Notes under the pieces: model-generated
The model's database searches: none
Told to the model about the DNA's origin: nothing
The model's input: only the letters and a program-made list of their open reading frames with translations
Shown here: piece by piece, positions 1-64,000 of the stretch
Numbering within the stretch: position 1 is the stretch's first letter
Layout of the letters: each line of letters opens with the position of its first letter
Program-made: the position numbers and the translations under genes
Assembly: GCA_021775475.1 (NCBI GenBank)
Contig: JAJFHS010000018.1
Span: 98,494-162,493 of the forward strand
DNA from: Hyphomicrobiales bacterium
GTDB taxonomy: Bacteria > Pseudomonadota > Alphaproteobacteria > Rhizobiales > JAJFHR01
Reading direction: 5' to 3'
DNA length: 64,000 bases

Positions 1-144
1 AGACCGGCCGCGGTGACGATTTCTCCTGGCCACGGGATTAAGCTTGATCTGCCGAACTATGCGCCCGGCCTTGCCGTTATTCCCATCGATAATCCCGAAG
101 AAGCCAGACATTATGCCAGGTTGCGCAAAACCCGCCCCTACAGG

Positions 145-1449
145 ATGGCCTTGACGATTGGTTTTTGCCTGCTATTGGCGGCGTGTTCGCAACCGCAGAT
201 TTCCGAAAATGTAGCAGAAAGTTCGCAACCCGGCCCTGTTGTGAAAGATACACCGGTAGCCGTTGCAGGCGCAAAGGGTGGGCTTTCCGGTTTTTATACC
301 GCTCTTGCACGTCTTGAAAGTGGCAAGCGTGCACGCCCGGTGGTTGTCGTGCATCTTGGTGACAGCCATATTGCTGCGGACCGCTTTTCCGGTGATTTGC
401 GCCAGCGGTTTCAACGCCGCTTTGGTGATGCCGGTCGCGGACTGGTACAACCGGGCAAGGCTTTTAAATATTTCAATGCTCGTGGTGTCAGCACGCAACA
501 ATCTGATGGCTGGACAGCAGCCAACAGTTTTTTTGACAACACCGGGCCTTATTCACTGACCGGTGTCAGGCTGGAAGTGGCCAGTGCGGGTGAGGTTTTG
601 AAACTGGCGGTGGATAGACCTGGTAGCCAACAGGAAATTGAAGTTGAGTTTTTAAGCGGGCCCAAGGCTGGCTCAATCGAGATCAAGGCAGGTGGTAAAA
701 CCCGAGTACTGGATCTGCGTAATGCAAAAACCCGTATCCAGCGGTTTAAAATCAGGGCTCAGTCAGTGTCGATAAAAACACTGGATGCCCGCCCGGTGGC
801 GGTGCTCGGCTGGAGTTCTTATTCATCAAATCGCGGGCTGCGTTATGTCAGTCTCGGTTTGCCCGGAGCCTCTGTTGACGTTATGGCGCGATGGGATTCT
901 TCGCTGGTGAAAGCGGATTTGAAATATCTCAAACCTGATCTGATTATTCTGGGCTATGGCACAAATGAGGGCTTTAAGGATGATCTGAATGCGGCAGCTT
1001 ATCAGCAGCGTTTTGAAACACTTGCGATTAACTTGAAAAAGGCTGCAAACAATCCATCCCTGCTTGTTCTTGGTGCACCCGATTCGACCAGATTGCCAAA
1101 ATATGCGCGAAAACAGGAAGGCTCGCCTGGATGCAAAGCATTATCACTAGACGAAGTGGCGCAATATTCAACGCTTCTGCAACAAAAATCTCAGCGTCTG
1201 GCGCGTTGGCACGCACCGCCGGGGCTGGCGCGCGTGCGGGCGGCACAAAAGCGCGCTGCACAAAATCTCAACGCAGCTTATTGGGACTGGTCGCAAGCGA
1301 TGGGTGGTGAATGTGGCACTTTTCGCTGGGCACGTGCCAAACCAGCTCTGGCCTATGGGGATAATGTTCATTTTAACGATGCCGGCAGCAAACGCGCGGC
1401 TGTGGCTTTGTACCGGTTCTTGATGAAGGGTTATGGCCAGTTCAGCTAG
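145..1449 (+). CDS. SGNH/GDSL-type lipoprotein, probably linked to polysaccharide O-acetylation
   Basis: ORF 13..1449. Internal Met at 145 begins a lipoprotein signal (MALTIGFCLLLAAC). GDSH and GYGTNE blocks fit an SGNH hydrolase. Followed by an MBOAT gene. Start uncertain. Confidence 0.6.
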   Translation: MALTIGFCLLLAACSQPQISENVAESSQPGPVVKDTPVAVAGAKGGLSGFYTALARLESGKRARPVVVVHLGDSHIAADRFSGDLRQRFQRRFGDAGRGLVQPGKAFKYFNARGVSTQQSDGWTAANSFFDNTGPYSLTGVRLEVASAGEVLKLAVDRPGSQQEIEVEFLSGPKAGSIEIKAGGKTRVLDLRNAKTRIQRFKIRAQSVSIKTLDARPVAVLGWSSYSSNRGLRYVSLGLPGASVDVMARWDSSLVKADLKYLKPDLIILGYGTNEGFKDDLNAAAYQQRFETLAINLKKAANNPSLLVLGAPDSTRLPKYARKQEGSPGCKALSLDEVAQYSTLLQQKSQRLARWHAPPGLARVRAAQKRAAQNLNAAYWDWSQAMGGECGTFRWARAKPALAYGDNVHFNDAGSKRAAVALYRFLMKGYGQFS

Positions 1450-1503
1450 ATTAAGAAAAAAAATTTCTAACAGCTTTTGGTCATATGCAGCGGTGGTGCG
1501 GAG

Positions 1504-2979
1504 ATGCTTTTTCCAACACTAGATTTCGCCCTCTTTTTCATGGTGGTATTTGTCGTCAGCTGGGAATTGCGGCGGCGATTTGAGGCGCGCAAGCTGGTGC
1601 TTTTAGCTGCCAGTTATTTTTTTTACGGCTATTGGGACGTGCGCTTTACCGCTTTGTTGCTGGCAAGCTCTTTGCTCAATTATGCTGCCGGTTATCTGTT
1701 GCAGCGCCATGATGACGAGGGTCGACGCAAACTCATCGTTGGTATTGCTGTTGCCATCAATCTTTCGGTTCTGGGGTTTTTCAAATACTACGGTTTTTTC
1801 ATCGACAGTCTGACCGATGTGCTGGTGCAGTTGAACATTGAGCGCGACCTGCCGTTTTTGGAAATTATCCTGCCTGTTGGCATTTCGTTTTTTACCTTTC
1901 AGGGAATTTCCTACGTCGTTGATGTTTACCGCCGTGACGTTAAAGCTTCAACTTCGCTGGTTGATCTGTGCCTGTATATTTCCTTCTTCCCGCAACTGGT
2001 GGCCGGGCCGATTGTGCGCGCATCAGAGTTTTTACCACAACTTACCGCACCTCCCAGTCTTAGCAAAAGGCAGATTGGCATAGGGGTTGCGCTTATTTTG
2101 GCGGGCCTGTTCAAGAAAATGATCATTGCAAATTATCTGGCCACCGAAATTGTCGACAAGGTGTTTTTTGACCCCTCGGTCTATGGAACGGTGGATCTGG
2201 CGGTTGGCGTATATGCCTATGCCATCCAGATTTATTGCGATTTCAGCGGTTATAGTGACATTGCCATCGGCATTGCAGCCCTTCTGGGCTATCGCTTTCA
2301 ACGCAATTTCAATCAGCCCTACCGGGCAACAAGTTTGCGCGATTTCTGGCGGCGCTGGCATATTTCTCTGTCGACATGGTTACGCGACTATCTCTACAAA
2401 CCACTGGGCGGCAGTCGCGGCTCCGGTTTTGCCACCTACCGTAATATATTTTTGACCATGCTGCTTGGCGGCATCTGGCATGGTGCGGCGTGGACATTTA
2501 TATTCTGGGGAATGTTTCACGGTGTTGCCATTGCCGTAGAGCGCTTTGTCGTGCAATTGCAGCCGCAACAAAATTATGCCCTTGCCGGTTATGGCGGCGG
2601 GGCAGTTGGACGCGTGCTGGAACTGAGCGATAGTGGCGGTCGGGCCATCGCAGGTTTTGCCGGGTTTTTGCTGACATTCAACCTGGTGTGCTTTTCGTGG
2701 ATCCTGTTCAGGTCCCCCGATATGGATACGGTGACGTCACTCTTGCAGGGTCTGGGCACCTGGGGGCAGGGCCCGGAATTGGCCACGCCTTTTATAAGTG
2801 TTCTGGTTTTTGGCACATTGGCCAACCAGTTTTTTCCTGCAAACTGGGTGGAAAAAGCCGGTGTGAAATTGTCGCAACTGGGTGCCATACCCCTCGGGCT
2901 GGTGCTGGGTGCCGGGCTTTTGTTGATTGAAGCGGTTTCACCCGATGGTGTCGCCCCGTTTATTTACTTTCAGTTTTAG
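1504..2979 (+). CDS. MBOAT family O-acyltransferase (AlgI-like)
   Basis: Multi-TM ORF starting MLFPTLDFALFF; contains FFPQLVAGPIVR and DFWRRWHISLSTWLRDYLY...GGIWHGAAWTF typical of AlgI/MBOAT. Confidence 0.9.
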   Translation: MLFPTLDFALFFMVVFVVSWELRRRFEARKLVLLAASYFFYGYWDVRFTALLLASSLLNYAAGYLLQRHDDEGRRKLIVGIAVAINLSVLGFFKYYGFFIDSLTDVLVQLNIERDLPFLEIILPVGISFFTFQGISYVVDVYRRDVKASTSLVDLCLYISFFPQLVAGPIVRASEFLPQLTAPPSLSKRQIGIGVALILAGLFKKMIIANYLATEIVDKVFFDPSVYGTVDLAVGVYAYAIQIYCDFSGYSDIAIGIAALLGYRFQRNFNQPYRATSLRDFWRRWHISLSTWLRDYLYKPLGGSRGSGFATYRNIFLTMLLGGIWHGAAWTFIFWGMFHGVAIAVERFVVQLQPQQNYALAGYGGGAVGRVLELSDSGGRAIAGFAGFLLTFNLVCFSWILFRSPDMDTVTSLLQGLGTWGQGPELATPFISVLVFGTLANQFFPANWVEKAGVKLSQLGAIPLGLVLGAGLLLIEAVSPDGVAPFIYFQF

Positions 2980-2981
2980 GT

Positions 2982-3548
2982 ATGGACATGGGTGCAAAAT
3001 TAACAACCGACACTGATATTGCGATGGGTGAGAAATCCAGCCGTTCAAGACCCAGGCGCAAGATAATCTTGAATACGCCACCCAAATCGAAATCCGAGAC
3101 GTTGCCCATACCAGCCAACCGCCCGAGAAAACGCAATGCGCTTGGGGTTGAGCGTATGGCTAAAATGTTGCCCAAAGCGCCAACGGCTTCACCAACGCGA
3201 CCTATAGTCATAAGCAAATCCCAAAATCACAATGGCTCTGGAGAAGTTGAAACAGCGTGGGGCTGCGACGATCAAAAACAACCTGACGAAAAGGAAACCA
3301 GCCGTAACCGTGGGCGCATGTTCGTGGCAATTCTGGTCGCGACTTTGATGCTCGGGATTTTCAATTCCAGTGCCTTGGTTAACCGGGTAAGAGGTCTGCC
3401 GGCAGGACCGGTTGAGGATCGTATTATCAACGTAGCCGAGGCCTGGCACGGGTGGATGGAAAAAAAGGGCTTAAGCGGTTATATAGATGTTGCTCGTGCT
3501 TACGTGGCCTCGCTGAAAGATAAACGCTGGCGTGATCTAGAGCGGTAG
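2982..3548 (+). CDS. hypothetical protein with one TM segment, third gene of the SGNH/MBOAT cassette
   Basis: ORF starts 3 nt after the MBOAT stop; one hydrophobic segment ([15 protein letters not shown]). 3' end overlaps convergent gltD. Confidence 0.5.
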
Positions 3549-4955
3549 ATCGCTTTTTCCCATTAAGAACCTGTCGACGGAATGGGCGGCCTGACGGCCT
3601 TCGCGTATGGCCCAGACAACGAGGGATTGCCCGCGGCGCATGTCACCGGCGGCAAAGACTTTTGGTCTCGAGGTCTCATAATCGTCAGTATTTGCCGCGA
3701 CATTCTTGCGCCCGTCAAGGTCGAGTTCAAGTTCGGTAATCATGCCTTCGAGAACGGGATGAACGAACCCCATGGCCAGTAAAACCAGATCAGCGGGCAG
3801 ATCAAATTCGGTCCCCGGTACAGGTTCAAATTTTTCATCGACTTCGGTGCCATGAAGCTGGGTCACGTGGCCGTCTTCACCACTGAACGACGTGGTCATG
3901 ACACTGAATTCTCGCGTAGCACCTTCACGTTGTGATGAAGATGTGCGCATTTTTATCGGCCAGTGCGGCCAGGTCAAAGCCTTGTCCTCGTGTTTAGGCG
4001 GGATTGGCATGATCTCCAGTTGAGTGACCGACAGCGCTCCTTGACGAAACGAGGTACCGATGCAATCACTACCGGTATCGCCGCCACCGATAACGACCAC
4101 ATGCTTGCCTGCCGCTGTAATAGGTTGCACATCGCCCAGAGGTTCGTTTGATACCCGGCGGTTTTGTTGTGGCAGAAAGTCCATGGCAAAATGAACGCCG
4201 TTAAGATCGCGGCCTTCAACCGGCAGGTCGCGGGAGACTTCCGCCCCACCGGTGAGCAAAACCGCATCATGAGATTGCTCGAGTTCAGTGGCTGTAATAT
4301 CCACACCCACATGAACCAGCCCGTGAAAAATCACGCCTTCGGCCTTCATCTGCTCAAAGCGGCGGTCGATCAGTTTTTTCTCCATTTTGAAATCAGGAAT
4401 GCCATAGCGCAACAGGCCGCCGGGTTTTGCTTGTTTGTCATAAAGGTTCACATCGTGTCCGGCGCGGGCCAGTTGCTGGGCAGCTGCCATACCGGCGGGT
4501 CCGGCACCAACAATGGCGATTTTTTTGCCGGTCAGTTGCGGCGGAGATTGCGGGTTGATCCAGCTTTGGGCAAAACCTTTATCGACGATGGCACACTCAA
4601 TGGTTTTAATGGTCACCGGGTTATCATTTATGTTCAAAGTGCAGGCAGCTTCACACGGTGCCGGGCAAATGCGACCGGTAAACTCTGGAAAATTGTTGGT
4701 TGAATGCAGGTTGCGACAGGCTTCTTCCCAATCGGATGCATAGACCAGATCATTCCAGTCGGGGATTTGATTGTTGACCGGACAGCCGGTGTGGCAATAG
4801 GGAATGCCGCAATCCATGCAACGAGCGGCCTGGCGGGCAACGTCTGTTTCCGACAGGGGAATGATGAATTCCCGGTAGCTGCGCACACGGTCGGCTGCGG
4901 GTCTGTTGCGTCTTTCCTGACGGTCAATTTCTAGAAAACCGGTAATCTTACCCAT
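3537..4955 (-). CDS. gltD: glutamate synthase (NADPH) small subunit
   Basis: [27 protein letters not shown], dinucleotide-binding motifs; adjacent to gltB. Confidence 0.95.
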
Positions 4956-4957
4956 GA

Positions 4958-7900
4958 TTATTTGCCTCCCCTGATACCGATTGACATGTCCATCGTGGTT
5001 TCAGTCTGTTCCATTTCCTGTAAGGCACGGCGGTATTCAACCGGCATGACCTTGACGAATTTTGTCACCATATCGTCCCAGTTATCAAGGATATGTCTGG
5101 CACGGGACGAGGCTGTGTAATGCATATGATTTTCGATCAGCTGGTGCAGTCTTTCTTCGTCAAACCTGTCCATGTTGCGCGCCAAATCGACGAGCCCATG
5201 GGTTTCAAGATCGCCGCCCTGATGGCCGATTTTTTCCAGACTGTCGTCTTCGGATTCAAGCGGTTCAAGGTCAACCATGGCGAGGTTGCAGCGCTGCTCG
5301 AAGGTTTTATCTTCATCAAGCACGTAAGCAATGCCGCCACTCATGCCGGCAGCAAAGTTGCGCCCGGTGGGGCCGATAACAACGACAATACCGCCGGTCA
5401 TATATTCGCAACCATGATCACCACAGCCTTCAACGACGGCAATGGCACCAGAGTTGCGAACGGCAAAGCGCTCACCGGCGATGCCTTGGAAATAACATTC
5501 GCCGGAAATGGCACCATATAAAACCGTGTTGCCGACAATGATGCTTTTTTCCGGCACGATGCCGCTGTCTGCCGGTGGGCGAACCACCAAACGGCCACCG
5601 CTGAGGCCTTTGCCGACATAATCATTGGCTTCACCTACGAGATTGAGGCTAATGCCTGCGGCGACAAAAGCCCCGAAACTTTGCCCTGCCGTTCCCTTCA
5701 GCGAGATCGAGATTGTGTCTTCGGGCAGGCCTTTGTGACCATATCTTTTTGCCACCTCGCCGGACAGCATGGCACCGGTGGTGCGATCTGAATTTTTGAT
5801 ATCAACCTCGATTTTCACCGGTGTTTTATTCTCCAGCGCTGGCATGGCCTGTTCGATCAGGCTGCGATCAAGCACGGCTTCGAGGCGATGGTTTTGTCGA
5901 CCCGAATTATACAAGTCTGTGGGCTTGTCAAACTCAGGCTTGTGGAACAATTTTGTGAAGTCAAGTCCGTTTGTTTTCCAGTGATCAATGGCTTTGTCTT
6001 TGTCGAGATACTGGTTTTGGCTAACCATTTCCTTAAAAGTTTTAAAACCCATTTCAGCCATTAATTCGCGCACTTCTTCGGCGACAAAGAAGAAGTAATT
6101 GATGACATGTTCGGGCTTGCCGGTGAATTTTGCGCGCAACTCAGGGTCTTGAGTGGCAATGCCGACGGGGCAGGTGTTGAGATGGCATTTGCGCATCATG
6201 ATGCAGCCTGCGGCAATCAAAGGTGCGGTGGCAAAGCCCATTTCATCGGCACCGAGCAAGGCTGCAATAACAACATCGCGGCCGGTTCTCAGACCGCCAT
6301 CGGCCTGAACCGCAATGCGGTCACGCAGGCGATTGATCACCAGAGTCTGCTGGGTTTCGGCAAGACCCAGCTCCCACGGGCTGCCGGCGTGTTTAATTGA
6401 AGTTAAGGGGCTGGCTCCGGTGCCGCCTTCAAAGCCTGAAATGGTGACATGATCGGCGCGTGCCTTTGCCACACCAGCTGCAACCGTGCCGACGCCTACT
6501 TCCGACACCAGTTTTACCGAGATATCGGCTTTTGGATTGGTGTTTTTCAAATCATAAATAAGCTGGGCCAGATCCTCGATGGAATAGATGTCATGATGCG
6601 GCGGTGGTGAGATCAGACCAACACCGGGGGTCGAGTGGCGCACCTTGGCAATGACGGCATCAACCTTGTGTCCGGGCAGTTGCCCGCCTTCGCCGGGTTT
6701 TGCGCCTTGCGCCATTTTAATCTGGATCATGTCGGCATTAACGAGATATTCGGTGGTGACGCCAAAGCGTCCGCTGGCCACTTGCTTGATGGCCGAGCGC
6801 ATATTGTCACCATTGCGTTTGGGCTTGAAGCGGTCGGGTTGTTCACCGCCTTCGCCGGTGTTTGATTTGGCCCCCATACGGTTCATGGCGATGGCTAACG
6901 TGGTGTGGGCTTCACGGCTGATCGAGCCAAAGGACATGGCACCGGTAGCAAACCTCTTGATGATCTCGGCGGCGGGTTCAACCTCGTCCAAAGCTATGGG
7001 TTTGCGTCCGGTTTCATCGGCGTTCCGGATACGAAACAGACCACGCAGTGTCATGAGTTGTTCGTTCTGCTGATTTATTTTATTCGCAAACTCACGATAT
7101 TTCTCCGGCAGATTGGCGCGGACACTGTGCTGTAAGTTAGCAACGGTTTCAGGGGTCCAGGAATGACTTTCGCCGCGTAGGCGATAGGCATATTCGCCAC
7201 CGACATCAAGTGCGTGTTGATAGATCGGTGCTGTACCAAAGGCCTGGGCATGGCGCTCCAATGCCTCTTTGGCGATTTCTTCGAGGCCGACGCCTTCGAT
7301 TAAAGTGTTGGTGCCGGTGAAGTATTTCTCGACAAAGTCGCTTTTGAGGCCGACGGCATCAAAAATCTGCGCACCGCAATAAGACTGATAGGTGGAGATG
7401 CCCATTTTCGACATTACCTTTAAAATGCCCTTGTTGAGCGCCTTTGTGTAGCGGCGATAGACCTGTTCGGTGGTCAGTTCATCATCAAGGCGGGGGCGCA
7501 GGTTTTCAATGGTTTCAAAAGCGAGATAAGGATTGATGGCTTCGGCGCCATAGCCCGCTAGTGTGCAAAAATGGTGAACCTCGCGCGCTTCTCCGGTTTC
7601 AACCACCAGACCCACCGAGGTTCGCAAGCCGGTGCGGATGAGATGATGATGAACGGCAGAAGTCGCCAGCAATGACGGTATGGGGATCCGTTCAGCACTG
7701 ACCAGACGGTCTGACAGGATGATGATATTGAAATTGTCTGTGACTGCTTTTTCAGCCTTTGCACACAAGGTTTCAAGGGCTGGGCCCATGCCTTCAGCAC
7801 CGCGATGGGCACCATAGGTGATGTCGAGGGTGACTGTGCGGAACTGATTATCGGCGATATCGCCAATTTGTCTGATTTTCTCGAGCGCTTCATTCTTTAA

Positions 7901-9676
7901 GATAGGCTGGGAGATTTCCAGTCGCTTGTGGGTGGAGGTGCCTTCAAGGTCAAGCAGATTGGGCCGGGGGCCGATGAACGATACCAGTGACATCACCAGT
8001 TCTTCGCGAATGGGGTCAATCGGCGGGTTGGTGACTTGCGCAAACAATTGCTGGAAATATGAGTGGATCAGTTTTGGTTTTGAAGACAACGGCGCTATGG
8101 GCGTATCGGTGCCCATGGAGCCGACGGCTTCCTGACCGACCATGGCCATAGGAGCGAGCAGAAACTTAAGGTCTTCCTGAGTGTAGCCAAAGGCCTGCTG
8201 GCGATCGAGCAGAGGGATGTTGGAGGCGCGTTGCGATGCACCGGTAACAGGCAGCTCCTTGACCTTGATCTGGGTTGCATCGAGCCATTGGCGATAAGGA
8301 TGCTGGCGGGCGAGATCTGACTTGATTTCTTCATCGGAAATAATGCGTTTTTGCTCAAGATCAATCAGCAGCATTTTGCCCGGTTGCAGCCGCCACTTTT
8401 GCACGATGCGTTTTTCGTCAATCGGCAGTACACCCATTTCAGATGACATAATAACAAGACCATCATCAGTGACGAGATAACGTGCCGGACGCAGGCCGTT
8501 GCGATCAAGGGTGGCACCTATCTGTTTGCCATCGCTGAACGCTACAGCGGCAGGTCCATCCCAGGGCTCCATCAAGGCTGCATGATAGGCATAAAAAGAG
8601 CGGCGTTCTTCATCCATCAAAGGATTGCCGGTCCAGGCTTCGGGGATCAGCATCATCATGGCATGGGCAAGCGAATATCCACCTTGAACCAGAAGTTCGA
8701 GCGCATTGTCAAAACAGGCTGAATCCGACTGGCCTTCGGGAATGAGCGGCCACAGCTTTTCCAGATCATCACCAATAATCTTGGAACTCATGGTGGCATG
8801 GCGTGCTGCCATCCAGTTGACATTACCGCGCACCGTATTGATCTCGCCATTATGGCAGATCATGCGAAACGGCTGGGCCAGACCCCAGGTGGGAAACGTG
8901 TTGGTGGAAAAGCGCTGGTGAATGAGGGCAAAAGCGGATGCTGCACTTTCATCGCGAAGATCGGCATAATAATCAGCCAGCTTATTGCCCATCAACATGC
9001 CCTTGTAGAGAATGGTGCGGCACGACATTGAGGCGGTGTAATAAGTCTCTTTGTCTTCTATGTTGGAGTTGACGATCAACAACCAGGCAACACGACGGAT
9101 GACATATAACAGGAGTTCAAATCTGTCATTGTCCTCAATATCATCGTTGCGACCGATAAAGAGCTGAACATGATCAGGCTCGGTTGGTTTGACCGAATAA
9201 CCCAGAACAGAATTGTCGACGGGAACATTGCGCCATCCCAAAACCTTTTGACCGTGATCGGTGACCGCCTTTTCCAGAATTAATCTGATTTGTGCAGCCG
9301 AATTTTCATTTCTCGGCATGAAAAACATACCGACACCGTATTTGCCCGGCTCCGGCAAATTGAAACCCTCTTTGGCTGTGGCCTTGACCAGGAATTCGTG
9401 TGGTAGTTGCATTAACAGGCCGACGCCGTCTCCGGCTTGCGGATCAGCGCCAACGGCGCCGCGATGTTCAAGATTACACAGCATCTGCAAGCCGTTTTGG
9501 ATAATCTCGTGCTTCTTGCGATTGTGAATGTCGACAATAAAACCAATGCCGCAGGCATCATGCTCGCGGTCAGGATTGTATAATCCTTGCGCCTTTGGTA
9601 GGCCCGGATAACTGGCAACTGGACTAATGCCGGGCGTGAGGGAAGGTCGGTTGTTGTTTTTTGTCGGGTGTTTCAT
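4958..9676 (-). CDS. gltB: glutamate synthase (NADPH) large subunit
   Basis: 1572 aa; [17 protein letters not shown] amidotransferase N terminus, [13 protein letters not shown]-rich C-terminal domain. Confidence 0.96.
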
Positions 9677-10189
9677 ACGTGCAATTACTTCTCATTTATC
9701 GTTTATGCGAGAGACCAAACAGCACCTTTGCGCATCTGGCGGGCGCTGGCCCGTCAGCAGGAGCATGCTGGCAAATACGTCAGCTTGCCATGCAAATTAT
9801 GCCGGAAGCCCGCAGAGGCTGCCTTCGGGCCTGTCCGGTCTTGTGGCTGCGTTTTCGGAAAATAAAACCGTTGGTTTCCGAAATGCGCGCCTTTGGTAGC
9901 GCTATTCTGCCATAGCCTTGAGGCTTGAGCTTTTGGCGTGGGTGGCACCGCAAAAAAAGGACAACAGCGCTGTCCCATTCTTCGTAAACTGCCAGAATTC
10001 TTAATCACATACAAGCCCAAGATGATTGCCGCAAAGGCGCACAGGAAATTTGGCCGGTAAAACAGAGGGCTATTGATTTTTAATTTCGAACGTTGGATAT
10101 TTTATTTGCAGGCTGTTTTCGCCTGGTAATTGCAATGCGTAATTCCATAATTTATCACTGTAGGTGAAGATAATAAAAACCTGTTTCTT

Positions 10190-12157
10190 ATGACGCATAC
10201 AACAGCACCATTTGGCACCTGGCCCTCACCGATAACGCCCGCGAGCGTGGCTGGAAACTCCCGACGATTTGGCGGCCTTCAAATAGGGCATGAGGCTGTC
10301 TACTGGACCGAAGGACGGCCTGAGGAGGCGGGCCGTAGCGTGATTGTGAAATGTGACGGCAATGGCCGCAAAACGGATCTGTTGCCACCTGAGTTTAGTG
10401 CTCGCTCGCGTGTTCATGAGTATGGCGGCGGTGAGTTTAGTGTCTGTAATGACAGGGTTTTCTTCATCAACGACCACGATCAGGATATTTATGAAGCTAT
10501 AGATGGCTGCGTGCCTCAACGCATTACCAATCGCTGTGACTGGCGGTTTTCGGATATGTGCTATGATCAGCACCGCAATCAGTTGTTTGCTATTGCCGAA
10601 CGTCACGATACCGATGACAGGTTGCCGATAAACCTGCTGATCTCTATTGCTTTGGATCAATCTTGTTTGGGCACGATTGCCATTGTTGCCGGGGGCTGCG
10701 ATTTTTACGCCAGCCCGCGCCTCAGTCCGTGTGGCAAGCAGCTTGCCTATCTGTGCTGGGGTTTGCCTCATATGCCGTGGGAGGCAGCGGAATTGTGGCT
10801 GACGAAATCTGATGCACAAGACCATTTTCCATCAGGTGAAAAAATTGCTGGCGGTGGGGGGGAGTGCGTCTTTCAGCCGCAATGGCACAGCGATGGTAGT
10901 CTGATTTTCATCTGGAATAAAAGCGGCTGGGGTAATCTGTATATTTTGCCGTCGGGTTGTTGCGGTGGCGAATCAGTGCCGCTGGTTAATAGCCCGGCAG
11001 AATTTGGCCAGCCCCAATGGGTGTTTGGTATGACGTCTTATGGCCTTGTTGGTGACGACCGGTTGATTGCCCGCTGCTTTAAGGACGGTGCCTTGCATCT
11101 GGGTGTTGTGGATATTCAAACGCGAAAAATGACACCGATAGATATTGCTTTGCACGATGTTGCGGGTATAGAGGCCCTTGTAGCCGATGACACGTGTGCC
11201 TGCATGATTGCGTCTTTCCATCACCGCCCGCCCGCCGTTTGCCGGTTGGATATTGCCAGTGGTGAATTTAGCATATTGCAGACAAGCTCAGATGTTTCGG
11301 TTGCGGAAGAAACCATTTCCGTTGGCGCTCCTGTGACATTTCTCTCAACCGATGGTGAGAAGTGTTACGGCATATATTACCCACCTGCCAATGAGCATTA
11401 CCGTGGTGAAGAAGATGAACTGCCACCGATGATTGTCTCGGCCCATGGCGGACCAACGGCGATGGCGGATCGCGGCCTGAAGTTAAAAATACAATATTGG
11501 ACCTCGCGCGGCTTTGCCTTTTTTGATGTGGATTACACCGGAAGTTTTGGCTATGGCGCTGATTATCGCCGTGCACTTGATGGTCATTGGGGCGTGCGCG
11601 ATGTGGAAGATGTTATCGCTGGTGCTTGTGGTCTGGCGGCGGCGGGAAAAGCTGATGCAAAGAGATTGCTGATTTCAGGCAGCAGTGCCGGGGGCTACAC
11701 GGTGTTGTCAGCGTTGGTCAACAGCGATGTGTTTGCTGCCGGTGCTGCATATTATGGTATCTCTGATATGTCAAAATTGCAGGAAACCACACATAAATTT
11801 GAGTACGGCTACATTGACACGCTAATGGGTACAACGCCGGATACCAGACCCAAAATTTTTGCGACAAGGTCTCCTATTTGTAATGCTGACAAGATTACGT
11901 CGCCGGTGATCTTTTTTCAGGGCGCCGATGATCGCGTTGTACCGCGCGAACAATCCAGAGCGATGGCCGAAAGCCTTGATAGAAATGGTGTGCCGGTGGT
12001 TTATGTTGAATTTGCGGGCGAGGGGCACGGTTTCAGGAACGCGCAAAATATTGAGGCTGCCCTGGAAAGCGAGTATGCTTTTTATGTTCGAATTCTGGGC
12101 ATAGCCGTTTCACACAAATTACCGGACTTGAAGATTTTGAATTTTGGGGGTGCGTAA
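10190..12157 (+). CDS. S9 family prolyl oligopeptidase-type peptidase
   Basis: C-terminal alpha/beta hydrolase with GSSAGGYT nucleophile elbow, HGGPT, and GEGHGF histidine motif; N-terminal beta-propeller-like region. Confidence 0.9.
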   Translation: MTHTTAPFGTWPSPITPASVAGNSRRFGGLQIGHEAVYWTEGRPEEAGRSVIVKCDGNGRKTDLLPPEFSARSRVHEYGGGEFSVCNDRVFFINDHDQDIYEAIDGCVPQRITNRCDWRFSDMCYDQHRNQLFAIAERHDTDDRLPINLLISIALDQSCLGTIAIVAGGCDFYASPRLSPCGKQLAYLCWGLPHMPWEAAELWLTKSDAQDHFPSGEKIAGGGGECVFQPQWHSDGSLIFIWNKSGWGNLYILPSGCCGGESVPLVNSPAEFGQPQWVFGMTSYGLVGDDRLIARCFKDGALHLGVVDIQTRKMTPIDIALHDVAGIEALVADDTCACMIASFHHRPPAVCRLDIASGEFSILQTSSDVSVAEETISVGAPVTFLSTDGEKCYGIYYPPANEHYRGEEDELPPMIVSAHGGPTAMADRGLKLKIQYWTSRGFAFFDVDYTGSFGYGADYRRALDGHWGVRDVEDVIAGACGLAAAGKADAKRLLISGSSAGGYTVLSALVNSDVFAAGAAYYGISDMSKLQETTHKFEYGYIDTLMGTTPDTRPKIFATRSPICNADKITSPVIFFQGADDRVVPREQSRAMAESLDRNGVPVVYVEFAGEGHGFRNAQNIEAALESEYAFYVRILGIAVSHKLPDLKILNFGGA

Positions 12158-12159
12158 AT

Positions 12160-13221
12160 ATGGAATTTAAGAGTGATAATGCGTCAGGTGTACCTCATGT
12201 GATGTTTGAGGCCATGGTCCGCGCCAATGAAGGTGCGGTGACCGCTTATGGTGATGATCCGTGGACAAAGCAGGTTGAAAAAAAGTTTTCGGAAATTTTT
12301 GAACGCGACGTAGTTGTCTCGATTGTATCCACCGGCACGGCGGCAAATTCTCTGGGGCTTGCGCTTTATTCGCCACCGTGGGGCGGTGTTGTCTGCCATC
12401 ATGAAAGCCACATTATGGTGGATGAATGTGCTGCACCTGAGTTTTATTCCGGTGGGGTAAAGCTCATTGGCGTCGAGGGTGAGCAGGGTAAGATGACACC
12501 TGAAAGCGTTAATGATGCGCTCTATTATATGGCCAAGGGTGATCAGCATTCTATTCAGCCTTCGGTTTTAAGCCTGACCCAGATAACCGAAGCCGGGACA
12601 GTTTATTCGCTCGAAGAAATCAGGGCATTGAGTGATGTGGCGGCATCGCGGGACTTAAAAATGCATATGGATGGCGCACGCTTTGGCAATGCGCTGATGG
12701 CGCTGGGGTGCAGCCCGGCTGACATGACGTGGAAATCCGGTATTGATGTTTTGAGTTTTGGTGCTACCAAAGGCGGGGCACTGGCGGCTGAGGCGGTAAT
12801 TCTGTTTGACGCTAAAAAGGCTGATGAATTGATGTACCGGCGCAAACGTGGCGGTCATCTTTTGTCAAAAAGCCGGTTTGCCGCGGCCCAGTTAATGGCC
12901 TATCTTGATGATGATCTGTGGCTTAAATGTGCAGCACACGCCAACGCCATGGCAGCGCGGCTGGCTCAGGGCATAAGTCAGTCGAACAAGTTGCGTCATG
13001 CCTTCGATGTCGATGCCAACATGCAATTTATCATCATGACGATAGCCGTGCACGAATGGCTGCAATCAGCCGGTGCCCACTATTACCTCTGGCCTGGCCG
13101 CGGTCCGCGCGGAACCGGGGCCAAACGCGATGACGAAGTTATTTCACGCTTCGTCTGCGGGTTTGCCACCACGCAGGAAGAAGTCGACGAATTTGTCGCC
13201 GTTGTCGGCCTGCTGGGGTAG
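12160..13221 (+). CDS. low-specificity L-threonine aldolase / beta-eliminating lyase
   Basis: SDNASGVPHVMFEAM, AYGDDPWT, HMDGARFGNAL, SFGATKGGALAAEAV (PLP Lys). Confidence 0.9.
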   Translation: MEFKSDNASGVPHVMFEAMVRANEGAVTAYGDDPWTKQVEKKFSEIFERDVVVSIVSTGTAANSLGLALYSPPWGGVVCHHESHIMVDECAAPEFYSGGVKLIGVEGEQGKMTPESVNDALYYMAKGDQHSIQPSVLSLTQITEAGTVYSLEEIRALSDVAASRDLKMHMDGARFGNALMALGCSPADMTWKSGIDVLSFGATKGGALAAEAVILFDAKKADELMYRRKRGGHLLSKSRFAAAQLMAYLDDDLWLKCAAHANAMAARLAQGISQSNKLRHAFDVDANMQFIIMTIAVHEWLQSAGAHYYLWPGRGPRGTGAKRDDEVISRFVCGFATTQEEVDEFVAVVGLLG

Positions 13222-13350
13222 AGGGCAATTCGCTCCTTTTTCAAGTGATGAAGGCTAAATATCTGTAGCCAAAACCATGAGGATGGCGACAGCATCGGCT
13301 CGTTTTCGATTATATGTTGCATTTGAATATCCCATGGTCATTGTGGTTCA

Positions 13351-14112
13351 ATGGATTACTGGGTAGTGATATTTTTGTTCGGCGCAGGTCTGGCTGGAGG
13401 TGGCCTCAGCGCTGTTGCAGGCGGAGCCTCATTTTTTACTTTCCCGGCATTGATCCTTTTGGGGTTGTCGCCACTTGTGGCCAATGCAACAAATTTTGTG
13501 GCGCTGGTTCCAAGCAATATGGCTGCTTTACCGGCATTTCGCAGTGAACTGAGGCAACTTGGCCGCTCGATTTTGATCCCGGTTTTTGTGGGAAGTGTCG
13601 GTGGGCTGACCGGGGCACTGATCTTAATTAATCTGGGGGGAGGGTTTTTCGCCATCGCCGTACCCTATCTGATGGGCGCGGCAACCATACTTTATGCAGT
13701 GGCTCCTCATATCCGAAAAGCTATTAGCCATATTCACCGGGCGGATGGAAACCGTAATTCTCCTGGCGTAATGTTTTTGCTTTTCGTCCTTTCGATTTAT
13801 GGCGGTTATTTTGGTGCCGGATTGGGTCAGATTGTTATGGCCGCTCTGATTTTGAATGGGTATGACGATTTTCACATAACAAATGCGCTGAAGAATGCGG
13901 TGATCTCTGCCATCAGTATTTTCTCAGTGCTGGTTTACGGCTTGAGCGATACAGTTTCGTGGTCACATGCCCTGATCATGATGGCGGGCGCAATTATCGG
14001 CGGATATTCAGGCGGCGCGGTTTCAAAGCACATCCCGCAAAAAGCGCTGCGGTCTGGCGTGATAGTATTCGGCACATTTTTGACCATCTACTATTTTGTT
14101 TCCGGTGTTTAG
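13351..14112 (+). CDS. TSUP family sulfite exporter TauE/SafE-like protein
   Basis: Multi-TM; GGGLSAVAGGASFFTFPALILLG and YGGYFGAGLGQI repeats. Confidence 0.85.
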   Translation: MDYWVVIFLFGAGLAGGGLSAVAGGASFFTFPALILLGLSPLVANATNFVALVPSNMAALPAFRSELRQLGRSILIPVFVGSVGGLTGALILINLGGGFFAIAVPYLMGAATILYAVAPHIRKAISHIHRADGNRNSPGVMFLLFVLSIYGGYFGAGLGQIVMAALILNGYDDFHITNALKNAVISAISIFSVLVYGLSDTVSWSHALIMMAGAIIGGYSGGAVSKHIPQKALRSGVIVFGTFLTIYYFVSGV

Positions 14113-14147
14113 CTTGAAAGCTGTAAAAATGTTGAGTTTTGCGACTG

Positions 14148-14408
14148 TCAGTTTTGATCCCATGGCTGGCGGCTATCTTCATAAACCTCGTGATCTGGCA
14201 TGAATACTGTTGGATCGTCGAGAGAACCTGCGGTGATGAATATGCAATCTGACTTCAGCGTCGTGGTTTTATATATTGGTGAACCGCAATCGCCGCAAAA
14301 GCCGAGCGTCAGGTCATTGCCCATATCTGATTGCCATTGGTGGGTTTTAAGGGGCCCCGAAAATGACACAACCTGACAGTTGACAACAGCTTGTGCACTG
14401 TACCACAA
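14148..14408 (-). pseudogene. N-terminally truncated GFA (glutathione-dependent formaldehyde-activating)-like protein remnant
   Basis: Has the C-terminal GFA signature FCGDCGSPIY but lacks the N-terminal CxC / CHCxxC half; 5' end runs into the hsp20 terminator. Confidence 0.5.
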
Positions 14409-14436
14409 AAAAGGACGCCGCTTTCGCGACGCCCTT
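14403..14436 (-). terminator. Rho-independent terminator of hsp20
   Basis: Minus strand: AAGGGCGTCGC-GAAA-GCGGCGTCCTT followed by TTTTG; all 11 pairs form when G-U is allowed on this strand, GNRA loop. Confidence 0.75.
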
Positions 14437-14465
14437 CTTTTTGAATATCGGGGTTTAAATCTGCG

Positions 14466-14924
14466 TTATGCAGCTTTTTTGCCAATTACCTTGGGCTTGG
14501 TTGTTTTGCCTGCGGTAATTTCAATGGAGCGGGGCTTCATTGTTTCTGGCAGTTCACGCTTTAGGTCCACGTGCAGCAAGCCGTTGTCGAGGCTGGCGCC
14601 GGTGACTTCGACGTGGTCTGCAAGCCTGAATTGACGCTCGAAGTTGCGTGCAGCAATGCCCTGATGCAGGAATTCGGACGAGGTTTCTTCGACCTTCTCG
14701 CCGGTGATGGTCAGGGACTGTTCCTTGGTTTCAATATTGATGTCCTCTTCACTGAAACCGGCAACCGCCATGGTAATGCGGTAGGCGTTTTCCGAGAGCA
14801 GTTCAATATTGTAGGGTGGGTATGACGTTGTACCGGCATCCTGGTTGGAGGCAGTCTCCAGCAGGGAGGCAAGGCGGTCAAAACCGATGGACGATCTGTA
14901 TAGGGGGGTTAGGTCAAAATGCAT
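14466..14924 (-). CDS. Hsp20/IbpA-type small heat shock protein
   Basis: Alpha-crystallin domain: YRITMAVAGFSEEDINIETKEQSLTITGEK; C-terminal PKVIGKKAA. Confidence 0.93.
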   Translation of the reverse strand: MHFDLTPLYRSSIGFDRLASLLETASNQDAGTTSYPPYNIELLSENAYRITMAVAGFSEEDINIETKEQSLTITGEKVEETSSEFLHQGIAARNFERQFRLADHVEVTGASLDNGLLHVDLKRELPETMKPRSIEITAGKTTKPKVIGKKAA

Positions 14925-15014
14925 GGTTTACATCCTTTCATAAGCGATGTTGTATTTTGTCTGCCGCGAGCGGCCAGACGGTTCAGTAAATATGGACCCG
15001 AGACTGGCATCCAT
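14925..15014 (-). promoter_or_regulatory. ROSE-type RNA thermometer in the hsp20 5' UTR
   Basis: SD-proximal hairpin CATCGCTTATGAAAGGATG (minus, 14949..14931) carries the ROSE UYGCU motif (UCGCU) facing AGGA. An upstream hairpin GTCTGGCCGC-TC-GCGGCAGAC follows the ROSE layout. Confidence 0.7.
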
Positions 15015-15020
15015 GTCTTA

Positions 15021-15049
15021 AATATGGGGGGTGGATTTTTGGTTTCAAG
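15021..15049 (-). promoter_or_regulatory. sigma32 (RpoH)-like promoter of hsp20
   Basis: Minus strand CTTGAA (15049..15044), 14 nt spacer, CCCCATATT (15029..15021); consensus CTTGAA-N11-16-CCCCATNT. Confidence 0.75.
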
Positions 15050-15251
15050 AATTTTTTTCAGGAAAAAAGTAGAAAATTTAAATTTTAATTGGCGATTTTC
15101 AGCCGATTTTACTTCGAAAATCTCAGTTTTTGCCAGATGAACCGAATATGAACAAGGCCTTCTGCTTTGGTTCAGGTGGCTCACTTTATGGTTGGTCTCA
15201 AGTTGCTGAGGACATCGGGTCCCACGTTGCAACTGAAACAGGAGACGAACG

Positions 15252-15773
15252 ATGAAAAAGACACTTATTGCTCTCACAGCCCTGGTTGCAGCCACAGTTG
15301 GTTTTCAAGCCCAGGCCGAGGCCGGTCATTATCGCAACAATAATTCAGGCGTTCAGTTTGAATTGCAGCTTGGTAATGGCTCAGGACTGACAATCGGCAA
15401 CGGTTTTACCCGGGTACATCAGCCCTACGGCTACAATTCAAGACGCCACAGACCTAATGTTGATCGTTATGGTTATAAAAAACCATACAAGTATAACCGA
15501 GGTTACGGCTATCAGCGGCCATATGTTTGTAACATCGCTGGAAAACGCGCCGTCAGGCGTTCCCTTCGGGCCCGCGGGTTCTACGATATCCGCCGCATCC
15601 GCCAGCGTGGCAAGATTTATAAGGCCAAAGCTACCTCACCGCGCGGATACCGGGTCAAACTGAAAGTTAACGGATGCAACCTGCGCATCGTAAAACGCAA
15701 AATTATTCGCAATTATTCTCCCGCTTATTCCCCCGGTTATTCTTACGGCAATGCCTGGAGAACCTACTGGTAG
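15252..15773 (+). CDS. secreted Tyr/Arg-rich basic protein of unknown function
   Basis: Sec signal peptide MKKTLIALTALVAATVGFQAQAEA followed by YGY/RGYGYQRPY-rich sequence. Confidence 0.75.
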   Translation: MKKTLIALTALVAATVGFQAQAEAGHYRNNNSGVQFELQLGNGSGLTIGNGFTRVHQPYGYNSRRHRPNVDRYGYKKPYKYNRGYGYQRPYVCNIAGKRAVRRSLRARGFYDIRRIRQRGKIYKAKATSPRGYRVKLKVNGCNLRIVKRKIIRNYSPAYSPGYSYGNAWRTYW

Positions 15774-15794
15774 GTTTTAGCCGACCAAAGATCG

Positions 15795-15835
15795 ACAAAA
15801 ACAGGAGCCATTTTTTAAAGGGTTCCTGTTTTTGT
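15795..15835. terminator. Stem-loop terminator downstream of the secreted-protein gene
   Basis: Perfect 12-bp arms ACAAAAACAGGA ... TCCTGTTTTTGT. Confidence 0.65.
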
Positions 15836-15921
15836 TGCCGAGTCAGGTTCCATTAAGCCCGGCGAACTATAATGATCTGCTGGATCATCACACACGCAAA
15901 CATTGAGCTTCGAGCCTGATT

Positions 15922-16866
15922 ATGGATCTTGTTAAAACCAACAAAAACCCGACACCCAGAGGGGCGCAGGCGGGATTTTTTGAAGCTCGCGACGGGGTGC
16001 GTTTGCGCTATGCCACCTGGCCTGCGCGTCATGGCACCAGCCGTGGCACGGTGTGTCTGTTTACCGGTCGTGGTGAATTTATAGAAAAGTATTTCGAGGT
16101 TATAAAAGAACTGCTGGATCGCGGGTTTTCGGTGGCTGCGATGGATTGGCGCGGCCAGGGCCGCTCACCACGGGTGCTGGAAAATCCTCGCAAGGGTCAC
16201 ATTGAAAATTTTGATCAGTATTATGGCGATCTGGTGACCTTCGTCGAGACCGTGGTCCTGCCCGAATGTGCGCCGCCGTTTTTTGTTTTGGCCCATTCGA
16301 TGGGGGCCAGTATTGTGTTGAAATCACTGTACCATCGTGAGTGGTTTAACCGGGCAGTACTGGTGTCACCGATGATCGGGTTTCCCACCCGCTGGGTTTT
16401 GAACAAAACACTGACAACGCTGGTAGGTGCAGCGGTTAGTCTGGGGTTTAAAGGTTCATTTATTCCCGGCGGCAAGAGCCGATCGGTGGAAGAAAGAGAA
16501 TTTGCAAATAACCGGCTGACCTCTGATTTTAACCGGTTTGAGCGCACACGGGCAATCCTCAACTCTGACCCGACGCTTGGGCTGGGCTCACCGACTTTTG
16601 GCTGGGTTTCAGCCGCCCTGGATCATATGAAGGATCTGCAACAGGATAGTTTTGGCAAGTCTGTGCTGGTGCCGAGCCTGATTGTTGCTGGCGGCCATGA
16701 GCAGGTTGTCTCATACCTGGCAATAGAAACCCTGTGTCGCAAAATGCCCAATGGCGCTCTGGTGACGATCGATGGTGCGCGTCATGAAATTATGATGGAG
16801 CGCGATATCTACCGCCAGCAACTGTGGGCTGCTTTTGATGCCTTTGTTCCCGGTGGTGGTGTTTGA
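15922..16866 (+). CDS. alpha/beta hydrolase, lysophospholipase (PldB)-like
   Basis: DWRGQGRS, LAHSMGASI nucleophile elbow, C-terminal DGARHEI. Confidence 0.88.
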   Translation: MDLVKTNKNPTPRGAQAGFFEARDGVRLRYATWPARHGTSRGTVCLFTGRGEFIEKYFEVIKELLDRGFSVAAMDWRGQGRSPRVLENPRKGHIENFDQYYGDLVTFVETVVLPECAPPFFVLAHSMGASIVLKSLYHREWFNRAVLVSPMIGFPTRWVLNKTLTTLVGAAVSLGFKGSFIPGGKSRSVEEREFANNRLTSDFNRFERTRAILNSDPTLGLGSPTFGWVSAALDHMKDLQQDSFGKSVLVPSLIVAGGHEQVVSYLAIETLCRKMPNGALVTIDGARHEIMMERDIYRQQLWAAFDAFVPGGGV

Positions 16867-16877
16867 ACTAAGCACTT

Positions 16878-17693
16878 TTATCCTTGTAACAATTCGACAG
16901 CTGCCGCGTGCAATTCCCGGCATCCAGCCGCGATTATTCTGCCGCCATCACTGGCTGGATTGCCTTCCCAGGTGGTGATAATGCCGCCGGCGTTTTCTAC
17001 AATGGGGACCATGGCCGCAATGTCATAAGCATTGAGGTTGGTTTCCACCACCAGATCAAGCTGGCCGGCTGCCACCATGGCGTAGAGATAGCAATCGCCG
17101 CCAAAGCGGGTCAGTCTTACCGCATTCCTTACCCGCTCAAAGGCTGATATATCATCGCCCTGGTCAAATATCTCCGGTGCTGTACTGCCCATCAGCGCCT
17201 CGCTTAAACTGGTGCACTGGCGGGTTTTGATCACAGTTTGATGCCCGTTTTTGAGCACAATAGAGCCCTGTGGCGAGCCCATAAAAAGTTCCCCGATGTA
17301 GGGCTGGTTCATGGCACCCATTAAAGCTTCACCCTTAAACGTCAGGCCGATCAGAGTTCCCCACAAAGGGATGCCGGAAATAAACGAGCGTGTGCCGTCG
17401 ATGGGATCAAGCACCCAGCAATAAGGAGATGTGCCTGATTTTTTGCCAAACTCCTCGCCAAAAATTGCATCGTCAGGATAGGTCTCTTCAATCATCTTGC
17501 GGATAATCTGTTCACCGGCGCGATCCGCTTCCGTCACCGGGTCAAACCGGCCCTGGCCGTGCTTGTGATCAATGGTCAAGGTTGAGCGAAAATACGGAAG
17601 GATGACGGCAGCACTTGCTTGCGCTGCCGAAACGATAAAAGCCAGACGGCCTTCGATTTCTTTTTTACCGGGTTGGGAGAGGGATGTGGACAT
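16878..17693 (-). CDS. inositol monophosphatase family protein (histidinol-phosphatase / SuhB-like)
   Basis: GEEFG, WVLDPIDGTRSFISGIPLWGTLI motif, C-terminal DLVVETNLNAYDIAAMVPIVENAGG. Confidence 0.9.
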   Translation of the reverse strand: MSTSLSQPGKKEIEGRLAFIVSAAQASAAVILPYFRSTLTIDHKHGQGRFDPVTEADRAGEQIIRKMIEETYPDDAIFGEEFGKKSGTSPYCWVLDPIDGTRSFISGIPLWGTLIGLTFKGEALMGAMNQPYIGELFMGSPQGSIVLKNGHQTVIKTRQCTSLSEALMGSTAPEIFDQGDDISAFERVRNAVRLTRFGGDCYLYAMVAAGQLDLVVETNLNAYDIAAMVPIVENAGGIITTWEGNPASDGGRIIAAGCRELHAAAVELLQG

Positions 17694-17787
17694 AGGTGAT
17701 TTAAGCTACTTTAAAATAATTTTGAATTTGTGCTTGATTTTTGTGCGGCGCACACTTAATTATATTGCATCGCAGTATGATTGTTCG

Positions 17788-17869
17788 CAATCATCACTGC
17801 TGCCCTTTATTGGGCGTTTCCTCCCTAGACTTGGGCCGCTCGAATTTTTGTTTGAGCGGCCCTTTTTTT
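17788..17869 (+). ncRNA. mmgR: MmgR / suhB (alpha-r8 family) small RNA
   Basis: Intergenic between a SuhB-like gene and an N-formylglutamate amidohydrolase gene. Contains TTTCCTCCCT, then GGGCCGCTC-loop-GAGCGGCCC-TTTTTTT on the plus strand with no plus-strand CDS upstream. 5' end estimated from a TATGAT at 17776. Confidence 0.75.
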
Positions 17870-17905
17870 ATGTGTTCCAATTTTGGTCCTTTGGTATCAT
17901 CGAGA

Positions 17906-18877
17906 TTATTCTGCCGCCCATCGCGGTGCCATAAGCAGGTCTACGGTCAGGGTGGCCAGTTTTTCCATGACACTGATTAAATTGCTTTTTAATTCTTCAA
18001 AACCCTGGTGAAGCTCCAACCGGTTTTCATCCAGATAAAGCGCTCTGTTGATTTCGATTTGAATGGCATGCTGATTATTGTGGCCGATACCATATTTTTG
18101 GGTGATAAAACCACCGGCATAAGGTTTGTTGCGGACGACCGTATAACCCAATTCGGTTAGTTTTTGCTCGAGAAAATCAGTAACATAGCAGGGGCAGGTG
18201 CGGCCAAATCTGTCCCCTAACACAAAGTCAGGCCGGTTTTTTCCGGCAGAATTTTCTGCGAAGCTCTCGGCTGAGAATATCGACCGGCTTGAGGGCATGG
18301 AATGACAATCGACGAGGAGGCTGGCGCCAAACCTGGTGTGGCTGGCTTTCAACAATTGTTCCAGCCTTGTATGATAAGGGTAATACAGTGTGGCTATGCG
18401 TTCTTCTGCTTCACTAAAGGTCAATCGATTGCGGTAAATATTCTCGTTTTCACTGACGATGCGGGCAAGTGTGCCAAGACCGCCGGCAACGCGTAGCGAG
18501 CGCGTGTTGACAAATGACGGTAATTTGTCGCTGAACATTGCCGGGTCGAGTTCATAGGGCTGGCGATTGACATCGACATAGGCGCGGGGAAAATGTGCCA
18601 TCAAAATGGGTGCGCCCAGCTGTGGTACCTGATCAAAAATCCTGTCGACAAAACAATCTTCGGAAAGCCGCAATCGATGGGCATCGAGGCGCGATGAGGC
18701 GATAAAAGCGGCTGGATATGTGCGGCCGCTGTGTGGTGAATTAAACACCAGTGGTGTGGTGATTGCTTCAGGCGACAGGACGTCGAATGCTGGCGAAAAA
18801 AGGGCAGTGGAATGGCAATCTTGCGATCCTTTCTCCCCCTCACTCTGGTTTACGCCATCGTCTAACAAATGTGCCAT
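17906..18877 (-). CDS. N-formylglutamate amidohydrolase family protein (paralog 1)
   Basis: VFNSPHSGRTYP, LVDCHSMPS, NKPYAGGFIT; ORF extends to 18988, Met at 18877 preferred. Confidence 0.88.
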   Translation of the reverse strand: MAHLLDDGVNQSEGEKGSQDCHSTALFSPAFDVLSPEAITTPLVFNSPHSGRTYPAAFIASSRLDAHRLRLSEDCFVDRIFDQVPQLGAPILMAHFPRAYVDVNRQPYELDPAMFSDKLPSFVNTRSLRVAGGLGTLARIVSENENIYRNRLTFSEAEERIATLYYPYHTRLEQLLKASHTRFGASLLVDCHSMPSSRSIFSAESFAENSAGKNRPDFVLGDRFGRTCPCYVTDFLEQKLTELGYTVVRNKPYAGGFITQKYGIGHNNQHAIQIEINRALYLDENRLELHQGFEELKSNLISVMEKLATLTVDLLMAPRWAAE

Positions 18878-19076
18878 CTTCAATTGCAGCCTGATCTTGT
18901 AAAATGAATCACACCCAAAACAGTGCTCACCATGCCAAGAAAAACAACGCCTGTCCATGAATTGGTCAATTGACCCTGTGGCTTTCACAGGGTATTTACC
19001 TCTTTGTGCTTAAGTCACTGCACTCACCGGTCGAAATAACCTGGTGGCGTTGAAAATAAACGGGGCATATAGACAA

Positions 19077-19436
19077 ATGGCGAAAATACTTCTGGCGGAA
19101 GATGATGGCGATATGCGCCGTTTTTTGGAAAAAGCCTTACAAAAGGCCGGGCACGATGTCATCTCTTTTGAAGAGGGGTTAAGTGCGTATGAACGCCTCA
19201 AGACAGAGCCCTACGACCTTTTATTGACAGATATCGTCATGCCGGAGATGGATGGAATAGAGCTTGCCCGCAAAGCGGCTGAACTTGATCCGTCAATTAA
19301 AATCATGTTTATCACCGGCTTTGCGGCTGTTGCACTGAACCCGGATAATGATGCGCCTAAAGATGCCAAGGTCTTATCCAAACCTTTCCATCTGCGCGAG
19401 CTGGTGGACGAAGTAGAGCGCCTGATAGCGGCTTGA
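19077..19436 (+). CDS. cpdR: CpdR-like single-domain response regulator
   Basis: MAKILLAEDDGDMRRFLEKALQKAGHDV...LLLTDIVMPEMDGIELA; next to an N-formylglutamate amidohydrolase gene as in other Rhizobiales. Confidence 0.88.
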   Translation: MAKILLAEDDGDMRRFLEKALQKAGHDVISFEEGLSAYERLKTEPYDLLLTDIVMPEMDGIELARKAAELDPSIKIMFITGFAAVALNPDNDAPKDAKVLSKPFHLRELVDEVERLIAA

Positions 19437-19542
19437 ACAACAAGCTGCTTTAAACCTTGCGCGAATGATCCAATCCAGTTATACGAGTGCCGTTATTCCA
19501 ATTGATTTTCCGCATTGGAATAAGCGTTTTTACGCGCATGAT

Positions 19543-19617
19543 GGGCGGTTAGCTCAGCGGGAGAGCACCTCGTTGACATCGAGGGGGTCACTGGTTCAAT
19601 CCCAGTACCGCCCACCA
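19543..19617 (+). tRNA. tRNA-Val (anticodon GAC)
   Basis: GGGCGGT...ACCGCCC acceptor with encoded CCA; anticodon arm CCTCG-TTGACAT-CGAGG; T-arm GGTTCAATCC. Confidence 0.96.
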
Positions 19618-19877
19618 TTTTATTTACATAAACCATTGAACTTATTATATAAAATCGTATCGAATAATTTGTAATCTTACTTTCATTCTTAACTATGTGA
19701 TTTTGTGTTCTCTGATTTTCGGGGAATTTAGCGACAGTCAAGTGAAGCCCGGGCAATGCTGCTGCAAAGGATAGTGTCCGGCAAGAAGGCCGACGATAAC
19801 GTGGTTGGCATCAATTCAGCAAAGCAATGACAGCGGATTAAATAGGCTTAACACTAGATTGACGCTGCTTTGCCCTG

Positions 19878-20177
19878 TCACGTGACACTAAGCACGATCA
19901 TACCGACAACTGTTACCATCCTTGCAAGGTCTGCCCAGCGACGCTCACCGGTGTATCGTTCGGCACAACGCCACACGCCAACTGTAACTATGATATTGTA
20001 TGGCACGGAGAAAGCATAACCGGCAATGAGTGCCGAAATCGGGCGATTGGCCATAATGAGGAACAGAAAGAGCGCGGTGGAAGTAACGTTGATGATGAGG
20101 CCACCGAAAATAGCCCAGTTCCAAAACGCATTTTCAAGCGTCAACTCGCCATGCAAGAGACGGAACAAGTGTTTCAT
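19878..20177 (-). CDS. small membrane protein of unknown function
   Basis: 99-aa ORF with several hydrophobic segments. Confidence 0.55.
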   Translation of the reverse strand: MKHLFRLLHGELTLENAFWNWAIFGGLIINVTSTALFLFLIMANRPISALIAGYAFSVPYNIIVTVGVWRCAERYTGERRWADLARMVTVVGMIVLSVT

Positions 20178-20392
20178 AAGACTGGAATGCTAGCATGCGA
20201 ATTATGATGAAGTCCATCAAGGCTGATGCCTACCCAGGATTAGCTTTGGTCTTGATTGTTTTGGCCTATTTTATTCATAGTCGAAATAGGCCATCTTCCT
20301 TATTTTCTCTTTGTTTATTGTCTGCAAAGAGATTGATAGCGGAACAAATACCCAGGCAACTGAATTTTCACTCTGAAACGGAGAAAAGAACA

Positions 20393-20572
20393 ATGGCTGA
20401 AGAAACTGGAACAAAAGGACATCAGCGGGTTGTGGAGGTTCGACAAAAAGGCAGGAAAATCCTCAAAGAAAAAGAAAAAATAAGGCTGGAGAACAATGAA
20501 AAAACCCTGAAACTCAAGGCCTTGCGTCTGGCCAAGGAAGCAGCGGAGGCCGAGGCCAATAAATCCGGGTGA
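20393..20572 (+). CDS. small highly charged protein of unknown function
   Basis: Internal Met MAEETGTKGHQRVVEVRQKGRKILKEKEKIRLENNEKT.., 59 aa, Lys/Glu-rich helix. Confidence 0.45.
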   Translation: MAEETGTKGHQRVVEVRQKGRKILKEKEKIRLENNEKTLKLKALRLAKEAAEAEANKSG

Positions 20573-20897
20573 ACCACCAAAACTACTAAGATTGAGAACA
20601 GCGGGGGTATTCTGCACTCAATCGCCGTTTTTCCGAGCAAACTCCGGGCTGTACGTCATGGCCGCTTCTGCAACTGAATCAGACCAACATCTTAAAAGCC
20701 ACGCATGGCTCAAATGAACCATTGAATTCTTGGAGAAAGCACCTATATATTGCACATACGTTTAACATTTGTTTCTGTGCTATTTAAATTACCGGCTTGC
20801 CGATTAGTATAATTATCCCTTGCAGTGTGAACGCTAATACACCGCGCCATCACATGGTGTGAGGTGCGGCTCAATACTCCTGTTAGAGGAAAATACT

Positions 20898-21104
20898 ATG
20901 ACTACTGGTACTGTTAAATGGTTCAATCCAGCCAAAGGTTTCGGATTCATCGAGCCTGATGACGGCTCAAACGATGCATTCGTCCACATTTCGGCTGTTG
21001 AAGCTGCCGGACTTAGCACACTTGCCGAAGGGCAGAAGGTCTCTTATGAACTTCAAGCCGGACAAAACGGCAAATCTTCTGCCGAAAAACTGTCCATAAT
21101 CTAA
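20898..21104 (+). CDS. cold shock protein (CspA family)
   Basis: [38 protein letters not shown]1/RNP2 motifs. Confidence 0.96.
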
Positions 21105-21118
21105 TACCCGCGAAATGC

Positions 21119-21146
21119 ACCGCCTCCAGTTCACATTGGGGGCGGT
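21119..21146 (+). terminator. Stem-loop after the csp gene
   Basis: ACCGCCTCC ... GGGGGCGGT (9 pairs with one T-G); weak T-run. Confidence 0.5.
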
Positions 21147-21411
21147 CTTAGTTTCCCCTCATCGAGTCCGCTATGGGTCAACTCCAATCTTCCCCGCAGC
21201 GAACGATCGCCGGGGCTGCGGTCGCACCCCTTGGTTCCCGATTGCGGGTTTTCCATTCACCTCCACCATTTGAATATTGATCTTGCATTAAATCGGTGTG
21301 CAGATTGCTATTTTTCATCAGATTTTGCTGTGGAAACTGGATGCCTGGTAACCGGGCAGAAGTTCCTTCAGTCCTGGTATGCTCGCCACTTTAGTGGTTG
21401 ACAGGGCTCTT

Positions 21412-21435
21412 ATATATCTGTAATTCGAGATATAT
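21412..21435 (+). promoter_or_regulatory. candidate ArsR operator overlapping the arsR-arsC start codon
   Basis: Perfect 8-bp inverted repeat ATATATCT-GTAATTCG-AGATATAT, preceded by TTGACA at 21398. Confidence 0.6.
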
Positions 21436-22300
21436 GGAACTGAATCACGCGATGGATACCCTGCATGCGTTGTCGCAGGAAACACGGTTAAAGATTTTCA
21501 GACTGCTGATTAAAAGCGGTCCTGGTGGTTTGCTTGCCGGGGATATCGCCCGCAAAATGGCCGCGCCGCAAAACACGGTGTCAACGCATCTGGCCCTTCT
21601 GTCTCGCGCCGGGCTGGTTGAGCGCACCCGAAGGGGTCGCGAAATTATCTATGCACCACAGCTTTCAGCTATCCATGATCTGGTTTTATTCTTAACTCAA
21701 GGTTGCTGCGAAGGCCGCCCGGAATTGTGTGGCCCGCTTGTTGATGATCTCACCTTACCGCTTTCGGAAAAAAAAGAGGCGGGCGATCAACTCTATAACG
21801 TCTTGTTTCTTTGCACCGGCAACTCTGCCCGCTCAATTCTCGCTGAAGCCATTTTGAGCCGACGGGGCAAGGGGCGCTTTCAGGCCTTTAGTGCCGGTAG
21901 CTATCCGGCAGGCAAAGTTAATCCCTTTGCCATTGAATTGCTTGAGAAGCTTGATTTCTCGACCTCGCATTTGCGCTCAAAAAACTGGGATGAGTTTGCC
22001 CGGCCCGAGGCACCAGCCATTGATTTCATCTTCACCGTTTGTGACAATGCCGCTGGCGAGGTCTGCCCAATCTGGCCGGGCCAGCCTATGACCGCCCATT
22101 GGGGTGTGCCTGATCCAGCCGGGGTTGAAGGGTCTGATGCACAAAAAGCTTTGGCCTTTGATGATGCTTACCGTCAACTTGAAACCCGTATCAATCGTTT
22201 CGTAAATCTGCCACTGGACACTATCGACAGGTTGTCTTTGAAAAAACACATAGACGAGATCGGTAATAACCTTTCGCCGCCCCTTAAACATCACCCTTAA
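21434..22300 (+). CDS. ArsR-ArsC fusion: ArsR repressor domain plus LMW-PTP-type arsenate reductase
   Basis: N-terminal ArsR wHTH (ALSQETRLKIFRLL ... NTVSTHLALLSRAGLVERTRRGREIIY) with GCCEGRPELC; C-terminal VLFLCTGNSARSILAE (CX5R) PTPase domain. Confidence 0.9.
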   Translation: MELNHAMDTLHALSQETRLKIFRLLIKSGPGGLLAGDIARKMAAPQNTVSTHLALLSRAGLVERTRRGREIIYAPQLSAIHDLVLFLTQGCCEGRPELCGPLVDDLTLPLSEKKEAGDQLYNVLFLCTGNSARSILAEAILSRRGKGRFQAFSAGSYPAGKVNPFAIELLEKLDFSTSHLRSKNWDEFARPEAPAIDFIFTVCDNAAGEVCPIWPGQPMTAHWGVPDPAGVEGSDAQKALAFDDAYRQLETRINRFVNLPLDTIDRLSLKKHIDEIGNNLSPPLKHHP

Positions 22301-22317
22301 CACTGAGATTTTTCCCT

Positions 22318-23394
22318 ATGACTGAAACGCATTTACACTCCCCGGCTGCCCCACAAATCAGTTTTTTTGCCCGTTATCTTAGCGTCTGGGTAGCTTTGTG
22401 TATTATCGTTGGCATTGTCCTTGGCCAGCTGTTCCCGGCATTTTTCCAGTCGCTGGGCCGAATGGAAATGGCTCAGGTCAATATCCCGGTGGCGGTCCTC
22501 ATCTGGTTGATGATTGTGCCGATGTTGCTCAAGGTTGATTTCGGTGCGTTGCATGAAGTGCGGCAGCACTGGAAGGGTGGCAGTATTACCGTGTTGGTCA
22601 ATTGGGCGGTAAAGCCATTTACCATGGCACTTCTGGGCTGGCTTTTTGTCGGCTGGTGGTTTCGCGATATGCTGCCGGAGGCCCAGATAGACAGCTATAT
22701 AGCGGGCATGATCATACTGGGGGCAGCGCCCTGCACCGCCATGGTGTTTGTATGGTCTAATCTCACCCGGGGGCACGCTAATTTCACATTATCGCAAGTC
22801 GCGCTGAATGATCTTATCATGGTGTTTGCCTTTGCGCCCATTGTCGCTGTGCTGTTGGGCATGTCGGCGATTGCTGTGCCATGGGAAACCCTGACGCTGT
22901 CTGTGGTGTTGTATATTGTCCTGCCGGTGATTGGTGCGCAAATCTGGCGCAAAGCCTTAATGGCCAAAGGAGGGCAAAAGGCACTGGACAGGACGCTTGC
23001 ACGACTTGATCCAATAGCAATCGCGGCCCTGTTGTTGATGCTGGTGTTATTGTTTGGGTTTCAGGGTGGACAAATTGTTGCCCAACCTTTGGTTATTGCG
23101 CTGCTGGCCATCCCCATTACCATCCAGATATATTTCATTTCCGGCTTAACGTATGTGCTCAACCGACACTTTGGTGTGGCTCATTGTATCGCTGCCCCGT
23201 CAACCCTTATTGGGGCTAGTAATTTTTTTGAACTTGCCGTTGCCACCGCCATTGTGCTGTTCGGCTTTCAATCAGGAGCAGCGCTGGCAACAGTGGTTGG
23301 TGTGCTGGTGGAAGTACCCGTCATGCTGTCGATAGTAAAGATAGTTAACTCCAGCAAGGACTGGTATGAGGCTAAATCTGACCCTGTTGCATGA
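22318..23394 (+). CDS. acr3: ACR3 family arsenite efflux permease
   Basis: MILGAAPCTAMVFVWSNLTRGHANFTLSQVALND and 10-TM pattern, next to arsR-arsC. Confidence 0.94.
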   Translation: MTETHLHSPAAPQISFFARYLSVWVALCIIVGIVLGQLFPAFFQSLGRMEMAQVNIPVAVLIWLMIVPMLLKVDFGALHEVRQHWKGGSITVLVNWAVKPFTMALLGWLFVGWWFRDMLPEAQIDSYIAGMIILGAAPCTAMVFVWSNLTRGHANFTLSQVALNDLIMVFAFAPIVAVLLGMSAIAVPWETLTLSVVLYIVLPVIGAQIWRKALMAKGGQKALDRTLARLDPIAIAALLLMLVLLFGFQGGQIVAQPLVIALLAIPITIQIYFISGLTYVLNRHFGVAHCIAAPSTLIGASNFFELAVATAIVLFGFQSGAALATVVGVLVEVPVMLSIVKIVNSSKDWYEAKSDPVA

Positions 23395-23416
23395 ACGCGC
23401 GGTTCTCAGGAGAGAT

Positions 23417-23446
23417 TTGACTTAATTAAAAAGCTGGCAATATACT
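23417..23446 (+). promoter_or_regulatory. putative sigma70-like promoter of the aioXSR operon
   Basis: TTGACT-N18-TATACT upstream of aioX. Confidence 0.45.
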
Positions 23447-23568
23447 CATGTCTGGGCTGGGGAGCGATTGAGTACGATAAAATTCAAATAGAAAAAGACT
23501 GCTGAAAAAGCTGCGTAAACAGCTGGAAACAAACAGAATTCAGCTTGAATGCAGGGGAGAGTGATTCA

Positions 23569-24441
23569 ATGGCCAAACTTACCAGACGAACTGCTTTGAT
23601 GCAGATTGCATCAACAGTGGCCGCAGCAGGGCTACTTTCCAGCCGCCGATTGGCAGCTCAACCGGTTAACGAACTGCGGTTTGGCTTAACACCGGTTTTC
23701 CTCAACAATGACATTGAATTGCTGGAAAAACTGAAGACCTATCTGGCCAAAGCAACAGGACTTCCCGTCACTCTGGTTCAGCGCCGAACCTATCAGGAAG
23801 TAACATCCTTGCTGATATCGGGTGAGTTGGACGCGGCCTGGATATGCGGCTATCCGTTTGTTAAAAATCGTCAGCGGTTGAAACTGGTTGCCGTACCGGT
23901 GTGGCATGGCAAACCTCTATACCAGGCATACCTGATTACCGGAAAGGATCGCAACGCCTCCTCTTTTGCTGATCTTAAGGGTGACCTGCATGCGTTCTCC
24001 GATCCTGACAGCAACTCAGGTTATCTTGTTACGCGTGCATTGCTGGCTGAATTGAAAACCCGCCCCGAAAGTTATTTTTCCAGCACATTTTTCACATACG
24101 GTCATCGTAATGTGGTGCGGGCGGTTGCTTCAGGACTGGCGGGCAGTGGCAGTGTTGACGGCTATGTCTGGGAAGTTATGCGCAAAACCGAACCTGATCT
24201 TATCAATCAGACCAAAGTCATTCAAAAATCCGAGTGGCTGGGATTTCCACCTATTGCTTGCGCCCGCTCAATGGTCAATAGCAAGAAACTCAACGCTCTT
24301 TCTCCCGCCATTCTCAACATGGAAAGTGACGCAGATGGTCGTGCTGTTCTGGCATTGCTGGGGCTTGACGGTTTTAACCAGTTCCCTCCCTCTCTTTACG
24401 ATGACATTGCCGCCAAGGTCGCCCTGATTGAGGTTGGGTAA
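23569..24441 (+). CDS. aioX: AioX, periplasmic arsenite-binding protein (PhnD-like fold)
   Basis: Twin-Arg-like leader TRRTALMQ; ELRFGLTPVFLNNDIELLEKLKTYLA, DAAWICGYPF with Cys; followed by a histidine kinase, sigma54 regulator and aioBA. Confidence 0.88.
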   Translation: MAKLTRRTALMQIASTVAAAGLLSSRRLAAQPVNELRFGLTPVFLNNDIELLEKLKTYLAKATGLPVTLVQRRTYQEVTSLLISGELDAAWICGYPFVKNRQRLKLVAVPVWHGKPLYQAYLITGKDRNASSFADLKGDLHAFSDPDSNSGYLVTRALLAELKTRPESYFSSTFFTYGHRNVVRAVASGLAGSGSVDGYVWEVMRKTEPDLINQTKVIQKSEWLGFPPIACARSMVNSKKLNALSPAILNMESDADGRAVLALLGLDGFNQFPPSLYDDIAAKVALIEVG

Positions 24442-25904
24442 TGAGAAGTCTGCTGAACAAGCTGCGATCCTTGCCCATAACGATACGGGTTCCGTTAATC
24501 GCAGCTGGTTTTATGATTGTTGTCAGCGCAATGGTATCACAACAGGTGCTGCAGCGCCTGTCTGCATCACAAACCGAACAGCTAACCGATCTGACCGGTG
24601 CCTATCTTGATGGGCTTTCAGCCGCCGTTACACCTTATGTGTTGCGCAATGATATATGGGAGGTATTTGATGCGCTTGATCGATCGCGAAACAGATACAA
24701 AGCCTTGCGCCCGCTTGAGACGATCGTATCAAACACTGATGGTAAAATAATTGCATCATCAAATCCCCGGACCCTGCCCTCGCAATCAACCTTGCCAAAA
24801 GCCTATGTGGGGCGTTTTGCAAACCGCCAGGATTTGATCATTGATGCAAAAAATGGTCGTGCGTATGTGCGCCGGGATCTGATTTACCAGAACCGCAAGG
24901 TTGGAGGCATATTTTCCACACTCAATGTATCATACCTGATGGCTGAACGCCGCTCGGTTTTGATGGAGCTGATTTTCACAAACCTTGCGTTGACCCTGTT
25001 GCTCGCTGCAATCGGTTATTTTGCCATGCGCCGAATGTTAAAACCCATAAAAATACTGGCAGATCATCTTGAGCAGGGCATAAACAGTACGGTTGAGCCC
25101 ATCCCTGCGGGAATAGTAAAACACAAGAACAGCGAGTTTGGCCGGTTGTTTCAAAATTATAATGCGCTGGTAAAAGTTGTGCGCGAACGTGAAGCTCTGG
25201 CTGATCGTCTGGCAAGGGAAGAACGTCTGGCTTCACTTGGCAGGCTGACATCGGGCATGGCGCATGAAATCAACAACCCGCTTGGTGGATTGTTCAATGC
25301 CGTTGATACGCTCAAAAAACACGGGAGCAGTGCTGCGGTCCGGCGGACCTCGCTGAGCCTGCTTGAGCGTGGACTTTCGGGCATTCGTGATGTTGTTTCA
25401 ACGGCACTTGCCACCTATCGGCCCGAACGTGATGAACGCAATTTGCAATCAAAGGATATTGATGATCTGGCGTTGTTACTGCAACCTGAACTGCGTCGCC
25501 GCAAATTAACCCTGGAATGCAACAACCTGCTCGGCGATGACCCGCCGGTAAGTGTCGCACCAGTGCGTCAGGCGGTTTTAAACCTGCTGCTTAATGCTGC
25601 TGCAGCCTCTGTTGAAGGCGGACAAATAAATCTGCGGGCGGAAGTTGTCGATAATATTCTGGCGATTGCAGTTGGCGATAGTGGCAAGGGGCTGCCGGAG
25701 CCCGCCAGGCAGTTTTTGACTGGCACTCATGACGGTGCTGTGCCGGTTGTCGATGGCTCTGGCATTGGTCTGTGGATGGTGCAAAGGCTGATAAAGGAGG
25801 TCGACGGGGTAATTGAGGTTGGCGAATCCAAGTTTGGCGGTACGTTGATAACCACCAAGATTAACCTTCAACATCAAAAACAGGTAATTGAAAATGCTGC
25901 ATGA
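24441..25904 (+). CDS. aioS: AioS, sensor histidine kinase
   Basis: LGRLTSGMAHEINNPLGGLFNAVDTL H-box; HATPase GSGIGLWMVQRLIKEVDG; overlaps aioX stop. Confidence 0.88.
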   Translation: MRSLLNKLRSLPITIRVPLIAAGFMIVVSAMVSQQVLQRLSASQTEQLTDLTGAYLDGLSAAVTPYVLRNDIWEVFDALDRSRNRYKALRPLETIVSNTDGKIIASSNPRTLPSQSTLPKAYVGRFANRQDLIIDAKNGRAYVRRDLIYQNRKVGGIFSTLNVSYLMAERRSVLMELIFTNLALTLLLAAIGYFAMRRMLKPIKILADHLEQGINSTVEPIPAGIVKHKNSEFGRLFQNYNALVKVVREREALADRLAREERLASLGRLTSGMAHEINNPLGGLFNAVDTLKKHGSSAAVRRTSLSLLERGLSGIRDVVSTALATYRPERDERNLQSKDIDDLALLLQPELRRRKLTLECNNLLGDDPPVSVAPVRQAVLNLLLNAAAASVEGGQINLRAEVVDNILAIAVGDSGKGLPEPARQFLTGTHDGAVPVVDGSGIGLWMVQRLIKEVDGVIEVGESKFGGTLITTKINLQHQKQVIENAA

Positions 25905-27231
25905 GACGCAAACAATTGGGCTGATTGAAGATGATCTGGTGATGGGGGAATCCCTGATCCAGCGGCTGCAGCTGGAAGGATATAAAACCACCTGGTGGCA
26001 GACCGGCCAGGAAGCTTGCGCCAATATGGAACAGGTTAACCCGGATATAGTGGTGTGCGATTTGCGCCTGCCGGATATTAGTGGTGATGAGGTTTTCCGC
26101 AAGGTTAAATCAGAATTTGGCGGACCGCCCTTCTTGTTTATAACCGCTTACGGTGAGATAGATCAGGCAGTGGAATTAATGCGTGCAGGGGCGGGTGATT
26201 ACGTCACCAAACCGTTTGAAGTTTCTGACTTTCTTCAACGTATTGATGTTTTGCTGACCCAGCGCGCCATCACCAGCGGTGATAATGCCGTCCTTGGTAC
26301 ATCTTCAGCCATGCAGGAAATAGAGGCGTTGCTTCATCGTGTCGCCAATATTGACAGCATCTTGCTGCTTACCGGCGAAACCGGTGTGGGCAAGGAAGTT
26401 GCCACCCGCTTCATGCACCAGATTTCAACAAACTCGGACCGGCCGTTCATGGCGGTTAATTGTGCCGCCATTCCGGCCGAACTGATTGAAAGTGAATTGT
26501 TTGGCCACGAAAAAGGTGCCTTCACCGGTGCCCAGGACACACATTTGGGATATGCGGAACGGGCGCAGGGTGGCATTTTGTTTCTTGATGAAATCGGTGA
26601 GTTGCCACTAACCGCGCAAACACGGTTGTTGCGGCTATTGCAGGAGAGGGTATTCACCCGCGTCGGTGGCGAAAAGGAATTGCCGTTTTCCGCCCGCATC
26701 GTCTGCGCCACAAATGCTGATCTGGAGCAGATGATTGAAGAAAAATTATTTCGTCGTGATCTCTTCTACCGCATCAATGTGATACCCGTCCACGTTCCCC
26801 CGCTGCGTCAGCGCCACGCTGATATTCTGCCGCTGATCAATTATTATGTTGAGCTTTTTGCCGAGACCATGCCAAGCAATGTTACCGGATTGTCTTCGCT
26901 GGCCGAAGAATCAGCTCTTTCCTATGAATGGCCCGGCAATGTACGCGAGTTGCGAAACCGGGTTGAACGTGCAGTAGCGCTCGCCCATGATATACGACTT
27001 GGTCAGTCTGATCTGTTTCCCGAATTAGCTGGAGATGGCAATAGTGATGAGCGCCAGACGATTGCAACGTTGGCGGATGTGCGTGATTTTGCCGAACGCC
27101 GCCAAATTCTGCGTGCTCTGGAAAAGACCGGCGGCCAGACCGGAAAAGCTGCCGCATTGCTCGGCGTCTCACGCACCACAATGTGGGAAAAAATGCGGCG
27201 TCTGGACTTGCTGGCGGATGATCCTTCGTAA
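25894..27231 (+). CDS. aioR: AioR, sigma54-dependent response regulator
   Basis: Receiver (IEDDLVMGESLIQRL...VVCDLRLPDISGDE), AAA+ with GAFTGA, C-terminal Fis-type HTH. Confidence 0.9.
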   Translation: MLHETQTIGLIEDDLVMGESLIQRLQLEGYKTTWWQTGQEACANMEQVNPDIVVCDLRLPDISGDEVFRKVKSEFGGPPFLFITAYGEIDQAVELMRAGAGDYVTKPFEVSDFLQRIDVLLTQRAITSGDNAVLGTSSAMQEIEALLHRVANIDSILLLTGETGVGKEVATRFMHQISTNSDRPFMAVNCAAIPAELIESELFGHEKGAFTGAQDTHLGYAERAQGGILFLDEIGELPLTAQTRLLRLLQERVFTRVGGEKELPFSARIVCATNADLEQMIEEKLFRRDLFYRINVIPVHVPPLRQRHADILPLINYYVELFAETMPSNVTGLSSLAEESALSYEWPGNVRELRNRVERAVALAHDIRLGQSDLFPELAGDGNSDERQTIATLADVRDFAERRQILRALEKTGGQTGKAAALLGVSRTTMWEKMRRLDLLADDPS

Positions 27232-27257
27232 GGTTTGCCGGACAGAAATTTTGAAAG

Positions 27258-27275
27258 TGTTCGGAAATCCGAACA
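27258..27275 (+). promoter_or_regulatory. candidate AioR upstream activating site
   Basis: Perfect inverted repeat TGTTCGG-AAAT-CCGAACA about 75-90 bp upstream of the sigma54 -24/-12 element. Confidence 0.55.
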
Positions 27276-27338
27276 TGTAAAACCCATGTAATTTCCATAA
27301 CCATTTGATTTCACTGGTTTCTACGTGGTCGCCATAAC

Positions 27339-27354
27339 TGGCACAGACCCTGCA
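27339..27354 (+). promoter_or_regulatory. sigma54 (RpoN) -24/-12 promoter of aioBA
   Basis: TGGCAC-N5-CTGCA; GG-N10-GC spacing exact. Confidence 0.85.
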
Positions 27355-27398
27355 ATGGATAAACGGTCTTAATTTATTATCCATGGGAGGGAAAACAC

Positions 27399-27917
27399 GT
27401 GAAACGTTGTGACAAAATGGTAGACATCGGCAGGCGCCAGTTTTTGCGCGGTGGCGGTGTTGCTGCAGCTGGTATGGCGACCGCAATGGTTATGCCAACA
27501 GAAGTGCAGGCAAAAAGCGGCGCGCTGCTTGAGTATCCAATCAACCGGCTCGGTAACATGAGCAATCTTAAAGTTAATGAACCAATGGAGGTCGCCTATC
27601 CTGATGGCGATGCACCCGGCGTCTTGCTGAAGCTTGGCAAACGTGTTGAAGGCGGTGCTGGCCCGGATGGCGATATTGTCGGGTTTTCAACCATGTGCCC
27701 GCACAAGGGATTTGGCCTCAATTACAATGCCGGCGACAAGACATTCAATTGCCCGGTACATCTTTCGCGTTTTGATGCCGAAGCCGGTGGGCAGGAAATA
27801 TGGGGTCACGCCACACAGAACCTGCCGCAATACACACTTCGTGTTGACGACAAGGGCGACATCTATGCCGAAGGTATTGATGAACTGCTCTATGGTCGCT
27901 TAAGCAACGTACTTTAG
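27399..27917 (+). CDS. aioB: arsenite oxidase small (Rieske) subunit
   Basis: Tat leader GRRQFLRGGG; Rieske ligands MCPHKGF...FNCPVHLSRFD. GTG start at 27399 or ATG at 27417. Confidence 0.95.
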   Translation: MKRCDKMVDIGRRQFLRGGGVAAAGMATAMVMPTEVQAKSGALLEYPINRLGNMSNLKVNEPMEVAYPDGDAPGVLLKLGKRVEGGAGPDGDIVGFSTMCPHKGFGLNYNAGDKTFNCPVHLSRFDAEAGGQEIWGHATQNLPQYTLRVDDKGDIYAEGIDELLYGRLSNVL

Positions 27918-27936
27918 GAAAATCGGAGAAAATAAA

Positions 27937-30486
27937 ATGGCTTATAAAAGACAAATCGATCGTCTTCCGATTATTCCGAAAGACGCAAAAGAGCAAAACG
28001 TAACCTGCAGCTATTGCATCGTCGGTTGCGGCTACAAGGCCTATACCTGGCCGATCAAAAAAGAAGGCACGGCCACCAGCAATGCCATGGGTGCCGATCT
28101 TGGCAAACAACAAGATCCCAATACATCGGCCTGGTATTCACCTTCAATGTATAATGTGGTTAAGCAAGATGGCAAAGATGTTCACCTGGTGATCAAACCT
28201 GATCCTGATTGTGTGGTGAATTCCGGCCTTGGTTCTGTGCGCGGTGCCCGTATGGCTGAAAACCGCAATTCCAACGTTACTAATACCCAACAGCAACGCC
28301 TGACAGACCCTCAAGTGTGGCGAAATGGCACCTGGCAACAGACTTCATGGGATGATGCCCTTGATCTGGTAGCACAAGTTACGGCCCGCTTCATTGACAA
28401 GGGCAAGGAGGATGATCTGTTCGTCTCCATGTTTGACCATGGCGGCTCGGCCGGTGGTTATGAAAACACCTGGGGTACGGGAAAACTTTATTTCGAATCG
28501 ATGAAAGTTAAGAATTGTCGCATTCACAACCGGCCCGCCTACAATTCAGAGGTGCATTCAACCCGTGACATGGGCGTTGGTGAACTTAACTATGCCTATG
28601 AAGATTATGAATTGACCGACACCATCTTCCTGGTTGGCGGAAATCCACTGGAGACACAGACAAACCTGTTCCTCAATCACTGGGTTCCCGGTATGCGCGG
28701 TGACAGCATTGGCAAGAAAAAGAAAGAACTTCCCAATGAAGCCCACGCGGCTGCCAAAGTGGTCATTGTTGAACCGCGCCGTACAGTAACGGTTAATGCT
28801 TGTGAAGAATTTGCCGGTAAGGAAAACGTCCTGCACCTGCAAATCAACACCGGTAGTGATCTTGCGTTGTTCAACACGCTGTTCACCTACATCGCTGACA
28901 TGGGCTGGACTGATAAAGATTTCATCAAGAACAGCACATTTGATGGAACTACCAAGCCGCGTGCCGTTACTGGCGGTGATTCTCCTCCACCCAAAGGTGT
29001 TGCACAGATAGAAGATGCCGCCCACCCGGCTGTTCTTGGCAGTTTTGAAGTGGCCCGCAAGGCCTGTAAAATGTCAGTTGCAGAAGGTGCAAAAATCTGT
29101 GGCGTTTCTGAAGCCGACATCAAATTAGCAGCTGAATGGCTTGCCAAACCCAAACAGGGTGGTGCACGCAGACGCACTGTCTCAGCCTATGAAAAAGGCA
29201 TCATCTGGGGCAATGACAACTACCGCACTATCGGTGCGCTGGTAAACATTGCGCTTGTCACAGGTAATGTCGGCCGTCCCGGTGGCGGTGTTTGTCGTCT
29301 TGGTGGTCACCAGGAAGGGTACTATCGTCCTTCTGATGCTCATGTCGGGCGCCCGGCACCTTATATTGATGATCTTCTCATCAAGGGCAACGGCAAGGTT
29401 CATCATATCTGGGCCAATGACCACTATAAAACCACCCTCAATGCAACAGAGTTCAAACGCGTCTATAACAAGCGTACAAACATGGTCAAGGAAGCCATGG
29501 ATGCAGCGGCCGGTGGCACGCGCGAACAACTGGTTGATGCCATTGTGAAGGCGGTCAATGCCGGTGGTCTGTTCACAGTTGATGTTGATATCATTCATTC
29601 GCAAATCGGCAAGGCAGCTCATGTCATTCTGCCTGCGGTTGAAGCGGGTGAAATGAACCTGACATCGATGAGTGGTGAGCGTCGTCTGCGCCTGACTGAA
29701 AAATATATGGATGGTCCGGGATCAGCCATGCCTGATTGCCTGATTGCAGCAGGTCTTGCGCAAAACCTTGAACGTGTTTTGCGGGCTTCGGGCAAAGGTG
29801 CATATGCTGACCAGTTCAAGGGCTATGACTGGAAAACCGAAGAAGATGCCTTTATGGATGGTTACAACAAGGGTAATCCAGATGTCACCTATGACCGTCT
29901 TCGCGCCATGGGCACAAATGGTGTTCAGGAGCCTGTGGTTGGTTACAAGGACGGCAAACTGGTCGGTACCACCCGACTTTATACCGATGGCAAATTCGGT
30001 GCTGCTGACAAGCGGGCCCGATTCTGTGCAGGCGCATGGCGTGGCTGGCAAGCCAAGGGCAAGGCTGAGCAAAAAGAAAAACATGCGTTTTACATCAACA
30101 ACGGCCGTTCCAACCTCAACTGGCAAAACCAGTTCCTTGATCAGGAAAATGACTTTGTTCTGGACCGTACCCCGTTCCCGTTCATTGAAATGAATCCTGA
30201 CGATATGAAGGAGCTGGGCATAAATCAGGGTGACCTTGTTGAAGTTCACAATGATGTGGGCGCAACGCAAGCTATGGCTTACCCGACGCCCACCGCCAAG
30301 CGCAAGGAGACCTTTATGTTGTTTGGCTCGCCCATGGGGCAACAGGGCAATGTGGTCAATAATGGTGTGAATGAGCTCATTTTGCCAGACTACAAACATT
30401 GCTGGGCAAACATCCGCAAGATTGCTGACGCACCAGCAGCGGTTAAACATCTTTCATTCAAGTCAAAGGAATATGTTGCTGGTTAA
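27937..30486 (+). CDS. aioA: arsenite oxidase large molybdopterin subunit
   Basis: VTCSYCIVGCGYKAYTWP 3Fe-4S ligands (CX2CX3C); molybdopterin oxidoreductase body, 849 aa. Confidence 0.97.
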   Translation: MAYKRQIDRLPIIPKDAKEQNVTCSYCIVGCGYKAYTWPIKKEGTATSNAMGADLGKQQDPNTSAWYSPSMYNVVKQDGKDVHLVIKPDPDCVVNSGLGSVRGARMAENRNSNVTNTQQQRLTDPQVWRNGTWQQTSWDDALDLVAQVTARFIDKGKEDDLFVSMFDHGGSAGGYENTWGTGKLYFESMKVKNCRIHNRPAYNSEVHSTRDMGVGELNYAYEDYELTDTIFLVGGNPLETQTNLFLNHWVPGMRGDSIGKKKKELPNEAHAAAKVVIVEPRRTVTVNACEEFAGKENVLHLQINTGSDLALFNTLFTYIADMGWTDKDFIKNSTFDGTTKPRAVTGGDSPPPKGVAQIEDAAHPAVLGSFEVARKACKMSVAEGAKICGVSEADIKLAAEWLAKPKQGGARRRTVSAYEKGIIWGNDNYRTIGALVNIALVTGNVGRPGGGVCRLGGHQEGYYRPSDAHVGRPAPYIDDLLIKGNGKVHHIWANDHYKTTLNATEFKRVYNKRTNMVKEAMDAAAGGTREQLVDAIVKAVNAGGLFTVDVDIIHSQIGKAAHVILPAVEAGEMNLTSMSGERRLRLTEKYMDGPGSAMPDCLIAAGLAQNLERVLRASGKGAYADQFKGYDWKTEEDAFMDGYNKGNPDVTYDRLRAMGTNGVQEPVVGYKDGKLVGTTRLYTDGKFGAADKRARFCAGAWRGWQAKGKAEQKEKHAFYINNGRSNLNWQNQFLDQENDFVLDRTPFPFIEMNPDDMKELGINQGDLVEVHNDVGATQAMAYPTPTAKRKETFMLFGSPMGQQGNVVNNGVNELILPDYKHCWANIRKIADAPAAVKHLSFKSKEYVAG

Positions 30487-30509
30487 TCACAGCAAATAAC
30501 ACAAACAAC

Positions 30510-30537
30510 ACCGGGTGCCTGGAGACAGGCACCCGGT
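30510..30537 (+). terminator. Stem-loop terminator after aioA
   Basis: 12-bp perfect stem ACCGGGTGCCTG-GAGA-CAGGCACCCGGT, then a T-rich tail. Confidence 0.65.
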
Positions 30538-30635
30538 AGATAATTTTAGTTTCCCAACAAATTATGTTGCCTGAACTGGTCGGCACTTTTGATCGTATAT
30601 ATTTCAACTTTTTATTCTGATAAAATGGTTGGGTG

Positions 30636-30649
30636 ATGATTCAGATCAA
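30636..30649 (+). promoter_or_regulatory. possible FNR/FixK-like box (one mismatch)
   Basis: ATGAT-TCAG-ATCAA, 9/10 match to TTGAT-N4-ATCAA, 54 nt before the next ATG. Confidence 0.35.
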
Positions 30650-30702
30650 ACAAATCTGTTTGTTTTGAGGTAAGGTGAACTCATAACAATGGAGATGCGA
30701 TA

Positions 30703-30906
30703 ATGGCCTTTGATCAGCTTATATCCGAAATTAACATGCTACTGTCTGAAATGGAAAACCAGCCGCGCGATCAGTGGGAGCTGCACGAAGTGATTTTAGA
30801 AAAACTCAATGAATTGCGCGCGCTCGGTCTGCCGGTGCCGCATGACCTTGAGCAACTGGAAGAAAGGCTCGCGCGCGAGTTGAAGACAGCAAGCAAGAAT
30901 GAATAA
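30703..30906 (+). CDS. small protein of unknown function (67 aa)
   Basis: ORF with acidic/Leu-rich helical composition (LHEVILEKLNELRALGLPVPHDLEQLEERLARELK). Confidence 0.6.
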   Translation: MAFDQLISEINMLLSEMENQPRDQWELHEVILEKLNELRALGLPVPHDLEQLEERLARELKTASKNE

Positions 30907-30908
30907 TT

Positions 30909-31388
30909 TTACTCCGCAGCGGCATCAGCCTGCAACTGACCGTAATTTTCAATCCCGATTTTTTTGAGCAGGTCGATCTGGGTTTCAAGCCAGTCAATGT
31001 GGCCTTCTTCGTCGCGGATGAGGCTTTCAAACAGGTTCATCGAAGCATAATCATTATGCGCGTTGCAGACACCGCGGGCTTCTTGATAAAGCGCGCGCGC
31101 ACTGTATTCGGCTTTTAGATCGCTGCTGAGGACTTCTTCGAGACTTTGCCCGATCATCAAGGCATCAAGATTTTGCAGATTGGGAAATCCTTCAAGAAAT
31201 AAAATCCGCTCAATCAGACTGTCGGCGTGTTGCATTTCCTCCAGCGCTTCTTCTTTTGATTTTCTGGCGAGCTTGGCGAACCCCCAATCATCGAGCATGC
31301 GATAGTGCAACCAATATTGACTGACTGCAGTTAACTCATGTTTGAGTGCCTTGTTCAGATACTCTAAAACCTGTTCATTACCCTTCAT
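30909..31388 (-). CDS. bfr: bacterioferritin
   Basis: [37 protein letters not shown]...[30 protein letters not shown]. Confidence 0.96.
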
Positions 31389-31444
31389 GGCCGGTCTCCA
31401 GTGTTGGAAAAAATCTTAAACCTACATATGGGTGGCTCTCCAGC

Positions 31445-31483
31445 ATTGTCAATACTTTATAATTATTCTAAAGTATTGACAAT
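31445..31483 (-). promoter_or_regulatory. Irr-box (ICE)-like operator in a 39-bp palindrome upstream of bfr
   Basis: ATTGTCAATACTTTA-TAATTATTC-TAAAGTATTGACAAT: perfect 15-bp arms. Core TTTATAATTATTCTAAA (31456..31472) matches TTTAGAAnnnTTCTAAA except one base. Confidence 0.65.
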
Positions 31484-31678
31484 TCACGACAACTGGGCAG
31501 CTTGTTCCTCTATTACTTTTGTAATGCCGAGGATGCAGGTGCCACATTTCATTTGACGCCCCAGGGATTTGAAAATCAAATCAGTAGTTATCGTCAACCG
31601 GGGATTTTTTTGCCTCAGTTCATCAACCGTTCGCCTGATATCGTAATCTGAAATAACATTGCAGGAACAGATAATCAT
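31484..31678 (-). CDS. bfd: bacterioferritin-associated ferredoxin (2Fe-2S, BFD-like)
   Basis: MIICSCNVISDYDIR...MKCGTCILGITKVIEE: CXC...CXXC arrangement; adjacent to bfr. Confidence 0.9.
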   Translation of the reverse strand: MIICSCNVISDYDIRRTVDELRQKNPRLTITTDLIFKSLGRQMKCGTCILGITKVIEEQAAQLS

Positions 31679-31724
31679 TTGTCTTCACTCAAGTGCCATA
31701 CATGGTCATTCCACAGTCTGGCAT

Positions 31725-32408
31725 TTATGCAAACATTGCATCTATATCGTCTTGAGAATTGGCTTCTTCTTTTTCACTGTCTTCTTCGATTTCAAAAACT
31801 TCGTCGGCATTCGCTGTGGCATCGGATTGGTCTTCACCGTCTTTGCTGCTGGCGGTGTCGTCAGATGCGTCATCGCCATCCATATCCATGCCATCAAGCG
31901 CATCAAAAGGATCTATGTCGGCCACCCGTTTTTCAGGTCCGCGGTAATTATCATCAGGACGCCTGCGCCGATCGGGCCCGAAATATGATCCCATTTTGAC
32001 AAAGGATCGCGGGTGTTCGACAACTTCGATGATGCGTTTATACAAATCTGTCGCACAGATTGGTTTGCACAGAAATTCGGTAATGCCGGCGTCACGAGCT
32101 TCTTCCACACGGTGTCTTTCGGAATGGGCCGTCAGCATGATAATTGGCAGATAGGGGTTGGGTGAATCCTTGGCGGTGCGTACAAGCTGGGCGAATTCTA
32201 TACCGTCCAGCGTATCAAGAGCATAGTCCAGTATAATGACATCAACGTGGGTGGCTCTGATTTCCTCGAACGCATCAGCTGCATCTGTGGCTTCATGAAT
32301 GCGCCGGACACCAAAGCCTTTCAGCAGTGTTTTTATAATCGACAACATATGGGTGTTGTCATCGACAACGAGAAACGAAAGTTCGGTCAGATCATAATTT
32401 TTCTTCAT
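31725..32408 (-). CDS. response regulator with acidic C-terminal tail
   Basis: LSFLVVDDNTHMLSIIKTLLKGFG...DVIILDYALDTLDG receiver; acidic tail ending SQDDIDAMFA. Confidence 0.85.
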   Translation of the reverse strand: MKKNYDLTELSFLVVDDNTHMLSIIKTLLKGFGVRRIHEATDAADAFEEIRATHVDVIILDYALDTLDGIEFAQLVRTAKDSPNPYLPIIMLTAHSERHRVEEARDAGITEFLCKPICATDLYKRIIEVVEHPRSFVKMGSYFGPDRRRRPDDNYRGPEKRVADIDPFDALDGMDMDGDDASDDTASSKDGEDQSDATANADEVFEIEEDSEKEEANSQDDIDAMFA

Positions 32409-32622
32409 GTGGCGGTACTCTTCAGGCGACGCAACAGATACTAAACTGGCTGTCAATGCTCAATTAACAGGCTCGAAAATGCTAACACAAGGGAGATAAA
32501 ATAGTATTAAATTGACAATTCGTCTCTAGCCGGTTGACACTTGGCAGATGGCGAACTATGTTCGCGGCGCACTTGAGAAATGTGCTTGTATTTTGTTAAC
32601 CACGTGTTGTTGAGAAGACCAA

Positions 32623-32748
32623 ATGAAAGTCCGTAATTCACTGAAATCATTACGCAAGCGCCACCGCGATAACAGAATCGTGCGTCGCAAAGGTCGTCTG
32701 TACGTAATTAACAAGACAAACCCACGATTTAAAGCCCGCCAGGGCTAA
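32623..32748 (+). CDS. rpmJ: 50S ribosomal protein L36 (not in the supplied ORF track)
   Basis: Manual translation: [41 protein letters not shown], 41 aa, L36 type lacking the zinc ligands. Confidence 0.96.
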
Positions 32749-32896
32749 AGATTCAACCGTAATTATTGTTTGTATTCTTTAAAAAAATGTCCTCCGTGTC
32801 TGTACGACACAGGAGGTATTGGCGTTTCAGGCTCATGATTTTGTGACCAGAAACCCTTTGACGAACGTTGCTGCCACACCTAGTCTTTAAGATCTG

Positions 32897-33553
32897 ATGA
32901 AAGTCTTATTGTCCATATACTGGCGGTCTGCGGCAGCTCTATTGTTTTTAGGCGCCTTAACAAGCCTTATGACGGCAGGGTCAGCGGTTGGGCAAACGCA
33001 GCCACCGGGACCGGTAATACCGGGCTCTGATCCTGATTTAAAGCTGCAACTCGAAAACCAGACTGCACGTAACAAATTATTGCTGTCATCGCTGTTTGGG
33101 CGTTTGCGGGTGTCGCAAGATGCTGAAACTGCGCGCGTACTCGAAGGCGCTATCTGGAAGGTGTGGCTGAAGTCTGGCAGCCCAACCATCGATTTATTGA
33201 TGCAACAGGTGATAAGATCGATGTCACGCGGTGAATATTCGCGAACATTGAAACTGCTTGATCATATTGTTGAACTGGCACCGGATTTTTCAGAAGCCTG
33301 GAACAAACGCGCGACTGTCCTGTATCTCATCGGCAATTTTGAGGCGTCACTTGAAGATATCAATCGGGTTCTGGAGCTTGAGCCGCGTCATTTCGGAGCT
33401 TTGAGTGGAATGGGTCTGGTACTTCAACAACTGGGCGACAAGAAAGGCGCGTTAAATGCCTTTCGACAGGCATTGAGCGTGCACCCCTATCTACCGAACG
33501 CAAACCGAGCGGTCAAAGCTCTGCAGGAAGAAGTTGAGGGCAAGGGTATTTGA
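32897..33553 (+). CDS. TPR-repeat periplasmic protein
   Basis: Signal peptide plus EAWNKRATVLYLIGNFEASLEDINRVLELEPRHFGALSGMGLVLQQLGD TPR units. Confidence 0.85.
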   Translation: MKVLLSIYWRSAAALLFLGALTSLMTAGSAVGQTQPPGPVIPGSDPDLKLQLENQTARNKLLLSSLFGRLRVSQDAETARVLEGAIWKVWLKSGSPTIDLLMQQVIRSMSRGEYSRTLKLLDHIVELAPDFSEAWNKRATVLYLIGNFEASLEDINRVLELEPRHFGALSGMGLVLQQLGDKKGALNAFRQALSVHPYLPNANRAVKALQEEVEGKGI

Positions 33554-33574
33554 AATGAGATGCTCTTTGTTAGT

Positions 33575-33803
33575 GGCGCTCAAGCGGCGCGCGGCCTGCG
33601 GGCCCTTTGGGCCCTAGTCCAACGCTTCGCTCGTCCCGGTGCCACAACGATAATCTGGTGTTGTGGTCTCCGGGAGCAATACAGAAATTCTGGCATGCGG
33701 TCACCGAATGACACACAAAAAATCTGTCTTTGTGGCACCCGGAGGAGCGCAGCGAACGACTAACGAGCGACCGCGAGTGCAGCCTTAGTGGTGCTTGAAC
33801 GCC
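33575..33803. repeat. MITE/RIME-like imperfect palindromic element
   Basis: Outer arms GGCGCTCAAGC / GCTTGAACGCC (10/11) and inner arms 33623..33647 / 33730..33754 (22/25), concentric within 1 nt. Confidence 0.6.
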
Positions 33804-33805
33804 TC

Positions 33806-35242
33806 TTAAAGACTATCTTTTCCGTCTTGGCCGACGAATGCCACGCGCAGCATGTTTGTGGCACCGGGGGTGCCGACCGGGATGCCGGCTGAAATAAGGA
33901 TGCGGCTGCCTGCGGCTGCATAACCTTCCTGGTACGCAATATTACAGGCTTTGTCGACCATGTCTTCAAGGTTTAGGCAGTCTTCACTCAAGACACAATG
34001 TAGGCCCCAGACCAGGGACAGGCGGCGACCTGTTGCCGCGATGGGTGTTAAGGCAATGATCGGCGAATGCGGGCGCTCTCGTGCCGCTCTAAGCCCGGTG
34101 GTGCCTGAGGATGTGTAACAAACGATGGCCGCGAGATTGAGAGTTTCGGCAATCGTTCGTGCCGCAGCTGTGATGGCATCGGCAGCTGTGGGTTCAGGTG
34201 CCGGGTCATGGGCGTGCAAAATGGTGAGATAGTTTTCATCACACTCGATTTGCTGGGCGATCTGGTCCATCATTGTCACAGCTTCAACCGGATAATCTCC
34301 GGCAGCTGATTCGGCTGATAACATCACTGCATCAGCACCTTCATAGACTGCCGTTGCCACGTCTGAAACTTCAGCTCTGGTGGGTACCGGGCTGTCAATC
34401 ATCGATTCGAGCATCTGGGTTGCCACCACAACGGGAATACCGGCATTGCGTGCTGCTGTGATGATGCGTTTTTGAGCCCCGGGAACCTTTTCAATCGGCA
34501 TTTCAACGCCCAGGTCGCCACGCGCTACCATAATGCCATCGGTAAGCTCGATAATTTCATCCAACCGGTTCAGGGCTGAAGGTTTTTCCAACTTGACCAT
34601 GATGGCCGCCTGGCCACGCACCAGTGCTTTTGCTTCGGATACATCTTCAGGACGCTGCACAAAAGACAGGGCAACCCAGTCGACGCTAATCTTGAGTGCA
34701 CACTCAAGATCCTTGCGATCTTTTTTGGTCATGGCCGAAACAGGGATTAGAGTGTCGGGCAGACTTACACCTTTACGATTGGAAATTGTGCCGCCAACTT
34801 CAATGCGTGTTTCCAGATTATCAGGTGTTGCCTTGATAAGGGTCAGCCGGATTTTTCCATCATTTATCAACAACCGGTCGCCAGGTTTGATGCCTTTGAA
34901 GATTTCAGGATGCGGTAATTTTACCCGGGTCTCGTCGCCGGGTGCATCATTGAGGTCAAGATTGAAAATCTCGCCAACGGTGAGTTCTGCGTGGCCGTTT
35001 TTAAATTCCCCCACCCGCAACTTAGGCCCCTGAAGATCGACCAGAATACCAATTGGACGGCTGTAATTGGCTTCAACATTTTTAATTGATGTGTGTAATT
35101 CGAGCAGTTTTTCGTGCGTGGTGTGGCTCATATTGATGCGGAAAACATCAACGCCACATTCGAATAACTCACCTATTTTCTCGGGGGTCGATGAAGAGGG
35201 GCCCAGTGTCGCAACTATTTTAATGCGCCGGTTTCTTTTCAC
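33806..35242 (-). CDS. pyk: pyruvate kinase
   Basis: MKRNRRIKIVATLGPSS, DLQGPKLRVG, MVARGDLGVEMP, ATQMLESM. Confidence 0.97.
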   Translation of the reverse strand: MKRNRRIKIVATLGPSSSTPEKIGELFECGVDVFRINMSHTTHEKLLELHTSIKNVEANYSRPIGILVDLQGPKLRVGEFKNGHAELTVGEIFNLDLNDAPGDETRVKLPHPEIFKGIKPGDRLLINDGKIRLTLIKATPDNLETRIEVGGTISNRKGVSLPDTLIPVSAMTKKDRKDLECALKISVDWVALSFVQRPEDVSEAKALVRGQAAIMVKLEKPSALNRLDEIIELTDGIMVARGDLGVEMPIEKVPGAQKRIITAARNAGIPVVVATQMLESMIDSPVPTRAEVSDVATAVYEGADAVMLSAESAAGDYPVEAVTMMDQIAQQIECDENYLTILHAHDPAPEPTAADAITAAARTIAETLNLAAIVCYTSSGTTGLRAARERPHSPIIALTPIAATGRRLSLVWGLHCVLSEDCLNLEDMVDKACNIAYQEGYAAAGSRILISAGIPVGTPGATNMLRVAFVGQDGKDSL

Positions 35243-35697
35243 TGAGCCTTGGCCTCACTAGTTTGCGGGCCCGACAGGGAGATGGTCCAGTCTTTTTCTT
35301 CGCCGGTATCAACTTCAAAATACCCGGTTTTCTGGTATCCCCGCTCTGTGCACCCTTTGTTGGCGCGAATGGTGAAAACTTTGTCGCGTGTACACATATA
35401 AGCCTTGCCGCCCCAGGAGCCGCCGAGATCGTAATCTACGGCATATATGTAATAATAACGCGCTATCAGCGGGCCTTCCAAAAGAACTTCGCAAGTGTTG
35501 GCCTCAAGATTCCACCAGCCCTCACTGGCCCAGCCCTTGGTATCCTTATACCCCAGTGCCACGCCAATACGGCTGACCGTCTTGTTACACAGCTTTAAAT
35601 TTGCCTGGGCGGGGGTAGGTTGGAAAAAAGTGACTGCGCCTATAAAAAATGTTGCAGCAAGCAAAAATGGAAATTTCATATTGAATCTACTTAACAT
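35239..35697 (-). CDS. DUF1036 family protein
   Basis: Signal peptide; LKLCNKTVSRIGVALGYKDTKGWASEGWWNLEANTCEVLL; overlaps pyk start. Confidence 0.85.
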   Translation of the reverse strand: MLSRFNMKFPFLLAATFFIGAVTFFQPTPAQANLKLCNKTVSRIGVALGYKDTKGWASEGWWNLEANTCEVLLEGPLIARYYYIYAVDYDLGGSWGGKAYMCTRDKVFTIRANKGCTERGYQKTGYFEVDTGEEKDWTISLSGPQTSEAKAQ

Positions 35698-35967
35698 ATT
35701 TTCATTATCGACAACAATCCGGCTCAGGTAAATTTTTTACCGTCAAATTGAAATATTGTCAAAACACAACCAATTTATTATCAATTTGGTGGGGAGAAGA
35801 TATAAACCAAAATGATTTGATGTGCCACCAAAAGCTTGATTGATCAAAGCAGGTTGGCGGAAAATATTTAACGTTTCCGTGACCAACAGGCACAAAAGGC
35901 GGGAAAAGCCTGTGAAAGCTATTTTTCCTTATGGTGCACAGGTCCGGGCGCATTTATATTCCCCGTT

Positions 35968-36804
35968 ATGTTTTATGAAAATGATGGTTCATCCTCTCAA
36001 ATCAGCGGTGGTGCTGATACAGAAATGCCGGACAATATGTCATATGAACTGGTCGCGGGTAATTCAGATTTGCAACTGATCTTCCTGTGTGATCATGCCA
36101 GTAATTATGTCCCCCGCGAACTGGCTGGCCTCGGCTTGAAGGCGCGCGCTTTTGACCGCCATATTGCCTATGATATTGGGGTGGCCGAGTTGACCCGGGA
36201 GCTGGCTGCGCATTTTGGTGCACCGGCAGTTTTGTCAAAATTTTCGCGATTGTTGATAGACCCCAATCGCGGTGAGGATGATCCAACTCTAATTATGCGT
36301 CTTTCCGATGGTGTGGTCATCCCGGCAAACTCACGGCTTGATGAGGCGGCTGGAAAAGACCGGCTGCGGCAATTCTATCATCCATATCACCGGGCAATAT
36401 CGCGGGTTATTGATCAGGCATTGTCCCGCGACACAGTGCCTGTTTTGATTTCCATTCACAGTTTTACGCCCGCCTGGAAGGGGATATCAAGACCGTGGCA
36501 TGCCGGTATTCTGTGGGATAAAGATCCGCGCTTTGCCCAACCATTGATTATGGCACTTAAAGAGCAGCAGGATATTACAGTAGGTGACAATCAACCCTAT
36601 AGTGGAACACTGAAGGGTGATTGTCTCTATCGTCATGGCACCAGCCGTGGCCTGGCACACGGGTTGGTGGAAGTGCGTCAGGACCTGATAAGTGGTGGCG
36701 CCGGGATTGAGGAATGGCGCAAACGGCTTGCGCTCGCCATTGAAAAAGCCATGACGGCAAAAGACCTACATAAAATTATACACTATGGATCGTATTCGGA
36801 TTAG
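35968..36804 (+). CDS. N-formylglutamate amidohydrolase family protein (paralog 2)
   Basis: LIFLCDHASNYVPREL, SIHSFTP, DNQPYSGTLKGDCLYRHGTSRGLAHGLVEVRQD. Confidence 0.9.
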   Translation: MFYENDGSSSQISGGADTEMPDNMSYELVAGNSDLQLIFLCDHASNYVPRELAGLGLKARAFDRHIAYDIGVAELTRELAAHFGAPAVLSKFSRLLIDPNRGEDDPTLIMRLSDGVVIPANSRLDEAAGKDRLRQFYHPYHRAISRVIDQALSRDTVPVLISIHSFTPAWKGISRPWHAGILWDKDPRFAQPLIMALKEQQDITVGDNQPYSGTLKGDCLYRHGTSRGLAHGLVEVRQDLISGGAGIEEWRKRLALAIEKAMTAKDLHKIIHYGSYSD

Positions 36805-36849
36805 GTTAGAAAAAATTTTGATGGCGTGATTTTAGAGGAATTAGCTGAA

Positions 36850-37146
36850 ATGGATGAGAAAACAACAATTGAACTTGAAGCAGCAGCGTTCCGACGGCTG
36901 GTAAACCACTTGCGTGAGCGTAATGACGTGCAAAATATCGACCTGATGGAATTGGGTGGCTTTTGCCGCAACTGTCTTTCCAACTGGTATCGTGATGCAG
37001 CCGAGGAAAAAGGTATTGAGATGTCCAAAGATGAGGCGCGCGAAACTGTTTATGGCATGGCTTATGCCGATTGGAAGGCAAAGAACCAAACACCGGCAAG
37101 CCCGGAAAAACTAAAAAAACATGATGAGATTGTAGAGGGGCACTAA
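36850..37146 (+). CDS. DUF1244 family protein
   Basis: [37 protein letters not shown]. Confidence 0.9.
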
Positions 37147-37198
37147 TACTGCGCGCCCGGAATTAAAATTTACAAAAACCAAGAAAGGAATTGCGTAC

Positions 37199-37456
37199 AT
37201 GGCCGACACTGGCGGTATAGCACAAGATCAGTTGCGTTCGATTGTGGCTCGTATTGAGCGCCTTGAAGAAGAAAAAACGGTTTTGGCAACAGACATCAAA
37301 GAAGTTTATGCTGAAGCCAAGGGCAATGGTTTTGATATCAAAATTTTACGCAAAATTGTGCGTCTGAGAAAACAGGAACAGGCTGAACGTCTGGAAGAAG
37401 AAGAAATTACAGATTTATATATGCATGCCCTGGGCATGTTGACGACGCCGGAATAA
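37199..37456 (+). CDS. gapR: GapR-family (DUF2312) DNA-binding protein
   Basis: [49 protein letters not shown]. Confidence 0.93.
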
Positions 37457-37461
37457 AGCTA

Positions 37462-38952
37462 CTATCTGCGCTTAAGCGGTTGGCGGTCACCAGAGAACAT
37501 GGGGAAGAGTGCTGACAAAAGCCCGAAAGGACGGGGACTTTGCCCTGGGGTTTCTGATGGGTTTTTCTCCCCGGATCGTCCGCTTTGCACGGAGCCCGTA
37601 ACTTCAGGCGTTCCAAGTCTGCTTGCCAGTTGTATGCGTGTGCCGGTATTTTTTGACGCTGTATGAAAGAGCAGTCGATCACCCTTTAAGGAGCGGTTCA
37701 CTTTCATCAGATCAAGTGACGCCAGAGGCCGCCTGTTGGTTTTGATAGCTGATGCAACCCGTCTGGAAATCGGGTCATCGTTGAAATTGCCCTTGGGCGC
37801 CAGGCTGGCAAATCCAAATAGTCCGCGTTTTTGTTTGGCAGGCTGTAAAGGCCGTGCTGTGATTACTTCAACGGCGTTCCTGACGGGGCGGGCGATAACC
37901 ACTTCCCTTTTGGTAATATCTGCAAGGGTAGAGGAATCAATTGCGGCAGATGCCACAATAATTTCCGGTGCCCTGGGTGGTCTTGGCACTTCAGGTGCTG
38001 GCGTACTCAAAGCAGCTAAACGGAATTGGACATTTGGTCTTGCGCGAGGCAGCGGTACGGCTGCCCGCAATATTGGTTGTACAGCAGTGACTGCCACCGG
38101 TTTGGTGCGCGGTATTGGCACAAAGCGGGCCAGTCGTATGGCCACAGGTTGAGTTTTTTGCGGTTTTGGCTTCCTGGATGGTTTTCGGGAGGCAAACTGT
38201 ACCTGAGACGGTGTAACAATGCGCGTTGGCGCTCTGCCCCGAACAACGCCCGATGGTGCCGAGGCAACGACAATTGGGCGTGGCATCGCACGCGGAGCTC
38301 TTTTGCGCGCTCCTCCTCTTACATGTGGAGATCTGCCATTGGGAAAAAGTTTTGCCAGCTGGCGTTTTGACATGCGGGGCCAGTGTCGCACCGTTCCCAC
38401 ATCAACATGAACAAAGCTGCCGCGATAATACCCCACACCGCCGCGTTGTCTCAGCATGGCGGAATTGCGTAATTTTTCCAGAGAAATATCAGGAAAACGC
38501 ACATCGGTTGCCATGCCGAACATGTGGCGGCTATAGCGGCTGACGCCACGGCTGCGACGGCGGAGCATGGCATTGGTTTTTGGCGAGCGGTAGCCAGAAA
38601 GAACACTGATCGGTTTGCGAGAGCCCAGGCTTTTATGGATTTCCCACAACAGATCTACCAATTTGGGATCCATGCGCACCACCTGATCTGTGCGCCAGTC
38701 GCGTAATATGTAATTGATTTTGCGCATGGCAGCTGGAATGAACTGACCATAACGCTTGTAGGTAACGGTAACGCTTTGTTTGGTGTGCGGGCTGAAAAAC
38801 GAGATGGTTCTGGCGCCGGGAACAGCCGTTGCATTATTGGCCATCAAAGCGCCAAGCGCTATCACAGTTGACGCAAGCGTAGCTAAAACCGCGCATGTCC
38901 GTCCGGACATTTTGCGTTTTAGGGATTTTGTACTTGCATTCTTGTCTGGCAT
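37462..38952 (-). CDS. DUF882/YcbK-like (M15-type) peptidase domain protein with long Pro/Arg-rich tail
   Basis: VLSGYRSPKTNAMLRRRSRGVSRYSRHMFGMATDVRFP...GSFVHVDVGTVRHW; low-complexity C terminus. Confidence 0.88.
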   Translation of the reverse strand: MPDKNASTKSLKRKMSGRTCAVLATLASTVIALGALMANNATAVPGARTISFFSPHTKQSVTVTYKRYGQFIPAAMRKINYILRDWRTDQVVRMDPKLVDLLWEIHKSLGSRKPISVLSGYRSPKTNAMLRRRSRGVSRYSRHMFGMATDVRFPDISLEKLRNSAMLRQRGGVGYYRGSFVHVDVGTVRHWPRMSKRQLAKLFPNGRSPHVRGGARKRAPRAMPRPIVVASAPSGVVRGRAPTRIVTPSQVQFASRKPSRKPKPQKTQPVAIRLARFVPIPRTKPVAVTAVQPILRAAVPLPRARPNVQFRLAALSTPAPEVPRPPRAPEIIVASAAIDSSTLADITKREVVIARPVRNAVEVITARPLQPAKQKRGLFGFASLAPKGNFNDDPISRRVASAIKTNRRPLASLDLMKVNRSLKGDRLLFHTASKNTGTRIQLASRLGTPEVTGSVQSGRSGEKNPSETPGQSPRPFGLLSALFPMFSGDRQPLKRR

Positions 38953-39308
38953 AAATTTATCCGCTTCACTTCGGGTCCGTGCAATCTCTACCAATTGTCA
39001 CTCCCGCGTTACTGTCGACGATATACTAACCCATAATCCTTGTGGAGTAGTATGTTTTACCCGAAAAAACTATTGGCGGGGAAAACTGCCGATATCCTAT
39101 TTCACAATAATGTAGTTAACAGGCCGTAAATAAAGGTCATTTTATGGCAATGTGTTACTGTTTTTGAATTTGTTGCCATCACACCATCACCATAAAATTG
39201 TAAACCTGTGCTGATTGTCAACCCGTCTGGTGAAATAAGATGGCGGCAGGTGCGTTTTGTCTGGTTGTATCGTTTTGCCAGCAGAGGGCAGGGCGTTTAA
39301 CCTGTCTC

Positions 39309-40805
39309 TCAGGATGCGAATTCTTCCAGTCCCATATCGCGCACTTTACGATAAAGGGTTGAGCGTCCGATACCCAGTTTTCTGGCAACCTGCGACATGT
39401 GGCCGCGATAGCGCTCAAGCGCCAGTCTGATCATGTCGGCTTCGATTTCATCCAGACGTCGCATGTGGCCGTCTTCGAGCGTTGCCGGTATGCCAAGTGA
39501 GCTGCCATTTGCCGTGTGGGTTGGAATGATGGCAGGCAAATCACCACCTATGATGGCTGGACCTTCGGGCAGTTTTACTTCAATCGGCATTGGAGCGGCG
39601 GGAACTTCAACCTCGAAGCCGTCGACCAGGGCAGCTATCTGCGGAAATTCGCTCAAATTCAGGCAGTCGCCATCACACAGAACAATGGCTCTGAAAATTG
39701 TGTTTTCCAGTTGCCGCACATTGCCGGGCCATTGATAGGTGCATAAAAGCTCCAGGGCCTGTTCGGAAATGGCGCTGATCTTGCGGCCTTCTTCGATTGA
39801 AAATCTGGAAATGAAGTGGCTCACCAACGGTACGATGTCTTCATTTCTCTCAGTCAAGGGAGGCACGAAGATCGGAAATACATTTAACCGGTAGTATAGA
39901 TCTTCGCGGAAGTCGCCTTGGGTGACCATGTCAATCATATTGCGGTTGGTGGCGGAAATCAGGCGTATATCAACTTTGATCGGTTTTTTGGCACCAACAG
40001 GGTCAATCTCGCCTTCCTGCAGTGCGCGCAGTAATTTGACCTGGACGTGGGGGGCAAGCTCGCCCACTTCATCGAGGAACAAAGTACCGCCACTGGCTTC
40101 TTGAAACTTGCCCATATGTTTTTGGGATGCGCCAGTGAAAGAACCTTTTTCATGGCCGAATAAAATGCTCTCCACCAGGTTTTCCGGCAAGGCACCGCAA
40201 TTGACAGAGATGAACGGTTTACCTTTTCGGTCACTGCAGCCCTGAATTGCCCGGGCGACAACTTCTTTGCCAACGCCGCTTTGGCCTTCAATCAGGATGG
40301 GAATATTTGATTTTGCCGCGCGTTCGCCAAGACGCATCACATTGGTCATGCCGGCACTGTCGGAAATCATATCCTCGAAGGTGAAGATGCCTCCGGCTTT
40401 ATTTTTGATGCGGGCAATTTCACCAACAAGGGCATTGGCTTTGAGAGCGTTTTTAATAGAAACCTGCAGGCGCTCCGGGCTCACCGGTTTGACGACAAAA
40501 TCATCGGCTCCAGCGCGCATGGCGCTGACCACTGTTTCAATACCACCGTGAGCAGTTTGTACGATGATGGGCAGATTGCCGAATTCGGGTTTGATTCGCT
40601 CCAGAACCCCCATGCCATCAAGATCAGGCATTACCAGATCGAGGATCATCAACGATATCTGAGACCCGCGTTCGCCAGTCAACATATCAACCGCTATTTC
40701 GCCACTTTCCGCGCTCAGTGTGGCGTAGCCGGATCTCTTGATAATTTCTTCCAGGATTCTGCGTTGTACGGGATCATCGTCCACGATCAGGACTGTTTGA
40801 GACAT
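39309..40805 (-). CDS. sigma54-dependent response regulator
   Basis: Receiver domain, AAA+ with GSFTGA variant loop, Fis-type HTH (MSQVARKLGIGRSTLYRKVRDMGL). Confidence 0.92.
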   Translation of the reverse strand: MSQTVLIVDDDPVQRRILEEIIKRSGYATLSAESGEIAVDMLTGERGSQISLMILDLVMPDLDGMGVLERIKPEFGNLPIIVQTAHGGIETVVSAMRAGADDFVVKPVSPERLQVSIKNALKANALVGEIARIKNKAGGIFTFEDMISDSAGMTNVMRLGERAAKSNIPILIEGQSGVGKEVVARAIQGCSDRKGKPFISVNCGALPENLVESILFGHEKGSFTGASQKHMGKFQEASGGTLFLDEVGELAPHVQVKLLRALQEGEIDPVGAKKPIKVDIRLISATNRNMIDMVTQGDFREDLYYRLNVFPIFVPPLTERNEDIVPLVSHFISRFSIEEGRKISAISEQALELLCTYQWPGNVRQLENTIFRAIVLCDGDCLNLSEFPQIAALVDGFEVEVPAAPMPIEVKLPEGPAIIGGDLPAIIPTHTANGSSLGIPATLEDGHMRRLDEIEADMIRLALERYRGHMSQVARKLGIGRSTLYRKVRDMGLEEFAS

Positions 40806-41007
40806 ATACGCAACTCTTCTTTACTCTTTTACAACACACAGGAAGCCGGTAATATCCCAACTCTTTTCTGCGCCCCCAAAAACCCCAAAGCCGACAGGAT
40901 TATTGCCTTGATTTGCCTCATTGTGACGCAAAACGTTTAAGACGACCTTAAAGCTGAAATGTGTTAGGAACGCTTGAGTAAATCACTTAAAGATAAGAAA
41001 ATGGAGT

Positions 41008-42873
41008 TTGAATGTGAGTGAAACCGGTACCTTTTTTAGCCCTGTGTTTGAGACAGCAGTTGAAAAATCCGCAGACAAAGATGGCGATGTTCTTGGTAAA
41101 TTGCCACAATGGAACCTCGATGATCTTTATCCCGGCATGGCTTGCGAGGCATTGACGCGGGATTTTGACACATGCGATGAAGACGCGCAGAATTTTCAAA
41201 AGACCTATAAGGGCCACCTTGAAGAGTTGATAAAATCTCGAGATGGCGGTGCTAAAATTGCCGGGGCCATCAAGGCTTTTGAGGCTTTGCAGGAAGGACT
41301 TGGCCGGATTATTTCCTATGCCGGGTTGTTGCATGCAGGCGATACGGTTGATCCTGAAATCTCGAAGTTTTACAGCGATATTCGCGATCGCATGACGCAG
41401 ATCAGCACCAACCTGTTGTTTTTCTCGCTGGAATTAAACCGCATTGAAGATGCTGATTTCGAAGCTGCGCTCGAACACCGGGATCTCAAATATTACGAAC
41501 CGTGGCTGATTGAGTTGCGCAAGCAGCGGCCGTTTCAGCTTGACGATGAAATCGAGCGTTTGTTTCATGAAAAAAATGTTACTGGCAGAGCTTCGTGGAG
41601 CCGTCTGTTTAACGAGACAATCAATGATCTGCGCTTCGAAGTGGATGGTGAAGAAGAACCTCTGCCAATTGAGCGCACACTCAATATACTACTGGAATCT
41701 GACGGTCTTCGCCGTAAAAAAGCCTCAGACGCATTGGCCGCAACGTTTAAGAAAAACACGCGCGTTTTCGCTCTCATCACCAATACACTGGCCAAAGACA
41801 ATGAGATATCGGACCAGTGGCGCGGGTTTAAGGATGTGGCTGCATCGCGCCATCTGGCCAACAGCGTTGAAGGTGAGGTTGTTGATGCCCTGGAAAAAGC
41901 TGTTCGAAGCGCTTATCCGCGAATTTCCCATCGTTACTATCGCCTCAAGGCCAAATGGATGGGTGTGGATAGTTTGATGCACTGGGACCGAAATGCACCC
42001 TTGCCCGAACGCGATGACCGCAAAGTTACATGGACAGAAGCCCGCGATACGGTGCTTAGCGCGTATAGTGGATTTTCACCGCAGATGTCGGATATCGCCG
42101 CACAGTTTTTTGATCATAACTGGATTGATGCTCAAGTCAGGCCGGGTAAATCTCCCGGTGCATTTTCACACTCAACCGTGCCAAGCGTTCACCCTTATGT
42201 GTTGATGAATTATCAGGGCTCGGCCCGCGATGTTATGACACTGGCACATGAGTTGGGCCATGGGGTGCATCAGGTATTGGCCGGTAAACAGGGGGCATTA
42301 ATGGCGTCAACGCCGCTGACCCTGGCAGAAACCGCTAGTGTGTTTGGTGAAATGTTGACCTTTCGCTCGATGCTGGCCAAGACCAAAGATCCGGCTGCAC
42401 GCAAAGCCCTGCTGGCGCAAAAAGTCGAAGATATGATCAACACCGTGGTGCGCCAGATTGCGTTTTATTCGTTTGAGCGCAAAGTGCACAGCGAACGCCG
42501 CAACGGTGGTGAGGTAACGGTTGAGCGGCTGGGCGAAATATGGATGGAAATACAAGAAGAAAGCTTAGGCAGCGCAATTACCTGTGGCGAAGGTTATGAA
42601 AACTTCTGGGTCTATATCCCGCATTTCATTCATGCGCCGTTTTATGTCTATGCCTATGCGTTTGGTGATTGTCTGGTGAACTCGCTTTATGCGGTCTATG
42701 AGGAACAACCCGATGGCTTTGTCGAAAAATATTTCGACATGCTCAAAGCCGGTGGCACCAAACACCACAGTGAATTGCTCAAACCCTTCGGCCTCGATGC
42801 ATCTGACCCGGAGTTCTGGAACCGCGGTCTGGGGGTCATTGAACGGTTTATTGATGAGTTGGAAACTTTGTAG
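41008..42873 (+). CDS. pepF: M3 family oligoendopeptidase F
   Basis: HELGHGVHQ zinc motif (HEXXH); FGEMLTFRSML; pepF-type length 621 aa. Confidence 0.93.
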   Translation: MNVSETGTFFSPVFETAVEKSADKDGDVLGKLPQWNLDDLYPGMACEALTRDFDTCDEDAQNFQKTYKGHLEELIKSRDGGAKIAGAIKAFEALQEGLGRIISYAGLLHAGDTVDPEISKFYSDIRDRMTQISTNLLFFSLELNRIEDADFEAALEHRDLKYYEPWLIELRKQRPFQLDDEIERLFHEKNVTGRASWSRLFNETINDLRFEVDGEEEPLPIERTLNILLESDGLRRKKASDALAATFKKNTRVFALITNTLAKDNEISDQWRGFKDVAASRHLANSVEGEVVDALEKAVRSAYPRISHRYYRLKAKWMGVDSLMHWDRNAPLPERDDRKVTWTEARDTVLSAYSGFSPQMSDIAAQFFDHNWIDAQVRPGKSPGAFSHSTVPSVHPYVLMNYQGSARDVMTLAHELGHGVHQVLAGKQGALMASTPLTLAETASVFGEMLTFRSMLAKTKDPAARKALLAQKVEDMINTVVRQIAFYSFERKVHSERRNGGEVTVERLGEIWMEIQEESLGSAITCGEGYENFWVYIPHFIHAPFYVYAYAFGDCLVNSLYAVYEEQPDGFVEKYFDMLKAGGTKHHSELLKPFGLDASDPEFWNRGLGVIERFIDELETL

Positions 42874-42910
42874 GTGAATGCCCGTTCGGGATAAGAGATA
42901 GATTTTCTAC

Positions 42911-42990
42911 CGTCATCTCCGCGCAAGCGGAGATCTTCTTCCAGCATTGTCTGAAACGAGAAAAGTTTCCCGCCTGCGCGGGAATGACGA
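42911..42990. repeat. Paired REP/BIME-like palindromic repeats in inverted orientation
   Basis: CGTCATCTCCGCGCAAGCGGAGAT and TTTCCCGCCTGCGCGGGAATGACG; each is a hairpin and the two are reverse-complement variants. Confidence 0.7.
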
Positions 42991-43015
42991 ACGAGAGTTT
43001 GAGTTAAGGTGAGCC

Positions 43016-44389
43016 GTGAGTGGAAACAACAATAAAACTGACGAAGCCAATCGATTTGGTGGCCGGTTAAAACGCTATGCTGCTGTCGGCACCAATGTGG
43101 GTGGGGTGGCGGCACGGCTGGCCGGGGCGAAGATGTTCGGTGCTAGCCGCGATCATGGCAAGGAAGCCACCCAGTTGCGGATAGCTTTGGGTGGACTCAA
43201 GGGTCCGTTGATGAAAGTTGCCCAGCTTCTGGCCTCCATTCCCGATGCGCTGCCGCCGGAATATACCACTGAACTGATGCAACTTCAGGCCAATGCCCCG
43301 GCCATGGGCTGGCCGTTTGTGCGCCGTCGCATGGCAGCCGAATTGGGGGCTGACTGGCAATCGAAATTTGGTGATTTTGAGCGCAGCGCTGCCGCTGCGG
43401 CCTCTCTGGGTCAAGTACATCATGCGACTTCGCTGGACGGTAAAAAGCTTGCCTGCAAGCTGCAATACCCGGAGATGCAATCAGCTGTTGAAGCCGACTT
43501 ACAGCAGCTCAAACTGATTTTCGCCATTCACCGGCGCATGGACCCGGTGATTGATACCTCACAGATTGTCGAGGAAATTGGCGCACGGTTGCGCGAAGAA
43601 CTGGATTATGAGCGCGAAGCTGCACACATCCAGCTTTATGCCTACATGCTTGAAACAATACCGGCAATAGTTGTGCCTGAAACCTTCGCCGAGGTTTCCA
43701 CCAAGCGCCTGTTGACGATGAGCTGGCTTGAGGGCAAGCCTTTGCTGGATTTCAAAGACAGCAGCCTTGAAGCACGCAATTCAATTGCTGAGAATATGTT
43801 CAAGGCGTGGTGGCTGCCGTTTTGCCGCTTTGGTGTTATTCATGGCGATCCGCATCTGGGAAATTATACCGTGCGCATCAACAAGGCCGGTGACCCTGAG
43901 GGCATTAATCTCCTGGATTATGGCTGCATCCGCATTTTCCCCGCAGCTTTTGTCGTCGGTGTGGTCGACCTTTACCACGGCCTGCGCACAGATGATCGCG
44001 AGCTGATTGTCCATGCTTACGAGACCTGGGGTTTTCGCAATTTGGACAATGAACTGATTGATATCCTCAATATCTGGGCAAATTTTATCTACGGGCCGCT
44101 GCTCGAAGACCGGGTGCGGGCAATTGCGGATGGCATCAACCCGACTGAATATGGCCGCAAGCAGGCATTTAGCGTGCATCAGGCACTAAAGAAAAAAGGT
44201 CCGGTAACGCTGCCAAGAGAGTTCGTCTTCATGGACCGCGCCGCAATCGGCCTGGGCGGCGTTTTCCTGCACCTGCGCGCCGAGCTGAATTTCTACCGCC
44301 TGTTCAACGAAGCGCTTGAAGGGTTTTCATGCGACGGCTTATTGGATAAACAACGTGATGCTCTGGGTAAAGCGGGTATGGCGATGTGA
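43016..44389 (+). CDS. ABC1/AarF/UbiB family atypical kinase
   Basis: KVAQLLASIPDALPPEYTTELMQLQANAP, GVIHGDPHLGNY. Confidence 0.92.
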   Translation: MSGNNNKTDEANRFGGRLKRYAAVGTNVGGVAARLAGAKMFGASRDHGKEATQLRIALGGLKGPLMKVAQLLASIPDALPPEYTTELMQLQANAPAMGWPFVRRRMAAELGADWQSKFGDFERSAAAAASLGQVHHATSLDGKKLACKLQYPEMQSAVEADLQQLKLIFAIHRRMDPVIDTSQIVEEIGARLREELDYEREAAHIQLYAYMLETIPAIVVPETFAEVSTKRLLTMSWLEGKPLLDFKDSSLEARNSIAENMFKAWWLPFCRFGVIHGDPHLGNYTVRINKAGDPEGINLLDYGCIRIFPAAFVVGVVDLYHGLRTDDRELIVHAYETWGFRNLDNELIDILNIWANFIYGPLLEDRVRAIADGINPTEYGRKQAFSVHQALKKKGPVTLPREFVFMDRAAIGLGGVFLHLRAELNFYRLFNEALEGFSCDGLLDKQRDALGKAGMAM

Positions 44390-44451
44390 AATCAAACAAC
44401 AGATGTGTGGCGGTGATATGCACCATGACTCTTGTGTGTTACTGAGTTTCG

Positions 44452-45846
44452 ATGAGATTTAAGCAACATAATCTGGCAGCTTTTTTTGTCGCACTGATCA
44501 TCGTTGGTTTTCAGGTGTTTTCCAAACCTGCTGTGACGCCGAGATCTGATGAATTTATCTATTTAAGTATTACTTCTGATCTGATTAGTCAGAAAACATT
44601 CAGCGATGGCCCATTTTCCAAAGACCCGGAAAAAACAACACCGGGCCGATTTTTCGCGCCTCTGTATCCGAACTTTTTGAGTTTGATTGCCGGGTTGGAT
44701 GAAAATGCCTCGAAGATTATCCAGTGTTATGGCAAGCGCGATAAACAGAAATCTTGCGAGGGCAGTTTTTTTACCGTTGTTTTTGTTCAAACCCTGCTGG
44801 CTGCTGTGTCGCTGTGGTTCATCTTTGCGGTGGCCCATCTGTTGTCCGGATATTTTCTTGTTGCCTGGATGGCTATGATTATTGCCGTGGCTACGGGTGA
44901 GTTTGGCTATTATGCCAGACATTATCTTTCTGAGAATGCAGCTTTTTTCAGCTTTTATGGCCTGTTGTTTTGCCTCGTTTGCGCCTACCTGAAAGATAAA
45001 TCGTCATATTTTCTGGTTGCCGGACTTTTTGCTGGTCTGGCGGTTCTGTCACGTCCCTCCTATGCCTATCTTTTTTATATTCTTATACCCTTCCTGTTGG
45101 TTCTGCTGATTGCGATAAAACATATATCCTTTAAGCGCGCGGCTGGGTTAGTGGGAGCCTTTGCTTTGGGCGGTTTTGTTTTACTGGCCCCCTGGATGTT
45201 CCGTAACTTCGTTCAATTTGGCGATGTAGCTCTGACCCAGGGATATGGGCAGTTCATTCTTTTTCAGCGCCTTGCCTACAATTTGATGAGTTGGCCGGAA
45301 TGGGGCGTTTTCTTTATCCAAGGGTTGCCGGATTTCGGCGATAACCTGTCAAAGGCGTTGTTTTCGCAAAATCTTTGGGAGCGACTTACCTACAAAATGG
45401 AAGGGGTTGAAACCTTTTATAATATCGGCAACAGCTCTGTCTGGCAGGCCGGGCTGCTGCCCGATAATGTGCGGGATGATCAACAGGTGGCCTACCTGAT
45501 CAAGACCTATATTCTGGGTGATTTTTTCAAACACGTGATGGTCAGTATTCCGCTTTCTCTGCGGGGTATGTGGGCGGGGAAATATCTTGCGTTGCTGGCT
45601 GTGGTGCTGGTCTGGCCAGTCGGAGAGATGATGCGACGAAAAGAACTTTTAACCCCTTTCCTGCTGCTGGCCTTGCCGCCTTTATTCATGGTTGGGCTGC
45701 ACGGGTTTGTTTCGGTCAACGTTATAAGATATAACGTCCCGATGATTGCGGTTTATGCTGTGATATGTGCATTGTTTATCCGGCACTTGTTAGAGTTATT
45801 ACCGCTAACTGCGCGGTTTTCCTCCTGGTTTGACAGAACGAATTGA
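44452..45846 (+). CDS. polytopic membrane glycosyltransferase, GT39/PMT/ArnT-like
   Basis: Multi-TM; N-terminal SDEFIYLSITSDLI (acidic catalytic site in first loop). Confidence 0.7.
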   Translation: MRFKQHNLAAFFVALIIVGFQVFSKPAVTPRSDEFIYLSITSDLISQKTFSDGPFSKDPEKTTPGRFFAPLYPNFLSLIAGLDENASKIIQCYGKRDKQKSCEGSFFTVVFVQTLLAAVSLWFIFAVAHLLSGYFLVAWMAMIIAVATGEFGYYARHYLSENAAFFSFYGLLFCLVCAYLKDKSSYFLVAGLFAGLAVLSRPSYAYLFYILIPFLLVLLIAIKHISFKRAAGLVGAFALGGFVLLAPWMFRNFVQFGDVALTQGYGQFILFQRLAYNLMSWPEWGVFFIQGLPDFGDNLSKALFSQNLWERLTYKMEGVETFYNIGNSSVWQAGLLPDNVRDDQQVAYLIKTYILGDFFKHVMVSIPLSLRGMWAGKYLALLAVVLVWPVGEMMRRKELLTPFLLLALPPLFMVGLHGFVSVNVIRYNVPMIAVYAVICALFIRHLLELLPLTARFSSWFDRTN

Positions 45847-45848
45847 TT

Positions 45849-46181
45849 ATGAAGTTTTTTTGGCTCACGCTTGTTGCGGTGCTGTTATCGGTCGGACAGA
45901 TTTTGTTCAAGAAATCGGCTGTGGTTGTCACGGGTGAAAATTTCCTGCTTGGTCTGGTTAATTTCTGGATGTTCCTGGCTCTTTTGATTTATGGATTTTC
46001 TACCGTTCTGTGGGTCTGGTTACTGAAGGATATTCCATTAAGTACAGCCTATCCCTTTGCTGCTCTGGCATTTGTGCTGGTGCCCATCGGGTCAGTTTTT
46101 CTTTTTGGCGAAGTGCTCAGCGCGCGCTATCTGGTAGGGTGTATGATGATTCTGGGGGGAATTATTCTCACCGCCACTTGA
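45849..46181 (+). CDS. small EamA/SMR-type transporter, ArnE-like flippase candidate
   Basis: Four TM; LSTAYPFAALAFVLVPIGSVFLFGEVLSARYLVGCMMILGGI. Confidence 0.75.
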   Translation: MKFFWLTLVAVLLSVGQILFKKSAVVVTGENFLLGLVNFWMFLALLIYGFSTVLWVWLLKDIPLSTAYPFAALAFVLVPIGSVFLFGEVLSARYLVGCMMILGGIILTAT

Positions 46182-46200
46182 CCTCCAACTGGAATGCCGA

Positions 46201-47220
46201 ATGCCAAAGAGCCAGAAAATTGCCGTTATTGTTCCTTGCTACAAGGTAGAAAAGTACATATTGCCCCTGCTTGAAAAAATTCCATCCCTGGTTGACTGTA
46301 TCTATTGTGTAGATGATGCCTGCCCCAATGGTACCGGCAAATTGGTTGAGCGTGAATGCCAGGACCCGCGCGTTCGTGTTCTCTTTCACAGCAATAACTT
46401 AGGCGTTGGCGGTACGGTAAAAACCGGCTATCGGGCAGCTTTCGAGGAGGGGAATGATATTGGCGTTAAGATCGATGGGGATGGTCAAATGGATGCAGCA
46501 CTGATTCCCCGGTTTGTCGATCCGCTTTTAAAGGGCGAGTGTGACTATACCAAGGGAAATCGTTTCTATTCGCTGGACGATACCAAGGGCATGCCCGTTA
46601 TTCGACTTTTTGGCAATGCTGTTTTGAGTTTTTTTTCCAAGCTTTCAACGGGATACTGGAACCTGTTTGATCCGACCAACGGATACACCGCAATTCATCT
46701 GTCTCTTCTTAAAGCGCTGCAATTGGACAAGGTTTCCAATCGTTACTTTTTTGAAAGCGATATGTTGTTCCGGCTCGGCATCAATCGCTGTGTCGTCAAA
46801 GATGTGATTATGCGGGCCAATTATGGCAGCGAACGCTCAAACCTGAAGATACTGAAAATATTCGTGCCGTTCCTTTGGGGGCATTTCAGGAATTTTAACA
46901 AGCGCCTGTTTTACAACTATTATCTTCGGGATTTTCAGGTTGCCTCGATCGAATTTCTCCTCGGGCCAGTGCTGCTGATTGCGGGAACGGCCTATGCTGT
47001 TTATCAGTGGAATGTAGCTCTTGAAACAGGTATTTCGGCAACGGCTGGAACGGTCATGATTGGCGCTTTGCCAATTATTATCGGGATGCAACTCATACTT
47101 TCTGCGCTCGGATTTGACCTTCAAAATATTCCGAAAACCCCGCTTCACCTTGCTATGCGCGAGCAGTTTGCCGAAGACGATACCTCTACCCAAACAGCTG
47201 AAGGCGAAAAAGATGGGTGA
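46201..47220 (+). CDS. GT2 family glycosyltransferase, DPM1/GtrB-like polyprenyl-phosphate type
   Basis: VIVPCYKVEKYILPLLEKIP, VDDACPNGT, KIDGDGQMD, two C-terminal TM segments. Confidence 0.87.
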   Translation: MPKSQKIAVIVPCYKVEKYILPLLEKIPSLVDCIYCVDDACPNGTGKLVERECQDPRVRVLFHSNNLGVGGTVKTGYRAAFEEGNDIGVKIDGDGQMDAALIPRFVDPLLKGECDYTKGNRFYSLDDTKGMPVIRLFGNAVLSFFSKLSTGYWNLFDPTNGYTAIHLSLLKALQLDKVSNRYFFESDMLFRLGINRCVVKDVIMRANYGSERSNLKILKIFVPFLWGHFRNFNKRLFYNYYLRDFQVASIEFLLGPVLLIAGTAYAVYQWNVALETGISATAGTVMIGALPIIIGMQLILSALGFDLQNIPKTPLHLAMREQFAEDDTSTQTAEGEKDG

Positions 47221-47938
47221 TATACAGTCTCTTTTGGCAAGTTATCCACGCGTTCGTCCCGCCTTGACGCCTGAGCATACGGCTATTTTTGAAAAAGAAT
47301 ACAAACTCAATCGAGAGGGAGAGCGGGTTGTCGAGGGGATGGCCAAAAAACTTGAAGGTTGGATGCATCATCACATTGCAGCACATTCAAGTTCGACGCT
47401 TGAACTGGGCGCAGGCACACTGAACCACCTGAAGTTTGAAGAAAAAATAGCCGGCTACGATATTGTCGAGCCTTTCACCGAGCTTTATCAGGGCAGCAAT
47501 CGCTTGAAACAGGTAGAGGCCGTTTATGACAATTTATCCGACGTTCCCATGGATAAAAAATATTCTCGCATTATTTCCATAGCGGTTCTGGAGCATATGA
47601 CCAACCTGCCTTATGAACTGGCTTTGAGTTGCCAACATTTGAAAGAAGGCGGCGTATTTCAGGCGGGCATTCCCAGCGAAGGCGGCTTGATGTGGTGGTT
47701 GGGCTGGCGCTGCACCACAGGCATCAGCTTTTGGCTGCGCAACCGGCTTGATTATGGAGTTTTGATGCGTCATGAACATGTCAATACAGCCCCTGAAATT
47801 ATCAAACTCGTTAAATATTTTTTTGCGGATGTAAAAGTACGAAGATTTCCAACGCCCCTGCATTCCATGAGTCTTTATGCCTATATAGAAGCCCGAAATC
47901 CGATATATGAACGCTGTAATGTCAAACCAACTGCTTAA
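47213..47938 (+). CDS. class I SAM-dependent methyltransferase
   Basis: TLELGAGTLNHL, YSRIISIAVLEHMTNL, LKEGGVFQAGIPSEGG; overlaps GT2 stop by 8 nt. Confidence 0.82.
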   Translation: MGDIQSLLASYPRVRPALTPEHTAIFEKEYKLNREGERVVEGMAKKLEGWMHHHIAAHSSSTLELGAGTLNHLKFEEKIAGYDIVEPFTELYQGSNRLKQVEAVYDNLSDVPMDKKYSRIISIAVLEHMTNLPYELALSCQHLKEGGVFQAGIPSEGGLMWWLGWRCTTGISFWLRNRLDYGVLMRHEHVNTAPEIIKLVKYFFADVKVRRFPTPLHSMSLYAYIEARNPIYERCNVKPTA

Positions 47939-47975
47939 CCAGAGTTTTAAATCCAGTGTTTTAAAATCTCTTTTC

Positions 47976-48010
47976 CCGGAACGCTTCAGCTGCGTCATAA
48001 AACGTTCCGG
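47976..48010. terminator. Stem-loop between convergent genes
   Basis: CCGGAACG ... CGTTCCGG perfect 8-bp arms, T-rich tail on the plus side. Confidence 0.5.
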
Positions 48011-48018
48011 TATTTTCT

Positions 48019-48339
48019 TCAGATAACGAAAAATCCCGCGATAATCAATCCGCTCACAATGGTAGAGCCGACCACCGATGCAATCAAAGTGTTGCCACTC
48101 ACGGTTATGTTCCGGCTGCTTAATACAGCGCCCAGCACGACGAACAGGAGCACATCAAGCACCCCATGTGTGATCCAGTGATGGCCGGTGAGAGACACCA
48201 TTAGCTGGAATACACTCTCGTTACCTTCCTTGAGAATAACAAGTAGGGCGCTCAATATGCTGGTGATGGCATAGGAAATGCCATACCCGGTTACCTTTGC
48301 GCTGGCAATATCGGTCATATCAGTTTGATGTGTCGTCAT
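48019..48339 (-). CDS. small membrane protein of unknown function (His-rich GHHWITHG)
   Basis: 106-aa ORF, three hydrophobic segments. Confidence 0.7.
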   Translation of the reverse strand: MTTHQTDMTDIASAKVTGYGISYAITSILSALLVILKEGNESVFQLMVSLTGHHWITHGVLDVLLFVVLGAVLSSRNITVSGNTLIASVVGSTIVSGLIIAGFFVI

Positions 48340-48351
48340 TATCTTTACTCC

Positions 48352-48816
48352 TTATATCAGTTTGGCGAGCAGAGCGACTTTGACACCCATGCCGATTAAA
48401 GCGCCCGCACCTTCCATGGCCAGGCCCATGAGCACCACCAGTGCCGATGTCCACAGGACCAGATTTCGCGTAACCTTTTTCTTGACGACATCACCGTAAG
48501 CAGCGATTGGCAGGAATGTGCCCAACAACAGCAGTGTAAAGAAAAGATGTTCTTTGGTTTCCATGGCCAGACTATGGGCAAAGGGCCAGGGACCGGCTTT
48601 GATAATGGCTTTGTCGCCACCGTAATAGATGACATACCAGTAGCCGCCGACGATATAGGCACACCAGAGCAGAACGGTTGCCAATACACTGACGCGGCGA
48701 AGACGGGCAATGTTTCCATCGCTCGCATTTAGAGCTTCAACGAACACCCAGACAGCCGCAATCATGGCAAGAACGCCGAATGTAGGGTGGAGCATTAAAA
48801 TCATTTCTTTAGACAT
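48352..48816 (-). CDS. membrane protein of unknown function with in-membrane His residues
   Basis: MILMLHPTFGVL...PWPFAHSLAMETKEHLFFTLLLLG; 4-TM pattern. Confidence 0.75.
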   Translation of the reverse strand: MSKEMILMLHPTFGVLAMIAAVWVFVEALNASDGNIARLRRVSVLATVLLWCAYIVGGYWYVIYYGGDKAIIKAGPWPFAHSLAMETKEHLFFTLLLLGTFLPIAAYGDVVKKKVTRNLVLWTSALVVLMGLAMEGAGALIGMGVKVALLAKLI

Positions 48817-49336
48817 GTTTTATCTCCTTTCTAAGTTTTCCGGCAACGGGTGAAGTACCGCCCAGGAATTTGAATACCAGCGCTGCGGCAGCACCAAACA
48901 GTACCTTGGAAATTAGGCTGGTGGTGTAGGGAACCAGAGTTGTGAAAGCCGGGTTGAGTGCTGGTAAAATGATGAAAAAATTTAATCCCCAGACGCCAAC
49001 GAGCAAGCCAATCACGGCGATAGGTTCAAAGGCTGCGGGTAGTGTGGGCGGCAGGAAGGAGCGCACGAAGGCGAAAATTGCAATGCCAAGTAGGATCGCA
49101 AGCCCCATATGTATGGCAATGCCCAGCGGCACGGCTGCATCTGATGCCACCAGCAACGGGAAAACCGTCTGGGTAACGCCGCGCGCAACCGTAGAGGCCT
49201 CGCTGTCGGAAATATTTGCATAGATGGCAATCCATGAAACCTCGGCGGCACCACCGGCCAGACCGGCTATGGCACCTGCTGTCCAAAGTTTTGAGATACC
49301 GGAAAAACCCGGTCTATTGCTTTTAGAAAACTGCAT
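48809..49336 (-). CDS. membrane protein of unknown function
   Basis: Met at 49336 (MQFSKSNRPGFSGISKLWTAGAIAGLAGGAAEVSWIAIYANI), multi-TM; overlaps the next gene. Confidence 0.75.
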   Translation of the reverse strand: MQFSKSNRPGFSGISKLWTAGAIAGLAGGAAEVSWIAIYANISDSEASTVARGVTQTVFPLLVASDAAVPLGIAIHMGLAILLGIAIFAFVRSFLPPTLPAAFEPIAVIGLLVGVWGLNFFIILPALNPAFTTLVPYTTSLISKVLFGAAAALVFKFLGGTSPVAGKLRKEIKHV

Positions 49337-49438
49337 TTTAATAATTACCTCTCGAGTTTGCGCTTGCAAAGCCCTCGGCAATACCAGCGGAGAATACCCC
49401 CACGAATTTTTATATATCGGGGTAATCTCCAACACTTA

Positions 49439-49452
49439 TTGATCCAAATCAA
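49439..49452 (-). promoter_or_regulatory. FNR/FixK-type box
   Basis: TTGAT-CCAA-ATCAA, exact match to the TTGAT-N4-ATCAA consensus, 103 nt upstream of the 49336 start. Confidence 0.7.
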
Positions 49453-49491
49453 AAAGACCATTCATAACTGCTATGATGAAAGCGCAGTGCT

Positions 49492-50460
49492 CTAGCGCCG
49501 GGCGGAAACTCTTAAACCCGGGGCCGGGCGTTCCTGCAGGACTTCGCGGCGGAAGGAAAACAGCGAGGCCGGTCTGCCGCCGGTGGTGGTGGACATGGTG
49601 CCGGTGGCTTCGACCAGTCCGCCTTTTTCAACCAGTCGGCGGAAATTCTGCTTGTGCAGATGTCGGCCGGAGATGGCTTCGACACTACGTTGCAACTCAA
49701 ACAGGGTGAATTCAGGCGGCATCAGTTCGAAGATTACCGGGCGGTATTTAAGTTTGCCGCGCAAGCGCCCCATGGCGGTGGCCAGAATGCGGCGATGATC
49801 GTGGTTCATCTGCTGGCCCATGTGCTGAGCCAGTTGGGCATTGTGCTGGTGGCGACCCTTGCGGGCGGCTTCGGCCACAAGGCCTGCTTCATAGAGGAGT
49901 TCATAACGCTCCAGGGTTTTTTCCTCATCCCAGGCAAGGCCGCTGAGACCAAAGCACAGATTTATGCGCTGGTGCGCTCGATGCTGTCTGTTCGGATTTG
50001 GTGAATTATCAGCCCAGGCTTCTAGTGCGGGAACAATAATGTCGTCAATAATCGCCGGTTTATGTTGGCGCCAGTCTTCCCACGGGAAAAAATCATACCA
50101 GTTGTACCAGCGCCCTTGTGGGGTTTGCTTATTCCCGGTCTGGCGTCGCGTTAAGGCAAGGTATCCAACCGACACATGGGCAACACCGGGTTGGTCTGGC
50201 AAAGAGTGACGGCCCTGGTCACCGAAGGTGTATAGTTGTTCCACATAGCCGAGACTTAGTTGTGTTTGTTCACTCACCCAAGCGCGCAGCCCGCGCTCTA
50301 ACGTCAGGTGATTTTCCGGCTCGAAGGGTCCATAGGGCAGACTGCGATCTGTTGCGCCAACTGGTCTGACCACAAAGATTGCAGCCTCATCCACATCGAC
50401 GGTGACGATAGCGGCATTGAGGCTGATGACGATGCGGCTGTCTGGATGTGGATCAGTCAA
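49492..50460 (-). CDS. NadQ-like (Nudix-related plus C-terminal wHTH) transcriptional regulator of NAD biosynthesis
   Basis: Nudix-like N terminus (LPYGPFEPENHLTLERGLRAWVSEQTQL, YVEQLYTFGDQGR) and C-terminal wHTH (FTLFELQRSVEAISGRHLHKQNFRRLVEKGGLVEATG). Confidence 0.75.
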   Translation of the reverse strand: MTDPHPDSRIVISLNAAIVTVDVDEAAIFVVRPVGATDRSLPYGPFEPENHLTLERGLRAWVSEQTQLSLGYVEQLYTFGDQGRHSLPDQPGVAHVSVGYLALTRRQTGNKQTPQGRWYNWYDFFPWEDWRQHKPAIIDDIIVPALEAWADNSPNPNRQHRAHQRINLCFGLSGLAWDEEKTLERYELLYEAGLVAEAARKGRHQHNAQLAQHMGQQMNHDHRRILATAMGRLRGKLKYRPVIFELMPPEFTLFELQRSVEAISGRHLHKQNFRRLVEKGGLVEATGTMSTTTGGRPASLFSFRREVLQERPAPGLRVSARR

Positions 50461-50465
50461 GTGCT

Positions 50466-50975
50466 CTAAACCTTGAGTGGTAATGAGAATACAGCACCCT
50501 GCCAGGCAGACGCGCCGCGGCCGATGGTTTCGATGGCGTCAACCATACGCCCGTTGCGACCGAGCATATTATCGGCGTGATGGACAATCAACTTGTTGGG
50601 CGTGGCTGAGGGTGAAGCGTCGCGTAATAATTGCGCAAGCAGGTTTTCGTCTGCTTCGGGATTGTTGAGACACAAGGCTATGTAGGCAGCAGCAGTAGAG
50701 CGGCTGATGCCAGCCCAGCAGTGTATCAGCAGCGGTGAGGTTTGCTGCCAGTCCTGCACAAAGTTGATCAGCCTTTCAACATGAGCCTCGCCAGGGGTAA
50801 CATAGCCCGCTTGCGGTGTTGAGATGTCATTCATGGAAAGCTTTAAATGATTATCGCCGGTTATTGCTTCAGGTGTTTCAATCATTGTTTCTTGACCCAA
50901 CAGGGAAATGAGGTGGCTGGGTTGGTGTTGGGCAATTGTGGCATCAACTGCGGTTAGTGAACAAACAAAAATCAT
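50466..50975 (-). CDS. dual-specificity/tyrosine phosphatase-like protein
   Basis: LLIHCWAGISRSTAAAYIAL (CX5R). Confidence 0.85.
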   Translation of the reverse strand: MIFVCSLTAVDATIAQHQPSHLISLLGQETMIETPEAITGDNHLKLSMNDISTPQAGYVTPGEAHVERLINFVQDWQQTSPLLIHCWAGISRSTAAAYIALCLNNPEADENLLAQLLRDASPSATPNKLIVHHADNMLGRNGRMVDAIETIGRGASAWQGAVFSLPLKV

Positions 50976-50992
50976 ATGCTGATGCTTTCCAG

Positions 50993-51595
50993 TTATTTCA
51001 ATTGATCAAATCGTGCCAGAAACTCGGCCTGGGCTTTGTGCGCTGCCAGAGGCGTAAGCTGATACGTTTCAGCCTTTCCGGAAAGCCCTGTGGGGCGGGT
51101 GAAAAAGCGTGAGGCTTCTTCGATGCTGAAACCGGCCAGTTGGGTGGCTTCAAGAAAGGCTGATGCCTTGTCTGCACGCTTGATGAGTTTTTTGACAGGT
51201 GCGGGCAAGGCGGGCGGCAGGCCAAAGCGCCGATGGATGGCGACCATGAGGTCATCTTCGAAACTGTTGTAATCAAGACCTAATGCCGCCTTGAACGGGC
51301 TGATCATATCGCCGACCACATATTCAGCGGCATCGTGCAGCAGGGCGGCAAGTCGCCATTTGCGCTCGAATTTCGGTTTGAGGTGAAGGCAGATATCTTC
51401 CACAAGCAAGGAATGCTGGGCAACAGAAAAGGCGTGATCGCCCAAAGTCTGGCCGTTCCAGCGCGCGACTCGGGCGAGGCCGTGCGCAATATCGTCTATC
51501 TCGATGTCGAGGGGTGAAGGATCGAGCAGATCAAGACGCCTGCCACTCAACATACGTTGCCACGCGCGCGGCGGTTCGGACTTCTTTGCCTTCAT
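50993..51595 (-). CDS. HD-domain hydrolase, YfbR-like
   Basis: HAFSVAQHSLLVEDI, ALLHDAAEYVVGDMISPFK. Confidence 0.88.
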   Translation of the reverse strand: MKAKKSEPPRAWQRMLSGRRLDLLDPSPLDIEIDDIAHGLARVARWNGQTLGDHAFSVAQHSLLVEDICLHLKPKFERKWRLAALLHDAAEYVVGDMISPFKAALGLDYNSFEDDLMVAIHRRFGLPPALPAPVKKLIKRADKASAFLEATQLAGFSIEEASRFFTRPTGLSGKAETYQLTPLAAHKAQAEFLARFDQLK

Positions 51596-52185
51596 GAGCC
51601 CGGTTTTCTGGCCAGTGCCACGCATTCCCTGTGTCTGAAGCAATCGGTTGTGTGATCGTTGATCATGCCAACCGCCTGCATGAAAGCATAGACAATTGTC
51701 GGGCCGACAAAAGTGAAGCCGCGCGATTTCAGGTCTTTTGAAATCCGCTGGCTTAATTCAGTTTGTGCTGGAATATCAGAAAAAATTGCAAAATTATTTT
51801 GCAACGGTTCACCGTCGAGAAAACCCCACAGGTAGTTGGAAAACCCCATATCTTCCTGAATGGCCAGGTAGCCACGGGCGTTTTTTACAGTTCCTTCAAT
51901 CTTCAGGCGATTACGGACAATGCCGGTATCCTGCATCAGGGTTTCGATTTTTTCGGGAGTAAATCTGACAATTTTTTCCGGATCGAAACCTTCGAATACT
52001 TCAATGAAGCGGTCGCGTTTGCGCAGGATTGTGATCCACGAAAGCCCGGCCTGAAAACCGTCCAGTATCAGCTTTTCAAACAAAGGCTGATCGTCATAGA
52101 TCGGCACGCCCCATTCTTCGTCATGGTAAGCGACATAAAATTCGTCTTCGCCGGGCCAGGTGCAACGCGTAGTGGCGTCATTCAT
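51592..52185 (-). CDS. tag: DNA-3-methyladenine glycosylase I
   Basis: RCTWPGEDEFYVAYHDEEWGVPIYDDQPLFEKLILDGFQAGLSWITILRKR. Confidence 0.95.
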   Translation of the reverse strand: MNDATTRCTWPGEDEFYVAYHDEEWGVPIYDDQPLFEKLILDGFQAGLSWITILRKRDRFIEVFEGFDPEKIVRFTPEKIETLMQDTGIVRNRLKIEGTVKNARGYLAIQEDMGFSNYLWGFLDGEPLQNNFAIFSDIPAQTELSQRISKDLKSRGFTFVGPTIVYAFMQAVGMINDHTTDCFRHRECVALARKPGS

Positions 52186-53077
52186 TTTTGGGCTCTCCCG
52201 GGAATGTAAAAGTTGCCCAGTCTGGTTTAATCAGCGTTATGGCTGTGCCGTCGACGGTTATCGCCTCTCCCGCCTCAATCGCTGCATCGGCCTTGTCAAG
52301 GCGAAGTGCCGCCAGCGCACCGGTGTCGGTGACGGTTAAAACTTCGCCGATGGGTTTGTCTTGTGCCGTGATTGCCGTACCGGTTGCAAGGGGCAGGCTG
52401 GAGGAGATGGGCAGGATACGTTTGCGTGCGGCTTGTTTATGATGCATGCGCGAGACCACTTCCTGGCCGACATAACATCCCTTGGAAAAATCGACACCGT
52501 TGGTCATATCGAGATTACACTCATGCACAAAGCGCTGGGAGGAGCCGATGTCGTCGTCACTGTCGGCAAGGCCCAGATGAACCCGGTGAGCGGTATAGGC
52601 GCTTTCGTCAACCATGTTACCGGCATTTGGCGAAACGTCAGTGGTGGCAATTATTCGCAAACCGGCTTTCGCTGTTCTGGGATCAACATAGCCGTACCCA
52701 CCCAAAACAGTGCCTGCCTGTTTGTCCTCTAGCAGGTCGTTTGCACCTTCGCCCCAGAGGCAGGTTACCTTGTGATCATCGCTTAAGGCTGTGATGGTGA
52801 CGTCAGCGCGTAACTTGTAAAATGTCAGTCGTTTGGCCAGATCAGCGGCTTGTTGACGGCTGCATTCAAGCCAGTAAGTGCCGGGCTGAGGCTGGTTGAC
52901 AAAAAAATCAAACAGAATTTTTCCCTGTGGTGTCAATAAAGCCGCATAGGCTGCCTTGCCCGGATTGACGGCAGAAATATTGTTGGTAATCAGGCCTTGA
53001 AGAAAGTCCTGTGCGTCACTCCCGGTGATTTCGATGACGCTGCGGTAATTAAGGGTGCAAAAATTGAGGATAGTCAT
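52178..53077 (-). CDS. ygfZ: YgfZ/GcvT folate-binding protein
   Basis: TGSDAQDFLQGLITNNI and DFSKGCYVGQEVVSRMHHK (KGCYxGQE motif). Confidence 0.93.
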   Translation of the reverse strand: MTILNFCTLNYRSVIEITGSDAQDFLQGLITNNISAVNPGKAAYAALLTPQGKILFDFFVNQPQPGTYWLECSRQQAADLAKRLTFYKLRADVTITALSDDHKVTCLWGEGANDLLEDKQAGTVLGGYGYVDPRTAKAGLRIIATTDVSPNAGNMVDESAYTAHRVHLGLADSDDDIGSSQRFVHECNLDMTNGVDFSKGCYVGQEVVSRMHHKQAARKRILPISSSLPLATGTAITAQDKPIGEVLTVTDTGALAALRLDKADAAIEAGEAITVDGTAITLIKPDWATFTFPGEPKNE

Positions 53078-53149
53078 TGCGATTAAACTCTGCCAGTCTA
53101 AAATTGAGTTCTTAACTTAGGCAAACACAATCCGGGAATACACCCTTAT

Positions 53150-54469
53150 ATGTCATCCATGTTCGATCTCATTCTTAAAGGGGGAACCGTTGTCAATCAA
53201 GATGGTATCGGCGCGCGCGATATTGCGGTACGCGACGGCAAGATAGCGGACATCGGATTTTTTGATACCTCACAGTGCGATAAAGTGATTGATGTCACCG
53301 GTCTGCATGTCTTGCCCGGCGTCATCGACACTCAGGTGCATTTTCGTGAACCCGGCGGTGAGCATAAGGAAAACCTTGAAAATGGTGGCCGCGCCGCTGT
53401 TATGGGGGGTGTTACCGCAGTTTTCGAAATGCCCAATACCTCTCCCACCACAACAGATGAAGCAGCACTGGCCGATAAAGTGTCACGGGCGCATCATCGG
53501 ATGTATTGTGATTTTGCCTTCTATATGGGGGGAACACGCGACAATGTTGATGAACTGGCGGATTTTGAGCGTCTGCCGGGATGTTGCGGCATCAAGGTGT
53601 TTGCAGGCTCCTCTACCGGTAATCTACTGGTTGATGATGATGAAAGCCTTGAGCGTATTTTGAGCACGATCAACCGGCGGGCAGCTTTTCATTCCGAAGA
53701 TGAACAAAGGTTGATTGAGCGCATGGACGTGCGCCGCCACAATGATCCTCACAGTCATACCGAGTGGCGCGATAATGAGGCGGCTTTAAAGTGCACGAAG
53801 CGACTGGTAAACCTGGCCTATAAAACTGGTGCAAAAGTGCATATTCTGCATATCTCAACGGCGCAGGAAATTGAATATCTGGGCTGCCACAAACAAGTGG
53901 CAACGGTTGAAATGACGCCGTCTCACCTGACGCTGTTTACGCCAGACGCCTATGATCGCCTGGGAACCTATGCACAGTTAAATCCGCCTATACGGGATTT
54001 AGACAACCAGAAAAAACTGTGGTGGGGCCTCAATGCCGGTATCACCGATGTTCTGGGGTCTGATCATTCACCGCACACGCGCGAAGAAAAAGACCAGCTC
54101 TATCCTAATTCGCCCTCGGGCATGCCCGGAGTTCAGACCCTGGTGCCGGTGATGCTCGATCATGTCAATGCCGGTCGCCTGTCGCTCGAACGTTTTGTCG
54201 ATCTCAGCAGTCATGGTCCGCAGAGAATTTTTGGCATTGCCGGCAAGGGGCGCATAGCGGCGGGGTATGATGCGGATTTTACCATTGTCGACATGAAAGC
54301 TGAACGCGTTATCGAAGAAGACTGGATAGAGAGTACTTGTGGCTGGACACCGCTTGCGGGCAAACACGTCAAAGGCTGGGTGCGCGGCACTGTTATTCGC
54401 GGTCACCGGGTGATGTGGGACGATGAACTGATTGGTGTTGCCGGTGGTGAGGCATTGAAATTTTGGTGA
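53150..54469 (+). CDS. dihydroorotase-type cyclic amidohydrolase
   Basis: DTQVHFREPG, HILHISTAQEI, DVLGSDHSPHT. Confidence 0.92.
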   Translation: MSSMFDLILKGGTVVNQDGIGARDIAVRDGKIADIGFFDTSQCDKVIDVTGLHVLPGVIDTQVHFREPGGEHKENLENGGRAAVMGGVTAVFEMPNTSPTTTDEAALADKVSRAHHRMYCDFAFYMGGTRDNVDELADFERLPGCCGIKVFAGSSTGNLLVDDDESLERILSTINRRAAFHSEDEQRLIERMDVRRHNDPHSHTEWRDNEAALKCTKRLVNLAYKTGAKVHILHISTAQEIEYLGCHKQVATVEMTPSHLTLFTPDAYDRLGTYAQLNPPIRDLDNQKKLWWGLNAGITDVLGSDHSPHTREEKDQLYPNSPSGMPGVQTLVPVMLDHVNAGRLSLERFVDLSSHGPQRIFGIAGKGRIAAGYDADFTIVDMKAERVIEEDWIESTCGWTPLAGKHVKGWVRGTVIRGHRVMWDDELIGVAGGEALKFW

Positions 54470-54481
54470 GGATTTTCGATC

Positions 54482-55360
54482 ATGGTAACTAAAACCGTCA
54501 TTACCTGCGCTTTAACCGGGGGTATGGAAAATGCCCATATGAACCCGGCCATTCCGGTGACGCCGGCACAAATTGTGCAATCAGCACTTGAGGCTGAACG
54601 TGCCGGGGCGGCCATCGCTCATATTCATGTACGTGATCCCAAAACCGCAAAACCATCGATGGAGTTGTCGCTTTATCGCGACGTTATGGAAGGGTTGAAA
54701 CAAGCCAATTCAAAGCTTGTTATTAATCTCACCACGGGTGCTGGCGCGCGATATGCGCCGGGAGGAGTTGATGATCCGTCAGCACCGGGCGAAGGCACAA
54801 CCTTGACCAGCCCGGAAAACCGCGTGGTTCACATTGAGGAGTTGCAACCGGAAGTCTGTACGCTCGACATCGCCACATTGAATTTTGGCGAATATGTTTT
54901 TATGAACACGCCGGAACATTTGCGCCAGATGGCCAGACGCATTCGAAAAACCGGTACAAAACCCGAACTGGAAGTGTTTGAGCCGGGGCATTTGCGCCTC
55001 GCTCTCAAGATGATTGAAGACGGGTTGATTGACCCTCCGCCAATGTTTCAATTGTGCTTAGGGATACCGTGGGGTGCCCCGGCAACGCCAGAAACGGTTT
55101 TGTATATGAAATCGATGTTGCCGGAAAATACTGCGTGGTCGGGCTTTGGTATTGCGGCAACGCAATTTCCCATGGCAGCCCAGGTGTGTATTGCTGGTGG
55201 TCATGTGCGCGTCGGGCTTGAAGACAATATCTATTTGTCACGCGGGGTGCTGGCGTCAAGCAATGCGGTTCTGGTTGAGCGTGCGGTTACAATCGTCGAG
55301 GCGGTTGGCGGCCACGTTGCCAGCCCTGATGAAGCGCGCGAGATTTTTGATCTGGGTTAG
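54482..55360 (+). CDS. BKACE (DUF849) family beta-keto acid cleavage enzyme
   Basis: VITCALTGGMENAHMNPAIPVTPAQIVQSALEAERAGAAIAHIHVRDP. Confidence 0.92.
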   Translation: MVTKTVITCALTGGMENAHMNPAIPVTPAQIVQSALEAERAGAAIAHIHVRDPKTAKPSMELSLYRDVMEGLKQANSKLVINLTTGAGARYAPGGVDDPSAPGEGTTLTSPENRVVHIEELQPEVCTLDIATLNFGEYVFMNTPEHLRQMARRIRKTGTKPELEVFEPGHLRLALKMIEDGLIDPPPMFQLCLGIPWGAPATPETVLYMKSMLPENTAWSGFGIAATQFPMAAQVCIAGGHVRVGLEDNIYLSRGVLASSNAVLVERAVTIVEAVGGHVASPDEAREIFDLG

Positions 55361-55620
55361 TGCAGCGTGAATGAACAATCGAAATAACGTAAATCCACCG
55401 GTGACATGATGCCTTTTGAGGCTACTCTTACCGAATGCAGAGGCCCGTCGAGTTCTTGTTGCCAGAAGGTTAAAAACCGGTTCAAGACCGGGAATTCCGG
55501 CTGCATATCCAGTTCCTGCCAGATGTAGCTTTGCAAAACCGTCGGAAAATCCGGTAAATGGTAGAGAATTTCAGCTGTCGTCAGGCGAAATTTTTCAATA
55601 GCCACGCTTTGCTTAATCAT
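55357..55620 (-). CDS. Usg family protein
   Basis: FRLTTAEILYHLPDFPTVLQSYIWQELDMQPEFPVLNRFLTFWQQELDG. Confidence 0.85.
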   Translation of the reverse strand: MIKQSVAIEKFRLTTAEILYHLPDFPTVLQSYIWQELDMQPEFPVLNRFLTFWQQELDGPLHSVRVASKGIMSPVDLRYFDCSFTLH

Positions 55621-55758
55621 ATCTCCTCCTTTTTGGCTTAAATCATGTCCTTTTTGAAATTTTGACCTGTTGGCATGGTCTCATTGATATCGTTAACAAA
55701 TTATTGCTATCTGCCTTATTAGTATGACGAATTAATCGTGGCTTGGGAAGGCTGAAGG

Positions 55759-56406
55759 ATGATTGAGTGGCAGTTGGTATTAACCGGGATAGTGATTGGC
55801 GTGGCAGTTGCCGCTCCCATTGGCCCGATAAATATCATGTGTATTCAGCGCAGCCTGAAATGCGGCTTCAGTGCCGGATTGTTTACCGGTATGGGGGCTG
55901 TATTGGGGGATGGCATGTTTGCCGCCATTGCCGCATTTTCCCTGACGTCAGTTTCAGGGATATTAATCGGCTACAGTAGCTGGATTGAAATCATTGGCGG
56001 TGTGTTTTTAATTGGATTGGGCCTGCGCACGCTGCTGGGTAAAACCACGCGGGAGCCTGATCGTGAAGGAGCTGGTATTATTGGTAATGCGGCACTGGTG
56101 GGAACAACTTTTTTTATGACCATAACCAACCCGGCGATGGTGCTGGGGTTTGCCGCTTTTTTTGGTAGTGCTGGTGGTTGGGTTGATTTGCCAAATACTT
56201 ACTGGCAGGCTTTGGCGCTGGTGGCGGCGGTTATGGCGGGCAGCTTTTTGTGGTGGCTGTTTCTGGCTGGGATGTTACACAGCTTTCGTCACAGGATCGG
56301 CGATAACGCCATTGCCACCGTCAACCGGATCTCGGGATGTATTTTTGTTTTATTCGGAGCGGTGATTTTATTGCGGGTGATTATTGCAAAATACGATCAA
56401 TGGTGA
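55759..56406 (+). CDS. LysE family exporter
   Basis: GVAVAAPIGPINIMCIQRSLKCGFSAGLFTGMGAVLGDG; 6-TM pattern. Confidence 0.88.
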   Translation: MIEWQLVLTGIVIGVAVAAPIGPINIMCIQRSLKCGFSAGLFTGMGAVLGDGMFAAIAAFSLTSVSGILIGYSSWIEIIGGVFLIGLGLRTLLGKTTREPDREGAGIIGNAALVGTTFFMTITNPAMVLGFAAFFGSAGGWVDLPNTYWQALALVAAVMAGSFLWWLFLAGMLHSFRHRIGDNAIATVNRISGCIFVLFGAVILLRVIIAKYDQW

Positions 56407-56641
56407 ATTCACCGTTCTTGATGCGCTGTGACAGACCGTCGGTCATATCGGCAACAGCGTCTTCGCCATACGTCGCAACCATGTCGCTGAGAGCGGTAAA
56501 AATGGCGGCAGACGAGAGCACATCGGGATCGACGCCATCATAAACCGCTTCTTCCCAGGCATCCAGCAGGTAGCGCAGGGCGGCTTGTTTGTCTTTTTTG
56601 ATTTTCTTTTGGTCGGTAATACTGGACAGCTGGCTCGACAT
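56381..56641 (-). CDS. small conserved-looking cytoplasmic protein of unknown function
   Basis: MSSQLSSITDQKKIKKDKQAALRYLLDAWEEAVYDGVDPDVLSSAAIFTALSDMVATYGE; 3' overlap with convergent lysE-like gene. Confidence 0.65.
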   Translation of the reverse strand: MSSQLSSITDQKKIKKDKQAALRYLLDAWEEAVYDGVDPDVLSSAAIFTALSDMVATYGEDAVADMTDGLSQRIKNGEFTIDRILQ

Positions 56642-56814
56642 ACTCACAAACTCACTTAAACTCGTCACACAACATTTACTTAACAGAACATTAATCCGTA
56701 ACGCCGCTGAAATACAGTTTTTTCGATTGGCCGGAAGTAACTTCAAAGTTCTAGCATAAGCCGCTAGCCCATGTGCCAAGAAAATAACAAAAGGTTAACG
56801 GTGGGAAAAATGGC

Positions 56815-57261
56815 CTAATTGGTGGTGTTTTCACGCGATTTGGCAATTTTCGTGGCCAATGCGGCACCCTCTTTGACAAATTTCCTGATCCGGGCGGTAG
56901 CCTTTTTTGTGCAAGCTGGAAAAGCCAGTTGATGACCGCGGTATCCCTGATTGAACTTATCGACAAGAAGCGCGCGGCGCTGAGGCGTTGGTGCTTCGGT
57001 TTCCAGCAGTTCAACCATTTTTTTGCGCCAAAGCTGGCCTTCGTTGGCATTGCAGACTTCACGCAGATGGTGGATAGCGCCCAGAATTTGCGAAAGCCTG
57101 AGCAGATTGCGCTCATAGCTGCGTGAGCTGGGACCTTGATGGCTGGCGGCCTCAACAGCCGGCGCATAGGCGCTTAGTGCAAATGCCAGGCACAAAAAGC
57201 AGATTACTTTTTTGGCAGTTGAAAACATCAGACATATCCGCAGAGAAAAGGTGTTGAGCAC
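56815..57261 (-). CDS. TIGR02301 family secreted protein
   Basis: Signal peptide; LLRLSQILGAIHHLREVCNANEGQLWRKKMVELLETE...RRALLVDKFNQGYRG. Confidence 0.8.
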   Translation of the reverse strand: MLNTFSLRICLMFSTAKKVICFLCLAFALSAYAPAVEAASHQGPSSRSYERNLLRLSQILGAIHHLREVCNANEGQLWRKKMVELLETEAPTPQRRALLVDKFNQGYRGHQLAFPACTKKATARIRKFVKEGAALATKIAKSRENTTN

Positions 57262-57315
57262 ACGTTTCTTTTATCGCGCCTGTTCAGGCGGGTCGAGTGC
57301 GATTTGGCAAAAGCC

Positions 57316-58326
57316 TTAATTCTGCTGAATTTTGACGTCGGGCGAAAATGCCTTGATGACGAAAGCAAAGGTAATATCGTAGACGATATCCTGTAGTCCA
57401 TCGGCGCTGTCTTGCTGCACTACCACATTGCCGACGTCGCGGCCCTGATCAATGCGACGGGTATCGAGCGCTGAATTTTGACCGGCAGACCAACTTAATG
57501 TCACGTTTGAAACTTTAAGCTTTTTGCGCTCATTGAGCAGCTTCATGGCGACAGCCTGCTTTTTGCCCCCGGCTTCAAAGACGATGACCCGGGCCATGGG
57601 GCTGATGTCTGTTGGCAATTCACCTGAAAACAGGAACGGCCGTGGCATGGTGTCGTAGCTCTCGTAAGGATTGGTGCCGTAGCGGCGCATGGAGACATTG
57701 TTGGGAATAAGTATTTTGCCCTTTGGAAAACGCTGCTTGAATTTCTCAAACGATTCAACGCGCGACGGGATCAGGGCGAGACTGGTGTTGAGCATGGAAC
57801 CGACGATGGATTTACCGGTAAACTGCTGCCACCAGCTTTCTGTCTGGCGGTCATACATGACGAGATTTGACTTGCGCAACAAGCCGGTGGTGCCGAAATC
57901 GAGCAGCTTGTCACCAACACGGCGGTCAAAGACGACGGACGAATTGCACAGCGGGCAGAAGGTGACAGCAAGCGGTGTGCCGCCAACAGTGTCATTGACG
58001 ATTTCATGCCAGATCAGCACGCGGATGGGATAGGCGCGGGCATCACCGTTGATACTCACAGTGATAACCGGCTCTTTGGCGTTGATGTCTTTAACGTCGG
58101 CCAGGTTGGTAAACTCAGGCTTGTCAATCGACGGGATGCCGTCTTTGGGTGGGCCGCCTGACAGGATTTCCTTGAGGTCAATCGATGATTTGGAAAAATC
58201 AGTCTGCGCCCACCCCATGTTTTTCCAGCGGTCGGGATCGCTGAAAGCCGAAGACGGCTGGCCCCCCAGCCCAAAGAAAATTACAGCGACAAAAACGGCA
58301 AAGGAAAAATGGGTTTTATAAGTCAT
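57316..58326 (-). CDS. DUF3179 domain-containing protein
   Basis: RAYPIRVLIWHEIVNDTVGGTPLAVTFCPLCNSSVVFDR. Confidence 0.92.
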   Translation of the reverse strand: MTYKTHFSFAVFVAVIFFGLGGQPSSAFSDPDRWKNMGWAQTDFSKSSIDLKEILSGGPPKDGIPSIDKPEFTNLADVKDINAKEPVITVSINGDARAYPIRVLIWHEIVNDTVGGTPLAVTFCPLCNSSVVFDRRVGDKLLDFGTTGLLRKSNLVMYDRQTESWWQQFTGKSIVGSMLNTSLALIPSRVESFEKFKQRFPKGKILIPNNVSMRRYGTNPYESYDTMPRPFLFSGELPTDISPMARVIVFEAGGKKQAVAMKLLNERKKLKVSNVTLSWSAGQNSALDTRRIDQGRDVGNVVVQQDSADGLQDIVYDITFAFVIKAFSPDVKIQQN

Positions 58327-58394
58327 GGTTTTAGTTTGCCCGTGATTTTGGCGTAACTCCAATCAATCTCCTGTGAGGGATTTGAGAGGGAGCA

Positions 58395-58856
58395 TCAAAA
58401 GCTGCCTTCAACCCAGCCTTTATAAGCCTTGAGAATTAGATCAGCTGTGCCCTTTGTCATTTGTAATTGCGACAGCTCGGACACCTCAAACCATTGGGCT
58501 TTTGCGGCGTCATCGCCGACTAAAATGTCGCCGTGAGTAAATTGGCCAACAAACATGGCAATGACAAAATGATACTCGATGGCGGTATCATCGCGGCTGA
58601 TAACCTCAACCCAGTCGGCCAGGCCCAGAAAATCCGCACTGAGACCGGTTTCTTCCAAAAGTTCGCGCGCCGCTGCCTGTTGTAATGTTTCGCCGACCTC
58701 CACCAGCCCGCCGGGCAAAGACCACAGGCCTTGTTTGGGTGGTCTTGCTCCTAATACCAGCAACACCCTGTCCTGATCAAAGATGCAGGCACTGGCACCC
58801 AGCAGTGGTGTTTGCGGGTATGATCTTACTTCATTCATTCCCGAGAAGTTCGACAA
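58395..58856 (-). CDS. NUDIX hydrolase
   Basis: [24 protein letters not shown] (Nudix box). Confidence 0.93.
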
Positions 58857-59694
58857 GCGCCGTCAGGGCTTTATCATTTAGCCCGGCATCTACCCCTTTA
58901 TGAGCAAGATCACTGAAAAGCTGAGGCAGATCTGATGGTGCGCCAACTTCCTTGAAGGTGCTGAGAGCATCGTCAAGTGCAGCGGCATATGTCGTCATTG
59001 TTGCCGGTGGATTATCAAATTTCTTCCCGGGAACAGTATCAGAGAAATACTGGTGATAACTTGGTAATACACCGAGCGACACCGGTATCTGTTGCGCAAA
59101 TGTGTCAAGCGGTATCCCGGCTTTCTTGCAAACCAGTGCGCCAAAAATCATCCCGAACATGAAGCCTTGTCTAGTGGTGAACAGAGCAGCGAATAAAGCA
59201 GCTAGCATTCCAGCTTTGGTACCTACATGAGTTGATTTTCCGCCCAAGATTTTTATGGCCGATTGCCATTTTTCCCAAACTTCGGGCGCTCCGACAATTG
59301 TAAGTACAGTTTCGGGTTTGCCTATTGCCGTTGGGTAGGCGTTGATGATTCCTATGAGCCAGTCGGCATTGTTTTTCGATAGCAAGCTGGCCAACGCCTC
59401 CGCTTCATTCGCCCCTCCGGTGCTGAGTTCGATAACAGTCTTCCCACTCAAGTAAGAAGCATTTTCTGTCAAGAGTTCCATAGTATGATGATGTGAGGTA
59501 ATACAGGTGATGACTGCGGGACTTGCAGCCATTGCTTGCGCAACCGTATTGGCCACTGTTGCACCGGCGGATGCCAGTGGTTCCGTCTTTTCAATAGAGC
59601 GGTTCCATACAGTCACTGAGTATCCATTTGATAAAAGTGTTTGGGCGAGTGCGCTCCCCATGGCGCCAAGGCCAATTATCGATATGTCAGACAT
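58831..59694 (-). CDS. NAD(P)-dependent oxidoreductase, 6PGDH-like / imine reductase-like
   Basis: [33 protein letters not shown] Rossmann motif; true start taken at 59694. Confidence 0.87.
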
Positions 59695-59938
59695 TCTATT
59701 CCCTTTGTTTGTCGTTGGATTAATCCTCCTGGATAAGTTGTCAAAAAGAGTAGTCGGATGCACGATAGGTAACAACCTGAATTTCCGGGAAAGTTGCCAA
59801 ATTAATCTCTTTATGCGGTGATTGGCGAGTTTCACCCGCTGCCCATGCACGGTGTCGACTTTCCGGCTCGGGTGGCATTCTATAATGCCTTTGCTCATCA
59901 AAACTTTCTGCTGATGATTCATTGACCTGCAACATGAT

Positions 59939-60528
59939 TTGGTCCTTGCCGTTCATGGTTTTACAAGAGGTTCGCAGTTGAAGAAAATTACACTGAATGT
60001 CGTCAATGAATATGATCGGCTAACCGATGTAGTGGTGGGAACTGCACATGGGTATCATCGCGATGCTGAACGCGTTGAGGTTGTTAATGAAACCCAGAAA
60101 AATACTTTTGTCTCAGGTGTCTATCCGACTGAAGTGTCTCTCATTCCAGAGTTTAACTCGTTCAAACACGCACTGAGAGAAAATGGTGTCCATGTGTATG
60201 AGCCAAGGCTTGCACCTGAAACAGTTCAGGACCAGACCTGCCCGCGTGATATCGGGTTTGTTATTGGCGATGTTCTGGTCATTGCCGCCATGCATGATCA
60301 CAGCCGAAAAGAGGAATTCACAGGTATTTCACATCTGCTTGAGCTTTGGCCACCAATATTCTATCCATCAAGCCCGATACACTCATCGCCAGATCAGCGC
60401 CTGAATGCTCAAGAGTAAACCAGGAATTGAGAAAATCGGGATACCGGGTGATTGAAGTTCAGTTTGACCTTGTCCCCAGCACCGGAGGGTCGTTTCGATG
60501 TGCGACAATGCCGGTGAGAAGAATTTAG
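59939..60528 (+). pseudogene. amidinotransferase / arginine deiminase-superfamily pseudogene
   Basis: N-terminal part in frame 2 (VVNEYDRLTDVVVGTA...DQTCPRDIGFVIGDVLVIAAM...) and C-terminal part in frame 1 (LSIKPDTLIARSAP...FDLVPSTGGSFRCATMPVRRI); middle missing. Confidence 0.75.
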
Positions 60529-60562
60529 ATAAATCACAGCCTGGGCAGAGATAATCAAAAGC

Positions 60563-61477
60563 TCAATTGTCTTGATTGGAATTGATAGAACCGGTCTCCC
60601 GGCAGACCATGTTGATAAACTCCTGAATAACCGGATTTTGGTTGTTGTCATTCCATGCAATAGCGCAGGTGACGATGTTGGTATCACCTTCTACAGGCAA
60701 AAATCGAATATTCTCGTGTTCATCATTCATCATACTTTCCGGGACAAGACCTATTGCTGTTCCGCAGGCAACAAAAGCAAGTTGAGAGGTGATTGAGCGG
60801 GCATTAAAATCAATTCTCGGCGACAATACCTTTGCCCGGCAAATTGCCAGAATGCGATCAAAGTAAAAGGGGCTGATTTCCCGCGGACAAAACACCATTC
60901 GCTCCCGTGCCAGTGTGTCAAGATTTACTCGATCCTGTTTTGCCATAGAGTGGTCGAACGGTATTGCGAGGACAAGCTTCTCGCGAACCAGGGGAATGAT
61001 TTTCAGACTTCCATTACTTTCTTCGGCGCGCAAGAACGCAATGTCAATGTCCTCATTTTCCAGTGCGATCAACGCTTCACTGGAATCGAACTCGCGAATA
61101 TAGATGCTGAGGTTTTCCATCTGGCTTCTGGCAGTATTGAGAATCGCTGGCAGCAGTTCCGACATCGTAAATGCAATTGCGCCGATTGATATTCTGCTGA
61201 TGCGGCCCAACCGGGCTTCCATCACTGTAGATTCCAAATTCTCGCCTTCAGATACTAACTGTTCAACGGCGGGGAGAATTTGATGCCCCGCTGCTGTCAG
61301 GCTAACGCCACTGCGTGAGCGTTCAAAAAGGCGAACACCCAAATTGCTTTCCAGAATTTTTATCTGCTGGCTCAAGGGTGGTTGGGAAATGCCCAGGCGT
61401 TTGGCGGCGCGTCCGAAATGGCGCTCTTCGGCAACAATCTTGAAATACGACAGGTGGCGCAGCAGGCGAAAATCCAT
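60563..61477 (-). CDS. LysR family transcriptional regulator
   Basis: MDFRLLRHLSYFKIVAEERHFGRAAKRLGISQPPLSQQIKILESNLGVRLFERS. Confidence 0.95.
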   Translation of the reverse strand: MDFRLLRHLSYFKIVAEERHFGRAAKRLGISQPPLSQQIKILESNLGVRLFERSRSGVSLTAAGHQILPAVEQLVSEGENLESTVMEARLGRISRISIGAIAFTMSELLPAILNTARSQMENLSIYIREFDSSEALIALENEDIDIAFLRAEESNGSLKIIPLVREKLVLAIPFDHSMAKQDRVNLDTLARERMVFCPREISPFYFDRILAICRAKVLSPRIDFNARSITSQLAFVACGTAIGLVPESMMNDEHENIRFLPVEGDTNIVTCAIAWNDNNQNPVIQEFINMVCRETGSINSNQDN

Positions 61478-61579
61478 TTGATACTTTTTGCATATCAAAA
61501 ACATATGTCAATAGTCATATAACGAATGTAAAAATTGCGCTAAAAACAGCATGTTAAAATTTCAATATGGGAGAGCACC

Positions 61580-61954
61580 GTGGGCAAAAAGCATTTTTTC
61601 AATTTAAAAACGTTGCAAGGCGGCATTGAGCGGAATTTGGCACCGGGCGTTGATACGTCGATTTTTGTCGGTGACCAGGCGATGATTTCTGTTGTCCGTC
61701 TTGAGCCCGGATCGGTAGGCAAAATACACAGCCATCCTGAGGAACAATGGGGTATTTGCCAATCTGGTCACGGTATTCGAATTCAAGATGGCGAACGTGT
61801 TGCGGTAAAAGCGGGCGATTTCTGGCTAACGCCGGGCGGTATAAAACACGGCATAGAAGCTGGGAACGAGGGCATGATGGTGATCGATGTTTTCGCCCCG
61901 CCAAGACAGTCTTACAAAACTGCCGGTAGCGGATTTTCCGGGTCAGAAAAATGA
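61580..61954 (+). CDS. cupin-domain protein
   Basis: VRLEPGSVGKIHSHPEEQWGICQSGHGIRIQDGERVAVKAGDFWLTPGGIKHGIEAG. Confidence 0.9.
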   Translation: MGKKHFFNLKTLQGGIERNLAPGVDTSIFVGDQAMISVVRLEPGSVGKIHSHPEEQWGICQSGHGIRIQDGERVAVKAGDFWLTPGGIKHGIEAGNEGMMVIDVFAPPRQSYKTAGSGFSGSEK

Positions 61955-62007
61955 CAGTTCCCACTCGCAATGTTGCCTTGAGCAACTGAGTGATTAAGGA
62001 TTAAATT

Positions 62008-62652
62008 ATGGGAACTGAATTCGACAAGACTGTTCATAATTTTAAGATTGACGGCACTTCACTGAAAGTCGCTGCAATTCAACGCGGCGGTGCGCGCGCA
62101 CCCATATTATTCTTACACGGGTTTGGCTCAACGAAAGAAGACTACGCCGATATTGTGTGTTACCCGGTTTTTGATGACAGACCATTTCTGGCTTATGATG
62201 CCCCGGGCTGCGGTGAAACCATTTGTATGGGTCTTTCGAAAATCTCCATTCCATTTTTGGTCAAAACAGCATTAGTGATGCTTGATCGGGCAAATATCGA
62301 AAAATTCCATCTGGTTGGACACTCGATGGGTGGCCTCACGGCACTTATGCTCGCCAATGCCCATCCTGAAAGGGCCCTGAGTTTTACTGATATAGAAGGC
62401 AATATCTCCCCTGAAGATTGTTTCCTGAGCCGCCAGATTGTTGACCATGCCAACGCTAATCCAAAAGATTTTTTGGACGCGTTCATTCAACGAACCAGCC
62501 AGCTGCCCGCCTATGCTTCAGCGCTTTATGCGGCAAGCTTGCGCCACAAGGTGCGTGAAGGCGCTGTACGAGGAATTTTTTCTTCCATGGTAGAACTGTC
62601 AGACAACGGTAATCTGATGCAAAAGTTCCTCAGTTTACCCTGTCGAACGTGA
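62008..62652 (+). pseudogene. alpha/beta hydrolase truncated at its 3' end by an IS element
   Basis: HGFGSTKEDYADI, VGHSMGGLTALMLA present; protein stops at aa 214 with LPCRT, before the region expected to carry the acid and His; stop overlaps the IS transposase stop. Confidence 0.75.
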
Positions 62653-62653
62653 A

Positions 62654-64000
62654 CTACGCGATTTTGGCTGATTGACTGACTATCCAGATGATCCAGATTT
62701 TGAGCCAAAGAAGCTTGATCCACTTGAGGATGAGGCGGAAGTTGTATCCTGCTGCTGCGAGGATGGGGTTGATGGCATCGCCGTGTTTGTGGGCGAGGTA
62801 GTTGCGGGTCATTCTGTGTTCGTTTTTGATATGCCCAATCACCGGCTCAACGGCGGCACGGCGTTTCATTTTGCGCTTGATTTCGGGCGTCATTCGGCGT
62901 TTCTGGCCGGTGGTGAAGACTTTGAACTTGTGCTCAAGGTTGGCATTGTGGCCCTTGTAGCCTGCATCGGCCAAAATGCGTTTGAGGCCAGCCCCGGTGA
63001 GCGCCTCGATCTGTGGCAGGATGGTTTTGAGCGTATGACCGTCATAGGGCCTGCCCGGCAATGCCTTGGCATGGACGGCGAACTGGCCGCCCTTGCAACG
63101 GTTGAGTGTGGTGGCGATGGAGGCTTTGATGCCAAACTCGTAAGGTTTGTGTGCCTTGCCTTTACCGATGCACTCGACCTCTGGCGCATGCAGGGAGTAG
63201 ATCTTTTTCGGGATGTCATCGCGGGGGCGTTGGGTGCGCACCCGGTTCGCCTTCCACAGTTCGGCCCGGAAGATATCTTCAAGCACGTCGTTGCCTTTGA
63301 TCTGGCGGCCAATATCGCGAATGGTACGGCCCAACCATGTTTTGAGCTTCTTTAACTGCCGTCTGGCCCGTTTGTACTGTTTGGCATGAGCATAGCGCTG
63401 CTGCATGATCAAGGCATATTTTCCAACCCTCTTGTACGACTGGCGCAGTTTCAGCCCGTGCTTGCGCGCCATCTTGACCAGCCGCACACGCGCCTTGTTC
63501 ATGAGCTTTGCATCAGTTGGAAAAGCAACGTTCTTTTCGGCCACCGTGGTGTCAACAATCACAGTTGTGAAGTCAGATGGTTTTGCAGCTCCCATCTTGA
63601 CAGCCACATTCAGGCTCTCGGCCAGCAGTGCTTCAATCTGATCCTCACCCATGCGCTGGCGCCACCTGGTCATGGAAGAGCGGTCAAAGGGCAGTTCATG
63701 GCAGAAAAACTCTTCACCGCAAAAGAACTGGTAATACGGGTTCTCCACCCAGCGCGCACAAAGTTCCTCGTCAGACAGGTTGTCGGCATATTTGAGAATG
63801 TGCAGACCCGCCATCAACCGGGTTGACAGCGGCGGATGACCGGCCCGGTCGGTATAATTCTGCCCACATTTATCTGACAAAAATTGCCAGTCAATCGCAC
63901 CGGTCAAAATCACCTTCTCATGGCTCATATCAATGATCTGATCGAGCCTTGAGCGAAACATATCGTGCTGGTTGGTCTCAACAGGTTCTTTTGGCTTCAT
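62654..64000 (-). mobile_element. IS5-type insertion sequence, DDE transposase (IS right end lies beyond the window)
   Basis: 448-aa transposase: LDQIIDMSHEKVILTGAIDWQFL...GHPPLSTRLMAGLHILKYADNLSDEELCARWVENPYYQFFCGEEFF...LADAGYKGHN...EPVIGHIKNEHRMTRNYL. Confidence 0.93.

Follow-up and report, generated by a model that had tools for sequence, protein, structure and literature searches.

Two adjacent genes for small membrane proteins, carried on the minus strand of the window (the whole 64-kb stretch of DNA analyzed), occur side by side in distant bacteria and in archaea. That these genes, here called gene 2 and gene 3, belong together and are predicted to be regulated by low oxygen is well supported, and we hold it with high confidence. 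Less firmly, we propose that they encode an outer-face heme- or metal-centered redox protein coupled to quinones and to thiol/copper partners; we prefer this reading while rating it somewhat short of probable. The protein family appears undescribed in the sources searched. Its likely job is of a known kind: a membrane redox protein for low oxygen.

Organization of the operon

The features of the operon are as follows.
49439..49452, minus strand: FNR/FixK-type box TTGATCCAAATCAA (minus-strand reading TTGATTTGGATCAA), an exact palindrome conserved upstream of homologues
49411..49416, minus strand: predicted -10 hexamer TATATA, 22 nt past the FNR/FixK box (class II spacing)
48809..49336, minus strand: gene 1 (P0001), 175-aa membrane protein with an ATG start, putative accessory
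48352..48816, minus strand: gene 2 (P0002), 154 aa, four helices, with the H10/H81/E86/K88/E89/H90 cluster, putative core subunit
48019..48339, minus strand: gene 3 (P0003), 106 aa, three membrane helices and an HHW motif, putative core subunit

The three small membrane protein genes are as tightly packed as a preliminary description of this DNA had stated: genes 1 and 2 overlap by 8 nt, and 12 nt separate gene 2 from gene 3. They lie on the minus strand, a detail which that description left out. Direct reading places a Shine-Dalgarno-like sequence ahead of each of the three starts. For gene 1, a longer alternative begins with GTG at 49435, but the ATG at 49336 is preferred because the GTG would precede the predicted transcript start. 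The motifs GHHWITHG, LHPTFG, and AHSLAMETKEH were confirmed in the translations. Elsewhere in the window, an arsenic cluster read from translations (21398 to 31388) comprises an ArsR/ArsC-like fusion, an ACR3-like exporter, and a periplasmic binding protein, followed by a histidine kinase, a sigma-54 regulator, and the small and large subunits of arsenite oxidase. An IS5-like transposase runs from 62654 to the window end at 64000.

Genes 2 and 3 form a conserved pair

A genome-wide scan for gene 2 returned 42 relatives, spanning Proteobacteria, Acidobacteria, Gemmatimonadetes, Verrucomicrobia, Firmicutes (Vulcanibacillus), Campylobacterales, Patescibacteria, and two deep archaea. The neighborhood search suggested in the preliminary description found a gene 3 homologue adjoining gene 2, on its downstream side, in nearly all 42 loci; homologues first missed at some loci were recovered by eye or by profile. 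By profile search, gene 3 is present in exactly one copy in 35 of 35 gene 2-carrier genomes. Among 188 genomes of one Patescibacteria class, where gene 2 was found in 23 and gene 3 in 24, the searches for the two genes agree apart from two divergent copies of gene 2 (G571 and G616), one gene 3 located where a contig begins (G737), and two marginal matches to gene 3. The distance matrices of the two proteins are correlated with r = 0.83, while the best of 2,000 permutations reached 0.31. Homologues of gene 1 were found only in closer relatives (L001 to L010), always with the pair. Judged by conservation, the unit originally described as three genes has a core of two, genes 2 and 3, with gene 1 an accessory specific to its lineage.

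The pair is rare in the phylum of the window (3 of 399 genomes) and commoner in the Patescibacteria class (23 of 188); some of the genomes that carry it are smaller than 1 Mb. Culturable carriers include Collimonas sp. OK242 and Pseudomonas sp. MMS21-TM103. Many of the carriers are metagenome bins, probably misbinned in some cases, for example, L007, which is labeled gammaproteobacterial and is 88% identical to the window protein, and L018, which is labeled Kaiserbacteria and is 57% identical. A mobile origin was considered and rejected, with no match in plasmids (genes 1 and 2), phages (gene 3), or viral contigs (gene 2).

The proteins had been said to belong to no recognizable family, and the searches bear this out. 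Pfam held no family for genes 1, 2, and 3 or their homologues, and NCBIfam gave nothing near a curated cutoff for the three proteins or for homologues of genes 2 and 3; weak subthreshold matches were scattered among acyltransferase, PanS, NuoJ, and COX15 families. Gene 1 and its relatives gave nothing meaningful in the family scans. No PDB match was found for gene 1 and no PDB sequence match for gene 2. No known cytochrome b family profile matched the three proteins or the homologues of genes 2 and 3, and no CopD/DUF2214-type family in Pfam matched the gene 2 homologues. Homology between gene 2 and gene 3 was rejected (profile comparison probability, 3%). Literature searches found no paper describing the pair.

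Predicted low-oxygen control

The exact FNR/FixK box reported earlier was confirmed; it is the only exact TTGAT-N4-ATCAA in the 64-kb window, where shuffles gave an expectation of 0.16. Across the whole genome, there are 22 exact sites versus 1 for a reversed control pattern. The window's box lies 103 nt before the gene 1 ATG on the minus strand. Other genes of the genome with a box at 55 to 110 nt include sdhC, katG, a gene for a universal stress protein that follows cydAB, and an operon with a COX1 protein (all but COX1 named from their translations), and this boxed gene set is an ordinary FNR-type regulon.

The box also recurs in relatives. In the 400 nt preceding the pair or gene 1, we counted 4 exact boxes versus 0.19 expected and 10 one-mismatch boxes versus 1.09 expected, with the expectation computed from the remainder of the same loci. 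Loci with an upstream box come from Alphaproteobacteria, Vibrio, Collimonas, Chromobacterium, and one Gemmatimonadetes metagenome-assembled genome. A spacing of 22 nt between box and -10 element is the geometry of a class II FNR promoter, and a -10-like hexamer stands 21 to 23 nt from the box at 6 of 15 boxed loci compared with 8% of random positions (P = 0.0007). Since the box recurs upstream of distant homologues and class II spacing is enriched, its presence is more than chance. The FNR/FixK-type control initially suggested is therefore supported, as a prediction, by a box and promoter spacing conserved across lineages. An upstream FNR-like box was not found in many carriers, archaea and Acidobacteria included, so low-oxygen control would be a trait of part of the family.

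Conserved residues and predicted structure

AlphaFold2, one of the checks proposed at the outset, gave confident helical models for both members of the pair: four helices for gene 2 (mean pLDDT, 95.7) and three long helices plus one short helix for gene 3 (mean pLDDT, 93.5). The histidines that had looked conspicuous in the translations are conserved. In gene 2, H10, E86, K88, E89, and G138 are invariant in 62 of 62 sequences; H81, H90, M85, and Y61 are kept in 61 and Y65 in 59. In gene 3, W55 is invariant and H53 and H54 are nearly so. Neither alignment contains a conserved Cys column.

Mean loop charges place the TM1-TM2 and TM3-TM4 loops of gene 2 inside with a clear signal, which would orient H10, Y61, Y65, H81, E86, E89, and H90 toward the outer face. 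For gene 3, loop charges predict the HHW motif on the same face, with a weak signal. The gene 2 cluster and the HHW motif of gene 3 may thus form a shared outer-face site. Heme or metal ligation by these histidines is plausible, because they are conserved and both sets are predicted to lie on the same outer face. Foldseek searches gave no significant match for the gene 2 model, transporters included, and no fold match for gene 3.

Gene neighborhoods

Outside Patescibacteria, flanking genes are mostly unrelated between loci. In the family as a whole, many carriers lack both an FNR-like box and a quinone gene beside the pair. In two Pseudomonas genomes, the pair is directly preceded, on the same strand, by genes for an NqrF-like reductase and a UbiA prenyltransferase (L011:5502-8785 and L014:5566-8785), although the ubiquinone that pseudomonads normally use is made elsewhere.

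Extracytoplasmic redox genes abound around the pair in Patescibacteria. In L098, DsbA and DsbB lie directly upstream of it, DoxX-like genes are found near it in L041, L101, L102, and L111, and FMN-type flavoproteins follow it directly in some loci (L045, L047, L097, and L100). In one Patescibacterium (L119:6316-13083), genes for a DUF1573-like protein, a CcdA-like protein, a copper ATPase, genes 2 and 3, and DoxX all run on one strand. In seven Patescibacteria (L095, L047, L097, L100, L103, L108, and L112), the gene directly upstream encodes a DUF2214-like protein that has four helices and conserved H and E; its homology with gene 2 was rejected (profile comparison probability, 0.2%).

Of the 23 Patescibacteria carriers, 19 have VKOR or DsbB, versus 72 of 165 noncarriers (P = 0.0004, uncorrected for relatedness or genome completeness). 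Five Patescibacteria have one or the other within 10 kb of gene 2, versus 0.55 expected (uncorrected for relatedness). Two divergent relatives of gene 2 (L114:5882-6346 and L115:5861-6328), which keep H10, H81, E86, K88, and E89, also sit in VKOR/thioredoxin clusters. L114 has no gene 3 and its gene 2 copy adjoins a multicopper-oxidase or nitrite-reductase-like gene; L115 has a gene for a 117-aa membrane protein in gene 3's place. Of the redox or gas-related module first envisaged, the redox half is favored by these neighbors, while the gas-related half found no specific support.

Proposed function and alternatives

We propose that the products of genes 2 and 3 bind each other as the two subunits of a single protein of the cytoplasmic membrane, which would be switched on at low oxygen where an FNR/FixK/Anr-type regulator exists. 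At its outer (periplasmic) face, the invariant H, E, and K residues would make up a heme or metal site, and this site may trade electrons with the quinone pool as well as with thiol or copper redox proteins outside the cytoplasm. One likely use would be the disposal of electrons put on quinones by DsbB/VKOR or by flavin quinone reductases, with gene 1 acting as a lineage-specific accessory.

The main rival is copper handling, in which the pair would bind or pass on Cu(I) at the outer face, either to detoxify it or to help assemble cuproproteins, and would be needed more when oxygen is low. We consider it unlikely. Copper genes gather around the pair roughly as strongly as thiol genes. Five Patescibacteria have a copper-type P-type ATPase within 10 kb of gene 2 versus 0.6 expected (uncorrected for relatedness), L101 and L102 being among the loci with one near the pair, and P-type metal ATPases are close to it in L035, L036, and L042. 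A multicopper oxidase is found near L042 and L114, and a cupredoxin is encoded beside the pair of the Patescibacteria locus L099. The invariant His residues and near-invariant Met85 could bind Cu(I), but strictly invariant E86, K88, and E89 would be odd for such a site, and conserved Cys is absent. Nor is co-occurrence with copper ATPases significant in Patescibacteria (18 of 23 carriers versus 105 of 165 noncarriers; P = 0.12, uncorrected for relatedness or genome completeness). A slightly less likely reading is a small channel or transporter that moves protons, ions, or a small solute by way of its conserved charged residues, with low-oxygen control reflecting energy stress. Such a role would suit small multihelix proteins with conserved E, K, H, and Y in or near membrane helices, and several of the subthreshold family matches are to transporters. 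All of these matches, however, fall far below curated cutoffs, redox genes are among the neighbors, and Pfam, NCBIfam, and Foldseek gave no confident match to a characterized transporter family, the homology that the preliminary description named as counting against its reading.

Two further readings concern respiratory oxidases. Among membrane proteins, the gene 2 model comes closest to subunit III chains of the bo3 and cytochrome c oxidases (TM scores, 0.58 to 0.68), and the four and three helices of genes 2 and 3 would add up to the seven of a split relative of that subunit; an oxidase assembly factor is a variant of this reading. We regard it as highly improbable: the matches have E values of 0.17 or worse and 7 to 17% identity, gene 3 has no fold match, and the COX3 (subunit III) profile matched none of 39 gene 2 homologues. 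In addition, heme-copper oxidase (COX1) was not found in 5 of 35 carrier genomes or in any of the 23 Patescibacteria carriers, so the pair does not depend on it. Homology to subunit III was accordingly rejected, the fold likeness being weak, sequence support nil, and some carriers without the oxidase. Linkage to heme-copper oxidase genes (within about 20 kb in L024 and L029 and about 41 kb away on the same contig in L036) was close to chance and was likewise set aside. The pair might instead be a small quinol oxidase or reductase of the membrane, of a type not known before and with no relation to the heme-copper or bd oxidases, through which electrons drain at low oxygen. It would serve organisms, the Patescibacteria carriers among them, that have disulfide machinery and lack a heme-copper oxidase; we think this improbable as well, if marginally less so. 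The outer-face redox protein remains the reading we prefer, a redox role being favored by the neighboring genes.

Neither Pfam nor NCBIfam has an entry for this membrane protein pair, whose H/E/K core is nearly invariant across bacteria and archaea. If it is quinone linked, it could explain the electron sink for disulfide formation in Patescibacteria without heme-copper oxidase and would add a new component to the low-oxygen (FNR) response of Proteobacteria.

Comparison with known systems

Like COX3/CyoC, gene 2 is a membrane helix bundle, but the fold resemblance is weak, no sequence match joins them to the pair, and the pair occurs without any heme-copper oxidase. Histidines conserved in membrane helices, as in gene 2, recall membrane b-type cytochromes, whose known family profiles the pair does not match. 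DsbB and VKOR are quinone-reducing thiol oxidases. They too are small four-helix membrane proteins, and they co-occur and cluster with the pair in Patescibacteria; their conserved cysteine pairs are missing from genes 2 and 3, which match neither family. Among FNR/FixK/Anr regulons, cco and cyd are published members of those of FnrN/FixK (PMC4999443). No described member family of such regulons includes genes 2 and 3, but they share with their redox genes (cco, cyd, sdh, and usp) the same type of box and the same class II promoter spacing.
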